Positions 1 through 64,000 of a DNA stretch of 64,000 nucleotides are shown here, piece by piece. The notes beneath the pieces are model-generated. The model was not told where the DNA came from. It searched no databases and was given only the letters and a program-made list of their open reading frames with translations. This DNA comes from an uncultured Pelagibacteraceae bacterium (GTDB lineage Bacteria > Pseudomonadota > Alphaproteobacteria > Pelagibacterales > Pelagibacteraceae). Position 1 is the first letter of the stretch; each line of letters starts with the position of its first letter. The position numbers and the translations under genes are program-made. The DNA is taken from positions 1 through 64,000 of the forward strand of contig CABYDT010000004.1 in the NCBI GenBank assembly GCA_902517865.1, written 5' to 3'.

Positions 1-209
1 AAGATGAAAATTTTTATATAATTAAATATTTATCCAGAAGAATACTGGACGATAAGGCAAATGAATACGAGAAAACTATTGAGACAGAGGTAAAGAAGAG
101 ATTTAAAAATCTAGTACTTAATGAGTTTGATTTAATATTTAATAAAAAATATAAAATTAATATTAATAGAGAAATTTACGATAGAATAAATAAAAATACT
201 TTTCAATAA
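1..209 (+). CDS. C-terminal end of a probable PpiD/SurA-like peptidyl-prolyl isomerase (5' part outside window)
   Basis: An open frame enters from the left edge and stops at TAA directly before the trpE start codon. The 68 visible residues are charged and helical and end in a motif resembling the tail of the SurA/PpiD-type periplasmic chaperone-isomerases (a segment like KYKININREIYDRI, compare the YGVTIN-type endings of that family). In many alphaproteobacteria a ppiD-like gene lies immediately upstream of trp genes, so context supports the call. No catalytic parvulin domain is visible here. The family call is an inference from context and tail similarity; the reading frame itself is clear. 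It abuts trpE without spacing, so both are probably co-transcribed. Confidence 0.5.
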   Translation, partial: DENFYIIKYLSRRILDDKANEYEKTIETEVKKRFKNLVLNEFDLIFNKKYKININREIYDRINKNTFQ

Positions 210-1613
210 ATGTTAAAAATAAAAAAAATTAATAATAAAAAATTTACTTTATATTATTGCGAAAAAAAATTTACAAATAACAAAACATTACTCTCTTATA
301 TTGATAAGATACTTGTGAAAAAGAATTCATTTATTTATGAATCTGTTGAAAAAGGAAAAATAAGAGGAAGATATACAATATTTGGATACGATCCAGATTT
401 GATTTACGATATATATAATGGGAAGTTTTTCAAAAACAAAAAAAAAATAAAAATAAAAAATCCAATTTTATACATAAAAAACCAACTCAAATTTTTTAAA
501 TTTACTTTGCCTAAGCACATGCCACCAATGTCAATGATGTTAAATGGTTATTTTGGTTATGACTCCATAAGATATATTGAAAAAATACCCGATAACTGCA
601 AAGATGATCTAAAAATACCTGATATAAAATTAATAAGACCTAGTAAAATTGTTATTTTCGATAATTTAAAAAATAAATTTTTTTATATATTTATAAATTT
701 TAATAAAAAAAAAAATCGTGATTATCAAAAAATTTTATCTGATGTAGTTAGCATAAATAATAATTATAAAGAATGTAAAAAAATAAAAAAAAATAAATTA
801 GTTATAAAAAGTAACACTAGCAAAAATAAATTTAAAAATAATGTACTAACAGCTAAAAAACACATAGCAAAAGGTGATATTTTTCAAGTTGTATTAAGTC
901 AAAGATTTTCATTTAAAATTTCAAAGTCACCACTAGAAATTTACAAAAAATTAAGAATAACTAATCCTTCTCCTTTTTTATATTTTATTAATTTTAATAA
1001 TTTTCAAATTATCGGTAGTAGTCCAGAAATTTTGGTAAGAGTTAGAAATAAAAAAATAACTATAAGACCAATAGCTGGTACAAGGAAAAGAGGAAAAAAT
1101 AAAATAGAGGATTCTAAATTACAAAAAGAGTTGCTTTCTGACAAAAAAGAACTTTCCGAACATTTAATGTTATTAGACTTGGGGCGGAATGATACAAGCA
1201 AAGGATCAGTTGGTGGCTCAGTAAAAGTTACCGAACAGTTTAAAATTGAAAAATATTCCCACGTAATGCATATTGTATCTAATGTTGAGGGAAAATATAA
1301 TACAAATTTATCATTAATTGATGCAATGTTTGCTGGTTTCCCTGCGGGTACTGTATCTGGTGCACCTAAAATCCGAGCAATGGAGATTATAGATAAATTA
1401 GAGATAAATAAAAGAAAGCTATATGCGGGAGCTATAGGATATTTTTCTCCAAATAACAGCATGGATACTTGTATTGCTTTAAGAACCGCATTAATAAAAA
1501 ATAATAAACTTTATATTCAAGCTGGTGCCGGTATTGTAGCAGATAGTAATCCAGAAAAAGAATATCAAGAAACTGTGGATAAAGCTAAAGCAATAATTGA
1601 GGCTGCAAAGTGA
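210..1613 (+). CDS. trpE: Anthranilate synthase component I
   Basis: Converts chorismate plus ammonia (from TrpG) to anthranilate, the first committed step of tryptophan synthesis. The 467 residues show the usual layout: an N-terminal regulatory part with the ES...GRYTIFG region that forms the tryptophan feedback site in the family, and a chorismate-binding domain from about residue 215. Visible family motifs are PIAGTRKRG, LLDLGRNDTSKGS, HVMHIVSNVEG, and FPAGTVSGAPKIRAME near the C-terminus. The length is slightly below the usual 500 or so. ATG start. Its stop overlaps the trpG start by 4 bases, indicating translational coupling within trpEGDC. trpF, trpB and trpA are not in the window. Confidence 0.96.
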   Translation: MLKIKKINNKKFTLYYCEKKFTNNKTLLSYIDKILVKKNSFIYESVEKGKIRGRYTIFGYDPDLIYDIYNGKFFKNKKKIKIKNPILYIKNQLKFFKFTLPKHMPPMSMMLNGYFGYDSIRYIEKIPDNCKDDLKIPDIKLIRPSKIVIFDNLKNKFFYIFINFNKKKNRDYQKILSDVVSINNNYKECKKIKKNKLVIKSNTSKNKFKNNVLTAKKHIAKGDIFQVVLSQRFSFKISKSPLEIYKKLRITNPSPFLYFINFNNFQIIGSSPEILVRVRNKKITIRPIAGTRKRGKNKIEDSKLQKELLSDKKELSEHLMLLDLGRNDTSKGSVGGSVKVTEQFKIEKYSHVMHIVSNVEGKYNTNLSLIDAMFAGFPAGTVSGAPKIRAMEIIDKLEINKRKLYAGAIGYFSPNNSMDTCIALRTALIKNNKLYIQAGAGIVADSNPEKEYQETVDKAKAIIEAAK

Positions 1614-2170
1614 AATTATTATTAATTGATAATTACGATAGCTTTACACATAATATTAGTGAATATTTGTATTCTTTAAAACAAAATGTGAAGATTGTAA
1701 GAAACGATAAATTTAATCTTAAAGATATTAAAAAATTTAATAAAATAATTATTTCACCAGGTCCTGGAAACCCTGACGAATCAGGCAAGTGTCTAGAGCT
1801 AGTAAATCGTTACTATAAAACCAAATCAATACTTGGTATTTGTTTAGGGCATCAAATTATTGGACAGTCTTTAGGTGGTAAAATTATTAGAGCAAAAAAA
1901 ATTATGCACGGCAAAATGAGCAAAATTATTCATAACAAAAAAGATCTTTTCAAAAATATGCCAAGCAGAATATATGGCACTAGATACCATAGTCTAATAA
2001 TAGAAAAAAAAAGTTTACCTAAGTGTTTTGAAATTACTGCAAAAACAGATGATGGAATAATAATGGGTATTAAGCATAAATATTATAAAATATATGGTAT
2101 TCAATTTCACCCAGAAAGTATTAAAACTACAAATGGAAAAAAAATTATTAAAAATTTTGTAAACATATGA
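1610..2170 (+). CDS. trpG: Anthranilate synthase component II (glutamine amidotransferase)
   Basis: Glutaminase subunit that supplies ammonia to TrpE. It is a class I amidotransferase of 186 residues with the nucleophile Cys78 in GICLGHQ, the oxyanion-type ISPGPGNP loop near residue 50, and the His-Glu pair in GIQFHPES near the C-terminus. The start is GTG, chosen because it overlaps the trpE TGA stop (GTGA) and because the protein then begins with the typical LLLIDNYDSFTHN. The gene is not fused to trpE or trpD. A dual role in p-aminobenzoate synthesis, as in some bacteria with a single amidotransferase, is possible but cannot be judged here. Its stop overlaps the trpD ATG. Confidence 0.96.
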   Translation: MKLLLIDNYDSFTHNISEYLYSLKQNVKIVRNDKFNLKDIKKFNKIIISPGPGNPDESGKCLELVNRYYKTKSILGICLGHQIIGQSLGGKIIRAKKIMHGKMSKIIHNKKDLFKNMPSRIYGTRYHSLIIEKKSLPKCFEITAKTDDGIIMGIKHKYYKIYGIQFHPESIKTTNGKKIIKNFVNI

Positions 2171-3171
2171 ATTTAGATGATATCTTAAAAAAACTGGACA
2201 AAAGCATTTCTCTAAGTTTTGAAGAGAGTAAATTCATGTTTGACAAATTAACATCCGGGCAAGTCAGTGATGAAATTATTGAAAAGCTATTAATTAAATT
2301 ATCTTCTAAAGGAGAAAGTATTGAAGAAATTTCTGGTGGAGTAATTTCTCTCAGAAAAAAAACTAGATCAGTAAATTATGATGGAGATTTATTAGATACT
2401 TGCGGCACTGGTGGTGATGGAAAAAATACAATAAATATATCGTCGGCCGTAGCATTAACTTTATCTGCTTATGGGATTAAGATAGCTAAACACGGTAATA
2501 AAAATATCAGTTCAAATTGCGGGTCTGCCAACTTATTTGAGGAAATGGGAATTAATATTAATTTAAATCCACTTCAAATAAAAAAATCGTTAAATAATAA
2601 TAACTTTGCTTTTATGTTTGCACCTAATTACCACCCAGCAATGAAATATGTAGCAAATGCGAGAAAAAAAATTAAACAAAAAACTATTTTTAATTTACTT
2701 GGTCCATTATTAAATCCATGCCAAGTAAATAGACAGATTATAGGAGTATTTTCAAGTGATGTTTTAGAAAAATATATACACGTTTTAAAAAAAATAAAAT
2801 TAAAAAAAGCATGGGTTTTTCACAGTAATGATGGCTTGGATGAAATTTCACTATTTGATAAAACACAGGTATACGAAATTGAAAATGAAAAAATAAATCG
2901 TTTTGAAATTAACCCTAAAGAAATAGTTGATACCAACGGTAAATTAAGCGATATTTTAGGAGCAGATGCTAAGTATAATAAAGAAAAAATAATTGAGGTG
3001 TTAAAAGGTAAAACCAATACCCTTTCCCAAATAATTACACTTAATTGTGCTGCAGGATTAATAGTTTCATCTAAAGAAAACGACTTAAAAAATTCATATA
3101 CAAAGATAGAAAAATTTTTACAAACAGGCAAAGCTTTTAATCATTTAGAAAAAATTATTAAAAATGACTAA
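2167..3171 (+). CDS. trpD: Anthranilate phosphoribosyltransferase
   Basis: Transfers the phosphoribosyl group of PRPP to anthranilate, the second step of the tryptophan branch. The 334-residue length is normal. The PRPP-binding glycine-rich loop DTCGTGGDGKNTINIS lies near residue 80, followed by the KHGNKNISSNCGSANLFEEMG substrate region (family: KHGNRSVSSKSGSADVLEALG) and FNLLGPLLNP. The family Ser in the SSKSGSAD stretch is replaced locally by Asn-Cys, a mild divergence that leaves the fold motifs intact. ATG start overlaps the trpG stop by 4 bases, and its 3' end overlaps trpC by 8 bases. Confidence 0.95.
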   Translation: MNLDDILKKLDKSISLSFEESKFMFDKLTSGQVSDEIIEKLLIKLSSKGESIEEISGGVISLRKKTRSVNYDGDLLDTCGTGGDGKNTINISSAVALTLSAYGIKIAKHGNKNISSNCGSANLFEEMGININLNPLQIKKSLNNNNFAFMFAPNYHPAMKYVANARKKIKQKTIFNLLGPLLNPCQVNRQIIGVFSSDVLEKYIHVLKKIKLKKAWVFHSNDGLDEISLFDKTQVYEIENEKINRFEINPKEIVDTNGKLSDILGADAKYNKEKIIEVLKGKTNTLSQIITLNCAAGLIVSSKENDLKNSYTKIEKFLQTGKAFNHLEKIIKND

Positions 3172-3952
3172 TATACTTGATGAAATTTGCCGACATAAAC
3201 GTAAAGAAGTAGAAATTTTAAAACAAAATGTGGATATTAATTTTTTAAAAAAAAATTTAATTATAAAAAATTTTAATTTTACAAAAAGAATTATTGATTA
3301 TAAAAAAAATAATAAAACATGCATTATTGCAGAAATAAAGAAAGCTAGTCCATCAAAAGGTATATTTGTTGATGACTTTGATCATATGAAAATTGCAAAT
3401 GAATATATTCAAAGTGACGTAGCTTGTTTATCAATTGTAACCGAGGAAAAATATTTTTTAGGACAAAAAAAATACATTGAAGACGTTAGAAGTATATCTA
3501 ATATTCCTATCTTGTGTAAAGATTTTTTTGTAGATTTGTATCAAATTTACGAAGCATCATCTATTGGTGCAGACTGCATCTTAATTTTAATAAAAAATAC
3601 AGATATAAAGTTAATTAAGTCTATGTATAAATTAGCTGAAGAATTAGGTTTGAATACGATTATGGAAGTTCATAATGAAGCTGAGATGAAGATTGCTTTA
3701 AAATTTGATAATTCTATTATTGGAATAAATAATAGAAATTTAGAAAATTTTTCTGTTGATATAAACAATACTATAAGTCTGTATAAAAAATTTGATTTAA
3801 AAAATAGAATTGTTATTTGTGAAAGCGGTATTGAAAATATTAATGATGTGAAAAAAATTAAAGAAAACACTAACATTAATAATTTCTTAATTGGAGAATC
3901 ACTAATAAAATCAAATTCGATTTCGCAGAAAATTAAAGAATTATCTCAATAA
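3164..3952 (+). CDS. trpC: Indole-3-glycerol phosphate synthase
   Basis: Ring closure of CdRP to indole-3-glycerol phosphate. The 262-residue TIM barrel carries the recognisable strands IIAEIKKASPSKG (with the catalytic Lys), CLSIVTEEKYFLG, PILCKDFFVD (second catalytic Lys), GADCILILI, IIGINNRNLENF and VICESGI. It is a stand-alone protein, not fused to TrpF as in enteric bacteria. The ATG start lies inside the end of trpD (8-base overlap), and this is the last gene of the trp run. An 80-base gap with SOS boxes follows before lexA, so the trp operon probably ends here, although I see no strong terminator. Confidence 0.95.
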   Translation: MTNILDEICRHKRKEVEILKQNVDINFLKKNLIIKNFNFTKRIIDYKKNNKTCIIAEIKKASPSKGIFVDDFDHMKIANEYIQSDVACLSIVTEEKYFLGQKKYIEDVRSISNIPILCKDFFVDLYQIYEASSIGADCILILIKNTDIKLIKSMYKLAEELGLNTIMEVHNEAEMKIALKFDNSIIGINNRNLENFSVDINNTISLYKKFDLKNRIVICESGIENINDVKKIKENTNINNFLIGESLIKSNSISQKIKELSQ

Positions 3953-3994
3953 GCCATTGATTTTATTGATTTTTTAAATATTGTAATAAGTGTA

Positions 3995-4009
3995 GAACTT
4001 TAATAGAAC
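3995..4009 (-). promoter_or_regulatory. LexA-binding SOS box, perfect alphaproteobacterial consensus
   Basis: The + strand reads GAAC-TTTAATA-GAAC, which on the other strand is GTTC-N7-GTTC, the direct-repeat operator of alphaproteobacterial LexA. It sits 23 bases upstream of the lexA start codon. A weak candidate promoter, TTGTAA at 3981 and TAGAAC at 4004 with 17-base spacing, would place the -10 over the downstream half-site, so bound LexA would block initiation. The match to the operator is exact; the promoter is a guess. Confidence 0.8.
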
Positions 4010-4015
4010 ATTATT

Positions 4016-4030
4016 GTTTAGGTTTTGTTC
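4016..4030 (+). promoter_or_regulatory. Second, imperfect SOS box next to the lexA start codon
   Basis: Reads GTTT-AGGTTTT-GTTC: the 7-base spacing is exact, with one mismatch from GTTC-N7-GTTC, and it ends two bases before the lexA ATG. Together with the perfect box six bases upstream it would give two operators in opposite orientation over the leader. It could be chance in AT-rich DNA, but position and spacing both fit autoregulation. Confidence 0.5.
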
Positions 4031-4032
4031 TT

Positions 4033-4707
4033 ATGCTTACTAAAAAACAAAAAACATTATTGTTATTTATCAACGAGAAGTTGAAAAACGGAGGTGAATG
4101 TCCGTCTTATGATGAGATGAGACAATCACTTAATTTAAAATCAAAATCTGGAATACATAGACTAATTGCAGCTTTGGAGGAAAGAGGTTTTCTAAAGCGT
4201 TTGCCACATAAAGCTAGATGTTTGTCAGTTATTAAATTACCTGAAAATGCAGGTATACAAGATCTTTATAACAATTTCACTCCTAGTGTAATTAATGGTG
4301 GACTAGATAAAACAACGAATGATGATAAAAATAAATTAATTCCTGTAGTAGGAAAAATAGCTGCCGGTGTTCCAATAGAAGCACTGGAGAATTCAGATGA
4401 GACTATTGCTTATCCTCCTGCAAAAAGTACTGACGATTTTTTTGCACTGAAAGTAGAGGGAGATAGTATGATAGATGCAGGTATAAATAACGGAGATACA
4501 GTTATTATTAAAAAAACAGATGTAGCAAATAATGGTCAAATTGTTGTTGCCTTAATCGACAATCATGAGGCAACATTAAAAAGATTCAGAAAAAAGACTA
4601 ATAGTATTGCCTTGGAAAGTGCTAATAAGGCTCACGAAACGAGAATATTCAATCCTGAGAGAGTAAAAATTCAAGGTATTTTAGTCTCTCTTTATAGAAA
4701 TTTTTAG
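4033..4707 (+). CDS. lexA: LexA, SOS-response repressor and self-cleaving protease
   Basis: Represses DNA-damage genes and cleaves itself when RecA filaments form. Residues 1-65 make the winged helix (PSYDEMRQSLNLKSKSGIHR and LEERGFLKRLPHKARCL). A linker of about 35 residues follows, then the peptidase domain. The Ala111-Gly112 scissile bond lies in KIAAGVPI, the nucleophile Ser145 in EGDSMIDAG and the general base Lys183 in ATLKRF. The 224-residue length fits the alphaproteobacterial form. The two SOS boxes just upstream support autoregulation. In related genomes moaC and moeA lie between trpC and lexA, and comEC between lexA and gltX; they are absent here. gltX follows after 22 bases. Confidence 0.95.
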   Translation: MLTKKQKTLLLFINEKLKNGGECPSYDEMRQSLNLKSKSGIHRLIAALEERGFLKRLPHKARCLSVIKLPENAGIQDLYNNFTPSVINGGLDKTTNDDKNKLIPVVGKIAAGVPIEALENSDETIAYPPAKSTDDFFALKVEGDSMIDAGINNGDTVIIKKTDVANNGQIVVALIDNHEATLKRFRKKTNSIALESANKAHETRIFNPERVKIQGILVSLYRNF

Positions 4708-4729
4708 TAAATTAATATAAATCTTAATA

Positions 4730-6130
4730 ATGAAAATCATTACGAGATTTGCTCCATCTCCAACTGGATACTTGCATATCGGTGGCGCTCGAACAGCATT
4801 ATTTAATTATTTATTTGCAAAAAACAAAAAGGGAGACTTTTTGATTAGGATTGAGGATACTGACAAATTGAGATCAAAAGAAATATATGAGAAACAAATT
4901 ATTCACTCTTTAAACTGGTTAGGCTTAGACTTTGATAATAAATGCATAAAACAATCAGATAATATTAATTTACATGTAAAAGTAGCAAATAAATTGTTAG
5001 AAAAAGGATTTGCGTATAAATGTTACTGCTCAGAAGAAGAAATTGATGAGCAAAAGGAAATTTGTAAAAAAAAAGGTATTCCATATATTTATAATAGGAA
5101 GTGGCGCGAGACTAAAAATCTACATGTTCCAGATAATGTTAGCCCAGTAATAAGATTTAAAAGTAAAATTTCAGGAAATACCGTCATTAAAGATCTTGTA
5201 CAAGGAGATATAAATATCGCAAATTCCACGATTGAGGATTTTATAATTTTAAGAAAAGACTGCTCCCCTACTTACCAACTATCAGCTACTGTAGATGACC
5301 ACGAAATGAAAATTTCTCATATTATTCGTGGCGATGACCACATGATAAACTCTTTTAAACAAAAGCAAATTTACGAAGCTATGGGATGGGAAATCCCCCA
5401 ATTTGCACATATTCCATTAATACACAGTAAAGATGGTAAAAAATTGTCTAAAAGAGATGCGTCTTCTACCATAGATGAATATATTAAAGAAGGTTACCTG
5501 CCAGATGCAATAAGAAATTACTTGTTAAGATTAGGGTGGTCCTACAAAGATAAGGAAATCTTCAATATGGAAGAAAGTATCAAGTTATTTAACTTAGAAA
5601 ATATTGGTAAATCACCTTCAAAATTAGATATTGAAAGAATAAAATCTATTAATATAGAATACATTAAATCTTTTAATGACGAGGATTTGTTCAAACAATT
5701 CCAGGAATATTTAAAAAAATTTTATTCTGATATTAAAATAGACCCAGAAATAATATTAAAAATTAAACAATCTATTTATTTTTTAAAAAATAACGCAAGT
5801 TCGTTAAAAAATATTTATAATAATGCTGAGTACATTTTTAATTATAACAAAATGAGCGAAGAATTTCAATTTACGCCAAATGGTCAAGAAATAAAAATTA
5901 TAAATACTTTATTAGCAAAACTAGAAATAAATAAATCTATAAATAAAGATGCGGTAAAAAAAATTATAGACGAGGTTATAAAGGAAAATAAAATTAAATT
6001 TAAAGAGTTTGGACAGCCAGTTAGGATGTGTTTAATATGTTCATCAAAAGGACCTTCTATAACGGATATTATTTGTAGTATTGGCCTAGATGAAACAATA
6101 ATTAGATTAAAAAAATATATCAATAATTAG
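4730..6130 (+). CDS. gltX: Glutamyl-tRNA synthetase
   Basis: Class I aminoacyl-tRNA synthetase that charges tRNA-Glu, probably also a non-discriminating enzyme for tRNA-Gln as in many alphaproteobacteria (inference). The HIGH motif appears as PTGYLHIGGAR at residues 9-19 and the KMSKS loop as KKLSKRD near residue 240. The family zinc-knuckle-like region is represented by YKCYCSEEE. The length of 466 residues is typical. It lies between lexA and gltA, an order shared with other alphaproteobacteria. The ATG start has only a weak Shine-Dalgarno sequence, as do most genes in this window. Confidence 0.96.
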   Translation: MKIITRFAPSPTGYLHIGGARTALFNYLFAKNKKGDFLIRIEDTDKLRSKEIYEKQIIHSLNWLGLDFDNKCIKQSDNINLHVKVANKLLEKGFAYKCYCSEEEIDEQKEICKKKGIPYIYNRKWRETKNLHVPDNVSPVIRFKSKISGNTVIKDLVQGDINIANSTIEDFIILRKDCSPTYQLSATVDDHEMKISHIIRGDDHMINSFKQKQIYEAMGWEIPQFAHIPLIHSKDGKKLSKRDASSTIDEYIKEGYLPDAIRNYLLRLGWSYKDKEIFNMEESIKLFNLENIGKSPSKLDIERIKSINIEYIKSFNDEDLFKQFQEYLKKFYSDIKIDPEIILKIKQSIYFLKNNASSLKNIYNNAEYIFNYNKMSEEFQFTPNGQEIKIINTLLAKLEINKSINKDAVKKIIDEVIKENKIKFKEFGQPVRMCLICSSKGPSITDIICSIGLDETIIRLKKYINN

Positions 6131-6167
6131 ACTTTTATAACTAAAACTGATAAATATTCGCTTTTTA

Positions 6168-7454
6168 ATGAATAAAAAATCTACAGTAACCATCGGCGAT
6201 AACAATTATGATTTGCCATTAATTGACGGTTCAATTGGACCCTCAGTTATAGATGTTTCAAAATTATACGGAGAATCAAATTATTTCACATATGATCCAG
6301 GATTTACTTCAACAGCAAGTTGCAAATCTAGCATCACTTATATTGATGGAGATAAAGGGGAATGCTTTTATAGAGGATATCCAATGGATGTACTTGCCGA
6401 AGAAAGTAACTTTTTAGAAATTGTTTATTTATTATGGCAAGGAGAACTACCTAACAAAAAGCAATGGAGTGAATTTTCTGAAGCAATTAAAAATCACACA
6501 ATGGTTCACGAACAATTTAAAAATTTTTTTAATGGTTTTAGAAGAGCTTCGCACCCAATGGCTATTACAGTAGCTTGTGTTGCAGCTCTATCGGCATTTT
6601 ATCCTGACTCAACCAATGTAAATGACTTAAACCAAAGAGTTATATCTGCTAGAAGAATGATTGCTAAAGTTCCTACATTAGCTGCAATGGCATACAAATA
6701 TTCTATTGGTCAACCTTTCATTTACCCTGATAATTCATTGAACTACACTGAAAACTTTTTAAAGATGTGTTTTGCTGTACCTGCCGAAACATACAAAATA
6801 AATAAAACATTTGCTCGTGCATTAGATAAAATTTTTATTTTACATGCAGATCATGAACAAAATGCATCTACATCAACAGTTAGGTTGGCAGCATCATCAG
6901 GGGTTAATCCATTTGCATCAATATCTACGGGATTCACATCCTTATGGGGTCCATTGCATGGAGGTGCAAATGAAGCTGCTTTAAACATGCTAAAAACAAT
7001 TGGAGATGTAAAAAATATTAAAAAATACGTAGATAAAGCCAAAGACAAAAATGATCCCTTTAGACTTATGGGATTTGGTCACAGAGTTTATAAAAACTAT
7101 GATCCAAGGGCCAAAGTCATGCAAAAAACATGTCACGAAGTTCTTGATGAAGTCGGAAGAACCGATGATAAATTATTAGAAGTCGCTAAAGAATTAGAAA
7201 AGATTGCTTTAAATGATAAATATTTTATCGAAAAAAAATTATATCCTAATATCGATTTTTATTCAGGTATAACGCTAAGTGCGATGGGATTCCCGTCATC
7301 GATGTTTACTGTTTTATTTGCAATCGCTAGGACTGCAGGATGGCTTGCTCATTGGAAAGAAATGTGTCTTGATCCTAAAAACAAAATAGGTAGACCAAGA
7401 CAGCTATACACTGGGGAAAAGCCTAGAAAATTTAAATCTTTACAAAAAAGATAA
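6168..7454 (+). CDS. gltA: Citrate synthase
   Basis: Condenses acetyl-CoA and oxaloacetate at the entry of the TCA cycle. It is a 428-residue type II (large, NADH-regulated class) bacterial enzyme. The active-site histidines are visible in [13 protein letters not shown] and in [14 protein letters not shown], and the catalytic Asp in the region NIDFYSGI. The N-terminal beta domain, with [13 protein letters not shown], is present. The gene is the last of the + strand block. Its TAA stop abuts the last base of lpxB on the other strand with no gap, and an AT-only hairpin spans the junction. Confidence 0.97.
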
Positions 7455-7478
7455 TTATATATTTTTTTTTATATAATT
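7453..7478. terminator. Candidate shared bidirectional terminator between gltA and lpxB
   Basis: A perfect 9-base dyad (AATTATATA and TATATAATT) flanks an 8-base T loop and covers both stop codons. In the gltA direction it is followed within five bases by TATTTTTT, and in the lpxB direction by TCTTTTTT, so both outgoing transcripts would end in hairpin plus U-run. The stem is all A/U and therefore weak. The T-runs are codons of the opposite gene. The symmetry is seen in the sequence; termination is inferred. Confidence 0.4.
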
Positions 7479-8549
7479 GAGTATTTTTTCATCTGTTGAC
7501 ATGTTTGAGAAAGAGCTAATAGTTTTGATATAATCTTCAACATTTTTGTTTAATAACTCTTTATTACTTAAAAATTTATTTACCAAATTACTAATTTTCT
7601 TAACAGTGCAATCGAATTGTATTAGCTCAGGTATAACCTCCTTATTAGCAATTATATTAACAATATTAACATATTTAACTTTTACAAAAGGCTTTATTAA
7701 AAGATAATTCAACAAAGACATCTTGTAAATTGTTATTAATGGAGAAAAATTTTTACAAACATCCAAAGATATTGTACCCGATTTTGCGATTGTCAAAATA
7801 GATTTACTAAAATTATAATTTTTATCTTTTTCATTAGTAGAAATAATATATTTAAAATCATATTGTTTTAAATTTTTTTCTAAATATTCATATGTTTGAC
7901 TTGTTGAAGGAAAATGATAGGTATAATTTTTATCTAATTTTTTAATAACTTTAATTAAAATTGGTAACATTTTAGTAATCTCGCTTTTTCTACTTCCCGG
8001 GCATATAGAAATCATGTTGGAGTCTTTTTCTACATTGTTAGATTTTTCAAATTTTAAAAAAAATGGATGTCCAACAAAAGAATTATTTATTTGGTATTTA
8101 TCAAAATATTTTTTTTCAAATGGAAAAAGTAAAAATATATGATCGATAATTTTTTTAATTTTGATAGCCCTTCTTTCTCTCCAGCTCCATATTGTAGGAG
8201 CCACAAAATGGTAAGCTTTCGTATTTATTTTTCTTTTTACTCTTTCTATAACTCTAAAACTAAAATCAGGGCAATCAACGCTAAAAATTAGATCTGGTTT
8301 AAATTTAACACACTGTGTTACAGTGTAATTTATTTTCCTAAAAATTTTAAATATATTTAAAATAACATCTGTTATACCAAAAAATGTAATATCCTTATTA
8401 TCAAACAAGATAGGTATACCCATGTTTTTAAGGTTCTGACCGCCTATTGCCTTAAATTCATATTCTTGAGTATTTGTTTTGGAAAAAATAAGTGAAGCAA
8501 GTTTATCTCCTGACTCCTCTCCAGTAATAATAAATATTTTTTTTTTCAT
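7455..8549 (-). CDS. lpxB: Lipid-A-disaccharide synthase
   Basis: Membrane-associated GT19 glycosyltransferase joining UDP-2,3-diacylglucosamine and lipid X into the disaccharide core of lipid A. The 364-residue protein starts with FIITGEESGDKLAS (family: GExSGD) and contains FSVDCPDFSFRV, HFVAPTIWSWRERRA, the LFPFEKKYFDKY segment and ISICPGSRKSEI, all family landmarks. The start codon is followed by a run of ten A (MKKK). It overlaps the last base of lpxI and is the last gene of the lpx run. Its 3' end abuts gltA tail to tail. Confidence 0.95.
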   Translation of the reverse strand: MKKKIFIITGEESGDKLASLIFSKTNTQEYEFKAIGGQNLKNMGIPILFDNKDITFFGITDVILNIFKIFRKINYTVTQCVKFKPDLIFSVDCPDFSFRVIERVKRKINTKAYHFVAPTIWSWRERRAIKIKKIIDHIFLLFPFEKKYFDKYQINNSFVGHPFFLKFEKSNNVEKDSNMISICPGSRKSEITKMLPILIKVIKKLDKNYTYHFPSTSQTYEYLEKNLKQYDFKYIISTNEKDKNYNFSKSILTIAKSGTISLDVCKNFSPLITIYKMSLLNYLLIKPFVKVKYVNIVNIIANKEVIPELIQFDCTVKKISNLVNKFLSNKELLNKNVEDYIKTISSFSNMSTDEKILNYIKKNI

Positions 8550-9340
8550 TAAAACACAGAAATAAAAAATTTTTTTTTATCAGCAAGTTTTTTGCATTTG
8601 TTTTTATCTAAAATTACATTTTTTCCTTTTTTTAGATAAATCCCCGCTAATCCGGCACTTATACAATTTTTAATTGTTTTATATCCAATAGTTGGTAAAT
8701 CAATTTCCAAATCTTGATTTTTTTTTGGTATTTTTACTAAAATTCCTGTATTTTTTTTTCTTGTCTTGTTAAATTTTTTATAGTTATTGATAATTTGATC
8801 CGTACCAAAGGCTCCCTCAACTCCAACAATTCTACATTTATCAACTATAACACTTTGTCCTAAATCGTCTTTTTTAAATTTATTAAACAAATTTATAGCT
8901 ATTTTCAAATCTACCATATTAGTTCTTGTTGGTTTATAGCTTGTAGGATTTGTGTATAGAGTAAGTGCTTTGCAATATTTTGTATGACTTATAGTTTTAA
9001 TTTTCTTTTTTTTTAAAAGCTTAATAATAAAGTTAAGTATTTTATAATCACCTTTTTTAAAAATTTTATAAAGTGCTGGCAAAATTTTAAGACCTTCAGT
9101 ATCAAACTTAATATTTTGTAACGATGGCCTCATAATTTTACCTGCAAAAATAACTTCTTTACAATTATTCTTTTTTAGAGTTTTAAATAATTTTCCAAAC
9201 TGTCCAATTTTTAATTTTATTTCAAGTTTTGATAATTTTTTGTCAGTTAAATTGATAATGATATATTTTATTTTTTTTTTATTTAAAATTTTAAAAATCT
9301 CTTTAGGAAAACTGCCTGTTCCACAAATTAATGCTATCAT
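8549..9340 (-). CDS. lpxI: UDP-2,3-diacylglucosamine pyrophosphatase, LpxI type
   Basis: Cleaves UDP-2,3-diacylglucosamine to lipid X and UMP. This is the DUF1009-type enzyme that replaces LpxH in alphaproteobacteria. The 263-residue length matches the family. Visible landmarks are the N-terminal LICGTGSFPKEI, the GQFGKLFKTLKKNNCKEVIF segment, the domain boundary region with GQSVIVDKCRIVGVEGAFGTD, and DLPTIGYKTIKNCISAGLAG. Its position between lpxA and lpxB is the conserved one. It ends overlapping lpxB by one base and begins two bases after the lpxA stop codon. Confidence 0.92.
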   Translation of the reverse strand: MIALICGTGSFPKEIFKILNKKKIKYIIINLTDKKLSKLEIKLKIGQFGKLFKTLKKNNCKEVIFAGKIMRPSLQNIKFDTEGLKILPALYKIFKKGDYKILNFIIKLLKKKKIKTISHTKYCKALTLYTNPTSYKPTRTNMVDLKIAINLFNKFKKDDLGQSVIVDKCRIVGVEGAFGTDQIINNYKKFNKTRKKNTGILVKIPKKNQDLEIDLPTIGYKTIKNCISAGLAGIYLKKGKNVILDKNKCKKLADKKKFFISVF

Positions 9341-9341
9341 A

Positions 9342-10112
9342 TTATGGTCTGCATATATCTCTATTTTTATTTTTATTATTTAAAAATAAAAGTAAATCCT
9401 TTAGTAATTTAGAATCGCTATTATTAATTTGTTTTTTAAAATTTTCCAAATTTTCGCACTTAAACAATTTATTGATAGTTTCTCTGTATTCATTAATTTC
9501 GTTATTTTGATGATTCATTCTTTTTAACCCAATTAAATTTATATTTTCAAACCTACATCTATTACCTTTTACTAGCGAAAAAGGAAGAACATCTTTATCT
9601 ACACCTGTCATTCCTCCAATCATTGACCCTTTTCCTATTTTGGAAAACTGCAAAACCGCTGAATTTCCACCGATGATTACATTATCTTCAAAATTACAAT
9701 GTCCGGCAATAGCTGCATTGTTTGCTATTACAATATTGTTTTCAAGGTGACAATCGTGGCCAATGTGACTTGAAACCATAAATAAATTATTATTACCTAT
9801 TTTAGTTACGCTTCCTCCACCAGCGGTTCCTGGGCTAACCGTCACATATTCTCTAAAAGTATTATTATCTCCGATTTTTAAATATGTTAATTCATTTTTA
9901 TACTTAAGATCTTGAGGAGCAGACCCAATAGAGCAAAATGGAAAAAATTTATTATTTTTTCCAATAGAAGTGTTTCCAGATATATGAACCGAAGCTATAA
10001 GCTCACAATTATCATTGATTTCAACATTTTCTTCAATTACACAATAAGGACCTATTTTTACATTGTTGCCAATTTTCGCTCTTTTGTGAATTGTGGAACT
10101 TTTATGAATCAT
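9342..10112 (-). CDS. lpxA: UDP-N-acetylglucosamine O-acyltransferase
   Basis: First step of lipid A synthesis: moves an acyl chain from acyl-ACP to the 3-hydroxyl of UDP-GlcNAc. The first two thirds are a left-handed beta helix of hexapeptide repeats (IGNNVKIG, IGDNNTF, IGGNSAVLQFSKIG). His116 and His119 in SSHIGHDC correspond to the histidine pair containing the catalytic base in the E. coli enzyme. A C-terminal helical region follows, with RMNHQNNEINEYRETINKLF. The 256-residue length is normal. Start ATG overlaps the last base of fabZ, as expected for a translationally coupled lpxD-fabZ-lpxA unit. Confidence 0.95.
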   Translation of the reverse strand: MIHKSSTIHKRAKIGNNVKIGPYCVIEENVEINDNCELIASVHISGNTSIGKNNKFFPFCSIGSAPQDLKYKNELTYLKIGDNNTFREYVTVSPGTAGGGSVTKIGNNNLFMVSSHIGHDCHLENNIVIANNAAIAGHCNFEDNVIIGGNSAVLQFSKIGKGSMIGGMTGVDKDVLPFSLVKGNRCRFENINLIGLKRMNHQNNEINEYRETINKLFKCENLENFKKQINNSDSKLLKDLLLFLNNKNKNRDICRP

Positions 10113-10564
10113 TATGTTCTATCAGCAATTGTCGCCATCCATTCGGCTTCTGCTTTTTTTTTATCATCAACAAATGCTTCTCCTTTATATTTCCAAACTT
10201 TGCCTTTTATTTGCAATACTTTAACTTTAAGATGTAATTCGCAATTTGGCATTACTGGTGACCTAAATTTAGCTTTGTCAACAGTCATCAAGTATACTAA
10301 TTTATTTTCAATAATTTTTGGATCTAAACAATGTGCTGCTAACGCCGCGGCTGCTTGACCAAAACCTTCAACTATTAATACGCCAGGCATAACAGGTTGA
10401 CCAGGAAAATGTCCTTTAAAAAAAAAACTATCTTTATTTACATTTATAATTCCTGTTGCAGATTTCATTGGAACTATGTCTCTTAGTTCAGAAATCAATA
10501 ACATCGGATCTCTATGAGGTAACAATTTCTCTAAATCTATTTTTTCCAATTTATTTTTTTTCAT
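10112..10564 (-). CDS. fabZ: (3R)-hydroxyacyl-ACP dehydratase FabZ
   Basis: Dehydrates 3-hydroxyacyl-ACP in fatty-acid elongation. It competes with LpxA and LpxD for 3-hydroxyacyl-ACP, which is why it sits between them. The single hot-dog domain of 150 residues has the catalytic His52 in GHFPGQPVMPG and Glu66 in GVLIVEGFGQ, plus the N-terminal LPHRDPMLLI motif. Start ATG lies inside the end of lpxD (14-base overlap). Seven Lys/Asn-rich residues precede the conserved domain. Confidence 0.95.
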   Translation of the reverse strand: MKKNKLEKIDLEKLLPHRDPMLLISELRDIVPMKSATGIINVNKDSFFFKGHFPGQPVMPGVLIVEGFGQAAAALAAHCLDPKIIENKLVYLMTVDKAKFRSPVMPNCELHLKVKVLQIKGKVWKYKGEAFVDDKKKAEAEWMATIADRT

Positions 10565-11522
10565 TTTTCAAAAAGTCTTTAATAGATACAGCTGGATATC
10601 CCATAACACTTTCATTGTCATTTATATCTTTTACTACTCCAGACTTTCCTCCAATTTTTACATTATTTCCAATATTAAGATGACCAGATACTCCTGCTTG
10701 TCCACCAATCATTACGTTATTACCAATAATTGTGCTTCCAGCAATACCAACTTGGCCTGCTATAAAACAATTTTCACCTATTTCCGTATTATGAGCAATA
10801 TGCACAAAATTATCTAAACTTGTATTGTTTCCTACTCTTGTATTTGAAAAAGATCCTCTATCAATAACACAATATGATCCAATATTACAATTATCACCAA
10901 TTAAGACTTTACCTACATGTGGTATAATTTCAATTTTGTTATTAATTAACTTATATCCAAAACCAATTTTTCCTAAAACACAACCAAAGTTAATTATAGA
11001 ATTTTTTCCTATATAAGTGTTTTTAATAATTACATTTGAATTAATTATTACATTGTTTCCAATATTGCATCCGCTTTCAATAATTACATTATTTCCAATA
11101 GTAGTATTATGACCAATAATCACATTTTTTGAAATATTAACATTCTTACCAAATTTAACTTTTTTATATTTCTTTTGAAGCTGTGTTTTACTTAGATATA
11201 AATTAGAATGCTTATCGTATCTTGCATCAGGATAAAATAAAATAGATACTTTTATAAAATCGTTTAAAGGAGATTCTGAAATAATTGGTTTGCAAGTAGA
11301 TGGTAAAAATTTTGCATGCTTTTGCTTTAAAATACAAAAACCTGCAGATGTTGACTTCAAATATTTAATATATTTAGAATTATCTAAAAATGAAATATCA
11401 TTTTTTTTTGCATCATTTAAACTCTTAATATCGCTAATTTTTCCATCAAAATTAATACCACTTATCTCGCATTTAGATTTTATGTAACTAAGTTTAAAAG
11501 GGCCTTTGTTTTCAAAAAACAT
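10551..11522 (-). CDS. lpxD: UDP-3-O-(3-hydroxyacyl)glucosamine N-acyltransferase
   Basis: Third enzyme of lipid A synthesis, adding the N-linked acyl chain. An N-terminal uridine-binding domain (residues 1-100, with SFLDNSKYI) is followed by a long left-handed beta helix of repeats such as IGHNTTIGNNVIIESG. The catalytic His lies in the segment NFVHIAHNTEIGENCFIAGQ. The 323-residue length is slightly short compared with 340 in E. coli, mostly at the C-terminal helix. The gap to bamA is only 21 bases; the skp/ompH gene often found there in relatives is absent. Confidence 0.94.
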   Translation of the reverse strand: MFFENKGPFKLSYIKSKCEISGINFDGKISDIKSLNDAKKNDISFLDNSKYIKYLKSTSAGFCILKQKHAKFLPSTCKPIISESPLNDFIKVSILFYPDARYDKHSNLYLSKTQLQKKYKKVKFGKNVNISKNVIIGHNTTIGNNVIIESGCNIGNNVIINSNVIIKNTYIGKNSIINFGCVLGKIGFGYKLINNKIEIIPHVGKVLIGDNCNIGSYCVIDRGSFSNTRVGNNTSLDNFVHIAHNTEIGENCFIAGQVGIAGSTIIGNNVMIGGQAGVSGHLNIGNNVKIGGKSGVVKDINDNESVMGYPAVSIKDFLKNEKK

Positions 11523-11543
11523 AATTAGTAATTATAGACAGAT

Positions 11544-13772
11544 TTAAAAAACTCCACCAATTTGAAAATTAAAACTCTCTGTCTTATCAGTACTTGCTTT
11601 TCGTATTGCATTAGAGAATGTTAAGCTAATTGGGCCAATCGGTGACCACCATTCTAATGCAACACCTGCTGTGGTTCGAATAAAATTACTCTCATCAACA
11701 AGATCTGAATAGTCTACACCCCATACATTACCATTGTCTACAAAAACTAATGTTTTAGCATTCCAAGAATCCGGGAATGGATTTGGAAAAGTAGATTGTA
11801 TAGAAGCAGCTGCGCTATAATTTCCACCTACATATATGTTACCATCTTTTGGACCTACCCCCCTTGACTCAAAACCTCGTAAAGTTTTTCTACTTGAAAA
11901 TATTCTATCACTTAACTTTACATCCTCATTAGTATCAAAAGTATTAATGTGTCTAAAAGATAATTTTAATGATCCTACATAGTCATCTCCAAATTTTGCA
12001 TAGCTATTTGAAAACAATCTATTTCTTAAGTAAGGAACATCACTAGCCAAATGTGCGAATGTTTGGTTTAAGCCATAAATATATCCAGAACTCGGGAACA
12101 ACCTGGAATTCCTCTTATCTTTACTAATTGACTGTGTTATTCCGCTTGTAAAATAATTACCATCTCTATTTGTTAAATTGGATGATGTATTTACTACATC
12201 AATTTTATCATAATCGAAAAGTACACCCGGTTGATAATAGATATCTTCAAAGAGTTCATATCTATACGAAGTTTGGGCTACCACTTTAGAACTTTCATAT
12301 CCTACATTAGAAAAATCTTCATCAATAATACCAATACTATTTTTTAATGTGTTTCCAGAATTTCTATAATCAGGATTTATAATATCAACAAATCCCGTAA
12401 CCTTATCTTCTGTTAATGAAAGTTCAATAATTGAAGCAATGCCTGTTCCAAATAAATTTTTTTCAGATAATGAACCTGAAATAAGGCCTCCGGTGGAACC
12501 GTAACCTGCTCCAGCGCTAATAGAACCAGTTGGTTGCTCCTCTACTGATAAATCAACCGAAACGAGATTATTGTCTTCATCTGTAATCTTATATTGTGTA
12601 TCTTTAAATATTCCTGTTGATTTAATTCTATTAATTGAGTTTTTTAGTTTTCTACTACTAAATGAGTCACCCTCAACAAATTCAAGTTGATTTCTAATGA
12701 CTTTTTCCTCTGTTATTTCGTTACCGTAGATATTAATATTTTTTACAAATCTTTTTATATCCTCTAATAAGTAAACATTAATATTAATTAAATTATTATC
12801 TTTTAATTTTTCAATACGGGTAAATGCAAAATCTAATTTCTGGTCAGTAAATAATTTATTTGCTTTTCTATCGAATTTATTAATTTGACTTTCGTCATAC
12901 GTCTTTTTAGCTAATTTATTTATGTTTTTTTGTAAAGTATTAACTATATTTTTATCAAATAATTTTTTTTGATCTATAATTTTTAATTGACCAAATGAAT
13001 ATTTTTGACCTGCTTCAATTGAAAAAATTATGTTTGCATAATTGTCATCAATTAATTCGACTTTATAAGACGTGATTTGTACATCAAAATATCCTTCGTT
13101 AAGATAAAATTCTTTTAATATACTAGTATCACGTTTAATTATTTCAGGGTTGATATTAGTAATTGATAAAAGTCTCCACCAGTTATGCGGTGTTGACTTT
13201 ATAACATCTCTTAACTTATTAGATTTAATTTTTTTATTGCCTATAAAAAAAATATCATTTATTTTTGTTTTATTTCCTTTCTCAATTCTATAAACTAGAT
13301 TTATTTTATTATCCTCAAGTTCTGATGTTATTAAATTTATTTTAGCTGCATAATAACCAGTATTTCTATAAAATAATTTTATAATCTCCAAATCTTGTTT
13401 GGCTTTTGCTAAATCAAAAAATTTATTTTCTTTTAATACTACAAATTCATCAAATTGTTCTAGTACAGATTTTCTATTCTCTCCTTCAATATAGAAAAAT
13501 GCTATCATAGGATTTTCCTTAACTTGAATCACAAGTACATTGTTTGAAATTGAGAGAGTTACGTCAGAGAAAAAACCAGTTTTGTAAATGTTTTTTTGTG
13601 CCTCGTTAAGATCACTTTCTACATAATTTCTGTTTAACTTTAAATTTGAATATTCAATTATAACTTTTTTATCTATACGATTATTACCTTTCACTTCAAT
13701 TTTTTTAAAAATATCAGCAAAAACAGTATTGCAAAATAAAAGTAATAGTATTGTCAAAATTGTTTTATTCAT
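11544..13772 (-). CDS. bamA: Outer-membrane protein assembly factor BamA
   Basis: Omp85 protein that folds beta-barrel proteins into the outer membrane. An N-terminal signal peptide (hydrophobic segment ILTILLLLFCNTVFA, cleavage near residue 19) is followed by five POTRA-like repeats (about residues 22-420). A C-terminal 16-strand barrel follows, with the conserved GSISAGAGYGSTGG, RGFESRGVGPKDG and VFVDNGNVWG motifs. The last residue is Phe, as in most outer-membrane barrels. Length 742 is typical. The start codon overlaps the end of dxr by 8 bases; the rseP protease gene that normally separates the two is absent at this locus. Confidence 0.96.
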   Translation of the reverse strand: MNKTILTILLLLFCNTVFADIFKKIEVKGNNRIDKKVIIEYSNLKLNRNYVESDLNEAQKNIYKTGFFSDVTLSISNNVLVIQVKENPMIAFFYIEGENRKSVLEQFDEFVVLKENKFFDLAKAKQDLEIIKLFYRNTGYYAAKINLITSELEDNKINLVYRIEKGNKTKINDIFFIGNKKIKSNKLRDVIKSTPHNWWRLLSITNINPEIIKRDTSILKEFYLNEGYFDVQITSYKVELIDDNYANIIFSIEAGQKYSFGQLKIIDQKKLFDKNIVNTLQKNINKLAKKTYDESQINKFDRKANKLFTDQKLDFAFTRIEKLKDNNLININVYLLEDIKRFVKNINIYGNEITEEKVIRNQLEFVEGDSFSSRKLKNSINRIKSTGIFKDTQYKITDEDNNLVSVDLSVEEQPTGSISAGAGYGSTGGLISGSLSEKNLFGTGIASIIELSLTEDKVTGFVDIINPDYRNSGNTLKNSIGIIDEDFSNVGYESSKVVAQTSYRYELFEDIYYQPGVLFDYDKIDVVNTSSNLTNRDGNYFTSGITQSISKDKRNSRLFPSSGYIYGLNQTFAHLASDVPYLRNRLFSNSYAKFGDDYVGSLKLSFRHINTFDTNEDVKLSDRIFSSRKTLRGFESRGVGPKDGNIYVGGNYSAAASIQSTFPNPFPDSWNAKTLVFVDNGNVWGVDYSDLVDESNFIRTTAGVALEWWSPIGPISLTFSNAIRKASTDKTESFNFQIGGVF

Positions 13773-14931
13773 TATTTGTCTTCAAATTATAATTCTTAGC
13801 AGTTTTAATGACTTTTAATATATCTTTTTTACTTCTTATATATGTTTTGCATAAAGAAATAAATTTTTTATTCTTAAATAATTGCTCTAAAATTAAGGAA
13901 ATTTTATCAAATGTTATCTCTTTTTTCAAAAATTTATAAACTAACCTCTCATTTATAATACTAAAAAAAATCATTGCGGAATGTCCTAATATTGCTATTT
14001 TTTTTGCAATCTTTAATAATCTAAACTTCTTATCATTTGGCTTATAAAATTTAAACATAGCATTATCTAATAAAATTTTTTTATTTATGAATTTAGTATT
14101 TGATATGTTTAAGGCCTCGGAGATAGGAATTTTCATTGAATTATTATGTGCAACAAAATAGTAAAATCCTGATTTTAACAATAAAACAGCATGAATTCTT
14201 GAAGATGGTTCAATTCTTATTACAACATCATCTGGTCTTAAATTAAAAATTATTAGAGCCTCAAAATATTCTAACACTTTGTTAGCTAAAGTTGCAGAGT
14301 CAATTGATATTTTTTGTCCCATCTTCCAATTGGGATGTTTTAAAGCCTGAGTGACTGAGATTTTTTTATAATTAATTTTTTTGTCAAAAAATGGCCCCCC
14401 AGAAGCTGTAAGAAATATTTTTTTTACATTTTTTTTAAAATTATAATTATTATCTAGCATTGAAAAAATTGAAAAGTGCTCGGAGTCAATTGGAATTAGT
14501 TTACACTTGTTTTTTTTTAATTCTTTAATTAATATTTTATTTCCTAAAACAATAGACTCTTTGTTTGCAATTAATAAATTTTTTGAAACTTTTGAGATAC
14601 TTAAAGTTGATACAAAGCCGTCATTCCCAGCAATAGAAGATACACAAAAATCTACCCTTCCATTTATTTTTTTTACTAATTCATCTAAACTATTAAATAC
14701 ACAAGATTTTAATTTTTTATTATTTTTTAGAAATTTTTGGTATGCTAATTTGTTATTTATTAAAATATATTTGGGTTTATAAACTTGCACTTGTTTTTTT
14801 AATAAACGAATATTTTTATAACAAGATATAAAAACTAATTTTATTTTACTTTTTTCTTTTTTGATTAAAGATAATGTTTGGACACCTATTGAGCCAGTAG
14901 ATCCTAAAATTCCTACAGATTTATACTTCAT
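13765..14931 (-). CDS. dxr: 1-deoxy-D-xylulose 5-phosphate reductoisomerase
   Basis: Second enzyme of the MEP isoprenoid pathway, making 2-C-methylerythritol 4-phosphate with NADPH. Residues 4-15 form the dinucleotide loop VGILGSTGSIGV. The metal- and substrate-binding residues occur in LIPIDSEHFSIF, the flexible-loop region LTASGGPFFDKK and HPNWKMGQKISIDSATL. Length 388 is normal. It supplies isoprenoid precursors for UppS two genes upstream. It overlaps cdsA by 4 bases and bamA by 8. Confidence 0.95.
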   Translation of the reverse strand: MKYKSVGILGSTGSIGVQTLSLIKKEKSKIKLVFISCYKNIRLLKKQVQVYKPKYILINNKLAYQKFLKNNKKLKSCVFNSLDELVKKINGRVDFCVSSIAGNDGFVSTLSISKVSKNLLIANKESIVLGNKILIKELKKNKCKLIPIDSEHFSIFSMLDNNYNFKKNVKKIFLTASGGPFFDKKINYKKISVTQALKHPNWKMGQKISIDSATLANKVLEYFEALIIFNLRPDDVVIRIEPSSRIHAVLLLKSGFYYFVAHNNSMKIPISEALNISNTKFINKKILLDNAMFKFYKPNDKKFRLLKIAKKIAILGHSAMIFFSIINERLVYKFLKKEITFDKISLILEQLFKNKKFISLCKTYIRSKKDILKVIKTAKNYNLKTNNE

Positions 14932-15551
14932 AAATTTAAAATAAAAAATACAATTGACGATATGACTAAACCATCGATCCTATCTAATACTCCTCCATGA
15001 CCGCCTAAAATTTTAGAATAATCTTTTAATTCGTATTTTCTTTTGTAGTACGAAAAAAACAAATCCCCAAAAATTGTAGAAAAACAAATTGTTAATTGCA
15101 ATAAAAATATATAAATAAAATTGTTTGTGAATGTGTCATTGTAAATGAAAAACAAAAAAGCAAACTGTGAAAAAATTAATGAACCAAAAAAACCCTCGAA
15201 AGTTTTGTTTGGACTAATGATTTTTAATTTTTTTTTTCCAAATTTTTTACCAACAAAGTATCCAGCTGTATCACTAATCCATACTATTAATAACAACCAG
15301 ATACAATTAATATTATTCTCTAAATTAATATAAAATAATGAAATAGAAAAAATCAAAAGTATTAAAATACCTAAAACTTTATCAAAAATTTTTTTAATTG
15401 ATTTATTCCATTCATAAACAGATAAAAAAAAGATTATTAAAATATTAAATAAAAATACATTAGTATTAAAAGTAGAAAGTATTATGTAGGGAGCTAAAAT
15501 TAACGATATAAATATTCTATTATTTAACAAATATTTTAAATTACTTACCAT
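14928..15551 (-). CDS. cdsA: Phosphatidate cytidylyltransferase (CDP-diglyceride synthase)
   Basis: Integral membrane enzyme forming CDP-diacylglycerol from phosphatidate and CTP for phospholipid synthesis. The C-terminal family signature is clear: YYKRKYELKDYSKILGGHGG followed by VLDRIDG. The protein is almost entirely hydrophobic, with about six transmembrane segments. At 207 residues it is shorter than the E. coli enzyme (about 285); the missing part is at the N-terminus, which suggests loss of some membrane spans. It lies in the conserved uppS-cdsA-dxr order and overlaps uppS by 11 bases. Confidence 0.92.
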   Translation of the reverse strand: MVSNLKYLLNNRIFISLILAPYIILSTFNTNVFLFNILIIFFLSVYEWNKSIKKIFDKVLGILILLIFSISLFYINLENNINCIWLLLIVWISDTAGYFVGKKFGKKKLKIISPNKTFEGFFGSLIFSQFAFLFFIYNDTFTNNFIYIFLLQLTICFSTIFGDLFFSYYKRKYELKDYSKILGGHGGVLDRIDGLVISSIVFFILNL

Positions 15552-16215
15552 AATTTCTTTTTATAACTTTAAAATTATTAATAATATTGCTTAAATCTTT
15601 TGAATTAAAGTCCGGCCATAATTTCCTAACAAAAAAGATTTCTGTATAAGAAATCTGCCATAACAAAAAATCACTTAATCTTTTGTGACCCCCTGTTCTT
15701 ATTAATAAATCCGGGTTGGGAAATAATCTTGTATATAAATTATTATTTATATTGTTTTCACTGATACTCAATTTTTTTTTTTTAATTAATTTAATTGCTC
15801 TTAGTAATTCTTTTTTTGAACTGTAATTGAAAGCAATGTTAATATTTAATTTTGATCTCTTTTCTTGTCTGCTATTATATAAATTTATGAGTTTTTTTAT
15901 ATTTATTGGTAGTCTATTTTTCTCACCTATAAATTTTACATTAATTCTTTTCTTTTTTAATTCAAAATAATTTTTATTCAAATAATTGTCTAATAATGAA
16001 AAAATATATTTTATTTCATTCGTTGATCTTTTCCAATTATCGTACGAAAATGTATATAATGTTAAATACTTAACTTTTAAATTAATAATTTTTTTTATTA
16101 TGCTTTTTAAATTTTCTAGTCCTCTTGAGTGACCATAAGATCGGTTTTTATTTTTTAATTTCGCCCATCTACCATTTCCATCCATAATAATGGCCAGATG
16201 TCGAATTTTATTCAT
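15541..16215 (-). CDS. uppS: Undecaprenyl diphosphate synthase (cis-prenyltransferase)
   Basis: Condenses isopentenyl diphosphate onto farnesyl diphosphate to make the C55 carrier for peptidoglycan and polysaccharide synthesis. The active-site motif IMDGNGRWA starts at residue 10, with Asp12 as the Mg2+ ligand. The C-terminal signature DLLIRTGGHKRLSDFLLW plus the YTEIFF segment are intact. The 224-residue length is slightly short. Within the gene a run of twelve A encodes KKKK before LSIS, a possible slippage site. Start ATG overlaps the frr stop by 4 bases. Confidence 0.95.
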   Translation of the reverse strand: MNKIRHLAIIMDGNGRWAKLKNKNRSYGHSRGLENLKSIIKKIINLKVKYLTLYTFSYDNWKRSTNEIKYIFSLLDNYLNKNYFELKKKRINVKFIGEKNRLPINIKKLINLYNSRQEKRSKLNINIAFNYSSKKELLRAIKLIKKKKLSISENNINNNLYTRLFPNPDLLIRTGGHKRLSDFLLWQISYTEIFFVRKLWPDFNSKDLSNIINNFKVIKRNYGK

Positions 16216-16766
16216 ACCTTGAGGATATCTTTTTCTTTTTGTTTAATTTTATCTTCAACCAGTTTTATATAATTATCTGTAATCTTTTGTAACTCATTTG
16301 AGAATTTCATATTTTCGTCATCAGAAATGATTTTTTCCTTATTGTCTTTTTTAATTTTATCCATTCCTTCTCTTCTTATGTTTCTAATTGAAATTTTAAT
16401 TTTTTCAGATTGCTGTGAAACTATTTTTGTTAATTCTTTCCTTCTTTCTTCAGAAAGTTTTGGTACAGGTACTCTTATAATTTGACCATCCACCAAAGGG
16501 TTAAGGTTTAAATCCGACTCTCTAATACTTTTTTCAATAAACTTTACATTATTTTGATCCCAAACTTGCAAGCTTAATGTTTGAGGATCTGGTGTTGATA
16601 TAGATGATAATTGTTTTAATGGCATTGTCTGCCCATAAACTTCGACTTTGAGCAAGTCAAGCATGTTTGCATGCGCTCTTCCTGTTCTTATAGAAGAAAG
16701 ATCTCTTTCTAAACTTGCAAGAGAGTCCTTCATTTTTTTCTCAAATGATTTTAGTAATTCGCTCAT
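16212..16766 (-). CDS. frr: Ribosome recycling factor
   Basis: Releases ribosomes from mRNA after termination together with EF-G. The 184-residue protein aligns with the family along its length: SLERDLSSIRTGRAHANMLD near the start, then PDPQTLSLQVWDQ, NPLVDGQIIRVPVPKLSEERR and ISIRNIRREGMDKIKK. In nearly all relatives pyrH (UMP kinase) lies between tsf and frr; here only 5 bases separate them, so pyrH is absent from this place. Confidence 0.96.
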   Translation of the reverse strand: MSELLKSFEKKMKDSLASLERDLSSIRTGRAHANMLDLLKVEVYGQTMPLKQLSSISTPDPQTLSLQVWDQNNVKFIEKSIRESDLNLNPLVDGQIIRVPVPKLSEERRKELTKIVSQQSEKIKISIRNIRREGMDKIKKDNKEKIISDDENMKFSNELQKITDNYIKLVEDKIKQKEKDILKV

Positions 16767-16771
16767 AATGT

Positions 16772-17677
16772 TTATTTTACCAAATTTTTTACTTCTTCAT
16801 TAAAATTAGATTTATTTATTGAGATACCTTCACCTACTTTTAATCTTTTAAAATTTGTAATGTTAAAATTAATTTTATGAGATTTTGAAAAACTTTCTAT
16901 AGCCTTTTCAACAGTAATATCAGGGTCTACTACCCATTTTTGTTTTAATAATGAATTTTCAGTTAAAATCTTTGAAATTTTTCCGTCAATAATTTTTTTC
17001 AAAATGTCAGGTTTTTTTTTATCATCTTTTAATTGCTCCACAATTATCTTCTTCTCTTTTTCTATAAAATCTTTATCTATACCTGACTCATCAATTGACA
17101 TTGGATTTAATGCAGCAATATGCATACATATATTTCTGGCTAATTCATTAGCCACTTTTTGTTTATCAGTTTCATAAGATAATAAAACTCCAATCTTGCC
17201 TGTGCTTTCTGATGCTTTGTTATGTATATAACAAGCTATATGACCATCGCATGTAATCTTTTCAAATTTTCTGATTTTAATATTTTCTCCGATTTTTGAA
17301 ATAAGTTTTGTTATTGCTTGATCTATAGTATCATTTTCATTTATTTTTAATGTTCTTAAATCATCTGCTGTGTTTGCTTCTAAAGATTTTTTTGCAACTT
17401 CTTCACAGAAATTAATAAATTCTTTATTTTTAGCAACAAAATCTGTTTCAGAATTTATTTCAACTAAAGTACCAATTTTATCAGAAAAATATATTGCAAC
17501 CAATCCCTCTGCTGCGTCTCTAGAACTTTTTTTAGCTGCTTTCAAAATACCTTTTTTTCTTAAAAAATCTACAGCTTGATCAATATTATTATTATTTTCT
17601 GATAAAGCTGTTTTGCAATCCTGTATACCAGCTCCAGTTATTTCTCTAAGTTCTTTGACTTTTTCAAGAGTAGACAT
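16772..17677 (-). CDS. tsf: Elongation factor Ts
   Basis: Guanine-nucleotide exchange factor for EF-Tu. The N-terminal UBA-like domain has LREITGAGIQDCKTALSE. The core has the TDFVAKN motif, and the two dimerisation subdomains follow. The 301-residue length is typical for alphaproteobacteria. The C-terminal 30 residues (SFSKSHKINFNITNFKRLKV and onward) match the extended tail of the family. It follows rpsB after 8 bases, so it shares the rpsB promoter and leader. Confidence 0.96.
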   Translation of the reverse strand: MSTLEKVKELREITGAGIQDCKTALSENNNNIDQAVDFLRKKGILKAAKKSSRDAAEGLVAIYFSDKIGTLVEINSETDFVAKNKEFINFCEEVAKKSLEANTADDLRTLKINENDTIDQAITKLISKIGENIKIRKFEKITCDGHIACYIHNKASESTGKIGVLLSYETDKQKVANELARNICMHIAALNPMSIDESGIDKDFIEKEKKIIVEQLKDDKKKPDILKKIIDGKISKILTENSLLKQKWVVDPDITVEKAIESFSKSHKINFNITNFKRLKVGEGISINKSNFNEEVKNLVK

Positions 17678-17685
17678 AAAAAAAA

Positions 17686-18423
17686 TTATTTTTCTTTTAC
17701 TGAAACTTTAGAAGTTTTTGAGTTGTCAGTGGTAACAATATTTTTTTTTGCATCAATTATAGTTTTTTGTACTAAATCGCAATATAAATTTATAGACCGT
17801 CTAGCGTCGTCATTACCAGGAATGGGGAAAGTAATATTTTCTGGATTGGAGTTGCTATCTACTATAGCTACTATTGGTATATTAAGTTTTTTACCTTCTA
17901 AAACTGCTAATGATTCTATATTCGTATCTATTATAAAAATCATATCAGGTAATTTTCTCATTTTGCTTATTCCGCCTAAAGATCTCTCTAATTTGTCTCT
18001 CTCCACTGTCATTTTAATTAATTCTTTTTTAGTAAATCCCGTATCTTCTTTTTTTAAATCTTCATTTAATCTTTTTAATCTTTTTATTGAATTATTAATT
18101 GTATTCCAATTAGTAAGCATGCCCCCTAACCATCTATGATTAACATAATAACTTTCTGTTTCTTTTGCTAAGTTTGAAATAAGTTCAGAAGCCTGTTTTT
18201 TTGTAGAAACAAATAATAATTTTCCACCACTTGAAACACTTTTATGAATTTCAATTAATGCTTTATTTAATAGTTCTAAAGTTTGAGATAAATCTATTAT
18301 ATGAACAGAATTTTTTTCACCATAGATATACTGTTTCATTTTAGGGTTCCATCTAAATGTTTTATGTCCAAGATGAACGCCTGCCTCTAAAAGATCTTTT
18401 ATACTTACACTTGGTAAATTCAT
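17686..18423 (-). CDS. rpsB: 30S ribosomal protein S2
   Basis: Small-subunit protein that anchors S1 to the ribosome. The 245 residues carry the signatures LLEAGVHLGHKTFRWNPKMK at residues 11-30 and PDMIFIIDTN. The C-terminal tail is short and Lys/Ser-rich. It heads the rpsB-tsf-frr-uppS-cdsA-dxr-bamA-lpx run. A structured leader and a promoter lie in the 119-base gap upstream, consistent with feedback control by free S2 as known in E. coli. Confidence 0.97.
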   Translation of the reverse strand: MNLPSVSIKDLLEAGVHLGHKTFRWNPKMKQYIYGEKNSVHIIDLSQTLELLNKALIEIHKSVSSGGKLLFVSTKKQASELISNLAKETESYYVNHRWLGGMLTNWNTINNSIKRLKRLNEDLKKEDTGFTKKELIKMTVERDKLERSLGGISKMRKLPDMIFIIDTNIESLAVLEGKKLNIPIVAIVDSNSNPENITFPIPGNDDARRSINLYCDLVQKTIIDAKKNIVTTDNSKTSKVSVKEK

Positions 18424-18429
18424 AATTTA

Positions 18430-18493
18430 AACCGGTTACTCCACCGAGGAAACTACCACATAAGTGGACCGGGGGTTACAAACCACTTTCCTC
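18430..18493 (-). ncRNA. Candidate S2 (rpsB) autoregulatory leader RNA with a pseudoknot
   Basis: This is the one GC-rich non-coding patch of the window. In the rpsB transcript GAGGAAA (18493-18487) pairs with UUUCCUC (18452-18446). Inside lie alternative short helices, GGUU/AACC and CCAC-UUAU-GUGG. The loop sequence CCGGU (18472-18468) is complementary to ACCGG (18436-18432) beyond the stem, giving a pseudoknot that traps the GGUGGAG stretch just before the start codon. A competing hairpin CGGU-GGAGUA-ACCG would put the same GGAG in a loop. Pairings are read by eye; regulation by S2 is inferred from position. Confidence 0.7.
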
Positions 18494-18509
18494 TGCGAAT
18501 TTTTGAGAT

Positions 18510-18538
18510 TTTATAATTAAAAATAGCCTTTATTACAA
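18510..18538 (-). promoter_or_regulatory. Candidate sigma-70 promoter of the rpsB operon
   Basis: Reading the minus strand, TTGTAA and TATAAA are separated by 17 bases. Transcription would begin near 18503 and give an 80-base leader containing the whole structured element. It lies between the dnaE stop and rpsB, so the rpsB operon need not depend on dnaE read-through. Matches are 4/6 and 5/6 to consensus, and AT-rich DNA makes chance matches common. Confidence 0.5.
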
Positions 18539-18542
18539 GCAA

Positions 18543-21500
18543 TTAATTCTTAATATTAATATTAATACCCTTCGATTTTAGTGATTTTATGTCATCGTAA
18601 TTAACTTTTCTTGTTTTTAACAAACGAAAATTATAATAAAAGTTATTTTTTTTGTATTTTAAGTTTACGATAGTGGGTCCTACCTCATTTAGTAAATTTT
18701 TCTTTAAATTTTGAATATTTTCCTCACTGTCTATATATATATTTATTTCTTTAATATTTTTAGGTTGTAAATTTTCAATAAAAAAAACTCTTGTAACATT
18801 TATTCTTTCGGTTCCGTCTTTAGCTAAATCTTTTTTAACATTTATAATAAAGGAGTTACCAACCTTTAAATATACTCTATTGTCAACTAAATTTTCAGAA
18901 AATAGGAATAACTCAAACATTTGACTTAAATCCGTAAATTTTGCAATTGCATATGGACTGCCTCTTGCGGTTTTTTTTTCTTGCAGTTTCATTAGAGTTC
19001 CACTCAAAACGCATGTTTTAAGTTTTGAATTTAATTTGAAGTCTTTATATGTAATGACTTTTAAATCATCTAGCAAATTACTATGATTTTTAAGAGGATG
19101 CTCACTAACAAAAAAACCTATAGACTCGAATTCCTTTTCTATAATTTCAGACTCTTTCCATTGTTTTACATTATTTAAATTAATAACCTGAGAATTTTTT
19201 TCCTCTACAAAAAGGTTGAGATTTTCACTAGTAACCTCTGAAGTTTTAGATGCCTTTATTAAATCTGGCACACTCTCAAAAATTTTTCTTCTATTTTTTT
19301 CAAGACAATCAAAAGCGCCAGCTTTAATAAGTCCTTCTAATTGTAATTTATTTAAATTCTTACTTGAATTTCTTGATAGAAAGTCATTTATATTTTTATA
19401 TTTACCATTTGACTCTCTCTCTAAAACAATTTTTGAAATACTATCATAACCTACTGCTTTAATAGCAGATAAAGCGTAGTAGATTTCGTTTTTATTATTT
19501 GGTAAAAATTCTGAATAAGAGTTATTTATGCACGGCGGAAGTATCTTTAAGTTTAGTTTTTTTAATTCTTCATAGAATAAATTTAATTTATCGGTATTTG
19601 AGAGCTCAGTATTCATAGAGGCACAAAAAAAGTAGACTGGATAATGTTTTTTTAAAAATGCGGTTTGATAAGCTATTAACGCATAAGCAGCAGCATGGCT
19701 TTTATTAAATCCATACTGCGCAAATTTCTCAACTAATTGAAAAATAAATGTAGCTTGATCTTTAGATATTCCGTTGTTTATTGCTCCATCTATAAAATCT
19801 TTTTTTTGTCTTTCCATTTCTGCAGATTTTTTTTTACCCATTGCTTTTCTTAAAATGTCAGCTTTGCTTGCAGAAAAATTAGATAATGTTTGTGCTATTT
19901 GCATTACTTGTTCTTGATAAATAATTACTCCATATGTTTCCTTCAAAACAGTTTCTAATGTTGGATGTATGTAGTCTATTTTTTCCTTATCATGTTTTCT
20001 ATTTATATAAGTTGGAATATTCTGCATAGGTCCTGGTCTATACAATGCAACTAAAGCAATAATATCCTCAAATTTATTTGGTTTTAATTGCTTTAGTACT
20101 TCTCTCATACCAGAACTTTCAAGTTGAAAAATTCCCATAGTTTCTCCAGAACTTAATAGATCAAATGTTTCTTGATCATTTAAGGTAAGTTTTGAAATAT
20201 CAAAATTTGGATTATCTTTTTTTATGAAATTAACAGCTTTTTTTATCACAGTTAATGTCTTTAATCCTAGTAAATCAAATTTAACCAAACCAGATTCTTC
20301 AGATGACTTCATGTCAAATTGAGTAACGGGTATTGGAATATTAGAAGATAAATCTTTATATAAAGGAACAATTTTTTTTAAATCCTTGTCGCCAATAACT
20401 ATTCCTGCGGCATGAGTAGCAATATTTCTATATAATCCCTCTAATTTCAAAGAATAATTAATTAATTTTTTAATGTTTTGATCTTCTTTCTGTGCTTGTA
20501 AGATTCTTGGTTCTATTGCAATTGACTCAGCTAAGGATAGTGGCCTAGAAGGATCGAAAGGTATCATTTTACATAATTGATCCACCCTGCCATATGGAAG
20601 ACCAATTACTCGTCCAATATCTCTTAAAGCCATTCTCGCCTGCAATTTTCCAAACGTTATAATTTGTGCAACTTTATTTTGATATTTATCTTTCACATAA
20701 TTTATAACTGAGTCTCTTCCTTCCTGACAAAAATCAATATCAAAGTCAGGCATGCTAATTCTATCCGGGTTTAAAAAACGTTCAAAAATTAAACCAAATC
20801 TTATAGGATCTAAATCTGTAATATATAAACACCATGCAACTAATGATCCAGCGCCAGATCCTCTTCCTGGCCCAACTGGTATGGAGTTTTTTTTTGCCCA
20901 TTTTACATAATCTGAAACAATCAAAAAATATCCAGCAAATTTCATGTTAATTATCATTTCTAGTTCATATTTAAGGCGATTATTATATAATTTATCAAGA
21001 GAACTTTTAAATTTTTCATCAGTTATATTTTTAAATACAAAATTTTCTAGTCGATATTTTAATCCTTCGTATGCCTGTTCTTTAATAGCTAAATCAGGAT
21101 CTATATTATTATCTTTTAGATTTGGTAGTAAAGGGTGACTTTTTTTTGGAAAATATTTTATTTTTTTTATAAGATTAAAATTATTAGTTAAAGCATCAGG
21201 CAAATCTTTAAATAATAATTTCATTTCATCAGATGATTTGAAGTAATGTTCTGGTGAATATTTTAATCTTTTTTTTTCATTTACATAAGTTTTTTCACCT
21301 ACACATATATATGCATCATGGGCTTCATACATATCTTTCTCAATATAAAAAACTTCATGTGTTGCAATAATAGGTATTGATAATTTATCACTATAAAATA
21401 ACAATTTTTTTTCGATTAAATCATCGTTTACCTCTTTGTGTCTTTGAATTTCAATTAATAGATCCTCTTTTATTTTTTTTTTAATCTCATTAAGGAAAAA

Positions 21501-21953
21501 AACTAGATGTTCTTCTTTATTGTTAAGTATTAATTTATAACTCAAAGAGTTTGTTCCACCTGCTAATATAATTAAACCTTCACTACACTGTAATAAATCC
21601 TCAAATGAGCAATTTACTTCCTCATTTTCTTTCAATTCTAAATAAGATTTAGATGATAAATGAAGCATGTTTTCATATCCCTTCGCATCCTTGGCAATTA
21701 TTGATACTTTTCCAATTATATATTGATTATTATAATTTAGTTTAATATTAAGTTGATTGCCAATAATAGGTTGTGTTCCAACTTTTGTAAGCTCACTAGA
21801 AAATTCAAGTGCTCCAGATAAATTATTAGTATCAGATATCCCTGCAGCGTAAATTTTATTTTTTTTACAATGCTCAGCTAACTCAGATATTTTAACTGCA
21901 CCTTCACAAATTGAGTATTGGCTATGAGTTTTATAATGTATAAATTCTTTCAC
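18543..21953 (-). CDS. dnaE: DNA polymerase III alpha subunit
   Basis: Replicative polymerase. The 1136-residue protein begins with a PHP domain (HYKTHSQYSICEG at residues 6-18), continues into the C-family polymerase core with PVGPGRGSGAGSLVAW and the catalytic acidic motif PDFDIDFCQEGRD, then LVALYRPGPMQ, the helix-hairpin-helix region and a C-terminal OB fold (CVLSGTLMKLQEKKTARG). The start is GTG, chosen because it forms the GTGA overlap with the lolD stop and gives the usual N-terminus. It is the last gene of the ctaA-to-dnaE run; lolC-lolD-dnaE is a conserved alphaproteobacterial order. Confidence 0.96.
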   Translation of the reverse strand: MKEFIHYKTHSQYSICEGAVKISELAEHCKKNKIYAAGISDTNNLSGALEFSSELTKVGTQPIIGNQLNIKLNYNNQYIIGKVSIIAKDAKGYENMLHLSSKSYLELKENEEVNCSFEDLLQCSEGLIILAGGTNSLSYKLILNNKEEHLVFFLNEIKKKIKEDLLIEIQRHKEVNDDLIEKKLLFYSDKLSIPIIATHEVFYIEKDMYEAHDAYICVGEKTYVNEKKRLKYSPEHYFKSSDEMKLLFKDLPDALTNNFNLIKKIKYFPKKSHPLLPNLKDNNIDPDLAIKEQAYEGLKYRLENFVFKNITDEKFKSSLDKLYNNRLKYELEMIINMKFAGYFLIVSDYVKWAKKNSIPVGPGRGSGAGSLVAWCLYITDLDPIRFGLIFERFLNPDRISMPDFDIDFCQEGRDSVINYVKDKYQNKVAQIITFGKLQARMALRDIGRVIGLPYGRVDQLCKMIPFDPSRPLSLAESIAIEPRILQAQKEDQNIKKLINYSLKLEGLYRNIATHAAGIVIGDKDLKKIVPLYKDLSSNIPIPVTQFDMKSSEESGLVKFDLLGLKTLTVIKKAVNFIKKDNPNFDISKLTLNDQETFDLLSSGETMGIFQLESSGMREVLKQLKPNKFEDIIALVALYRPGPMQNIPTYINRKHDKEKIDYIHPTLETVLKETYGVIIYQEQVMQIAQTLSNFSASKADILRKAMGKKKSAEMERQKKDFIDGAINNGISKDQATFIFQLVEKFAQYGFNKSHAAAYALIAYQTAFLKKHYPVYFFCASMNTELSNTDKLNLFYEELKKLNLKILPPCINNSYSEFLPNNKNEIYYALSAIKAVGYDSISKIVLERESNGKYKNINDFLSRNSSKNLNKLQLEGLIKAGAFDCLEKNRRKIFESVPDLIKASKTSEVTSENLNLFVEEKNSQVINLNNVKQWKESEIIEKEFESIGFFVSEHPLKNHSNLLDDLKVITYKDFKLNSKLKTCVLSGTLMKLQEKKTARGSPYAIAKFTDLSQMFELFLFSENLVDNRVYLKVGNSFIINVKKDLAKDGTERINVTRVFFIENLQPKNIKEINIYIDSEENIQNLKKNLLNEVGPTIVNLKYKKNNFYYNFRLLKTRKVNYDDIKSLKSKGININIKN

Positions 21954-22627
21954 TTAGTAGAAATAACAGATCTATGTTTTATTGTTAGTTCTAAATCACA
22001 TTTATTCACAAGCTCTCTATTATGAGTTGCAAAAATTATAGTTCTATTTTCTTTTTTTAATTCTTTTAAATAATTTATAACTACTATGCTATTTTCATTA
22101 TCTAAATTTCCTGTTGGTTCATCTGCTAAAATAAGTTGTGGTTCGTTAATTAATGCTCTAGCTATAGCTACTCTTTGCTGTTCACCACCAGATAATTGCG
22201 ATGGAAAATAATTTGATCTTTCAGATAAATTAAATTTACTTAAAAGCTCCTTGCCCTTGTTATAACAAAAATCATATTTAAAATTATTATTATTTAACAA
22301 TGGAAGTATAACGTTCTCAATTGCGCTGAGGTCATTTATCAAATTAAAATTTTGGAATAAAATTGAAATGTTATCTCTTCTATATTTATTTTTTTCTTTT
22401 TGGCTAGAAATATCTAATCTTTTACCGTTCAGGTGATATTCACCATTTACCTTGCTATCTAGTAATGAAAGTATATGTAACAAAGTAGATTTTCCTGATC
22501 CAGAGGGACCTGTCAAGGCAACTAATACATTATCTGGCAATTTAAAATTTACATTATCTAAAATATTTATTTTTTCCACGTTTTCATAAGTTTTTGATAA
22601 ATTGATTATTTCTAAAAAATTATTCAT
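21950..22627 (-). CDS. lolD: Lipoprotein-releasing ABC transporter ATPase
   Basis: ATPase that powers extraction of lipoproteins from the inner membrane for transfer to the outer membrane. Walker A is [11 protein letters not shown], the Q-loop FQNFNLI, the ABC signature [14 protein letters not shown], Walker [13 protein letters not shown] and the switch His in FATHNREL. The 225-residue length is normal for LolD. It overlaps the permease gene upstream by 8 bases, making the partner assignment firm. FtsE or MacB-like ATPases share the fold, but the neighbour is of the LolC/E type. Confidence 0.92.
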
Positions 22628-23849
22628 ATTTAAGATTTATAATTGGATCAACTTTTGACGCTTTTATTGCAGGTATTAAAGAAGCTATCACTGATACTAA
22701 TATTGAAAATATACTTATTAATAAAATAGTTTTGAAATCTAAGTTGGTTGGCATCTTGCTCAAAAAATAAATTTCTGCTGGAAATATTTCAATATTTAAG
22801 ACATTACTTAAAAATAGCCTTATATTTTCAATATAATAAGAAACTAAAATTCCAAGAAATACCCCAAAGCTTGTACCTAAAATTCCAATTGACGAACCTG
22901 TAATCAAAAAAATTTTTGATATAGAAAAATCAGAAAAACCAAGTGTTTTTAAAATTGCTATTTCTTTACTTTTATTTTTAACAAGTATTGTTAACCCAGA
23001 TATAATATTGAAGGCCGCTACTATTATTATTAAAGTTAAAATTATAAACATAACATTTCTCTCTACCCTTAATGCATCATAAAATGTTTTATTATTATCG
23101 GTCCAATGATAAATTTGCTTATCATTAAGACTGTTTTTTAATAATCTTGAAACTTCTTTTGATTTGTTTATATTTTCTAGTCTTATTTCAATTTCTTTAT
23201 TATCTAATTTTGAAAAGTTATTCGATTGATCTAAGTTTCCAATTACATAATTTGAATCAAATTCGTATAATCCTGTCTCAAATAAAAAATTAACTTTATA
23301 TTTAAATGATTGTGGTAATGTACCTATAGGTGAAGTTTCGGTTTTGCTAGATAACAAAATTATATTGTCACCTTTATTTAAATTAAGTTTATTTGCCAAA
23401 TCGATACCAATGGCAATTTCATTATTAGAAAATTTAATTTCTCTAAACTGATTTTGTTTTATAACTTTTTGTAAATTACCAAATTCATTATCGTAACCTT
23501 TGAAAATTACACCTTGGCTTAAATTATCTCTTAAAATTAATCCAGATCCATTTTGGATAAGTGATATAGAGTTATATTTGATATTATTCTTATTTAATAT
23601 ATTTGCAATTTTATTATAATCTTGCTCACCTCTTCTAATATTTTCCACTGTTATATGAGGTTGAAAAGATAATAATTTTGAAATTAATTCGTCTCTAAAC
23701 CCATTCATAACAGACATAACAATAATTAAGGTTGCTACTCCCAAACAGATTCCAAAAAAAGAGAAGGCGGATATAATTTTTAATATACCCTCTTTTTTTT
23801 TTGGCTTTAAATAACCTTTTAAAATTAATTTTTCAGATTTGTTTAACAA
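22620..23849 (-). CDS. lolC: Lipoprotein-releasing system permease, LolC/LolE type
   Basis: Inner-membrane partner of LolD. It has the family layout: one N-terminal membrane span (ISAFSFFGICLGVATLIIVM), a large periplasmic domain of roughly 200 residues, then three spans from about residue 265. The core motif VERNVMFIILTLIIIVAAFNI and the IAILKTLGFS coupling helix are present. Only one LolC/E gene is here, so the complex may be a homodimer, as in other bacteria with a single hybrid permease. The start is TTG, the only reasonable initiator giving the usual N-terminus; it overlaps proS by 17 bases. Confidence 0.92.
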   Translation of the reverse strand: MLNKSEKLILKGYLKPKKKEGILKIISAFSFFGICLGVATLIIVMSVMNGFRDELISKLLSFQPHITVENIRRGEQDYNKIANILNKNNIKYNSISLIQNGSGLILRDNLSQGVIFKGYDNEFGNLQKVIKQNQFREIKFSNNEIAIGIDLANKLNLNKGDNIILLSSKTETSPIGTLPQSFKYKVNFLFETGLYEFDSNYVIGNLDQSNNFSKLDNKEIEIRLENINKSKEVSRLLKNSLNDKQIYHWTDNNKTFYDALRVERNVMFIILTLIIIVAAFNIISGLTILVKNKSKEIAILKTLGFSDFSISKIFLITGSSIGILGTSFGVFLGILVSYYIENIRLFLSNVLNIEIFPAEIYFLSKMPTNLDFKTILLISIFSILVSVIASLIPAIKASKVDPIINLKYE

Positions 23850-25167
23850 TTTTATATTCTTTTTCTAATATATTTATTAATTCTTTAATTTTAACTACTT
23901 TAGTTTCTTTGCCAAGTTCTTTAAATTCAAATTCGTCGTCTTTGTTTTTAGATCCAACAATAATTAGAAAAGGAACACCTATTAAGTCGAAATTTTTAAA
24001 TTTATTAGATGGATTGTTTTCTGTATCATCTATAATAACCTCAAAATTATTTTTTAAAAGATCCTCATAGAGTTTAAATGCTTTTTTAGAGATCGCGTCA
24101 TCTTTCCTACCTAAATTGATAATTGCTACATGGAATGGTGTAATTGATTTTGGCCATTTCATGATATTATTATTAAAATTAGCTTCTATAATCGCTCCAA
24201 CTAATCTTGAAACTCCTATACCGTATGAGCCCATGTAAACATTTACGTTTTTACCATCTTTTGAATTAACAATAGCATTTAGTGGTTTTGAATATTTTTG
24301 TCCAAAATAAAAAATATGACCTACTTCTATACCTTTTTTTATCATTTGTGACTTTTTGGCAGTTATTTTTTCAAATCTATCTTTATCATGCATTTCAGTT
24401 GTTGCAGAATAATATTTAGAATAATGATTTGAAACTTCTAAAAAAGAATTTTCAGAATATTTTAGATTTGAAGGGTCAAAATTTAAAATATCTTTATCTA
24501 AATAAATTTCACTTTCCCCTGTATCTGCTAATATGATAAATTCATGGGACAAATCCCCTCCTATGGGACCAGTTTCAGCTTTTGTTGGGATGGCTTTTAA
24601 TTCTAATTTTTGAAAAGTTTTTAAATAGCATAACATCATCCTGAAATATGATTTTTGAGCATCTTCTTCTGAAAGATCAAAAGAATATGTATCTTTCATC
24701 AAAAATTCACGACAACGCATGATACCGAATCTTGGCCTAATTTCATCTCTAAATTTCCATTGAATATGGTACAGCATTAATGGTAATGATTTATAAGATT
24801 TAATATTATCTCTAAATAATTGTGTGATAAGTTCTTCGTTCGTTGGTCCATATAGGAGTTCTCGATCTTGTCGATCTTTAATTCTTAACATCTCTTCTCC
24901 ATAACTTTCATATCTACCGCTTTCTCTCCATATATCTGATGATTGTATAGTGGGCATTAGCATCTCTATGGCTCCAGATTTGTCTTGTTCCTCTCTAACT
25001 ACTTTTTCTATTTTCTTTAAAATTTTATAACCTAGCGGTAACCAGGAATATATACCTGCTGAAGATTGGCGTATCATACCTATCCTTAACATAAGTTGAT
25101 GAGATTTAATTTTGGCATCAGATGATATATCTTTTAATACCGGTAAAAAATATTTAGATAACTTCAT
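23833..25167 (-). CDS. proS: Prolyl-tRNA synthetase, short alphaproteobacterial type
   Basis: Class II synthetase that charges tRNA-Pro. The 444-residue form lacks the large editing insertion found in the 570-residue E. coli enzyme, as is usual in alphaproteobacteria and mitochondria. Class II motifs are seen in the TNEELITQLFRDNIKSYKSL region, in RPRFGIMRCREFLMKDTYSF (motif 2) and in MGSYGIGVSRLVGAI (motif 3). The C-terminal anticodon-binding domain follows from about residue 345. The ATG overlaps the DUF1467 stop by 4 bases. Confidence 0.96.
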   Translation of the reverse strand: MKLSKYFLPVLKDISSDAKIKSHQLMLRIGMIRQSSAGIYSWLPLGYKILKKIEKVVREEQDKSGAIEMLMPTIQSSDIWRESGRYESYGEEMLRIKDRQDRELLYGPTNEELITQLFRDNIKSYKSLPLMLYHIQWKFRDEIRPRFGIMRCREFLMKDTYSFDLSEEDAQKSYFRMMLCYLKTFQKLELKAIPTKAETGPIGGDLSHEFIILADTGESEIYLDKDILNFDPSNLKYSENSFLEVSNHYSKYYSATTEMHDKDRFEKITAKKSQMIKKGIEVGHIFYFGQKYSKPLNAIVNSKDGKNVNVYMGSYGIGVSRLVGAIIEANFNNNIMKWPKSITPFHVAIINLGRKDDAISKKAFKLYEDLLKNNFEVIIDDTENNPSNKFKNFDLIGVPFLIIVGSKNKDDEFEFKELGKETKVVKIKELINILEKEYKIVKQI

Positions 25168-25421
25168 AATTTTGTTAGAAAATCTCTAATATTTATTACA
25201 TTAAAATATGATAAAATAAATATAATAGTAAACAAAATACTCGTTATTATTGTTGTATAAAATACTTTTTTTAAAATTCTTGGATTAGACGGAGCTCCTG
25301 GCTCTGTTCCAGGATAAATTTTTTTATCGTCTAATTGTGATTTTATCTTAAAGGGTAACAACAAAAAAAGAATAATCCACCATAATATAACATAAGTAAC
25401 TATGGAGCCCGTAATTGACAT
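25164..25421 (-). CDS. Small membrane protein, DUF1467 family
   Basis: An 85-residue protein of unknown function with two predicted membrane spans (residues 7-26 and 53-73) joined by a polar loop containing the conserved YPGTEPGAPSNPRILKK region. Members of this family sit next to proS in many alphaproteobacteria, and that is the case here. It overlaps both neighbours: one base with hom and four with proS. I can see no catalytic residues; a role linked to a neighbour is only suggested by conserved position. Confidence 0.85.
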   Translation of the reverse strand: MSITGSIVTYVILWWIILFLLLPFKIKSQLDDKKIYPGTEPGAPSNPRILKKVFYTTIITSILFTIIFILSYFNVINIRDFLTKL

Positions 25422-26713
25422 TAAAGTTTATTTTGATCTCTAATTCTAATTAGTACAGCTCTCTTAAAAATAGATTTATTTTTAGTAAAGTTTCTCATCG
25501 CTTTAATTACATTAATTTCTTTAGCATAATGCGTTATAACAACTATATTAGATAAATTATTTTTTGGCTTTTGAACTAGATTTCTTACCGAAATATTATT
25601 TCTTGCAAAAATTGTCGCGATTTTAGATAGAACCCCTTTTTTATCGTTCACAAGTATTCTAATATAATATTTACATTCATGGTTGTTGAAATTATATTTT
25701 TTAAAATTTTTTTTTGTTTTAGGACTATGTCCAAATGAGAAATCATCGTTGCCAACCATAATAGATGATATATCCGATATAATTGCTGAAGTTGTTGGGC
25801 CTTTTCCTGCCCCTTCACCTTCGTAAATTGTTCTTCCTATAGGTACACCATCCACAACTATTGCATTTGTTACACCATTTATATTCGCAATATCTAAAGA
25901 TGAAGGTATAAGGCAAGGATGGACTCTTTGCTTGATGTAATTACCAATTTTTTCAGATATTGCCAATAATTTAATCTTTAATCCTAATTCTTTAGCAAAA
26001 TTAATGTCGTCTATTGTAATATTAGTAATACCTTCAATTATAAAACCTTTATTTAATATTTTGCACCCAAAACAAATTGAACTTAAAATTGAAATTTTTT
26101 CTGCTGCATCTATACCTTTAACATCTGAACTTGGGTTGCTTTCCGCGTAACCTAATTTTTGGGCTTTAATTAGCGCATCTTTAAATGAAATATTATTATC
26201 TTCCATTTCAGATAAAATATAGTTTGTCGTACCATTTAATATACCATAGACATGAAAAATTTTGTTCGCTATGAGACCTTGTTTAATTGACCTGATAATT
26301 GGTATCCCGCCGCCGACAGATGCCTCAAATAACAAATTGACAGCATTTTTTTCTGCTAAGATAGATAATTGATCACCGTATTTTGCAATCAAAGATTTAT
26401 TTGCGGTAACAACATGTTTTTTATTTTTTAATGCTTCAAAAACCAATTTTTTGGCTATACCTTTATTTCCGCCAACTAATTCTATAATTATATCGATATT
26501 TTTATTTTTGGTGAGAAAAAGAGGGTTTTTTTCCCATTTGTTTTTTGATATTTTTATATTTCTTTTTTTTTTATAATTCTTAGCTGAAACTTTAAATATA
26601 TTTAATTTAAATCCTGTTTTTTTTTTAATAATATCTTTATTTTTATTTAAGCTTTTATATACTTCAGTACCTATATTTCCCAATCCAACTATAGCTAAAT
26701 TAAAAGTTTTCAT
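25421..26713 (-). CDS. hom: Homoserine dehydrogenase
   Basis: Reduces aspartate semialdehyde to homoserine on the way to threonine and methionine. Residues 6-16 are the Rossmann loop IVGLGNIGTEV. The catalytic region contains VTANKSLIAKYG, FEASVGGGIPIIRS, GILNGTTNYIL and the substrate-binding GYAESNPSSDVKGIDAAEK. A C-terminal ACT domain (about residues 345-425) suggests allosteric control by threonine. It is monofunctional, not fused to aspartate kinase. It carries two A10 tracts near its 5' end. Confidence 0.95.
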   Translation of the reverse strand: MKTFNLAIVGLGNIGTEVYKSLNKNKDIIKKKTGFKLNIFKVSAKNYKKKRNIKISKNKWEKNPLFLTKNKNIDIIIELVGGNKGIAKKLVFEALKNKKHVVTANKSLIAKYGDQLSILAEKNAVNLLFEASVGGGIPIIRSIKQGLIANKIFHVYGILNGTTNYILSEMEDNNISFKDALIKAQKLGYAESNPSSDVKGIDAAEKISILSSICFGCKILNKGFIIEGITNITIDDINFAKELGLKIKLLAISEKIGNYIKQRVHPCLIPSSLDIANINGVTNAIVVDGVPIGRTIYEGEGAGKGPTTSAIISDISSIMVGNDDFSFGHSPKTKKNFKKYNFNNHECKYYIRILVNDKKGVLSKIATIFARNNISVRNLVQKPKNNLSNIVVITHYAKEINVIKAMRNFTKNKSIFKRAVLIRIRDQNKL

Positions 26714-27718
26714 TTATGTTAAAGATAAGCTTTCCTCAAAATCAAATCTTATATTGAAATTTTGAACTGCCTGTCCACTTGCGCCTTTTAATAAATTATC
26801 AATTGAAGAAGATATTATAAATGAATTTGGAAGTCTATTTTCATTTATAGATATGTTGCAATAATTAGTATTAATAACTTCATTTGTATTAATTAATTTT
26901 TTTTTATAAAATCTTATAAATTCTGAATTTTTATAAAAATTTAATAAACATTCAGAAAGTTTGATTAGATTAAAGTTAGATTTTATGTATATTGTTGATA
27001 AAATTCCTCTAAATGTAGGTATTAAGTGAGGAGTAAAATTAATTTGTGTTTTATTATCGATATACATATTTAAATATTCCTCAATTTCCGGCACGTGTCT
27101 ATGATTAGACAGCCCATAAATAGCAATATTTTTTTCAATTTGAGGATATAATTTAGTATCTAAAGTTTTCTTGCCTGCTCCAGAATACCCAGACTTACTA
27201 TCAATTATAATTTCATTTGTATAAATCAAATTATCTTTTATTAAAGGTATCAAAGGTAATAAAACAGATGTAGGGTAACAACCTGGACATGCAATTAAAT
27301 TACTTTTTTTTATTTCATCTCTAAATATTTCAGATAGTCCATAAACTGCTTTTTTTAATAAATGTCTAGACTCATGTTTTTTTTTATACCAATTCTCATA
27401 GGTTACAGGATTTGATAATCTGAAATCTGCGGATAGATCTAAAATAACTAAATTTTCGTTAACGGATTTTATAATGTTTTGCGAATGCGTGTGAGGCATT
27501 GCAGAAAATAAAACATCACAATCATTAATTAATTTTATATCAATTTTTTCAAAATCAGGTAGTTTGTGTTTTTTAATTAGATCTATATCTTGACCCTCTA
27601 AATTATTTACAAACAAATGTCTAATTTCGACATAAGGATGTTTGATAAGTAATTTTATTAACTCCTGACCAACAAAACCTGATGCTCCAGCTATGCAAAC
27701 TTTTAATTTTTTATTCAT
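26714..27718 (-). CDS. argC: N-acetyl-gamma-glutamyl-phosphate reductase
   Basis: Third step of arginine synthesis, reducing N-acetylglutamyl phosphate to the semialdehyde with NADPH. The 334-residue protein has the nucleotide-binding loop IAGASGFVGQELI at residues 8-20 and the catalytic Cys in LIACPGCYPTSVLLPL. SAMPHTHSQ, DSKSGYSGAGKK and the C-terminal GASGQAVQNFN segment are also present. The argC-rpsI neighbourhood is conserved in relatives. hom follows directly with no gap. Confidence 0.95.
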   Translation of the reverse strand: MNKKLKVCIAGASGFVGQELIKLLIKHPYVEIRHLFVNNLEGQDIDLIKKHKLPDFEKIDIKLINDCDVLFSAMPHTHSQNIIKSVNENLVILDLSADFRLSNPVTYENWYKKKHESRHLLKKAVYGLSEIFRDEIKKSNLIACPGCYPTSVLLPLIPLIKDNLIYTNEIIIDSKSGYSGAGKKTLDTKLYPQIEKNIAIYGLSNHRHVPEIEEYLNMYIDNKTQINFTPHLIPTFRGILSTIYIKSNFNLIKLSECLLNFYKNSEFIRFYKKKLINTNEVINTNYCNISINENRLPNSFIISSSIDNLLKGASGQAVQNFNIRFDFEESLSLT

Positions 27719-27769
27719 AACAAATATTTATATTGATTTGCCTTAAAAACAATGAAATTGGAAAAATAA

Positions 27770-28180
27770 TTACCTTTTTGAAAACTGGAATCTTCTTCTT
27801 GCTTTACGTTGGCCGTATTTTTTTCTTTCGACAGTTCTCGAGTCTCTGGTAAGTAATTTATTCTTTTTAATGCTTTTTCTACATTCTGGATCGATACTAA
27901 CTAATGCTTTAGAAATTCCGTGCGTGATTGCTCCCGCTTGACCACTCATACCTCCGCCTCTAACTGTGGCGAAAATATCATAGTTGTTTTTGTTTTTTGT
28001 AATATCAAATGGTTTCTCTATAACTAATTGGTGAACAGATCTTTTAAAATATTCATTATAATTTTTACCGTTTATTGTGATTTTACCATCACCTTTAAGT
28101 ATCCAAACTCTTGCTATCGACTCTTTTCTTTTCCCAGTTGCATACATAGCATCTTTTGAAATTTTAATATTTTCGTTCAT
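27770..28180 (-). CDS. rpsI: 30S ribosomal protein S9
   Basis: Small-subunit protein whose C-terminal tail contacts the P-site tRNA. The 136 residues include ATGKRKESIARVWI, FATVRGGGMSGQAGAITHGI and the family ending with KKYGQRKARRRFQFSKR. About 14 extra N-terminal residues precede the conserved core. It follows rplM after one base; the pair is nearly universal. No separate leader is present; expression must come from promoters further upstream, in or before ctaA. Confidence 0.96.
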   Translation of the reverse strand: MNENIKISKDAMYATGKRKESIARVWILKGDGKITINGKNYNEYFKRSVHQLVIEKPFDITKNKNNYDIFATVRGGGMSGQAGAITHGISKALVSIDPECRKSIKKNKLLTRDSRTVERKKYGQRKARRRFQFSKR

Positions 28181-28181
28181 T

Positions 28182-28637
28182 TTAATTATTGATTTTATTT
28201 TTTTTGTTCATTTTTTCCATATCATGTATTTTTAAATCTTGAGATTTATGCGGATGGTTCTCAGTGGGATAAATTTTTAGTTTAGTTAATTGCTTTTTTG
28301 CTAGTGGCCCCCTTGGTAACATTCTTTTAACGGCAAGTTTTAAAATATCCTCGGGTTTCGTTTTCAACAAATCATTTGGTGTAGTTGATTTTATTCCACC
28401 TGGATAACCTGTGTGCTTAAAATATTGTTTATTTAATAATTTAGCACCAGTAAATCTAATTTTTTTTGCATTAGTCACAACAACATAATCACCAACTATT
28501 TTATTTGGTGTATATGTAGTTTTATTTTTTCCTCTTAATATCTTTGATATCTCTGCAGCTAACCTACCAACAACTAAATTGGTTGCATCAATATGTAGCC
28601 ATGAGCTTACAAAATCTTTTTTTAAATTATTATTCAT
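28182..28637 (-). CDS. rplM: 50S ribosomal protein L13
   Basis: Large-subunit assembly protein. The 151 residues carry WLHIDATNLVVGRLAAEISKI, the YTPNKIVGDYVVVTNA region and KRMLPRGPLAKKQLTKLKIY. The Lys/Asn-rich C-terminal end is slightly longer than usual. Only 13 bases separate it from the ctaA stop, which leaves no room for a private leader of the kind that regulates L13 in other bacteria. Confidence 0.96.
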   Translation of the reverse strand: MNNNLKKDFVSSWLHIDATNLVVGRLAAEISKILRGKNKTTYTPNKIVGDYVVVTNAKKIRFTGAKLLNKQYFKHTGYPGGIKSTTPNDLLKTKPEDILKLAVKRMLPRGPLAKKQLTKLKIYPTENHPHKSQDLKIHDMEKMNKKNKINN

Positions 28638-28650
28638 CTTGAGCAGGTAA

Positions 28651-29682
28651 TTAATCCCTTAGATCCTTATTGTCAATTAAATTTGAAGATTTATATATAG
28701 CAAGCAAGATTGTAGAAATTAACAATATTGATCCAATTTGATGAAAGCTTGCTAAAAAAATATTTAAACCAGACAATAAAGTCAAAATTCCTAAAATTAT
28801 TTGAAATATAATAGCTAAAAAAATATAATTAAAATACTTTACTGCAATAACCTTATTTTTAAGATTATTAAGGTACGAGACTATAAAAATAATCAAAATT
28901 AAGTATGCTAAAATTCTATGATAAAATTGAATATACGAATGAGTTGATAAACTTTCCAATGAAAAGATAGAATTAATATCAATGTCATTAGCGATAAAGC
29001 TTTCATTCATTAATGGCCATGTTTGATAAATAAGACCTGCGTCCAAGCCTGATACAAAGGCCCCAAAGATTATTTGTATATAAGTTACTATTAATAAAAT
29101 TATTAAAGCTATATTTGAATTGTTTAGTTTTAGTAGCAAATAACTATGTTGATAATTTAAAAGCAACCAAAATAATAAAGAATATATAACAATTGCAGTA
29201 AATAAATGCATTGCAAGTCTGAAATGACTCACGTCTACGTTATTTACTAACCCACTTTTTACCATGTACCAGCCTAAGAAACCCTGAAGAAAAAATAAAA
29301 AACAAACAATTAGACTTAGTGTAAGTTTCTGGTATCTAATTTCTTTATTCAAAATGAAGAATGTCATTGGAACTACAAATATAATTACAGTAAATCTTGC
29401 AAGTATCCTGTGGGCATATTCCCACCAAAAAATAATTTTAAATTCAGATAAACTCATGTCAAAATTAATTTGTTTGTATTCTGGTATTTGCTTGTACAAC
29501 TTAAAGTAATCCAACCATTCTTGTTGGTTAAGGGGCGGGAGTATTCCTGTGAAAATTTCCCAATTAGTAATCGATAATCCCGAATCTGTTAGTCTAGTTA
29601 GTCCTCCAACAATAATTAAAATCAATAACGTTATGCAACAGGTCCATAACCAATATAAATGAACTTTATTTTGATAATACAT
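28651..29682 (-). CDS. ctaA: Heme A synthase, CtaA/Cox15 type
   Basis: Membrane oxygenase that converts heme O to heme A for aa3-type cytochrome oxidase. The 343-residue protein has about eight membrane spans and the family landmarks GGLTRLTDSGLSITNWE near residue 25 and EYAHRILARF with a heme-ligating His. VSHFRLAMHLFTA and FYHRILAYLI are also present, with the conserved histidines in place. It heads the run down to dnaE. Its ATG lies only 30 bases from the divergent chorismate mutase-like start. Confidence 0.94.
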   Translation of the reverse strand: MYYQNKVHLYWLWTCCITLLILIIVGGLTRLTDSGLSITNWEIFTGILPPLNQQEWLDYFKLYKQIPEYKQINFDMSLSEFKIIFWWEYAHRILARFTVIIFVVPMTFFILNKEIRYQKLTLSLIVCFLFFLQGFLGWYMVKSGLVNNVDVSHFRLAMHLFTAIVIYSLLFWLLLNYQHSYLLLKLNNSNIALIILLIVTYIQIIFGAFVSGLDAGLIYQTWPLMNESFIANDIDINSIFSLESLSTHSYIQFYHRILAYLILIIFIVSYLNNLKNKVIAVKYFNYIFLAIIFQIILGILTLLSGLNIFLASFHQIGSILLISTILLAIYKSSNLIDNKDLRD

Positions 29683-29712
29683 TGTTATATGGTTTACACC
29701 TTATTCATAATT

Positions 29713-30003
29713 ATGAAAAAAACAAAATTGTCACCCACTGATAATCTCAAAATTATCAGAAAAAATATAGATAAAATAGATTTTAAAATATTAAAATTGA
29801 TAGCAAATAGAAGAAGGGAAGTACTAAAAATTACAAAGTACAAACCAAAAAGTAAAATTGTAGATCAAAAAAGAATAAATAAAATGTTAAATTTAAGATG
29901 TAAAAAAGCTAAAGTATTAAAAATAGAAAAATTCATTATTATTGGTATTTGGAGAGCTATGATTAATTCTTTCATAAAATTAGAGAGAATAAAGTATAAA
30001 TAG
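29713..30003 (+). CDS. Chorismate mutase-like protein (AroQ type)
   Basis: A 96-residue all-helical protein resembling the AroQ fold that converts chorismate to prephenate for Phe/Tyr synthesis. The pattern IRKNIDKIDFKILKLIANRRRE matches the first long helix (family: IRxxIDxxDxxLxxLLxxR), and Lys/Asp positions in EVLKITKYK and IVDQKRI fit the active-site helix. The last helix (IWRAMINSFIKLE) is weaker. The start chosen is the MKKTKLSP Met; an upstream ATG in frame would overlap ctaA. It is short and Lys-rich, so function is likely but not certain. It ends abutting rpmG tail to tail. Confidence 0.78.
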   Translation: MKKTKLSPTDNLKIIRKNIDKIDFKILKLIANRRREVLKITKYKPKSKIVDQKRINKMLNLRCKKAKVLKIEKFIIIGIWRAMINSFIKLERIKYK

Positions 30004-30195
30004 TTATTTGCTATGTGGAGGGAGTTTTTTTTCTACAAACCACTCATGTTTTTTTGTTTCTGGATTATATTTCTTTAACTTGAGTTTGATTTTTGCTTTT
30101 TCACCAGCAGAAGGTTTTTTAACATAATAATAATAACTACTATTTTGTTTTAGTTCTGGAACTAAACGAACTTTTACTGATGTTTTTTTTGCCAT
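30004..30195 (-). CDS. rpmG: 50S ribosomal protein L33
   Basis: Small basic large-subunit protein of 63 residues beginning MAKKTSVKVRLVPE and containing YYYVKK and KLKKYNPETKKHEWFVEKK, as in alphaproteobacterial L33. It has no cysteines, so it is the zinc-free (C-minus) type. Compared with the usual 55 residues, it has a few extra residues in the middle loop and a different ending, KLPPHSK. It overlaps the last base of the merR-like gene and abuts the chorismate mutase-like gene. Confidence 0.92.
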   Translation of the reverse strand: MAKKTSVKVRLVPELKQNSSYYYYVKKPSAGEKAKIKLKLKKYNPETKKHEWFVEKKLPPHSK

Positions 30196-30557
30196 TATAT
30201 TATATTTTTAATTTCATTAATTATTTTTTTTATTTTCTCAACTCTTTCCTGATTTATATATTTATCATCTTTTGAGTCAACTTCAGTTTTAAGTTTTTTT
30301 TTGTTTAATACTCTTTTTACTTTATTCAATGTTAGACCTTCGTCATTTAGTAAGGTTTTTATTGTATGTAAAACTTTAATATCATCATCTGAATAATATC
30401 GTCTTCCATTATGAACTACTGAACATTTAGCTTGTTTAAATTTTTTTTCCCAAAATCTAAGTAAGTAAGTTTTTTTTCTTCCAGTAATATTATCAACTAA
30501 ACCTAATATTTGACACACCTCACCTACAGTTTTAAAGGCAGTTTTTTTTTTATTCAT
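30195..30557 (-). CDS. MerR-family transcriptional regulator
   Basis: A 120-residue DNA-binding protein with an N-terminal MerR winged helix: FKTVGEVCQILGLV, LLRFWEKKF and NGRRYYSDDDIKVLHTIK are the recognition helix and wing. A helical segment that would form a coiled-coil dimer follows, with no ligand-binding domain. This gene next to ihfA is a conserved alphaproteobacterial pair, but its targets are unknown to me. The start region contains an A10 tract at codons 2-6, where slippage would destroy the frame. It overlaps ihfA by 8 bases. Confidence 0.88.
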   Translation of the reverse strand: MNKKKTAFKTVGEVCQILGLVDNITGRKKTYLLRFWEKKFKQAKCSVVHNGRRYYSDDDIKVLHTIKTLLNDEGLTLNKVKRVLNKKKLKTEVDSKDDKYINQERVEKIKKIINEIKNII

Positions 30558-30855
30558 TAATTTGCTTGTTGATTTTCTTAATTAGCATTTTAGATGGTTT
30601 AAATCTTACAACATTTCTTCCAATTATCTCGGCTGTTTCTTTGGTTTTAGGATTTCTGCCAACTCTAGCAGATTTTGTTTTCAAGTTGAATGAGCCAAAT
30701 AAAGCTATTTTAACTTTATTTTTTTTTTCAAGCTCTTTAATTAAATATTCAAAAACTAAGTCTACAAATTTAGCACATTCGTTTTTTGGTAAACCTAGTT
30801 CATTAAAAACAATTTGATATAAATCTTGTCTAGTTATATTATTATTTTTTTCCAT
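30550..30855 (-). CDS. ihfA: Integration host factor alpha subunit
   Basis: Nucleoid protein that bends DNA sharply as a heterodimer with IHF-beta. The 101-residue DNABII fold includes ITRQDLYQIVFNELGL, the beta-arm flank VKIALFGSFNLKTKSAR and the arm with VGRNPKTKETAEI, where the Pro that intercalates DNA lies. The start is the ATG before EKNNNIT; a longer reading frame upstream runs back through plsX and is not credible. It overlaps plsX by 14 bases. In relatives fabH separates plsX from ihfA. Confidence 0.93.
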   Translation of the reverse strand: MEKNNNITRQDLYQIVFNELGLPKNECAKFVDLVFEYLIKELEKKNKVKIALFGSFNLKTKSARVGRNPKTKETAEIIGRNVVRFKPSKMLIKKINKQINE

Positions 30856-31861
30856 TAACAAAATTATTTTTGATTTTATTAATAAGATTACCACGTAATA
30901 TTTTGGAAGACAATTTAATAGAGTTATAAAATGCAAACCCATCTGCCCCTCCATGACTTTTAATTACAGGGGACGTTAGACCTAAAAATATTGCACCATT
31001 ATAATTTCTTGGATCTAATTTTTTTTTAATTTGTGAGAAAACTGGATAGCTAATTAAATATGATATTTTACTAAAAAGATTATAACTAAAAGAATTTTTA
31101 ATTTCAGATGTAATATAATTTGCTGTACCTTCAGCAGTTTTTAAAGCTACATTCCCTGTAAATCCATCAGTAACAATAACGTCTACTTCTCCTTTGGTAA
31201 TATCATTTCCTTCAATGTATCCTGTATACGTAAAATTATTATTTGAAAGATTTAACGATGTATGTGTATTTTTTAAAGTTTCATTTCCTTTAATTTCTTC
31301 AGATCCTATATTTAGCAAACCTACATGTGGTTTTTGTTTATCAAAAAGAACAGAATATAACACGCTCCCTATTTTAGAAAATTGAATGAAATTTTTTTCA
31401 TTACACTCTACATTTGCACCTAAATCTAAGACTATGCTAAGGTTTTTTTTGTTCGGCCACAAACCTGCTAACGGTGGTTTATCGACACCATCAATAGTTT
31501 TAAGAAGTAACTTAGAAATTACTAACAATGCACCTGTATTGCCTGAAGATATTACGATATCACATTTGTTATTTTTTACTGACTCAATCGACTTCCACAT
31601 GCTTGACTGCTTACCTAGCTTGATCGAATCTCTTACACTCATCTCGTTTGTAATTAGTTTCTCACAATCTTCTATAAAAATTCGTTGATTTTCACAAAGA
31701 TCAAATTTTTTCAAACATTTATCAATTTCTTTTTTAATTCCAAATAAAGTAAAGGCAATTTCATTGTCTTCCTTAAGAAAAATTTTTAGTCCCTCCACTA
31801 CTTTTTTTGGAGCGTTATCCCCACCCATTGCGTCCAATGCAATGTTATATTTATAACTCAT
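30842..31861 (-). CDS. plsX: Phosphate acyltransferase PlsX
   Basis: Makes acyl-phosphate from acyl-ACP, feeding PlsY for phospholipid synthesis. The 339-residue protein starts with IALDAMGGDNAPKKVVEG, the hallmark of the family, and includes VRDSIKLGKQSSMWKSI, SSGNTGALLVISKL, VIVTDGFTGNVALKTAEG and GGADGFAFYNSI. The rpmF-plsX order is widely conserved in bacteria. Its 3' end overlaps ihfA. Confidence 0.95.
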   Translation of the reverse strand: MSYKYNIALDAMGGDNAPKKVVEGLKIFLKEDNEIAFTLFGIKKEIDKCLKKFDLCENQRIFIEDCEKLITNEMSVRDSIKLGKQSSMWKSIESVKNNKCDIVISSGNTGALLVISKLLLKTIDGVDKPPLAGLWPNKKNLSIVLDLGANVECNEKNFIQFSKIGSVLYSVLFDKQKPHVGLLNIGSEEIKGNETLKNTHTSLNLSNNNFTYTGYIEGNDITKGEVDVIVTDGFTGNVALKTAEGTANYITSEIKNSFSYNLFSKISYLISYPVFSQIKKKLDPRNYNGAIFLGLTSPVIKSHGGADGFAFYNSIKLSSKILRGNLINKIKNNFVNGKK

Positions 31862-31869
31862 TAAAGATA

Positions 31870-32046
31870 TTATTTGCTTTTAAATATTTGTTTTCCGTTA
31901 TACATACCAGTTTTTTTATCAATGTGATGCGATAACCTGAATTCACCGCTTTTTTTATCCTCAATGATATTTTTGAATTTGGCTGCGTGATGGGATCTTC
32001 TTTTCCCTTTTCTAGATACAGAGGTTTTGCGCTTTGGAACTGCCAT
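31870..32046 (-). CDS. rpmF: 50S ribosomal protein L32
   Basis: A 58-residue large-subunit protein: it starts [20 protein letters not shown] and ends with [12 protein letters not shown], the standard alphaproteobacterial L32 without zinc cysteines. I translated it directly from the minus strand; a slightly longer overlapping frame in the same place is not coding. It ends 9 bases upstream of the plsX ATG. A candidate promoter lies just upstream, with its -10 only 10 bases from the start codon. Confidence 0.95.
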
Positions 32047-32056
32047 AAAAATGTTG

Positions 32057-32084
32057 TAAATATCATTTATGTCTTTTAAATCAA
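32057..32084 (-). promoter_or_regulatory. Candidate promoter of rpmF-plsX
   Basis: On the minus strand TTGATT and TATTTA are 16 bases apart. The -10 ends 10 bases before the rpmF ATG, so the transcript would carry a leader of only about four bases. Each box is an imperfect match and the local DNA is mostly A and T, so chance is possible. Confidence 0.35.
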
Positions 32085-32112
32085 CTTTTATTTATTAGGT
32101 TTGTCATTTAAT

Positions 32113-32140
32113 TTGATAAAAGTGTTAAATTTAATAATAT
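32113..32140 (+). promoter_or_regulatory. Candidate promoter of the BamE-like lipoprotein gene
   Basis: TTGATA and TAATAT are 16 bases apart, in the 118-base gap between divergent rpmF and the lipoprotein gene. A TATAAG overlaps the -10 at a less favourable 19-base spacing. The predicted start of transcription is about 18 bases before the ATG. There is no clear Shine-Dalgarno sequence. Confidence 0.35.
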
Positions 32141-32164
32141 AAGTATTAATAATGGTCTAAGCCG

Positions 32165-32635
32165 ATGAAGTATATAAAGCTATATATAATATGCCTAATT
32201 TTAACCAATTGTGCTTCATTTAAGCAACCTAATGAAGTGCATGGTATTAAAAATATAATTTCGAAATCGCAAGTACTACAAGAAAATATTTCAAATAAAA
32301 ATGATGTATTAAAATTAATTGGTTATCAACCATTAATAGATCCTTTTGATAACAATTTGTGGAGTTATTTTGAGATTGTAATTGAAAAAAACAAATTAGG
32401 TAGAAAAGAATTTAAAAAGAATAATATTTTAATTATTAAATTTAATAAAAAGGGGATTATCGCTAAAGTAGATACCTATAATTTAACTAATATGCAAAAC
32501 ATTAAATTTTCTGAAAAACAAACAAAGAGTTTAGCTTTGGATGACTCTATTATTACAAAAATATTAAATTCTTCTAGAAAGAGACTTGAAAGAGCAAAAA
32601 AAGTTGACGACGATTTTTCACCATTTCCAAAATAA
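32165..32635 (+). CDS. bamE: BamE/SmpA-like outer-membrane lipoprotein
   Basis: Probable accessory lipoprotein of the BAM complex. A lipoprotein signal peptide ends in the lipobox LTNC, with Cys16 as the lipidated residue. Residues 25-105 resemble the SmpA/OmlA domain: a V-L-QENISNKNDVLKLIGYQP start (family: KGMTKEQVxxxLGxP), then DNNLWSYF and a beta strand IIKFNKKGIIAKVD. About 50 Lys-rich residues follow. In relatives this gene lies upstream of, and divergent to, the rpmF-plsX run, as seen here. The family call rests on the motif pattern and context. Its stop is 8 bases from the hppA stop. Confidence 0.8.
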   Translation: MKYIKLYIICLILTNCASFKQPNEVHGIKNIISKSQVLQENISNKNDVLKLIGYQPLIDPFDNNLWSYFEIVIEKNKLGRKEFKKNNILIIKFNKKGIIAKVDTYNLTNMQNIKFSEKQTKSLALDDSIITKILNSSRKRLERAKKVDDDFSPFPK

Positions 32636-32643
32636 CTTTATTT

Positions 32644-34743
32644 TTAATGCGCAATTATAGCTAAAAGCAATAGTGCAACAATATTAGTAATTTTTATCAT
32701 CGGGTTAACTGCTGGTCCTGCAGTATCTTTATAAGGATCACCAACAGTATCACCGGTTACTGCTGCTTTATGTGCCTCGGAACCTTTGCCCCCAAAATTT
32801 CCGTCCTCTATGTATTTTTTTGCGTTATCCCATGCCCCGCCGCCGGCTGTCATTGAAATAGCAACAAATAAACCTGTTATAATGACTCCAAGCAACATTG
32901 CACCTAAAGATGATAAGGCAGCAACTTGTCCTGCTATCAAATAAATAATTCCATACAAAACAATAGGTGATAATACCGGTAATAATGATGGTATAACCAT
33001 TTCTTTAATAGCCGCTTTAGTTAATAAATCTACAGCTGTTTTGTAATCAGGTTTGTCTGTACCTTTCATTATTCCTGGCATTTCTTTAAATTGTCTACGC
33101 ACCTCATTTACCACTGCACCACCTGCTCTACCTACAGCTTGCATGCCCATTGAACCAAATAAATACGGTAGTAAACCACCTATTAATAAACCTACAACTA
33201 CATATGGATTTGACAGATCGAAATTTACTTCGATCCCGCTTAATGATGAATTAGGGTCTTTTGAAAAAAATTTAATATCTTCTGTGTATGCAGCAAATAA
33301 AACTAAAGCTCCCAATCCAGCAGATCCTATTGCATACCCTTTTGTTACAGCTTTTGTTGTATTGCCTACAGCATCTAATGCATCAGTTGTTTTTCTCACA
33401 TCGTCCGGTAGATTAGACATCTCAGCTATACCTCCGGCATTGTCTGTCACTGGACCATAAGCATCAAGAGCAACTACCATACCAGCTAATGCTAACATTG
33501 TAGTAACGGCTATTGCTATACCAAACAAACCAGCTAATAAGTAAGTTGTGATTATTCCAGTTACTATAATTAATGCTGGTACTGCTGTCGCTTCCATTGA
33601 AATTGCTAAACCTTGAATAACATTTGTACCATGACCTGTCGTCGATGACTCAGCAACAGATTTTACAGGACGATAATTTGTTCCAGTATAATATTCAGTT
33701 ATCCAAATAATCAATCCAGTAATTATCAATCCAATTAAACCGCAAAAATATAATTCAAGTCCAGAAAATTTCTTATCATTTACATTGTATTCAGTGTCTA
33801 AACCAATAACTAAATCAGTAACTGGGTACAGAGCTAATAAGGATAACACGGCAGTTACAATAAAGCCTTTGTATAAAGCTCCCATTATGTTTTGGCTTTT
33901 TCCGAGTTTTACAAAATAAGTTCCAATTATTGATGTAATAATACAAATTCCACCTATACTTAATGGATAGATTAGCATGTTAGCGTCACCTGTAAAAAAA
34001 ATTGAAGATAACACCATTGTTGCAACTATAGTTACAGCATAAGTTTCAAATAAATCTGCCGCCATACCTGCACAATCACCAACATTATCTCCAACATTAT
34101 CCGCAATTACCGCTGGATTTCTTGGATCATCTTCTGGAATACCTGCTTCAACCTTACCAACTAAGTCTGCTCCAACGTCAGCTCCTTTTGTAAAAATACC
34201 CCCGCCCAATCGAGCAAATATAGATATTAAAGATGCACCAAAACCTAATGCAACTAGAGCATTTACAATTTCACGTTCATCAATGTTTAATTTTAATAAT
34301 AAAAAATAGTAAACTGATATTGAGAGAAGAGCTAACCCCGCAACCAACATACCGGTTACTGCTCCTGATTTAAAAGCTATTCTTAATCCATCATCTAAAC
34401 TAGTCCTTGAGGCTTCAGCTGTTCTTACATTTGCTTGAACTGATATTAACATCCCAACGTAACCAGCAGCTCCAGATAGTGTAGCTCCAATTACATATCC
34501 TAGTCCTACCCATATTGAAAATAAAAAACTGATTAAAATTAGCACAATAACTCCAACTATAGCTATAGTAGTGTATTGTCTATTTAAGTAAGCCTTTGCA
34601 CCTATTTGAATGGCATTTGCAATTTCTTGCATTTTGTTATCACCAGCACTAGCAGACAATATTTGTTTACTAGATATAAAGCCATATATTACGGATAATA
34701 CACCGCAAAAAATTACAATTTGTAAAACTAAATCAGAGCTCAT
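32644..34743 (-). CDS. hppA: Membrane-bound proton-pumping pyrophosphatase, K+-independent type
   Basis: Uses pyrophosphate hydrolysis to pump protons across the inner membrane, saving energy in an oligotroph. The 699-residue protein has about 16 spans. The pyrophosphate-binding motifs [21 protein letters not shown]-like segment (near residue 215) and [16 protein letters not shown] (428-442) are intact. The determinant segment GNTTKA (460-465) has Lys464 where K+-dependent enzymes have Ala, so it should be K+-independent; such enzymes are proton, not sodium, pumps. The start is the ATG before SSDL; an in-frame TTG precedes it. Confidence 0.96.
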
Positions 34744-34784
34744 CAAATATTTAAATTATGTGCTTTAGTGCCAAAATAAAATAT

Positions 34785-34800
34785 AAAAATCAAGATTTTT
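34785..34800 (-). terminator. Candidate terminator after nusB
   Basis: On the minus strand AAAAATC and GATTTTT form a 7-base inverted repeat with a 2-base centre, 9 bases past the nusB stop, followed by a U-rich ATATTTTATTTT. The stem is nearly all A/U, so it is weak. It would separate the rib-nusB operon from hppA. Confidence 0.3.
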
Positions 34801-34809
34801 GACACTTTA

Positions 34810-35184
34810 TTATTTAGATTTATAAACAGCATCTAAAATGGCATTTACAAGTTTTTTCTGATTTTTATCGAAATATTTGCCGGTAACGTCTAAATATTCG
34901 TCAATTACTACTTTAAAGGGAGTTTTTTTAACAAAAATTAGTTCATATATAGACGCTTTCAAAATAATTTTAAGCAATAACTCTAAATTATGAATGTTTA
35001 CCTTTTCTCTATTAAGAGATTTTTCCAAAAACGCTTCTAACTCAGCTTCTTTTTCAAAATACCCATAAAATATTTTCTTGATAAGTCTTTGGTATGGATG
35101 TTTTTGAAAAGAAATGTTTTTATTGGAGCTGGTTGTTTTTTCATAAATTTTCTGAACAACCGCCAATCTTAAAGAAGGGTTCAT
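34810..35184 (-). CDS. nusB: Transcription antitermination factor NusB
   Basis: RNA-binding factor that works with NusE/S10 at boxA to keep rRNA transcription going. The 124-residue all-helical protein has the N-terminal LRLAVVQKIYEK and the conserved C-terminal KASIYELIFVKKTPFKVVIDEYLDVTGKYF (in parts), which forms the typical family signature. It is shorter than the usual 140-150. It follows ribH after two bases, the conserved placement. thiL, which often follows in relatives, is not here. Confidence 0.92.
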   Translation of the reverse strand: MNPSLRLAVVQKIYEKTTSSNKNISFQKHPYQRLIKKIFYGYFEKEAELEAFLEKSLNREKVNIHNLELLLKIILKASIYELIFVKKTPFKVVIDEYLDVTGKYFDKNQKKLVNAILDAVYKSK

Positions 35185-35186
35185 AA

Positions 35187-35597
35187 TCAGATATTTTTTA
35201 AAATTGAAATAGCAGCTTTTGTTGCTTCAGCGCCTTTATTATTTTTGCCAGACGACCTGATAACTGCCTGCTTTTTATTTATACAAGAAATGATCCCATA
35301 TCCAATTGGACAACTATATTTTACAGATATTTGCATAATTTCATTTATAACAGTTTTTGATAATAACGAAAAATGAGGTGTCTGGCCTTTAATTATACAA
35401 CCAAGAACAACACAAAAAGAATATTTTTTTCTTTTTAATAATATATTTGTAATTTGAGGTATTTCAAAACAACCATCAACAATTCTTAAATCATATTTAA
35501 TTTTGTTGTCTTTTAAGATTTTTTTAGTCCCTTTTAGTAAATTATTTGATATAGCTGGATAAAAGTTAGAAATAACTATTAAGCAATTTTTTTTCAT
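35187..35597 (-). CDS. ribH: 6,7-dimethyl-8-ribityllumazine synthase
   Basis: Penultimate step of riboflavin synthesis, joining the ribityl-pyrimidine with dihydroxybutanone phosphate. The 136-residue protein has the usual pattern ISNFYPAISNNLLKG, DGCFEIPQ, VVLGCIIKGQTPHFS (with the catalytic His) and PIGYGIIS. The ending NNKGAEATKAAISIL is also normal. It overlaps ribBA by 4 bases and precedes nusB by two. Confidence 0.95.
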   Translation of the reverse strand: MKKNCLIVISNFYPAISNNLLKGTKKILKDNKIKYDLRIVDGCFEIPQITNILLKRKKYSFCVVLGCIIKGQTPHFSLLSKTVINEIMQISVKYSCPIGYGIISCINKKQAVIRSSGKNNKGAEATKAAISILKNI

Positions 35598-36688
35598 TTT
35601 TTATTTATAATTTCTTGTTTTTTTATTTTAATTCCAAAACCTTCAAGACCTATTACTTTTTTCTTAGATCTTGTCACTAATATCATATTTTTAATTTTAA
35701 GTTTTTTCAAAATTTGAGCCCCCACTCCGTAATTTCTTATATTTGTACTTAATTTATCACTAATACTAGTATAATTGATTATTTTGGGTAAATCTGCAAA
35801 ATCGCTCTCTTTTATCAATAATATTACACTTGGTTTAAAGGATGACATTAGTTTTAGAGAATTTTTTATATCTTTTTGAACATTTTTATTTGTAAAAATG
35901 TCTAATGAATTTGTTGATAGAACCCTAACTTTTGGAATAGAATAATTTTTAATATCTCCATAAACTAATGCCATATGTTGCTTGTTATCTAAAAAATTTT
36001 CAAACGATATTAATTTATATTTTTTTTTATTTATTATTACAATTTTTTCTTCTCGTTGTTTTATAAAAGACTCTTTTTTTAACCTATAAGATATTAGATC
36101 ATCTATTTTTCCAATTTTTAATGAATGCTTTTTTGCGTATTCAATTAATTTTTTTCCTTTTGCCATGGTGCCATCGTCATTCATTATTTCGCAAATTACA
36201 GCAGATTTTCCCATACCAGCAAGATTAGAAATATCTACTGATGCTTCGGTATGTCCCGCTCGTGTTAATACACCACCATCTCTAGCAACAAGTGGAAATA
36301 TGTGACCTGGTGTCGATATAGACTTTGAGTTTGATTTTTGATTAATAGCTACTAAAATTGTTTTTGCACGATCTAGTGCAGATATTCCTGTAGTTACCCC
36401 TCTTCGGGCCTCTATACTTACAGTGAAAGCTGTTCTTAATCTTGAGCTATTTCTACTAGGCATTAGACTAAGACCTAGCTTATTTGTTTGTTTTTTATCT
36501 AAAGCCAAACAGATCAATCCCCTACCATGTTTAGCCATAAAATTAATTTTTTTTGCTGTAGTTTTTTTTGCTAAGAAAACAAGGTCTCCCTCATTTTCTC
36601 TATTTTTATCGTCAACTAAAATAAAAATTTTTCCTTTTTTAGCAACTTTAATAATTTCATCAATTTTAGAGTATTTAAATTTTTTCAT
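35594..36688 (-). CDS. ribB: 3,4-dihydroxy-2-butanone 4-phosphate synthase with a degenerate GTP cyclohydrolase II-like domain
   Basis: Residues 1-205 are a complete DHBP synthase, with DDKNRENEGDLVFLAKK, TVSIEARRGVTTGISA, STPGHIFPLVARDGGVLTRAGHTEASVD and CEIMNDDGTMAKG. Residues 210-360 align with GTP cyclohydrolase II but lack its zinc Cys-x2-GDxFGSxRCxC signature; in its place is a KVRVLSTNSLDIF stretch without cysteines. Only the tail motifs (YGVGAQILKKL and VIGLEGFGI) survive. This RibBX-like layout implies that GTP cyclohydrolase II activity comes from another gene. The gene overlaps ribH and follows ribE closely. Confidence 0.93.
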   Translation of the reverse strand: MKKFKYSKIDEIIKVAKKGKIFILVDDKNRENEGDLVFLAKKTTAKKINFMAKHGRGLICLALDKKQTNKLGLSLMPSRNSSRLRTAFTVSIEARRGVTTGISALDRAKTILVAINQKSNSKSISTPGHIFPLVARDGGVLTRAGHTEASVDISNLAGMGKSAVICEIMNDDGTMAKGKKLIEYAKKHSLKIGKIDDLISYRLKKESFIKQREEKIVIINKKKYKLISFENFLDNKQHMALVYGDIKNYSIPKVRVLSTNSLDIFTNKNVQKDIKNSLKLMSSFKPSVILLIKESDFADLPKIINYTSISDKLSTNIRNYGVGAQILKKLKIKNMILVTRSKKKVIGLEGFGIKIKKQEIINKK

Positions 36689-36693
36689 TTATA

Positions 36694-37281
36694 TTATCTG
36701 TTTAAATATTTTAAAATAATATCAAATTCTACATTGACCTTATCATTTTTCTTAAGGTTAATTAGGTTTGTTAATTTCAAAGAATGAGGAATTATGACTA
36801 ATTGAAAGTATTTTTTGCTTACAGAGACAATTGTTAAAGAAACTCCATTAATAGCTATAGATCCCTTTTTAATTATATATTTTTTAAATTTTTGTTTATA
36901 TTCGATATTAATATACCAGCTACCTTGATTTATATTTATTTTGCTAATAGATGAGCAATCATCGACATGACCTTGAACAAAATGGCCTGATATTTCGTCG
37001 CCAAATCTTAGTGATTTTTCAATATTTACATTTTCTTTTTTTTTTAAAAACCTTAAATTAGAAAGTTTCAATGTTTCGGGCGATAAATAAAAAATTATTT
37101 GGTATTTGTTTTTAATCGATTTTGCTTTAATTAAAGTTAAACAAATTCCATTAATTGATATTGAGGACCCAACATCCTTATTAGTAAATTTTTGAACGGT
37201 AATTAATGTTAAAAAATACTTAGATTTGTCTTTTTTTAAAGATACAAACTGAGCTTTATTTTTTATAATTCCTGTAAACAT
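36694..37281 (-). CDS. ribE: Riboflavin synthase alpha chain
   Basis: Dismutates two lumazine molecules to riboflavin, the last step of the pathway. Two homologous lumazine-binding barrels are visible: residues 1-87 with [21 protein letters not shown] and NIEKSLRFGDEISGHFVQGHVD at the junction, and residues 95-185 with GSIAINGVSLTIVSV and FQLVIIPHSLKLTNL. Length 195 is normal. It abuts ribD with a one-base overlap. Also named ribC in some nomenclatures. Confidence 0.95.
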   Translation of the reverse strand: MFTGIIKNKAQFVSLKKDKSKYFLTLITVQKFTNKDVGSSISINGICLTLIKAKSIKNKYQIIFYLSPETLKLSNLRFLKKKENVNIEKSLRFGDEISGHFVQGHVDDCSSISKININQGSWYINIEYKQKFKKYIIKKGSIAINGVSLTIVSVSKKYFQLVIIPHSLKLTNLINLKKNDKVNVEFDIILKYLNR

Positions 37282-38351
37282 TATGAATAATACCTAAATA
37301 TCTTATTATCGTCTAAGCAAAAAGGTTTTTCAGATTTAAATTTTGTTTTTATATTTTTGTATAATTTTAAAACTTTTAACCTGCCTTTTTTATTAAATTT
37401 TTTATTAGATTTGACAATTAAAAATTCATTTATCATATCATTGTTAAAAAACAACTCTTGGGTTTTTAAACCTCCCTCAACTAATAATTTCCGACAATTA
37501 AGTTTGAATATTTTTTTACATATTAACCTAGTATCAATATTTTTATTTAAGTCACATGGGATATATATCAAATTACAATGCAATTTTATTTTTTTGATTA
37601 AATTATTATTTTTACTACTGTGAAAAATATATGGTTTTATTTTGGTTAAATGTTTATAACTATTTTTGCTAAATTTGAGATTTTGATTTATCAAAAAAAT
37701 TTTATTTTTTTTTTTTATACCTTTTATTCTACAATTTAATAAAGGTAAGTCGTCTTCAAATGTATTTTTACCAACTAAAATAGAGTCATTTTTATATCTC
37801 ACTAAATGCGCATATTTTAATGCTTTTTTATTAGTAAAATACTTTTTATTTTTATTTTTTGAAAAATAATCTGAGCTGATAGCTAATTTCGCAGTTATAT
37901 AAGGCAATTCATTTTTTTTTGAATAATTGTAGTTTTTTATTTCGTTAAAACAGGGATTGTTTATCAATATTTTATTAATCGTTACTTTATTTTTCTTTAA
38001 ATAATGCTTAGAATAATTTATAACTCTAACATCGTAATCATCAAATGAATAAACTACCTTCTTAATTTTTTTCATTTTAATTATTTTAGCACATGATGGA
38101 TTTTTGCCTTTGTGTGCACAAGGGATTAGCGAAACATATAATTTTTCTACTTTTTTATTCTTGCTATTTTTAATTGACTCATATTCAGCATGAGGTGATC
38201 CGTTTTGCCCTGTAATACCTGTAGATATTATCTCATTTTTAAAAACAGATATTGCTCCAACGGATGGGTTAGGAAAGCTAGAAAACTGATTTATTAAAGA
38301 TAGTTTATTCGCTAAATAAACAAAATAAAAATTATTTTTTTCTGTAGGCAT
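37281..38351 (-). CDS. ribD: Bifunctional diaminohydroxyphosphoribosylaminopyrimidine deaminase/reductase
   Basis: Second and third steps of riboflavin synthesis. The N-terminal deaminase has the zinc ligands in HAE (GSPHAEYES) and in [11 protein letters not shown]. The first of these motifs has Ile instead of the usual Glu before PC, and the DPNP loop is altered. The reductase domain starts near residue 145 (YITAKLAIS) with [18 protein letters not shown] and [13 protein letters not shown]. The protein is strongly divergent and Lys/Asn-rich but retains the core residues. ATG is preferred to an adjacent upstream TTG. A run of twelve A occurs inside the gene. It overlaps nrdR by 20 bases. Confidence 0.9.
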
Positions 38352-38793
38352 CAATGTTATCTACAAAATTTTCAAAATCTTTCGCCTCTTTAAAATTTGT
38401 ATAGACCGATGCAAATCTAACATAACCAACAGGATCTATCTCTTTTAATCCATCCATAACAAATTTTCCGATAGTTGAGGTCATAATTTCATTTTGTCCA
38501 AGATCCTCTAAATTTCTGTAAATTTTTGAAACAAACTTTTCGATTGTTTCATTATCAACCGGCCTTTTTCTCAAAGCAATATTTATTGATCTAGTTAATT
38601 TATCTCTATCAAATGGCGATTTTCTTCCATTTTTTTTTATTACTGTTAACTCTCTAAATTGGACTCTTTCAAAAGTTGTAAATCTTTGATTGCAACATGA
38701 AGATAGTCTTCTTCTTCTAATTGCTGTTCCGTCCTCTGTTGCCCTAGAGTCAATTACAGAAGTATCTTTTTCTCTACAGAAAGGGCAAAGCAT
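38332..38793 (-). CDS. nrdR: Transcriptional repressor NrdR with an altered zinc ribbon
   Basis: ATP/dATP-sensing repressor of ribonucleotide reductase genes. It has an N-terminal zinc ribbon and an ATP-cone (about residues 49-139: [20 protein letters not shown] and onward). The first zinc pair, CPFC at residues 3-6, is normal. The second pair should read C-x2-C before NxRFTTFE, but the sequence is [17 protein letters not shown]: Ser replaces the third ligand and an extra Cys sits next to the fourth. The rest is canonical, including RFASVY. The glyA-nrdR-ribD order is conserved. nrdR lies two bases after glyA. Confidence 0.94.
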
Positions 38794-38795
38794 GA

Positions 38796-40082
38796 TTAAT
38801 AGATTGGAAACTGATTACAAAGTTTAATAACTTTTTCTCTAACCGTCTTTTCAACTACTGCATTATTATTTTTATTTTTTTTAAGACCATTTAGCAACTC
38901 GGAAACTAACTCACCAACATATTTGAATTCAGCTAATCCAAAGCCTCTAGTAGTACAAGCAGGTGTTCCCAATCTAATACCAGATGTTACCCATGGTTTT
39001 TCTTCGTCATAGGGTATACCATTCTTGTTACATGTTAAATTTGCGTTCACCATTGATCTCTCTGCATCTTTACCTGTGACATGAATTGGCCTTAAGTCTA
39101 GTAAAATTAAATGTGTGTCAGTTCCTCCAGAAAAAATTTCAAAACCTGAGTTTTTTAATGTTTCAGATAATATTTTTGCATTATCTACAACATTTCTTGA
39201 ATAAATTTTAAATTCATCTTTTAAAGCTTCTCCAAAACAAACTGCTTTTGCTGCTATGACATGCATTAGTGGTCCACCTTGTAAGCCCGGGAATACAGCC
39301 GAATTAAATTTTTTAGCTAATTCTTCATTATTCGTTAAAATAATCCCTCCTCTAGGTCCTCTTAAAACTTTGTGTGTAGTAGATGTTACTACGTCAGCTA
39401 AATCGCACGGATTTGGATAAACTTTGCCAGCTACAAGACCAGAGAAATGAGCCATGTCGACTAGTAAATATGCTCCTACACTATCTGCGATATCTCTAAA
39501 AATTTTAAAGTCTATTATTCTTGAGTAAGCACTACCTCCAGCTATAATAAGTTTTGGTCTGTGTTTTTTTGCTAAGTCTTTAATTTGATCATAATCGATA
39601 AGCCCATTATCTTTTCTAACACCATAGTGTATTGCGTTAAACCATTTGCCAGATTGAGCAGGCGGTGCTCCATGTGTCAAGTGACCTCCCTGATCTATTC
39701 CCATTCCCAAGATTGTATCTCCCGGTTTAAGTAATGCTAGAAAAACTGCTCCATTAGCTTGTGCACCTGAGTGAGGTTGAACATTAGCAAAATTAACATT
39801 AAATAATTTTTTTGCTCTTTCTATTGCTAAAGTCTCTGCTTTGTCTACAAACTCACATCCACCATAATATCTTTTTCCTGGGTACCCTTCGGCATATTTA
39901 TTTGTTAGCACTGAACCTTGAGTTTCAAGAATTGATTTAGAAACAATATTTTCAGAAGCAATTAGTTCTAAATGATTTTGCTGTCTATTTAATTCTTCTT
40001 TTATAAATGACATCAATTCAGGATCAGTTTTTGACAATCCTTCATTAAAAAAGTTATAAGTGATTTTGTATTCTTTAGACAT
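38796..40082 (-). CDS. glyA: Serine hydroxymethyltransferase
   Basis: Interconverts serine and glycine and makes methylene-THF; in SAR11 it also ties into glycine/serine use for growth. The 428-residue PLP enzyme has [40 protein letters not shown] and the PLP-binding Lys in [15 protein letters not shown]. An AGGAGG lies 14 bases before the ATG inside the last codons of rpiB (Arg-Arg written with rare AGG codons), an unusually strong ribosome-binding sequence for this window. It overlaps the final base of rpiB. Confidence 0.97.
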
Positions 40083-40531
40083 TATATTTTATTAATCCTC
40101 CTTAGATGTCTTCCGCCTGAAAATTTAGTTTTTAAGAAAATATCTACCATCTTTTTAGCTTTTTTTAAATTCGTTAATTTTGCACCTAAAATAATCACGT
40201 TTGAATTATTATGTTCTCTAGATAGCTTAGATGCTTTTTGATTGTGAGGTAAAGCTGCCCTTATTTTATCAAATCTATTTGCAGTAATGCTCATTCCAAT
40301 ACCTGTTCCGCAAATCAAAATACCCATTTTTTCTTTATTCATTTTTTTTACAAGTTTTTTTGCATAATCCGGGTAGTCGACAGATTTATACAAATTATTT
40401 GTTCCTACGTCGCTCACTTTAAATCCCTTTCTTAACAAATACTTAGATATATGTTTTTTTAAAATAACACCGGCATGATCTGCAGCAATTATTACATTTT
40501 TAACTAAATATCTGCTATTATTGCTTCTCAA
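40082..40531 (-). CDS. rpiB: Ribose-5-phosphate isomerase B (RpiB/LacAB family)
   Basis: Interconverts ribose 5-phosphate and ribulose 5-phosphate in the pentose phosphate pathway. The core [50 protein letters not shown] and [14 protein letters not shown] is intact, including the catalytic Cys in CGTG. The frame is open far upstream into hemB, but that part is not credible. The most plausible start is the TTG about 13 residues before the core, giving 149 residues like the E. coli protein. No ATG is available there. The start is therefore uncertain by a few residues. Confidence 0.85.
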
Positions 40532-40634
40532 AACACTAAACCTATACAATACTATGAAAAAATCACAATATATAGTTCTTAAAAATTGCAATAAGACGCA
40601 GTAAATATATGAGAAATTTAGGTAATAACTAAAT

Positions 40635-41621
40635 ATGCTATTATTAAAAAGACAAAGAAGACTAAGATCCAGCAAATGGTCAATAAATTTATTTAAAGAA
40701 AATAATATTTCGGCCAGTGATTTTATTCTTCCGATTTTCATAACTGACGGAAAAAATCAAAAGCAAGAAATTAAATCTATGCCAGACGTGTATAGGTATA
40801 GCCCTGATAACCTAAAACAAATAATCGACGATGCAATCAAAAATGGGATACAGGCAATAATCTTATTTCCTCAAACTCCTCAAGATAAAAAAGATGCAGT
40901 TGGGTCAGAAGCGCTAAATGAAAATAACTTAATTAATAAATCAATTAGAGAAATTAAGAAAGGGTATAATAAAGAGATAGGGATTATTACTGATGTTGCA
41001 TTGGATCCATATACAACTCACGGACATGACGGAATTTTAAAAGATAATTACATACAAAATGATGAGACAGTTGAGAAACTAGTACAACAATCCTTGTTAC
41101 AAGTTACTTCAGGTGCCGATGTTATAGCTCCTTCAGATATGATGGATGGAAGAATTCTTAACATAAGAAATTCGCTTGAAAAAAATAATTTTAAAAACAC
41201 TTTAATACTTTCTTATGCTGCAAAATATGCATCAGGATTTTATAGTCCATTTAGAGACGGAGTAGGATCAGTTCAAAAAGAAGGAATTGATAAAAGTTCT
41301 TATCAGCTTGATAGTGCGAATTCTGATGATGCGTTAAGACAAATAGAAGGAGATCTAAAAGATGGCGCAGACATAATTATGATAAAACCAGGTTTAACAT
41401 ATTTAGACATTATATCTCAAACTAAAGATAAATATAATGTGCCAATTGTAGCCTATAATGTTTCAGGGGAGTATTCTATGATTAAAAATGGAATTAAAAA
41501 TAAAATATTTGATGAAAATATTTTAAAAGAAATTATGATATCTTTTAAAAGAGCTGGTGCGAGCGCAATTGTTAGTTATTTTGCTATCGAATATATTGAG
41601 AAATTTTTAAATCAAAAATAA
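40635..41621 (+). CDS. hemB: Delta-aminolevulinic acid dehydratase, Asp-rich metal-site type
   Basis: Joins two 5-aminolevulinates to porphobilinogen, the second common step of tetrapyrrole synthesis. The catalytic lysines are Lys197 in SYAAKYASGF and Lys251 in IMIKPGLTYLD. The metal site reads TDVALDPYTTHGHDG (Asp120, Asp124, Asp132) rather than the Cys triad of zinc enzymes, so it belongs to the Mg2+-responsive class found in plants and alphaproteobacteria. Length 328 is normal. Its 5' gap of about 100 bases is shared with divergent rpiB; no convincing promoter is seen there. Its end overlaps the flavin reductase-like gene by 10 bases tail to tail. Confidence 0.95.
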   Translation: MLLLKRQRRLRSSKWSINLFKENNISASDFILPIFITDGKNQKQEIKSMPDVYRYSPDNLKQIIDDAIKNGIQAIILFPQTPQDKKDAVGSEALNENNLINKSIREIKKGYNKEIGIITDVALDPYTTHGHDGILKDNYIQNDETVEKLVQQSLLQVTSGADVIAPSDMMDGRILNIRNSLEKNNFKNTLILSYAAKYASGFYSPFRDGVGSVQKEGIDKSSYQLDSANSDDALRQIEGDLKDGADIIMIKPGLTYLDIISQTKDKYNVPIVAYNVSGEYSMIKNGIKNKIFDENILKEIMISFKRAGASAIVSYFAIEYIEKFLNQK

Positions 41622-42049
41622 TTACTTTTAAAAAAAATCAAAGGTTCTTTTCCTTTTAATATTTTAAAACGTTTAACTTTGTGTAATACTAGATAGTGAT
41701 CACCTGCATTATATGTTTTGTATAATTTACACTCTAAATAACCCAAGGAATCTTTGACAATATTTTCTAGATATAATTTATTGAAAGTATTATTTGTACT
41801 CGCTAATTTTTTAGAAATTTTTTTTTGCGTTTTTGATAAGAATATTATTTTATAAATAACGCTTTTCTTTAAAAAGTTTTTTTTAGATTTAGAAGTTTTA
41901 TCAAGACACCACATAACAATTTTAGGTTTTAAAGAAACTGGGGCAAATGAATTTACTGTTATACCTTCATATTTCGAATCTTTTTTATAAATAATTGAGG
42001 TTATTCCTGTAGTAAAAAGTGAGAGACAATTTCTAAATTTATTTTTCAA
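41612..42049 (-). CDS. Flavin reductase-like (HpaC/FMN-binding split barrel) protein
   Basis: About 145 residues with the start of the flavin-reductase domain: FRNCLSLFTTGITSI (family: FRxALGxFATGVTVV), then EGITVNSFAPVSLKPKIVMWCLDKTSKS and a late GDHYLVLHKVKRF (family: GDHxIFxGEV). It would bind FMN and reduce it with NAD(P)H or serve as a partner of an oxygenase; the substrate is unknown. The chosen TTG start overlaps the DUF2061 gene by 11 bases. An ATG 12 codons further upstream would overlap it by 47. The C-terminus is divergent and Lys-rich. Confidence 0.75.
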   Translation of the reverse strand: MKNKFRNCLSLFTTGITSIIYKKDSKYEGITVNSFAPVSLKPKIVMWCLDKTSKSKKNFLKKSVIYKIIFLSKTQKKISKKLASTNNTFNKLYLENIVKDSLGYLECKLYKTYNAGDHYLVLHKVKRFKILKGKEPLIFFKSNYF

Positions 42050-42251
42050 ACTGACCCCACTTAACTTGATTCCATGCTCTTTCATGTAAATAATACAAAA
42101 TAATTTTAGTGATAACTTCAATTGTAGCTATCCATCCACCGACGGATATACTGCCGCTTACAAACCAAGCTATTAAGAATGTATCTAATGAAGCTAATAT
42201 TCTCCAAGTAATTGTTTTTATCAAGCTTCTTATTCTAATATCTCTAGTCAT
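42039..42251 (-). CDS. Small membrane protein, DUF2061 family
   Basis: A 70-residue protein of unknown function matching the DUF2061 pattern: RSLIKTITWRILASLDTF, then a hydrophobic span, a second one with GWIATIEVITKIILYYLHERAW, and the ending WNQVKWGQFEK. The family is widespread and short, with two spans. It overlaps parC by 8 bases upstream and the flavin reductase-like gene downstream, so the three are probably co-transcribed. I cannot assign a role. Confidence 0.85.
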   Translation of the reverse strand: MTRDIRIRSLIKTITWRILASLDTFLIAWFVSGSISVGGWIATIEVITKIILYYLHERAWNQVKWGQFEK

Positions 42252-44490
42252 TAATTATTTTTATATTTTTTTTATATCCTCTAAATAAATTAAGATTGAA
42301 TTTGCTAGTTAGCTTTTTACCAGATCCAGGCCTTTTGGTAATATAACTTTTAGATTGAAAATTTTTAATCTCTTGTTCAAAAATATCATTAAATACTAAA
42401 TTTTTTTCTAAGCAACTTAAGCTACAAACTGAGTATCCTTTATTTTTAAAGGAATTTACTCCCACACCATTATTTAAATTTGGTATTCCTTTTTTATTTA
42501 TAATAACTAATTTATAATTTTCTGATCTACTCAAAAAAACAGCAATATATTCAGAATCTTCGTTTAACATTAAGCTTCCAAAAAAGGTATCATTTGAACT
42601 AATATTAATAATTTTTTTACCTGATCTTTTATTAGAGTAAAGGTTATCTGACTCAGTAATAAACATTTTTCCTAATTTGGTTGATAATAAAATTTTACTG
42701 TTTTCGACATACTCAAAGCAATCAATTATTTTTTCTGTATCTTTAAGTTTTATATAATTAGATATTTGCTTACCCTTTTGTGTTCTTCCTAATAGTTTTT
42801 CGATTGGCAGTGTATATGATTTACCAAGGTTGGATAATAAAATTATTTGATTTGAAGATTTACTACATAATATCAAATTGCCAGTTTTATCCAATTCATC
42901 AAAATTTTTTGGTAAATAATTGCCTTTATTTATTTTTATATAAGCTCCATTAATTATGAAAACAGTGACATCTTCATTAATCTTTAAATTTTCTTGAACC
43001 TCATCCGCATCCATTTGATTAAAGTTATCTATTAGCGTTCTTCTTTTTCCAAAGCTGCTATTTTCTCCAAAATTTAATGCTATTTCATCAAATTCCTTAT
43101 TAATTTCTTTTTTTTGTAATGCTTTTGATCTTAGTATTTTCTGTATAATATTTTTTTCACTAGATAAATTTTTAAATTCGTTTTTAATCTCACGCTCCTC
43201 GATTTTTTTTAAATTTTTTAATTTCATATCAAGTATTGCGTCAGCTTGAAAATTATTTAAATTATATCTTTTTATTAAACTTTTTTTAGGCTCCCTATGA
43301 TTTCTTATTATTTTTATTATGTTATTGATATTTTTAAATACTACTATAAAACCTTTTAAAATATTTAGTCTTTTATTAATTTTTTTTAATAAATAAGAAT
43401 TTTTTTTGTTTAGAATTAAGTACCTATGTTTTAAAAAATTTTTTAGAACTTCAATCAAAGGCATGACTCGTGGTTGTCGTTTATCATTTAATATATTCAT
43501 ATTAAGAAAAAATTTGGTACTTAAGTCTGTTTGATTAAATAGTGACTCCATTAAAATGTTTGGATCAACATTTCTATTTTTTGGCCTTAATATTATTCTT
43601 ATTTGTTCATCAGACTCGTCAATAATATTATCAAGAAGTTTATTCTTCTTTTCTAAAATTAAACTTGCAATTTTTTCTACAAGTTTCGATTTATTTACTT
43701 GATATGGTATTTGCGTTATTACTATTTGATATAGTCCTCTTCCTAACTCTTCAATTTTATAACTTGCCCTTATTTCAAAAAAACCTTTGCCTGTCTTATA
43801 AGCTCTTTGTATTTCTTTTTTGTTATTATTTAAAACACCGCCAGTAGGAAAATCAGGTCCTTTAATAATTTTTAGTAAATCATTTAATTTTGTATTAGGT
43901 TTTTCATTAATAATTTTTATCCCATTACATAATTCTGTTATATTATGAGGTGGAATATTTGTTGCCATTCCTACGGCTATACCACTAGATCCATTTGCTA
44001 ATATATTTGGGAATTGTGACGGTAAAATTTCTGGTTCCTCAAGTTCACCATCGTAGGTTTTTTTAAAATCTACTGTATCGTACTCAATATCTTTTAGTAT
44101 AGACTCGGCAACTGAAGTAAGTTTAGCTTCAGTATATCTCATAGCGGCTGCATTATCACCATCTATATTTCCAAAATTACCTTGGCCATAAACAAGTGGA
44201 TATTTTGTTAAAAAATCTTGAGCAAGTCTTACAAGCGCATCATAAACTGATTGATCTCCATGTGGATGAAACTTTCCGATAACATCGCCAACAACTCTTG
44301 CAGATTTTTTAAATTGTGATTTTGGTCCTAAATTAAGTAAGTACATAGCATAAATCAATCTTCTATGTACTGGCTTTAATCCATCTCTTAAATCAGGGAG
44401 TGCTCTTTGCGTTATTGTTGACAATGCATAAGAGAGATATTTTTTTGCGAATTGATTCTTTAATTCTTCTTTTAAGATATTTTTATTCAT
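42244..44490 (-). CDS. parC: DNA topoisomerase IV subunit A
   Basis: Decatenates daughter chromosomes together with ParE (not in the window). The 748-residue protein has QRALPDLRDGLKPVHRRLIYAM near residue 28, KSARVVGDVIGKFHPHGD at 62-79, and the catalytic Tyr119 next to Arg118 in AAAMRYTEAKL. The C-terminal beta-pinwheel is reduced and lacks a GyrA-box QRRGGKG, which favours ParC over GyrA. The recO-parC order supports this too. The C-terminal part is AT-biased and divergent. It overlaps recO by 8 bases. Confidence 0.93.
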   Translation of the reverse strand: MNKNILKEELKNQFAKKYLSYALSTITQRALPDLRDGLKPVHRRLIYAMYLLNLGPKSQFKKSARVVGDVIGKFHPHGDQSVYDALVRLAQDFLTKYPLVYGQGNFGNIDGDNAAAMRYTEAKLTSVAESILKDIEYDTVDFKKTYDGELEEPEILPSQFPNILANGSSGIAVGMATNIPPHNITELCNGIKIINEKPNTKLNDLLKIIKGPDFPTGGVLNNNKKEIQRAYKTGKGFFEIRASYKIEELGRGLYQIVITQIPYQVNKSKLVEKIASLILEKKNKLLDNIIDESDEQIRIILRPKNRNVDPNILMESLFNQTDLSTKFFLNMNILNDKRQPRVMPLIEVLKNFLKHRYLILNKKNSYLLKKINKRLNILKGFIVVFKNINNIIKIIRNHREPKKSLIKRYNLNNFQADAILDMKLKNLKKIEEREIKNEFKNLSSEKNIIQKILRSKALQKKEINKEFDEIALNFGENSSFGKRRTLIDNFNQMDADEVQENLKINEDVTVFIINGAYIKINKGNYLPKNFDELDKTGNLILCSKSSNQIILLSNLGKSYTLPIEKLLGRTQKGKQISNYIKLKDTEKIIDCFEYVENSKILLSTKLGKMFITESDNLYSNKRSGKKIINISSNDTFFGSLMLNEDSEYIAVFLSRSENYKLVIINKKGIPNLNNGVGVNSFKNKGYSVCSLSCLEKNLVFNDIFEQEIKNFQSKSYITKRPGSGKKLTSKFNLNLFRGYKKNIKIIND

Positions 44491-45106
44491 TATAAAAAAG
44501 TGAATTTAACATATTTCTATAATAGAATTTAATATTTTTATCATGAAATTGTTTATCATAGATATTTTTATTTATATCTAAAATATTTTTTAAATCATTA
44601 AAAATATAATCTGATTTTCTATCTATTAACAAAGAGGGAATATAACTTTTTTTAATATTATCTTGGTCGTCATAACCATAACCTAGATCACATAAAGTAT
44701 CATACTCCCATAAAACAAATTTTTTAAGTGGATCTTCATCAAAATTATTAATTAAATTGTCAAGTGAGTTGTAAATTTTATTAAAAGATTGCCTTTCAGG
44801 AAAAATTTTCGAGGAAATTTCAAAAATAGAATTAAAAATTAATAATTTTTTTTTATCATTAAAATATAAAAATCCATTTGATGTTAACAGTTCACAATTA
44901 AAATATCCTAGGGAGTCTTCAGTTTTTGACTTGTAATGTAAATGTAGTTTATTTCCAATTTGCAATTTATTTTTATATTTTTTTGAGTTACCACCATAGA
45001 TAATACCACTATAATAACCATGATTATTTGTGAAAAAATTTGCTATTAATGAATTTTCAGAATAATTTATTAGCTTTACTAAATATCCTTCGTCTGTCCA
45101 GATCAT
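44483..45106 (-). CDS. recO: DNA repair protein RecO
   Basis: Loads RecA onto SSB-coated gaps in the RecFOR pathway. The 207-residue protein begins MIWTDEGYLVKLINYSENSLI, matching the MxWxDEG start of alphaproteobacterial RecO, followed by an OB fold (YYSGIIYGGNSKK) and a helical domain with FVLWEYDTLCDLGYGYD (family: FELxLLxxLGYxxD). The zinc ligands of some relatives are missing. ATG is chosen because it falls just after the era stop and gives the family N-terminus; a TTG 12 bases upstream is also open. The C-terminus overlaps parC. Confidence 0.88.
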   Translation of the reverse strand: MIWTDEGYLVKLINYSENSLIANFFTNNHGYYSGIIYGGNSKKYKNKLQIGNKLHLHYKSKTEDSLGYFNCELLTSNGFLYFNDKKKLLIFNSIFEISSKIFPERQSFNKIYNSLDNLINNFDEDPLKKFVLWEYDTLCDLGYGYDDQDNIKKSYIPSLLIDRKSDYIFNDLKNILDINKNIYDKQFHDKNIKFYYRNMLNSLFYNE

Positions 45107-45107
45107 T

Positions 45108-45923
45108 TTAATTACCAATGATAACGTTTAGAAATAAGTGTACTTTTGATTTTAATATTTCTTCTAATTGTTTTCTTGAATATTGACCTATCAATTTAAG
45201 TATTTTTCCAGACTTGCCTATAATAATTCTCTGTTGATTTTTGTTTTTTACTATAAGATTTTGATAGATCGTAAAAGATTTTTTTCTTATTACTTTTTGA
45301 GTTATTACATTTGTTTGATAAGGTATCTCTTGGTTAGTAAACCTAAATATTGCCTCTCTTGTAATCTCAGCAAAAAATTTACTTTTAGACATTGTATGTT
45401 TTTTTTCTAATTTATATTTTTTATTATGTCGCGTATTCTTATAAATATATTTCAAGAAATTATTTAAACTAATCCCTTTAAGTGCGGAAATATAAAATAT
45501 ATCTTGAAAAATATTCAAAAAATCTATTTTTTCGATCTTCTTAAGTGCATAATTTTTTGAAACTAAATCAATTTTATTAAAAATTAAAATTTTGGGTTTA
45601 TTAACTTTTAAAATTCTAGCTTTTATATCACTTAGCAGGTCTAATTTTGACTTTATATCAATTAATACACAAACTATATCTGAAGTTTTTATTGCTTCAT
45701 TTGCTGTATTAATAAAATTAATGTTATTTTTTTTGCTATAAAAGCCAGGTGTGTCTATAAATATAATATTACTATCTTGAAACTTAATATTTGCACGAAT
45801 GTTTAAATTTGTAGTTTGAACTTTATGTGAAACGATTGATATTTTTTTTTTATTTAATGCATTTATTAATGTTGATTTTCCTGAATTTGTCGGGCCTATT
45901 ATTGAAACTAAAGAAGATTTCAT
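45108..45923 (-). CDS. era: GTPase Era
   Basis: Small-subunit maturation GTPase that binds the 3' end of 16S rRNA. The G1 loop is GPTNSGKSTLI (10-20), G3 is DTPGFYS and G4 is FNKIDL. The C-terminal KH domain contains RIIIGKSGKILKLIGQYSRKQLE. The length of 271 is slightly below 300. The acpS-lepB-rnc-era-recO order is the classic alphaproteobacterial one. It overlaps rnc by 4 bases. An A10 tract lies near codons 26-29 (NKKKIS). Confidence 0.95.
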   Translation of the reverse strand: MKSSLVSIIGPTNSGKSTLINALNKKKISIVSHKVQTTNLNIRANIKFQDSNIIFIDTPGFYSKKNNINFINTANEAIKTSDIVCVLIDIKSKLDLLSDIKARILKVNKPKILIFNKIDLVSKNYALKKIEKIDFLNIFQDIFYISALKGISLNNFLKYIYKNTRHNKKYKLEKKHTMSKSKFFAEITREAIFRFTNQEIPYQTNVITQKVIRKKSFTIYQNLIVKNKNQQRIIIGKSGKILKLIGQYSRKQLEEILKSKVHLFLNVIIGN

Positions 45924-46594
45924 ATTTTTAAACTTTGTAATAATTTTTTTGCAGCTGAAGATTGGGCTATTTTTTTCGATCTTCCCTCCGCAGTATAAGT
46001 TTTAGATCCGGTTATATTTACTGATACTTTAAAAATTGGTTTATGAGATGGACCATGATTTGAAATATTTTTATAAATCGGTAATTTTTTAAATTTTTTT
46101 AATGAATATTCTTGTAGTCTAGTTTTTGGATCTATTATATTGCCGGATATCTTGTTAAATTTATCTTTCCATAATTTTAGAATAACTTTGTTAGTAACCT
46201 CGAAACCTTGATCAAGATATACTGCACCTATTATAGACTCACATAAATCACCAAATATTTTTTCATTCCCAAATTTATTTTTTTTTTGTGATTTACTGAG
46301 ATTGAGAAAGTTATTTAATTTTAAATCTTGTATTATTTTAGCACATGTTGATTTATTTACTAACAGGGCAAGTTTTTTATCTAATTGTCCTTCAGAGTCC
46401 ATTGGATAAATTTTATTTAAATTGCCTGCAATAACTAACCCTAATACTCTATCACCTAAAAATTCAAGACGTTCGTTATTAATTTCAATTGCCTTTGAGA
46501 CACTTTTATGAATAAAAGCCTGCTCTAAAAATTTTTTTTTATTAAATTTAATTCCTATTATTTTCTCGATTTGTTCAATTTCTATTTTATTCAT
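45920..46594 (-). CDS. rnc: Ribonuclease III
   Basis: Cleaves double-stranded RNA in rRNA and mRNA processing. The catalytic domain has the signature NNERLEFLGDRVLGLVIA (ERLEFLGD at 41-48) and the second acidic cluster in FGDLCESIIGAVYLDQG. A dsRNA-binding domain covers about residues 155-224 (DPKTRLQEYSLKK and KIAQSSAAKKLLQSL). Length 224 is normal. It overlaps lepB by one base and era by four. Confidence 0.96.
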   Translation of the reverse strand: MNKIEIEQIEKIIGIKFNKKKFLEQAFIHKSVSKAIEINNERLEFLGDRVLGLVIAGNLNKIYPMDSEGQLDKKLALLVNKSTCAKIIQDLKLNNFLNLSKSQKKNKFGNEKIFGDLCESIIGAVYLDQGFEVTNKVILKLWKDKFNKISGNIIDPKTRLQEYSLKKFKKLPIYKNISNHGPSHKPIFKVSVNITGSKTYTAEGRSKKIAQSSAAKKLLQSLKI

Positions 46595-47319
46595 TAATTG
46601 ATCTTTTTTAATATCCTTTCAAATCTTATAGAATGATGCCATTTCCAGAAGGTAAAAAAGTTACCTTTTGTTTTATCATTGGAAAAAAACAAAAATCTTG
46701 CTTTTCCTACTAAGTTTTCTTTTTTAACATATCCTACTCTTGTTAAATAACGGCTATCCGATGAACAATCTCTATTATCACCTAAAAAAAAATAATGATT
46801 TTTTGGTACTATATACACATCAGAGTCTGTATATGAGCCTGTTGCAAAGTATGCAATTTCGTAATTATTTTTTGATGAAATTTTTTCTTTATAAATTTTC
46901 ACATTTACTTTCTCATTGCCACAATAAATTTTAGAATTTTCGACAAATGTTTTTATAATTTTGTTGTTATTAATATATAAATCACCACCAATAAATTGTA
47001 TTTTATCTCCTGATTTTCCTATTAATCTTTTAATATAATCTGTTCTATTATCTGCTGGAGTTTTAAATACTATGACATCTCCTCTATTGGGCTCTTTAAA
47101 TAAAATTCTCTTTTTTAAAAGTCCAACACTAAAGGGAAATGAATGTTTGCTGTAACCATAACTATATTTTGTGACAAACAATCTGTCTCCTATTAATAAT
47201 GTGTTTTCCATTGATGATGAGGGAATATAAAATGGCTGTAATAAAAATGTTCTTATTAAAATTGCTAAGAAGATGGCTATTATAATACTGTTTAAATTTT
47301 CAATTATTTTTTTTTTCAT
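46594..47319 (-). CDS. lepB: Signal peptidase I
   Basis: Cleaves signal peptides of exported proteins on the periplasmic side of the inner membrane. A single N-terminal span (IIIAIFLAILIRTFLLQPFYI) is followed by the catalytic Ser in PSSSMENTLLIGD and the catalytic Lys in TDYIKRLIGKSGD, with the late box GDNRDCSSDSRY. The start is the ATG before KKKIIEN (242 residues), which overlaps the acpS stop by 4 bases. A longer reading frame upstream runs into acpS and is rejected. The start codon is followed by ten A. Confidence 0.94.
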   Translation of the reverse strand: MKKKIIENLNSIIIAIFLAILIRTFLLQPFYIPSSSMENTLLIGDRLFVTKYSYGYSKHSFPFSVGLLKKRILFKEPNRGDVIVFKTPADNRTDYIKRLIGKSGDKIQFIGGDLYINNNKIIKTFVENSKIYCGNEKVNVKIYKEKISSKNNYEIAYFATGSYTDSDVYIVPKNHYFFLGDNRDCSSDSRYLTRVGYVKKENLVGKARFLFFSNDKTKGNFFTFWKWHHSIRFERILKKIN

Positions 47320-47702
47320 ATTTTGCCAGATATAATCACAAAAGCAATAGCCCAAGGAAAATCATCAGATATACTTAAGTGAATTTTGATATTTTTAGAT
47401 TTCATTTTTTTTTTTATTTTTTTTTCAGTATTCTTTGTTATTTTAATATAAGGAGCTCCATTAGATTTGTTTAGAACACTTATTTCTTTAAATGAAACTG
47501 TTTTTCCAATGCCTGTTCCAATTGCTTTTGAGAAAGCTTCCTTTGCGGCAAATTTTTTTGCAATTGTAAATTTGTCGATTTTTTTATTTTTAAATTCTTG
47601 ATTTTTAAAAGCTTTACTTAAAAAAATTTTTTTTTTATAATTTATAATCTGATCTACTCTTGATATATTTACAATATCTACACCTAAACCTAATATTTTC
47701 AT
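47316..47702 (-). CDS. acpS: Holo-[acyl-carrier-protein] synthase
   Basis: Transfers phosphopantetheine from CoA to ACP. The 128-residue protein has the two metal-binding motifs: ILGLGVDIVNISRV with Asp9 and the FAAKEAFSKAIGTGI segment with Glu55. The C-terminal strand is the usual HLSISDDFPWAIAFVI. Between them, an A11-U-A9 tract encodes KKIKKKMK, one of the longest homopolymer stretches of the window. pdxJ, commonly upstream in relatives, is absent; proW lies upstream instead, after 49 bases. Confidence 0.94.
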   Translation of the reverse strand: MKILGLGVDIVNISRVDQIINYKKKIFLSKAFKNQEFKNKKIDKFTIAKKFAAKEAFSKAIGTGIGKTVSFKEISVLNKSNGAPYIKITKNTEKKIKKKMKSKNIKIHLSISDDFPWAIAFVIISGKI

Positions 47703-47751
47703 AAATATTTTACTTACAGAAAATTGAATTATTTAACAAATATTAATTAAC

Positions 47752-48591
47752 TTATTTTACTAGTTTTTGAGTAATTCTATCAAATATTATAGCTATAAGG
47801 ACAATCCCCAAGCCTCCTACAAAAGCCTGACCAATATCTAGTCTTCCTAAAGCTACATAAACCGTTAAACCTAACCCACCTGCTCCAATTAAAGCTGCTA
47901 TGACAGCCATTGATAAAGACAACATTAAAGTTTGATTTACACCTGCTAATATACTTTTTAAAGCTAATGGTAATTCAATTTTTAAAAGTATGGTCAACTT
48001 ATTACACCCCAGAGCTTTTCCTGCATCTATTACTCCTTTGCTAACTTGTCTTAACCCAAGATTAGTAAGCCTTATGACAGGTGGAAGAGCAAATATTATA
48101 ATTGCTACTACTCCAGGTGTTAAACCAACCCCAAAAAGCATAACAACCGGTATTAAATATACAAAACTTGGTATGGTTTGCATTACATCTAGTGCTGGTC
48201 TAAGAGAAGCTTCAAAAAAGTTACTTCTAGATGAAAGGATACCTAATGGTATTCCAATAAAGCAGCAGAAAATAACAGCTGTTATAATCATGGCCATAGT
48301 TGTCATTGTTTCCTCCCAAATATCTAATAAATCGATGAAAATTAAACTTAGAAAGGTGAAGATTGCAAATTTTAAACTATTTGTTTTATATGCAGCAAAA
48401 GTAAAAAAAATTATTACTAATGGTAGAGGTACAAAATTAAAAAAAAAATCTAGTGAATTTAGAACATTATCTATTGGAACTGATATTTTTTTAAAGAGCG
48501 GTCGTTGTTCAAACAACCACTCTTTAACATATTTTTCTATCCATTCAGCTATTGGTAAATAGGCATATTTTGATGGGTTTAAAAAGTCCAA
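47752..48591 (-). CDS. proW: Glycine betaine/proline ABC transporter permease (ProW-like)
   Basis: Inner-membrane channel of an osmolyte transporter. The 279-residue protein has about six to seven spans. It has the permease signature region DAGKALGCNKLTILLKIELPLALKSILAG (EAA-type loop), PSFVYLIPVVMLFGVG and the ending region SLSMAVIAALIGAGGLG, all as in ProW/OpuAB. The start is TTG, two bases after the proX stop, with no ATG alternative that keeps the N-terminal helix. The ATPase gene proV, expected in the same operon, is missing: the next gene downstream is acpS. Confidence 0.92.
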   Translation of the reverse strand: MDFLNPSKYAYLPIAEWIEKYVKEWLFEQRPLFKKISVPIDNVLNSLDFFFNFVPLPLVIIFFTFAAYKTNSLKFAIFTFLSLIFIDLLDIWEETMTTMAMIITAVIFCCFIGIPLGILSSRSNFFEASLRPALDVMQTIPSFVYLIPVVMLFGVGLTPGVVAIIIFALPPVIRLTNLGLRQVSKGVIDAGKALGCNKLTILLKIELPLALKSILAGVNQTLMLSLSMAVIAALIGAGGLGLTVYVALGRLDIGQAFVGGLGIVLIAIIFDRITQKLVK

Positions 48592-48593
48592 AA

Positions 48594-49544
48594 TTATTTA
48601 GCTTTTTTAATCCAACCATCAAAGGTGCTTTTATTTGCTTTCACCCACTCTTTAGCGTGCCTTTTTACATCTCTTTCGCTTTTCTCACCCTTATTCATTT
48701 TCATATTCTGTGCAGATATATCTGCTAAAGGTATGGAAGCTACTTTAAGTAATTTTTCAACTTTAGGATTTTTCTTTAAAAAATCTACGTTCGCTGCTGG
48801 CCTAATATCATCAGCACCAAAACCCAAATTAATTGAAGACTTAGTTGCATTATTTACTTTTGTCGCCTTGGTCTTGGAATATGGAACCTCAATCCAAACA
48901 ACATCTTTACCGAGTTTAAGTGCTCCAACTGTCCAATTTGGAGTCCAAGTATAAAATAAAACTGATTTTCCATTTTTATACCTTGCTATTGCGTCAGCCA
49001 TAGAAGCAGAATACTCAGCCTTAACAGGGTTAATGAATTCACCTAATTTGAGCTCAGCGAAATGTTTGGTTATTTGCTTTTCACATCCCCACCCCGGTGG
49101 ACATGCAACCATATCTGCTTTTCCATCTCCATTTGCATCAAATGTCTTGGCGTGTTTTTTTATATCCATAACACTTTTAATATTAAGTTTGTCAGCGGTT
49201 CTCTTGTCAATTAAGTATCCTTGTAGTCCACCTTTTTTCATTACGTAACCTACAGGTTTTACTTTTCCTTTTGCTTCTTTAATATAAGTATCATGAGTTG
49301 AGAACCAACCATTGACCCAAAGATCTATATCGCCTTGAGCTGCTGCAACATAAAAGACTGAAGGTTTGATTGCTTGTGGTTTTGCAACCTTGTAACCAAG
49401 TTCTTCAAGTGCCATTTTATAAATCTCAGCTTGAAAATAACCAGTGTCCCAATTGGCTTTTGCCATTTTAATTGTCTTAGCATTTGCACTAAAGCTTAAT
49501 GCCACAACCGACAATATACATAGTACTATTCGTAGTAGTTTCAC
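48594..49544 (-). CDS. proX: Glycine betaine-binding periplasmic protein (ProX-like)
   Basis: Periplasmic receptor of the osmolyte transporter. A signal peptide (LLRIVLCILSVVALSFSANA) is cleaved before KTIKMAKANWDTG. The family landmarks WVNGWFSTHDTY and the calcium-binding-like loop DANGDGKADMVACPPGWGCE are present, with YTWTPNWTV and the tail DGWIKKAK. The aromatic Trp residues for betaine cation-pi binding are in place. The start is GTG, fixed by an AGGAGG seven bases upstream, one of the strongest ribosome-binding sites of the window. In SAR11 such transporters import glycine betaine and similar methylated osmolytes as carbon and one-carbon sources. Confidence 0.94.
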   Translation of the reverse strand: MKLLRIVLCILSVVALSFSANAKTIKMAKANWDTGYFQAEIYKMALEELGYKVAKPQAIKPSVFYVAAAQGDIDLWVNGWFSTHDTYIKEAKGKVKPVGYVMKKGGLQGYLIDKRTADKLNIKSVMDIKKHAKTFDANGDGKADMVACPPGWGCEKQITKHFAELKLGEFINPVKAEYSASMADAIARYKNGKSVLFYTWTPNWTVGALKLGKDVVWIEVPYSKTKATKVNNATKSSINLGFGADDIRPAANVDFLKKNPKVEKLLKVASIPLADISAQNMKMNKGEKSERDVKRHAKEWVKANKSTFDGWIKKAK

Positions 49545-49620
49545 TTTATGTCCCTCCTATTAGTGCACAAATAGTAACAAAAAAAACAAAAAAAAGTAAC
49601 CGTATGCAACCATAAAGGTA

Positions 49621-49650
49621 AATATAGCAGATATAGTGAATTTTGGTTAA
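49621..49650 (-). promoter_or_regulatory. Candidate promoter of proXW with a long U-rich leader
   Basis: On the minus strand TTAACC and TATATT are 18 bases apart. The leader of about 70 bases contains the U-rich element GUUAC-U8-G-U8-GUUAC (around 49574-49599) and then AGGAGGGA before the GTG start. This is the longest non-coding gap of the window (138 bases). I see no riboswitch-like folding. The function of the U tract is unknown. Confidence 0.4.
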
Positions 49651-49682
49651 TTTTTGGAAGATTTGTAAAATTTTATAAGAAA

Positions 49683-50423
49683 TTATTTTTTTAGCAAATT
49701 TGAAAATGATTTTCTAATAATTTTTTCGCATTCTAAAAGTTTTTTTTGATTTTTTGATCTCATCACAATTGATGTACCAGATTGTAAATTGTTAAAAAAA
49801 GGATAACTACCAATATCAACGACTTTTTCAAAACTTTTTTGAATATTTTTTAATTCATCAGCAATTTCACTTTCTTTTGTTATTAAATCACATGAAATAG
49901 AAAGGATTTCTGTGCTATTAGGAATAATTTTATCCAATTCATTAATCATTGCATTTAATATTTCTGGAACACCAGGTAAAACATAAACATTTTCGACATA
50001 AAAACCTGCAGCAAATGTTTTTGGATTAGGGATTAATTTTGCTTTTTCTGGCATTTTTGCCATTTTTTTTCTACCATCATTAAAGTTTTTTTTATCGTAG
50101 AAATCTTCTAATATTTGATAGGCTTTTTTGTGATAGACATAATTCTGATCAAATACAACAGATATAGCCTCTGCTGTAATATCATCATGAGTGGGGCCGA
50201 TCCCTCCTGTAGTGAACACATAATTAAATTTATCTTTTAAATATTTAACATGATAAACAATTTCATTAATATTATCCTCAACAATTCTCACTTCCTTGAC
50301 TAAAATACCCTTCTTATTTAGCCATTTTGCCAAAGCTGACGTATTTTTATCTGGAGTTCTTCCAGATAAAATTTCATTTCCAATTATTATAATAGATGAT
50401 GTAATATCTTTATTATTATTCAT
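49683..50423 (-). CDS. CinA-like molybdopterin-binding domain protein
   Basis: A 246-residue protein of the CinA N-terminal (MoCF/MogA-like) family, with SIIIIGNEILSGRTPDKN, the TTGGIGPTHDDITAEAIS motif, MPEKAKLIPNPKTFAAGF and YVLPGVPEILNAM. It lacks the C-terminal nicotinamide-nucleotide amidase domain of full CinA, so it may have only the pyrophosphatase-like activity ascribed to that N-terminal module; molybdopterin chemistry is doubtful. The ATG abuts the sfsA ATG on the other strand with no base between them (CATATG). Confidence 0.86.
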   Translation of the reverse strand: MNNNKDITSSIIIIGNEILSGRTPDKNTSALAKWLNKKGILVKEVRIVEDNINEIVYHVKYLKDKFNYVFTTGGIGPTHDDITAEAISVVFDQNYVYHKKAYQILEDFYDKKNFNDGRKKMAKMPEKAKLIPNPKTFAAGFYVENVYVLPGVPEILNAMINELDKIIPNSTEILSISCDLITKESEIADELKNIQKSFEKVVDIGSYPFFNNLQSGTSIVMRSKNQKKLLECEKIIRKSFSNLLKK

Positions 50424-51119
50424 ATGATATTTAAAAAAAAACTAATACCTGTAAAATTTGAAAAAAGATATAAGAGATTTTTTGCAGATGTGAAAAAAAA
50501 TAGTAAAATTTTGACAGCACACTGTCCAAACTCAGGTTCAATGCTTGGATTATTAAAAAAAGGTAATAAATCATGGATTTCAAAAAGCGATAACATGAAA
50601 AGAAAATTAAAATATACTTTAGAAATTATTAATGATGGTAAAAGCAATGTAGGTGTAAATACTTTAATAGCCAACAAAATTATAGAAGAGGCTTTACTTA
50701 AAGGAAAAATTATTGAGTTTAAAAAAATTTGTAAATTAGAACGTGAAGTTTTTTATTCAAATGACACTAGATTTGATTTTAAACTTAAAATCAATAATAG
50801 AAAAGTGTTTTTAGAAGTTAAAAATGTTACACTCTCGAGAGAACAAGGAGTTGCAGAATTTCCAGATTCCATTACCTCCAGGGGGCTTAAACACATAAAG
50901 AAATTAGGACTATCAATTAACCATGGTTATGATGCTGTTGTTATATTTCTTATACAACGCGAAGATTGTAATTTTTTTAAAATAGCGAAAGATATCGATC
51001 ATAAATACTATAAGGCATATAGTGAAAATAAGAAAAAAGGTGTGAAATTTATTGCGTACTCATGTAAAGTAAATAATAAAAAAATTGAAGTAGAAAAAAA
51101 AATTAAAATTATAAATTAA
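50424..51119 (+). CDS. sfsA: SfsA family protein (sugar fermentation stimulation protein homolog)
   Basis: A DNA/nucleic-acid-binding nuclease-like protein whose physiological role is unclear. The 231 residues match the family from the start: MIFKKKLIPVKFEKRYKRFFADV, HCPNSGSMLGLL, FDFKLKINNRKVFLEVKNVTL (a PD-(D/E)xK-like motif) and FPDSITSRGLKHIKKL. It is divergent from the CinA-like gene with zero spacing; a perfect TATAAT at 50388-50393 lies inside the opposite gene, about 30 bases before the ATG, without a clear -35. map follows after 4 bases. Confidence 0.93.
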   Translation: MIFKKKLIPVKFEKRYKRFFADVKKNSKILTAHCPNSGSMLGLLKKGNKSWISKSDNMKRKLKYTLEIINDGKSNVGVNTLIANKIIEEALLKGKIIEFKKICKLEREVFYSNDTRFDFKLKINNRKVFLEVKNVTLSREQGVAEFPDSITSRGLKHIKKLGLSINHGYDAVVIFLIQREDCNFFKIAKDIDHKYYKAYSENKKKGVKFIAYSCKVNNKKIEVEKKIKIIN

Positions 51120-51123
51120 GTTC

Positions 51124-51882
51124 ATGAGTTCAATAAAAAAATATAATGAAAGAGATTTTATAAAATTAAGAGAAGCAGGAAAATTAGCGGCTATAGCTTT
51201 GGACAGTATAAAAGACAAAATTTTGCCAGGAATTACAACACAAACAATAGATGAAATAATAAGAAAATTTTTAAGAGATCATAATGCATACCCTGCCCCG
51301 CTGTTTTATAGGGGTTATCCAAAATCAATTTGCACATCAATAAATCATGTAGTGTGTCATGGTATTCCCTCTGACAAGGAATTAAAAAATGGAGATATAT
51401 TAAATATAGATGTGACAGCTTATCTTGATGGTTTTCATGGAGATTGTTCTAAGATGTTTTGTGTAGGAGATATTTCGGTAAAAGCTAAAAATTTAATTAA
51501 TGTCACCAAAGAGTGTTTAAATAGATCAATAAAAATTTTAAAACCAGGTATTCATTTTGGAAATATTGGTCATGTAATTCAAAGTTTTGCGGAGGAAAAA
51601 GGATTTTCTGTTGTTCGAGAGTTTTGTGGACATGGTGTGGGTGAAAAATTTCATGAAGAACCGAACGTTTTACATTACGGTAACAAAAACGAAGGTCCAG
51701 TATTAGAAGAGGGTATGGTTTTTACCATTGAACCTATGATTAATGAAGGTAAATTTGAAACAAAAGTATTAAAAGATGGATGGACCGCAGTGACTAAGGA
51801 TAAATCCTTGTCAGCACAATTTGAACATACTGTTGGTATAACAAATAATGGTTACGAAATATTTACTTTAAATAAAAATTAA
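51124..51882 (+). CDS. map: Methionine aminopeptidase, type I
   Basis: Removes the N-terminal Met from nascent proteins. The 252-residue protein has the pita-bread metal ligands: the Asp pair in NIDVTAYLDGFHGDCSKMF, His in CGHGVGEKFHEEP, and the Glu residues in FTIEPMIN and QFEHTVG. SINHVVCHGIP is the substrate-side histidine region. It precedes purB with no gap, and together with sfsA it is part of the purine run. Confidence 0.96.
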   Translation: MSSIKKYNERDFIKLREAGKLAAIALDSIKDKILPGITTQTIDEIIRKFLRDHNAYPAPLFYRGYPKSICTSINHVVCHGIPSDKELKNGDILNIDVTAYLDGFHGDCSKMFCVGDISVKAKNLINVTKECLNRSIKILKPGIHFGNIGHVIQSFAEEKGFSVVREFCGHGVGEKFHEEPNVLHYGNKNEGPVLEEGMVFTIEPMINEGKFETKVLKDGWTAVTKDKSLSAQFEHTVGITNNGYEIFTLNKN

Positions 51883-53175
51883 ATGATACCAAGATATACT
51901 AGAGAAGAGGTTTTAAAAATTTGGGAGCCAGAAAATAAATACAAAATTTGGCTAGAGATAGAACTGCACGCAGCAAAGGCAATGGAGAAATTTAAAATTA
52001 TACCAACAGGTGTTGCTTCTAAAATAAGAAAAAAATCGAAAATTGATGTTAAAAGAATTGATCAGATAGAACGAAAAACAAAACACGACGTAATTGCATT
52101 TTTAACTTCAATAGCAGAAAAAGTAGGCCCGGATGCAAAATATTTACATCAAGGTATGACTTCATCAGATATTTTGGATACGTGTTTTAATGTTCAATTA
52201 AAACAATCTGCAAACATATTACTTAAAGATTTAGATAATATTCTTATAAGTCTAAAAAAAAAAATTAGAAAATATCAAGATACATTTACGATAGGTAGAA
52301 GTCACGGCATACACGCTGAGCCAATTACTTTTGGATTAAAACTTGCTACTTTTTACGAAGAATTTAAAAGAAACAAATTAAGACTTAAATCTGCAATTAA
52401 TGAAATTTCAACTTGTGCAATTTCTGGTGCTGTTGGAACATATGCTCATTTAAATCCAAGCATCGAGAAATACGTTGCAAAAAAATTAAATTTAAAACCT
52501 GAACCAATATCAACTCAAATAATCCCAAGAGATAGACATGCAATGTTTTTTTCAACGTTAGGGGTAATAGCTAGCTCAGCGGAAAGGTTTGCGACAGAGA
52601 TAAGGCATTTGCAAAGAACAGAAGTTCTTGAATGTGAAGAATTTTTTTCAGTAGGACAAAAAGGATCTTCTGCAATGCCTCATAAAAAAAATCCAGTTTT
52701 ATCTGAGAATATAACAGGTCTAGCAAGGCTTGTCAGAAGTTATGTAAACCCTTCAATGGAAAACATAATACTTTGGCATGAGCGTGACATTAGTCACTCA
52801 AGTGTAGAAAGAAATATTGGGCCTGACGCTACAATTACATTAGATTTTTTATTAAATAGACTAAATAACGTTATAAAAAATTTAGTAGTTTATCCAAATA
52901 GAATGAAGAAAAATATGGATGCATTGAATGGTTTAATATTTTCCCAAGGAATAATGTTAAAATTAACACAAAAAGGAGTATCAAGAGAGGCTGCATATAA
53001 AACTGTTCAAAAAAATGCATTGAAAACGTGGAAAAATGGATCTAGTTTTTATCAGAATATATCAAAAGATAAATTTATATCTAAACATATATCATTGAAA
53101 GAATTGAAGCTTTTATTTGATGTTAATTATCATAAAAGATATGTTAAAAATATTATTTCAAGAGTACTTAAATGA
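51883..53175 (+). CDS. purB: Adenylosuccinate lyase
   Basis: Works twice in purine synthesis: splits SAICAR to AICAR and adenylosuccinate to AMP. The 430-residue protein shows the three conserved regions of the fumarase superfamily: [32 protein letters not shown] and the C3 loop [20 protein letters not shown]. The N-terminal [19 protein letters not shown] is typical. It shares its ATG-side base with the map stop and overlaps purC by 4 bases. Confidence 0.96.
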
Positions 53176-53957
53176 GTAGAAGAAAATTAATATACGAAGG
53201 TAAAGCAAAAATCCTTTACGAAGGTCCAGAGAGAAACACCATGGTGCAATACTTTAAAGATGATGCTACAGCATTTAATAATGAAAAAAAAGCAATTATT
53301 GAAGGTAAGGGGGTTTTAAATAACAGAATTTCTGAATTTATATTTAATCAATTAAATGATGTTGGATTAGAAACTCATTTAATAAAAAGATTGAATATGA
53401 GAGAGCAACTGATCAAATCATGTGAAGTATTGCCAATTGAGTTTGTTGTTAGAAATATTGCTGCTGGTTCAATAGTTAATAGATTGGGTTTAAACGAGGG
53501 ATCCATTTTAAAAAATCCAGTTGTTGAATATTATTACAAAAATGACGCTTTAGGAGATCCAATCGTAACAATAGAGCATATTAAAATTAATGATTGGGCA
53601 AATGAGGAAGAAATTAAAAAGGCCACTAAAATTTCTTTACGTATAAATGATGTTTTATCAGGTTTGTTTAGAGCAGTAGGAATTAAGCTGGTGGATTTTA
53701 AATTAGAGTTTGGTAGATATTGGAATAATGAAGAAAAAAAAATAATTTTAGTTGATGAGATTAGTCCTGACACCTGTCGTTTGTGGGATACTAAAAATGA
53801 AAAAAAACTTGATAAAGACAGATTTAGAAAAGATTTAGGTGGATTAATTGAGGCTTATCAAGAAGTTGCCAAGAGGCTTGGAATCATGCCAGAAGGTACT
53901 AATATCAAGGAAATTAAAACAGGTATTTCTAAAACAATTAAATTAAAAAAAAGTTAA
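53172..53957 (+). CDS. purC: SAICAR synthase
   Basis: Adds aspartate to CAIR, using ATP. The 261-residue protein starts with [13 protein letters not shown], which forms the nucleotide loop, followed by [27 protein letters not shown] and [13 protein letters not shown]. It is in the alphaproteobacterial purB-purC-purS-purQ-purL order. The overlap ATGA with purB indicates translational coupling; one base separates it from purS. Confidence 0.96.
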
Positions 53958-53958
53958 A

Positions 53959-54201
53959 TTGAAATTTGAAGTTTTTATCACTTTAAAAAAAGAGGTTTTG
54001 GACCCTCAGGGTAAAGCAATCGAAAATGCTTTGGGGTCCCTCGGCATTCAAGGAATTGAAACAGTAAGACAAGGTAAATATTTTTCTATTGTAATTGATG
54101 AAAAAGAAAAAAATAAAGCAGAAAAAATAGTAAAAACTGCATGCCAAAAATTATTAGCTAATGAAACTATAGAGGAATATAGTTTTAAAATAGTTAAATG
54201 A
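53959..54201 (+). CDS. purS: Phosphoribosylformylglycinamidine synthase subunit PurS
   Basis: Small structural subunit that links PurQ and PurL in the FGAM synthase complex. The 80-residue protein has FITLKKEVLDPQGKAIENAL and LGIQGIETVRQGKYFSIVI, covering the whole family. The start is TTG, one base after the purC stop; no ATG in frame would retain the first beta strand. It overlaps purQ by 4 bases. Presence of PurS goes with the separate PurQ and short PurL downstream. Confidence 0.95.
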   Translation: MKFEVFITLKKEVLDPQGKAIENALGSLGIQGIETVRQGKYFSIVIDEKEKNKAEKIVKTACQKLLANETIEEYSFKIVK

Positions 54202-54875
54202 TAGCTAATATAATTGTATTTCCAGGTTCTAATTGCGATAGGGATATAAAAGTTGCATTAGAAAAATTTCAAATAAAATGCAAGATGATATGGCATCAAG
54301 AAAATGAATTGCCAAAAGCAGATTTAGTTGTTCTTCCTGGTGGTTTTTCTTATGGAGATTATCTTAGATGTGGATCGATGGCATCTAAATCAGTCATAAT
54401 GAATGAGGTAATTAAACACGCGTCTACGGGGGCGTATGTTATTGGTATATGTAACGGTTTCCAAATATTAACAGAAACTAAATTGCTTCCAGGTGCTTTA
54501 TTAAGAAACTATATGTTAAAATTTATTTGTAGACGTATAAATTTAATAGTAAAAAATAATACCACGCCCTTTACAAATAAATATAAAAATAAAGCAAAAA
54601 TCAAAATCCCAATCGCGCATAATGAAGGTAATTATTATGCAGATGAAGCAACTTTGAAAAAATTGGAGGAAAATGAGCAAATTGTTTTTCAATATTGTGA
54701 TGAAAATTATGAAATAAATAATAACGGTAATCCCAATGGCTCGAGTTTAAATATTGCTGGAATAGTTAATAAAAAACAAAACATTCTAGGTATGATGCCC
54801 CACCCTGAAAGATGTATTGAAAATTTCTTGGGAGAGGCCGATGGAATTCCTTTTTTTGAGTCTTTATTAAAATGA
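54198..54875 (+). CDS. purQ: Phosphoribosylformylglycinamidine synthase subunit PurQ (glutaminase)
   Basis: Class I amidotransferase that delivers ammonia to PurL. The 225-residue protein contains [29 protein letters not shown], the nucleophile Cys in GICNGFQIL and the His-Glu pair in MMPHPERC. It overlaps purS and purL by 4 bases each, consistent with assembly of the three-subunit enzyme from a coupled message. Confidence 0.96.
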
Positions 54876-57064
54876 TTGAGGTAAATAAAAAAATAGCTGA
54901 AAATCATGGCCTTACTGAAGACGAATATGAAAAAATTATCAAAATTATAGGTAAGAAACCAAATTTCACAGAACTTGGTATTTTTTCAGCAATGTGGAAT
55001 GAACATTGCTCGTACAAGTCGTCAAAAAAATGGCTAAAAACTTTACCCACAAAAAATGAAAGAGTAATTCAAGGGCCAGGTGAGAATGCAGGGGTAATTG
55101 ATATTGATGATGATGATGTGGCAATTTTCAAAATAGAAAGTCATAATCATCCGTCATTTATAGAACCATATCAAGGTGCAGCTACAGGGGTTGGAGGCAT
55201 ACTTAGAGATATATTTACAATGGGTGCAAGACCGGTAGCTAGTCTAAATTCCTTAAGATTTGGATCTGCAGATCATCCTAAAACAAAATATCTTTTGAAC
55301 GGGGTGGTATCAGGTATTGCAGGATATGGAAATTGCATTGGAGTTCCAACTGTGGGCGGAGAGATAGAGTTTGATAGCTGCTATAATGGAAATATTTTAG
55401 TAAATGCGATGAATATAGGTATTACTAAAAAAAATAAAGTTTTTTACTCGATTGCTAGTGGTGTTGGAAATCCAGTTATTTATGTAGGATCAAAAACTGG
55501 AAGAGACGGTATTCACGGTGCATCAATGGCTTCTCAAGAATTCGATGAAAATACAGAAGCTAAAAAGCCGACTGTTCAAGTTGGCGATCCATTTTCAGAA
55601 AAATTATTACTGGAAGCATGTTTAGAATTGATGAAAACAAATGCTATTGTTTCCATTCAAGATATGGGCGCGGCTGGACTTACTTCTTCATCTGTAGAAA
55701 TGGCATCAAAGGGTAAGGTTGGGATTGAGATTAATTTAGACAAAGTTCCATGTAGAGAAAAAGGTATGTCACCTTACGAAATAATGCTGTCAGAAAGCCA
55801 AGAAAGAATGTTGATTGTTTTGAAAGAAGGAAGGGAGAAGGATTGTGAAAAAATATTTAATAAATGGGGGTTAGATTTTTCTGTAATTGGAAAATTGACT
55901 AATACAAATAAATTAATCCTAATATCAAATAATAAAGTAGTCTGTGATTTGGCAATATCTGCATTATCAGATCAGGCTCCAGAGTATGATAGAAAATGGG
56001 AGAAACCAATTACTGAAAAAAAAATAGATTTTAAAACAAAAATTAAAAATTTTCAAATAACGGAATTAATAGAAAAAATAATTTCACACCCTAACCAAAC
56101 AAATAAATCATGGGTTTGGGATCAGTACGATCATATGGTTATGTGTGATACAATTAATCAACCTGGAGGTAATGCATCTATAATTAGAGTGCACGATACA
56201 AATAAAGCTATTGCAGCAACTGTTGACTGTACACCGAGGTATTGCAAAAGCTCTCCGTTTCTTGGTGGTATGCAAGCAGTTTGTGAGACATACCGAAATT
56301 TGTGCTCAGTGGGAGCAACACCAATTGCTATAACAAATTGTTTAAACTTTGGTAATCCTGAGAAGCCCGAAATTATGGGACAATTTGTAGATGTAATCAA
56401 AGGTATTTCTGAAGCATGTAAAAAATTAAATTACCCGGTAATTTCAGGTAACGTCTCTTTATATAATGAAACAAATGGAATTGGTATTAATCCTACGCCT
56501 GTAATTGGAGGTGTTGGATTGATAAAAAATATAAGTCAAACTTCAAACCATAAATTTAAAGAAGCAGGTAATTTAGTTTATATTATTGGAGATACTATAG
56601 GTCACTTGGGCCAAAGTATTTTGTGTTATGATATACTTAATATTAAAAAAGGTGAGCCACCGCCATTAGAATTAGAAAAAGAGATAAAAAACGGTAAATT
56701 TATAATTGAAGCTATAAAACAAAAATTAATACAATCCTCGCATGACGTTTCTTCAGGTGGAATTATTTTATCTATCCTGGAAATGTGTATACCATCTAAA
56801 ATTGGTATTAACTTAAATATAGATAAATCGGGCTTTCAACTAATTGAATATTTATTTGGTGAAGATCAATCAAGATATGCTATTGAAGTTAAGCCAGAAA
56901 ATGAAGCTGTGCTGCTGAAAAATATGAAAAATAAAGGCGTTAGTTTCAAGAAAATAGGAAAAACTATCAACGAAAAATATATTCATATTAATAATAAATA
57001 TAAATTAAATTTAAATAATTTAATTGAATTACATAATAAATGGTTTAAAAATTATAATAAATAA
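54872..57064 (+). CDS. purL: Phosphoribosylformylglycinamidine synthase subunit PurL (small type)
   Basis: ATP-dependent synthase half of the FGAM complex, making FGAM from FGAR. The 730-residue protein is the short form without fused PurS and PurQ modules. Visible family motifs include [68 protein letters not shown] and [13 protein letters not shown]. It is followed after 5 bases by bolA, and the purine genes end here. Confidence 0.96.
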
Positions 57065-57069
57065 TCAAT

Positions 57070-57300
57070 ATGGCAATTAAGCAGTCCGAATTAGAAAACT
57101 TACTTAAAGAAGCATTTCCAAATTCTGAAATTGAGATAAGCGATTTAGCGGGCGATGATAACCATTTTGCTGCTAAAATATGTTCCAGTTTATTTAAAGG
57201 TAAAAATAAAGTACAACAACACCAAATGGTTTATAAGGCCTTAAAGGGTAAAATGGATAGCGATTTGCATGCATTATCGATTTCTACGGAGGAAAAATGA
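57070..57300 (+). CDS. bolA: BolA family protein
   Basis: A 76-residue BolA-type protein that pairs with monothiol glutaredoxins to bind a [2Fe-2S] cluster, here next to grxD. The fold residues FPNSEIEISDLAGDDNHFAAKICSSLF, in two pieces, and the loop with a conserved His (VQQHQMVYKAL) are present; it belongs to the class with a His ligand but no [C/H] Cys. Its last codons hold the GGAGG ribosome-binding site of grxD, and the two overlap by 4 bases. The bolA-grxD pair downstream of purL is conserved in alphaproteobacteria. Confidence 0.93.
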   Translation: MAIKQSELENLLKEAFPNSEIEISDLAGDDNHFAAKICSSLFKGKNKVQQHQMVYKALKGKMDSDLHALSISTEEK

Positions 57301-57626
57301 CAGATATAAATAAACAAATTGAAGATGTAATAAATTCTAGTAACGTAGTTTTATTTATGAAAGGAACACCTGAAATGCCACAATGTGGATTTTCTATGGT
57401 AGCTGTTAATATCTTAAAACATTTTAAAATTGATTTTAAAAGTTTTGATGTTTATTCAGACGAAAATATTAGACAAGGTATCAAAAAATATAGTAATTGG
57501 CCTACAATACCGCAAATTTACGTCAATAAAGAATTTATAGGCGGAAGTGATATTCTTAAAGAAATGTTTGAAAAAAAAGAATTAGAAAAGTTTTTTATAG
57601 ATAAGGGAATACAGCTAAAAAAATAA
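57297..57626 (+). CDS. grxD: Monothiol glutaredoxin, CGFS type
   Basis: Iron-sulfur cluster carrier and partner of BolA. The 109-residue protein has the active-site motif MPQCGFSMVAV with Cys30, the FMKGTPE loop, the cis-Pro region NWPTIPQIYV and the glutathione-binding GGSDILKEMF. The ribosome-binding site ACGGAGGA sits about six bases before the ATG. Its stop abuts rpsD tail to tail with no gap. Confidence 0.95.
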   Translation: MTDINKQIEDVINSSNVVLFMKGTPEMPQCGFSMVAVNILKHFKIDFKSFDVYSDENIRQGIKKYSNWPTIPQIYVNKEFIGGSDILKEMFEKKELEKFFIDKGIQLKK

Positions 57627-58244
57627 TTATCTAGAATAATATTCTACAACCAGATTAGGTTCCATTATTGCTGGGTAAGGTATTTCTTCAAACTTTGGTA
57701 TTCGTGAAAGTTTTGCAGTAAGCTTTTTTTGATCACTTACTAAATAATCAGGCACTTCTCTATCCTTTGAAGAAGATGCTGATAAAATCGTATTTAACTG
57801 TTTTGAACTATCTTTGATTTCAACTTCGTCGTTTTCATTTAAATAAAAACTTGAAATATTAACCCTTTTACCATTCACCTTCACATGTCCGTGATTTATT
57901 AATTGCCTCGCTTGAAATACTGTATTTGCAAATTTAGCTCTATAAATTACCGCATCTAATCTGGATTCAAGAATTCCAACTAAGTTCTCTCCTGTGTTTC
58001 CTTTTCTTCTAGCTGCTTCTTTGTAAACATTTCTAAATTGTCTTTCGTTTAAATTTCCGTAATAATTTTTTAGTTTTTGCTTAGCTTGTAATTGTATTTT
58101 ATAGTCCGATGGTTTTGCTGAAGCTCTTTGACCATGTTGTCCTGGACCATATGCTCTTTTGTTGAAAGGACTTTTAGGTCTGCCCCATAAATTTACACCT
58201 AACCTTCTATCTACTTTATGTTTAGATTTAATTCTTTTTGACAT
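57627..58244 (-). CDS. rpsD: 30S ribosomal protein S4
   Basis: Primary 16S-binding assembly protein and ribosome fidelity factor. The 205-residue protein has [25 protein letters not shown] near the start (in pieces), the S4 domain [30 protein letters not shown], and ends in [10 protein letters not shown]. It lacks the N-terminal zinc cysteines of some S4 proteins. It is transcribed alone here, from its own near-consensus promoter. It ends against grxD. Confidence 0.97.
57632..57646 (-). terminator. Candidate terminator at the rpsD 3' end
   Basis: TAGAAT and ATTCTA form a 6-base dyad around a 3-base centre within the last rpsD codons. In the rpsD direction it is followed by GATAATTATTTTTTT, giving a U-run. 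The stem is short and AT-rich. It would act only on rpsD; no U-run follows on the grxD side. Confidence 0.3.
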
Positions 58245-58256
58245 TTAAAAACAGCA

Positions 58257-58284
58257 TTTATAGTTATAGGGAAAATTTTGTCAA
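58257..58284 (-). promoter_or_regulatory. Near-consensus sigma-70 promoter of rpsD
   Basis: On the minus strand a perfect TTGACA and TATAAA are 16 bases apart; the -10 ends 12 bases before the rpsD ATG, so the leader should be about six bases and lack a Shine-Dalgarno site. The 56-base gap between cimA and rpsD contains little else except a 7-base dyad (AATTTTG/CAAAATT) that overlaps the -35 region and could also end cimA antisense transcription. Confidence 0.65.
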
Positions 58285-58300
58285 TAAATCTGGCAAAATT

Positions 58301-59905
58301 CTAACTATCAGATGGTGCATTTTCCTTAAATAATTTGTAATCGATGCTATCTATTAAAGCTTTAAAAGATGCTTCAATGATATTTGGTGAAACTCCAATA
58401 GTAAACCAACTAATACCTTTGCTGTCAGTGCTTTCAATAGAAACCCTCGTAGTGGCATTTGTACCAGTATTTAAAATCCTTACTTTATAATCTACAAGTT
58501 TAAGATCTTTTAGATATTGATTAAATTTTTCAGTTTTTAAAAGATTCGATCGTATAGCATTATCTAATGCATTAACGGGTCCATTTCCCTTTCCCTGACA
58601 TTTTATCTCTTTGCCATTAATCTCTAAGATTGCGTTAGCAAATGAGTCTATCTCATCAGGTTTATTAGATTTTTTTGAAACTATTACTTCATAATCTTTA
58701 ATTTTTATAAAATTTTTTACTTCTCCTAGTAGTCTTCTAGACAATAGTTCAAATGATGCATCGGCTCCATCATATGAGTATCCTATGAATTCTCTATCCT
58801 TCACCTCATCAAGTATTTTTTGTATATTAGGGTCATTTTTATCGATCTTTATATTGAGCTTTTCTAATCTGGATAAAATATTAGATTTTCCAGATTGATC
58901 TGATATTACAATATTTCTCATATTACCAACTAAGTCGGGGCTAATATGTTCATAAGTTTTGGGGTCCTTTTGAACAGCCGAAACATGAAGCCCACCTTTG
59001 TGTGAAAATGCAGATGCCCCAACATAAGCCATATGTTTATTTGATTTTCTATTTAAAATTTCATCTAATAACCTAGAACATTCAGTTAATTTACTTATCT
59101 TTTTTTCATCAATTGAAATTTTAAAATTATTTTTAAAATAGTTTTTAAACATTAGTGTAGGTATAATTGAAACTAGATTTGCATTTCCGCACCTTTCTCC
59201 TAAGCCATTTAAAGTTCCTTGTATTTGTCTTGCGCCAGCCATCACAGCAGCTAGTGAATTTGCAACAGCATTTTCTGTATCGTTATGTGCATGAATCCCA
59301 ATATTTTTACCGGGTATTTTTTTACATACTTCACTAACGATTTCTGATACTTCATGAGGAAGTGTGCCTCCATTAGTATCACATAATATAATCCATTTTG
59401 CACCGCTATCGTATGCGCTTTTTATGCAATCAAAAGCATAATTTTTGTTGTTCTTGAATCCATCAAAAAAATGCTCCGCATCAAACATAAAGTTTTTTTT
59501 ATGCTTAACAAAAAATTTGGTTGTCTCTTGAATATTTTTAAGGTTTTCGTCATTAGAAATGTTTAATGCAATATCAACATGAAAATCCCATGATTTACCT
59601 ACTACACATACATCGGATGTATTCGAGTCCAATAGAGCTGCAAGACCGGGATCATTTTCTGCGCTTCTGCCATTTTTTTTTGTCATACCGAAAGCAACTA
59701 AATTTGAATTTATATTTAGTTTTTGATTAAAATATTCTGTGTCTGTTGGATTTGCCCCAGGCCATCCGCCTTCAATATAATCAACACCTAAATCAGATAG
59801 AGCATTTGTAATTTTAAACTTATCTTCCAAACTGAAATCCACACCTTCAGTTTGTGCGCCATCCCTTAAGGTCGTATCAAATATAAAAAGTTTATCTTTG
59901 CTCAT
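58301..59905 (-). CDS. cimA: (R)-citramalate synthase
   Basis: Condenses pyruvate and acetyl-CoA to citramalate, the start of a threonine-independent route to isoleucine. The 534-residue protein begins IFDTTLRDGAQTEGVDFS, has GGWPGANPTDTEYF, HAHNDTENAVANSLAA and the GLGERCGNANL loop. It ends in a LeuA-type regulatory dimer domain (residues 400-520). The length and the HAHND/GERCGN motifs match the CimA branch rather than LeuA. It overlaps the cysS stop by 4 bases. Confidence 0.92.
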   Translation of the reverse strand: MSKDKLFIFDTTLRDGAQTEGVDFSLEDKFKITNALSDLGVDYIEGGWPGANPTDTEYFNQKLNINSNLVAFGMTKKNGRSAENDPGLAALLDSNTSDVCVVGKSWDFHVDIALNISNDENLKNIQETTKFFVKHKKNFMFDAEHFFDGFKNNKNYAFDCIKSAYDSGAKWIILCDTNGGTLPHEVSEIVSEVCKKIPGKNIGIHAHNDTENAVANSLAAVMAGARQIQGTLNGLGERCGNANLVSIIPTLMFKNYFKNNFKISIDEKKISKLTECSRLLDEILNRKSNKHMAYVGASAFSHKGGLHVSAVQKDPKTYEHISPDLVGNMRNIVISDQSGKSNILSRLEKLNIKIDKNDPNIQKILDEVKDREFIGYSYDGADASFELLSRRLLGEVKNFIKIKDYEVIVSKKSNKPDEIDSFANAILEINGKEIKCQGKGNGPVNALDNAIRSNLLKTEKFNQYLKDLKLVDYKVRILNTGTNATTRVSIESTDSKGISWFTIGVSPNIIEASFKALIDSIDYKLFKENAPSDS

Positions 59906-61251
59906 TTTTTAAATTTCCAAGTTGTTTCATTTTCAGTATCTTCTAATAAAATATTATTTTTTAGTAAATAATCTCTTATTTCATCTGATTTTTTAAAATC
60001 CTTAATTTTTCTTGCAGAATTTCTCTCATTAATTAATTTATTTATTTCCTCTTGCTTGATACTAGTTTTTTTATTGAATTTAAACCATGTTTCTTTATTT
60101 TCGCTAAATAATCCGAGAAACTTACATGAAGCAGTTAATTGTTTGGCTGCATCTTCTTCTCCATCTTTGGCTTTCTTATAAAGGCTATGAATATTAGCAA
60201 TCATTTTAGGGATATTCAGGTCGTCTAATAAAAACTTTTTATTGCTGTCACTAATATGAATTTTTTCGTCAATGTAAAATTCATACCATTTATCTAAAAT
60301 TATTTTTGCATCCTGTAAAATTTTTTCATTCCAATCAAATGGCTGGGTATAATGTGTACTTAGCATTGCCAATCTAACAGTTTGACCGTTATATTTTTTT
60401 TTTAATTCGTTAATAGTAACAAAGTTATTTTCGGACTTTGCCATTTTTTTTTTATTGACAGTTACATAACCATTATGTACCCAAAATTTTGCTAATAATT
60501 TGTCATTAGCACAAAATGATTGGGCAATTTCATTTTCATGATGAGGAAATATTAAATCTAATCCTCCCCCATGTATGTCAAAGCTGTTACTCAAATATTT
60601 TTTTGACATCGCAGAACATTCAATATGCCAACCAGGCCTTCCTTTTCCAAATTTTGAATCCCAACTGGGTTCATTATTTTTACTTGGTTTCCATAAAACA
60701 AAATCACCTGGATTTTTTTTAATTTTTGATATTTCTACCCTAGAACCTGCATCAAGATCTTTAATTGTTTTTTTTGAAAGTGCCCCATAAGAACTAAATT
60801 TATTTATATCAAAAAAAACATGGCCTGCTTTTTCATAAGCATAATTTTTATTTAGTAATGAATTTATCATTTCAATCATTTCTTCTATATGATCTGTTGC
60901 TTTAGGTTCAAATGTAGGCTTCAAGCATCCAAGATAATTGCAATCCTCATTAAAAGAGAGTGTAATTTCATCAGTTAATTTTTTAAAATCAATGTTTTTT
61001 TCATTGGATGCCTTTATAATTTTATCATCTATATCAGTTATATTTCTTACATAGGTAACATTATCTTTTCCATAAATTGTTTTTAAAACTCTAAATAATA
61101 TATCGAATACAATTAATGGTCTTGCATTACCAATATGAGGAAAATCATAAACAGTAGGTCCACAGACATACATACGAATGTTGTTTTTATCTATTGGAAC
61201 GAATATCTCTTTTTTTTTAGATAATGTATTACTTAATAGTAAATTCTGCAT
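59902..61251 (-). CDS. cysS: Cysteinyl-tRNA synthetase
   Basis: Class I synthetase for tRNA-Cys. The 449-residue protein has the zinc Cys and HIGH motif in MYVCGPTVYDFPHIGNARP, the zinc-ligand region GWHIECSAMSKKYL with HGGGLDLIFPHHENE, and KMSKS as VNKKKMAKSENN. The C-terminal anticodon domain is short. It overlaps cimA by 4 bases and is preceded by nadE at 18 bases. Confidence 0.96.
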   Translation of the reverse strand: MQNLLLSNTLSKKKEIFVPIDKNNIRMYVCGPTVYDFPHIGNARPLIVFDILFRVLKTIYGKDNVTYVRNITDIDDKIIKASNEKNIDFKKLTDEITLSFNEDCNYLGCLKPTFEPKATDHIEEMIEMINSLLNKNYAYEKAGHVFFDINKFSSYGALSKKTIKDLDAGSRVEISKIKKNPGDFVLWKPSKNNEPSWDSKFGKGRPGWHIECSAMSKKYLSNSFDIHGGGLDLIFPHHENEIAQSFCANDKLLAKFWVHNGYVTVNKKKMAKSENNFVTINELKKKYNGQTVRLAMLSTHYTQPFDWNEKILQDAKIILDKWYEFYIDEKIHISDSNKKFLLDDLNIPKMIANIHSLYKKAKDGEEDAAKQLTASCKFLGLFSENKETWFKFNKKTSIKQEEINKLINERNSARKIKDFKKSDEIRDYLLKNNILLEDTENETTWKFKK

Positions 61252-61269
61252 GTTTGATTAATATAAGAA

Positions 61270-62004
61270 TTAATCAAATTTACAAACTGGAATTTCTTTC
61301 ATTTTATGTAGGTTGGTTTCTCTTATTTTTAGGTATTTTTTATAGTTTTTTGAATTTGGATTAACCATGGCTTCCTCTAATTCCTCGTAACTCATTCCTA
61401 ATTGATTTTCGTCGTTTCTTCCATCGACCCACAATCCATCTGTTGGTTTTGCTGAAATTATTTTTTCATCAATTTTGAGTTCTTTTCCCATCTCCCAAAC
61501 TTCAGTTTTCGTACAATCTGCGATGGGTGAAATATCTACTCCTCCATCACCATATTTTGTATAAAATCCTACTCCAAAATCTTCAACTTTATTTCCAGTT
61601 CCCACAACAATACCATTATTAGATCCTGCGACTTGGTACAACGTAGTCATTCTAATTCTAGCACGACTATTAGCAAAAGCATGCTCACTATTATTTTTAG
61701 TGAGAGCTTTTTCAAAGTTTGCAAATACTTCATCTAAATTAATATTTAAAATTTCAATATTTTTAAATTTAGTTAAAAGCCATTTGCAATGTTTTTTGCT
61801 TAAATCATCTTGCTCTTTAATTTGCTTAATAGGCATTGATAAAGCGAGTGTTTTTATACCAGTCATTGAACAAATCGTACTCACGACCGCAGAGTCTATA
61901 CCTCCTGATACACCAACAACTAAACTAGTAGCAGGTTTTGGCATACTTTTAATATATTTAATTAACCAATCTTTAATAAAATTTATTCTTGATTCTGGTG
62001 TCAT
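61270..62004 (-). CDS. nadE: NAD+ synthetase, short ammonia-dependent form
   Basis: Last step of NAD synthesis, amidating nicotinic acid adenine dinucleotide. The 244-residue protein is only the ATP-pyrophosphatase domain: P-loop VVGVSGGIDSAVV at about 29-41, GTGNKVEDFGVGFYTKYGDGGVDISPIAD (in pieces) and KPTDGLW. The glutaminase domain (roughly 270 residues) found in many alphaproteobacteria is missing, so it should use free ammonia. It precedes cysS and may be co-transcribed with it. Confidence 0.93.
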   Translation of the reverse strand: MTPESRINFIKDWLIKYIKSMPKPATSLVVGVSGGIDSAVVSTICSMTGIKTLALSMPIKQIKEQDDLSKKHCKWLLTKFKNIEILNINLDEVFANFEKALTKNNSEHAFANSRARIRMTTLYQVAGSNNGIVVGTGNKVEDFGVGFYTKYGDGGVDISPIADCTKTEVWEMGKELKIDEKIISAKPTDGLWVDGRNDENQLGMSYEELEEAMVNPNSKNYKKYLKIRETNLHKMKEIPVCKFD

Positions 62005-62045
62005 TACTTTAATTTAACCAATTCTTGCAATAATAAAATTAATAA

Positions 62046-63422
62046 TTATGACGCAAATTTAATTTTATTTTTTGAAAAATGCGAATTTTTCTTAATTTCT
62101 TCAGATATTAAAAATGCTAACTCAATAGCCTGGTTTGCGTTAAGTCTTGGATCACAATGAGTATGATATCTATTCGAAAGATCTTTATCGGTTATATTTT
62201 GTGCACCGCCGGTACACTCAGTTACGTTTTTTCCTGTCATTTCAATATGTAATCCACCTCCAAAAGTTCCTTCGGATTGATGTACATCAAAAAACTCTTT
62301 CACCTCTTTTAAAATATTATCAAAAGGTCGCGTTTTAAATCCTGTAGATGATTTAACAGTATTACCATGCATTGGATCACATGACCATATTACATTTCGT
62401 CCTGCTTTTTTAATCTCTTTAATTAATTTAGGTAATTTAATTTTAACTTTGTCATGACCTAATCTAATTATTAGAGTAATTTTTCCAGCATCATTATCTG
62501 GATTTAAAATCTCTGTAAGTTTAATAATTTCTTTAGGATCTGAAGTTGGTCCACATTTTATACCTATTGGATTTTTTATACCTTTGCAATACTCAACGTG
62601 CCCCCCGTCGAGTTGTCTAGTTCTATCTCCTATCCATAAAAAATGTGCAGAAGTATTATGGTATTCACCAGTTGTTGAATCTATTCGTGTCATAACTTCC
62701 TCTACCGGTAATAATAAAGCTTCATGGCTAGTATAAAAATTCACTGTTCTTAATCTTCTATTAGTTTCTGATGTTATTCCGCAGGCTTCCATAAAAGATA
62801 GTGAGTCGCTTACTTTTTCTTCAATTTCCTTAAATTTTGTTTTTGCGTTATCATTTATGAATGACATGTTCCACAGATGAACTTTATTTAAATCTGCGAA
62901 ACCTCCTTGAGAAAATGCTCTTAAAAGATTTAATGTTGACGCAGATTGTGAATAAGCTTTCAATAATCGATTTGGATCGGGTTTCCTGCTTTCTTTCGTA
63001 AATTCTGACCCATTAATATTATCGCCAAGATAGCTGGGTAATTCTATTTTATCTTTTTTTTCAGTTGGCGAACTTCTAGGTTTTGAGAATTGTCCGGCAA
63101 TTCTGCCAACTTTTATAACTGGTAAATTTGATGATACAGTTAATACTAATGACATTTGTAATATTACTTTAAAAAAATCTCTAATATTATTTGGATGAAA
63201 TTCAGCAAAGCTTTCTGCGCAATCTCCACCTTGTAATAAAAAAGCTTTACCCTGAGAAACATCGGCTAAATTTTTAAGTAAAGAGCGAGTCTCGCCTGCA
63301 AATACTAATGGCGGAAAACTTGATAGTTCGTTTAAGATATTCCTAAGTTGTTCTTTATTTTCATACTCCGGAATATGCTTTACGGGTTTATCTTTCCAGC
63401 TATTTAATTTCCACTTGGCCAT
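62046..63422 (-). CDS. aroF: 3-deoxy-D-arabino-heptulosonate 7-phosphate synthase, class II
   Basis: First step of the shikimate pathway: condenses PEP and erythrose 4-phosphate. The 458-residue protein is the plant-like class II enzyme, with LLQGGDCAESFAEF, RIAGQFSKPRSSPTEKK, WIGDRTRQLDGGHVEYCKGIKNP (in pieces), GIKCGPTSDP and WSCDPMHGNT, and a C-terminal TECTGGAQNITDKDLSNRYHTHCDPRLN-like region. It provides chorismate for the trp genes and the mutase. The gene symbol varies between genomes; the class II family is clear. Confidence 0.94.
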   Translation of the reverse strand: MAKWKLNSWKDKPVKHIPEYENKEQLRNILNELSSFPPLVFAGETRSLLKNLADVSQGKAFLLQGGDCAESFAEFHPNNIRDFFKVILQMSLVLTVSSNLPVIKVGRIAGQFSKPRSSPTEKKDKIELPSYLGDNINGSEFTKESRKPDPNRLLKAYSQSASTLNLLRAFSQGGFADLNKVHLWNMSFINDNAKTKFKEIEEKVSDSLSFMEACGITSETNRRLRTVNFYTSHEALLLPVEEVMTRIDSTTGEYHNTSAHFLWIGDRTRQLDGGHVEYCKGIKNPIGIKCGPTSDPKEIIKLTEILNPDNDAGKITLIIRLGHDKVKIKLPKLIKEIKKAGRNVIWSCDPMHGNTVKSSTGFKTRPFDNILKEVKEFFDVHQSEGTFGGGLHIEMTGKNVTECTGGAQNITDKDLSNRYHTHCDPRLNANQAIELAFLISEEIKKNSHFSKNKIKFAS

Positions 63423-63433
63423 ACAACTTAAAG

Positions 63434-63461
63434 TATATAAACCTAGTTACAAATATGACAA
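63434..63461 (-). promoter_or_regulatory. Candidate promoter of the DAHP synthase gene
   Basis: On the minus strand TTGTCA and TATATA lie 16 bases apart in the 44-base gap after glmS. The -10 ends 11 bases before the ATG, so the transcript would have a leader of about five bases, with no Shine-Dalgarno sequence. The -35 matches consensus at 5/6. Confidence 0.5.
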
Positions 63462-63466
63462 GTAAT

Positions 63467-64000
63467 TTATTCTACAGTAACAGATTTCGCTAAATTTCTA
63501 GGCTTATCTATATCGTGGCCTAAAGACAAGGCTGTAAAATAAGCCAAGTTTTGTAAAGGCAGTGTCAAGAGGAATGGATTTAGATCATTTGATGATGTTT
63601 CAACCTCAATTTTTTCCCATAAGTTTTCAAATTTAATTTCATCAGAGCTTTTGTTGGTTATTAGTAACACCTTTGCTCCTCTTGCAATGACTTCTTGCAT
63701 ATTAGATAAGGTTTTCTCATAATGATCATCTCTTGGTGCGATAACAACAACTGGCATACCCTCCTCTATCAACGCCAATGGGCCGTGTTTCATCTCTCCC
63801 GCAGGATAACCCTCAGCATGGATGTAAGATAATTCCTTTAATTTTAATGCCCCTTCTAATGCAACAGGATAAGAGTGGCCCCTGCCCAAAAACATGGAAC
63901 CTTTGGCTTTTGTAAATGTATCACTCAAAGTGCTAATTTTTGTTTCGGTTTTAAGTGTTTTCGAAATTAAATTTGGAAGTAATTTTAATTCATTAATTTT
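63467..64000 (-). CDS. glmS: Glutamine-fructose-6-phosphate aminotransferase, C-terminal part (5' end outside window)
   Basis: Makes glucosamine 6-phosphate for peptidoglycan and lipid A. Only the second sugar-isomerase (SIS) domain is in the window: MFLGRGHSYPVALEGALKLKE, SYIHAEGYPAGEMKHGPLALI and the conserved ending DKPRNLAKSVTVE. The frame stays open to the right edge; no real start lies here, although an in-frame TTG at 63928 could be mistaken for one. The lipid A genes lie far away in the window, so this is a separate locus. Confidence is high because the tail signature is diagnostic. Confidence 0.96.
   Translation of the reverse strand, partial: KINELKLLPNLISKTLKTETKISTLSDTFTKAKGSMFLGRGHSYPVALEGALKLKELSYIHAEGYPAGEMKHGPLALIEEGMPVVVIAPRDDHYEKTLSNMQEVIARGAKVLLITNKSSDEIKFENLWEKIEVETSSNDLNPFLLTLPLQNLAYFTALSLGHDIDKPRNLAKSVTVE

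Follow-up and report, generated by a model that had tools for sequence, protein, structure and literature searches.

A compact S2 leader RNA upstream of rpsB in an uncultured Pelagibacteraceae bacterium, with its pseudoknot strand close to the start codon

The window analysed here, a stretch of 64,000 nt at the start of contig CABYDT010000004.1 from an uncultured Pelagibacteraceae bacterium, has a GC content of 27.6%, and directly upstream of rpsB, the gene for ribosomal protein S2, it carries a non-coding patch much richer in G and C. Is this patch a regulatory RNA, has it been described before, and how could it act on the synthesis of S2?

The rpsB leader and its surroundings

When open reading frames starting with ATG, GTG or TTG are all counted, the non-coding 50-mer with the highest GC content in the window (0.54) starts at position 18432. 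The runner-up, at 42124 (0.48), lies inside a 70-aa open reading frame, and the rpsB leader is therefore unique in the window as a GC-rich patch outside coding sequence, as the first-pass annotation had it. A count restricted to ATG starts also listed GC-rich sites at 54000 and 1755; both belong to frames starting with GTG or TTG. Two short GC-rich frames (53959–54201 and 42039–42251) would pass for non-coding GC patches under overly strict gene calling; one presumably encodes a PurS-like protein, with a TTG start, and the other a DUF2061-like protein. No tRNAs were found in the window.

The rpsB gene encodes 245 amino acids (PF00318, E = 2.8e-87, Pfam). It is followed on the minus strand by what we take, from their sequences, to be tsf, frr, a uppS-like gene and a cdsA-like gene, and preceded on the same strand by what is presumably dnaE (18543–21953). 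The frr gene adjoins tsf directly, and pyrH, which in other bacteria often lies between the two, is absent from there (window positions 16212–17677).

The leader comprises 80 nt, from 18503 to 18424 on the minus strand. In the mRNA, it reads CGC-A-GAGGAAA ... GGUUUGUAACC ... CCGGU-CCACUUAUGUGG ... UUUCCUC-G-GUG-GAGUA-ACCGG-UUUAAAUU-AUG. The features, in the direction of transcription, are as follows.

18510–18538, minus strand: candidate promoter read from the sequence, TTGTAA (18533–18538), 17 nt, TATAAA (18510–18515)
18495–18497, minus strand: P1a 5′ strand CGC, extending P1 past an A/G mismatch
18487–18493, minus strand: P1 5′ strand GAGGAAA (sequence, fold, covariation in the family)
18474–18484, minus strand: P2 hairpin GGUU-UGU-AACC, in which 18481–18484 pairs with 18474–18477; it covaries
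18468–18472, minus strand: pseudoknot 5′ strand CCGGU, at the P2/P3 junction (sequence and comparison)
18456–18467, minus strand: P3 hairpin CCAC-UUAU-GUGG of the minimum-energy fold; poorly aligned, with weak comparative support
18446–18452, minus strand: P1 3′ strand UUUCCUC (sequence, fold, covariation in the family)
18442–18444, minus strand: P1a 3′ strand GUG, within GGUGGAG (18439–18445; fold and comparison)
18432–18436, minus strand: pseudoknot 3′ strand ACCGG, ending 8 nt before the AUG
18424–18431, minus strand: spacer UUUAAAUU, 8 nt, without a Shine-Dalgarno sequence
17686–18423, minus strand: rpsB (open reading frame and PF00318), with its AUG at 18421–18423

The 7-bp stem GAGGAAA/UUUCCUC and the elements CCGGU, ACCGG and GGUGGAG, on which the first-pass annotation had built its proposal, are all present where it placed them. 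So are the two promoter hexamers, but in 98 relatives a hexamer resembling −10 stood before the motif no more often than in shuffled sequences, and a stricter promoter scan listed no promoter on the minus strand.

The folding energy of the leader is ordinary (z = −0.62; 49 of 200 shuffled sequences fold equally well), and in a calculation that ignores pseudoknots the pairs of P1 reach probabilities of only 0.56–0.66. The plus-strand fold was disregarded, rpsB being on the minus strand. A mini-frame at P3, AUG-UGG-UAG, is absent from the leaders of other genera that were inspected, and we attribute it to chance.

A described motif that covaries in the family and across the phylum

Whether such an RNA had already been described was left unverified in the first-pass annotation; it had, in SAR11 itself, and the leader is thus not new. 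Meyer et al. (2009) derived their “rpsB motif” from the dnaE–rpsB spacer of “Candidatus Pelagibacter ubique”, and the structure that they describe is the same: P1 with two short helices, P2 and P3, and a pseudoknot in which the junction between P2 and P3 pairs with the strand following P1 (PMC2704228). The window leader shares with that motif the gene, the position before it in the dnaE–rpsB spacer, P1, the short P2 and P3, the five-pair pseudoknot and the link with autoregulation by S2 (PMC2704228). It lies in the 5′ leader of rpsB, its long P1 and its P2 covary, P3 is present in the window fold with weak comparative support, and the pseudoknot joins the P2/P3 junction to the post-P1 strand. 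In the window, P2 and P3 can each form four pairs, as against the three and two stated for “Ca. P. ubique” (PMC2704228). Compared with its relatives, the window copy has an A/G mismatch in place of the outermost P1 pair and one 5′ base fewer. We have hardly any doubt that it is an ortholog of the proteobacterial rpsB motif (S2 leader RNA), in the compact form of its lineage, presumably SAR11 in view of the small genome, the 27.6% GC and the dnaE–rpsB gene order.

At Rfam’s own cut-offs, no match was found in the window. At a lax threshold, RF01815 (“rpsB”) aligned over all its 132 positions, including CCGGU and UAACCGGU, with 20.1 bits and an E value of 0.053 in a search of 301 bases; this is below the gathering cut-off of 40 bits, and we therefore file the leader under the published motif by its structure and not as a match to RF01815. 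It is nonetheless the sole RF01815 match at E ≤ 10 in the genome (0.96 Mb). The shortfall concerns not only 18415–18497 of the window: 97 genomes of the order were searched and none reached the cut-off, the best score being 38.1 bits, even though it was from this lineage that the motif was described. The model includes a downstream AGgAgA that is mostly missing in the window’s lineage, and Rfam files it as an sRNA rather than as a cis-regulatory leader.

In the Escherichia coli rpsB–tsf leader, GGGGU/ACCCC stands in the places that correspond to CCGGU/ACCGG in the window. This leader, which overlaps the annotated tff RNA (“putative small RNA T44”), differs from that in the window in being longer, in its pseudoknot letters, and in having more sequence, with a GAGG, between the pseudoknot and the start.

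Within the family, 93 matches to the S2 protein were found, and 70 leaders (30 loci and 40 regions) were taken by protein, ignoring the motif; 28 further leaders were picked with RF01815, for a total of 98. Of the 93 protein matches, 15 entered via RF01815 and 8 were left out. The motif was present in all 70 leaders picked by protein, as well as in the 28 picked with RF01815. Upstream of the start codon, all 98 leaders contain CCGGU; 97 of them also have ACCGG, and the remaining one has ACCGA.

In 96 distinct family leaders, standard pairs occupied 630 of 669 cells over the seven P1 positions, against a mean of 546 and a maximum of 565 in 1000 shuffles; the count was anchored on flanking letters and not on pairing, and is slightly low owing to one misplaced row (G019). 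Two-sided changes occurred at six of the seven positions, giving 25 distinct helices, and in P2 there were 87 both-side cells, with changes from GC to AU. In P1a, both C-G pairs were intact in 96 of 96 leaders and the middle pair in 81. Counting in projected columns gave only 20.3% paired for P1, which is an alignment fault: the window’s genus lacks one 5′ base and the columns are off by one. The projected-column count of complete pseudoknots (86 of 96) is similarly too low when set against the direct reading of CCGGU and ACCGG.

An alignment made from sequence only, of 28 leaders outside the window’s genus, gave the same picture. In it, 97.5% of the cells of P1, P2 and the pseudoknot together were paired, with 28 two-sided changes against a shuffle mean of 7.0 (none of 500 shuffles was as high), and pairing fell to 28–55% when the partners were slid by one to three columns. 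RNAalifold recovered P1 unprompted. A covariance model of these 28 leaders found the window leader with 50.9 bits (E = 1.7e-12 in 490,642 bases). It also found the leaders of two congeners and each of the five that were supplied from the sister family (E values from 1.8e-11 to 4.9e-4); among the same 490,642 bases there was one other match, at E = 0.36. In the window’s own genome, the leader was the only match at E ≤ 1. The E. coli leader was not reached by this model. It is this comparison, and not the folding energy alone, that sets the leader beyond chance.

An S2 match was obtained in 21 of the 26 sister-family genomes, and each of these 21 leaders contains CCGGU as well as ACCGG. Within the order the pseudoknot is nearly invariant and so yields no covariation. 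We assembled 40 leaders by protein from the phylum outside the class (one for each of 33 families, plus seven extra), 33 of which could be parsed by context. In these 33, the pseudoknot had a mean of 4.79 pairs, against 3.67 (maximum 4.33) when the 3′ strands were exchanged between leaders 2000 times, and 22 had at least five pairs, against 7.8 expected and a maximum of 17. Examples are GGGGU/ACCCC (the letters of E. coli K-12), UUAAGGU/ACCUUAA, AAAGGGU/ACCCUUU and AUUGU/ACAAU; four of the 33 pair at three positions or fewer, and seven of the 40 were unparsable. Changed letters also occur in other alphaproteobacteria: CUGGU/ACCAG (L160) and CCAGU/ACUGG (L172). In three leaders outside the class (L183, L207 and L218), no clear rpsB motif could be made out by eye; they are possible losses of the motif or very different leaders.

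A lack of compensatory changes in the two helices was among the findings that the first-pass annotation had named as evidence against its proposal; such changes exist, within the family for P1 and across the phylum for CCGGU/ACCGG. The ordinary folding energy would sit well with a 5′ structure that merely protects the mRNA, or with a chance fold, neither being a regulator. Given covariation and the phylum-wide conservation of a knotted fold before one gene, we regard this as most improbable. As far as sequence comparison goes, P1, P2, the five-pair pseudoknot and its position near the AUG are established. A guess made from one sequence has thus been settled as a real, known regulatory RNA, a pseudoknotted leader of the S2-regulatory type in the small form that had been proposed, with strong covariation for both helices. 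The worth of this is modest: the covariation evidence, the gap at the Rfam cut-off by which all 97 genomes of the order are missed, and a lineage-specific arrangement that is open to testing.

The pseudoknot strand and the place of the Shine-Dalgarno sequence

In the 98 family leaders, 3–12 nt (median 8) separate the end of ACCGG from the AUG, and a Shine-Dalgarno-like match of at least 4 nt occurs in this spacer in only six, all of one genus. In other alphaproteobacteria, the spacer measures 12–22 nt (median 15) and holds such a match in 22 of 26 leaders. The differences give a Mann–Whitney p of 7e-16 for the spacer and a Fisher p of 3e-15 for the Shine-Dalgarno match, relatedness being ignored, in a comparison that mixes leaders from two kinds of search and uses an assumed 16S tail. 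The alphaproteobacterial set consisted of 29 loci chosen by protein, of which 26 were parsed; L155, L179 and L180 were dropped, their gene starts not being found. In L162, L163, L170, L175, L176 and L178, the 5-mer is misplaced or different, and their spacer lengths may be a few bases off. A further set, picked with RF01815 and having the Shine-Dalgarno sequence in 30 of 30, was set aside as biased, since these loci are the best matches to a model that itself contains the Shine-Dalgarno site; moreover, rows L115, L117 and L129 were misparsed.

All 21 sister-family leaders have a GGAG whose first letters belong to the pseudoknot strand (ACC-GGAG). Judged from the aligned leaders, then, the pseudoknot strand in this order stands where a Shine-Dalgarno sequence would be, or overlaps that place. 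We found no discussion of this in the literature searched, and the rpsB section of Meyer et al. (2009) takes up neither the Shine-Dalgarno sequence nor the distance to the AUG (PMC2704228). The alignment file of that paper probably holds such sequences, and the position of the strand may be implicit there.

A generally weak use of Shine-Dalgarno sequences could explain why the leader has none. By a crude count of 64 window genes, the fraction preceded by a match of at least four bases is 0.19, as compared with 0.11 in shuffled sequence, and usage is similarly weak in two relatives, one sister-family genome and one other alphaproteobacterium; the start sites being crude, no conclusion is drawn from these figures.

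How the leader could act on S2 synthesis

According to the first-pass annotation, a competing hairpin, UCGGU-GGAGUA-ACCGG, would take the ACCGG strand from the pseudoknot and so expose or hide GGUGGAG as a ribosome-binding site. The hairpin can indeed form in the window, with pair probabilities of 0.09–0.40, and its inner four pairs are possible in 73 of 96 family leaders, which is what independent conservation of GUGG and of AACC, on grounds unrelated to the hairpin, would give. It shows no two-sided changes, however; relatives with GAGG or GCGG break it, and it is mostly lost in the sister family, where GGAUGAAUA or GGAUGAACA usually precedes ACCGG. GGUGGAG itself ends 15 nt before the AUG, and its GUG pairs with CGC as the 3′ side of the P1 extension. 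In most of the sister family its counterpart is GGAUGAA-like, and in most other alphaproteobacteria a separate Shine-Dalgarno sequence stands further down. With this stretch varying and its GUG engaged in P1a, GGUGGAG is not conserved as a ribosome-binding site, and we consider a switch of this kind very unlikely.

The same small hairpin, followed by UUUAAAUUAU, was listed as terminator-like (one found in 261 bases scanned, against 0.1 expected), which would suit transcription attenuation with the pseudoknot as antiterminator. The tail, however, is only UUUAAAUU, in relatives from other genera the tail is mostly rich in A (GAAUAAAU, AAAAAAAU), and the hairpin is not conserved; attenuation thus appears extremely unlikely.

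The ACCGG strand could still gate initiation, as it is the strand nearest to the start codon. S2 represses its own mRNA in E. coli, as the first-pass annotation had noted; according to a review, it acts on rpsB–tsf via the leader and with the aid of S1 (PMC10931766). In the window’s lineage, S2 that is free, being in excess over 16S rRNA, would bind the pseudoknotted fold and stabilise it; the pseudoknot would then form a stable helix where the 30S subunit would load, and blocked loading would lower the translation of rpsB and of the downstream tsf. Once ribosomes have taken up the S2, the pseudoknot would open and initiation proceed. We favour this reading, with binding, repression and direct block taken together, at a probability of roughly 55%.

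The alternative to be taken most seriously accepts the same S2 leader but has repression work otherwise than via the start region, so that the closeness of the pseudoknot to the AUG would be a by-product of genome shrinkage. The E. coli ribosome-binding site is reported to lie outside the S2 operator, and S1 takes part (PMC10931766); occlusion may therefore not be the ancestral mode. The alphaproteobacteria outside the order, with their pseudoknot at the longer distance and mostly a separate Shine-Dalgarno sequence, are in line with this. Against it, the family’s pseudoknot strand, at 3–12 nt from the AUG, lies within the footprint of an initiating ribosome, and in the sister family it overlaps GGAG, so that an effect on loading seems hard to avoid. 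We hold such a repression away from the start region to be possible but rather doubtful.

Beyond direct block, we put forward tentatively that the lineage has rebuilt the S2 leader: about 7 nt and the separate Shine-Dalgarno sequence would have been lost, ACCGG would have come to stand in the Shine-Dalgarno position, and S2 would directly lock and unlock the loading of ribosomes. If so, the rebuilt leader would be one of the simplest S2 operators. The details of S2 repression in E. coli are called unclear in the review (PMC10931766), and the short form of this lineage would make a simple test system, since its pseudoknot can hardly form without touching the landing site of the ribosome.

Natural compensatory variants useful for such work are at hand in other alphaproteobacteria: L160 and L172, with the changed letters given above, and L176 and L178, which by eye have CCGA/UCGG.
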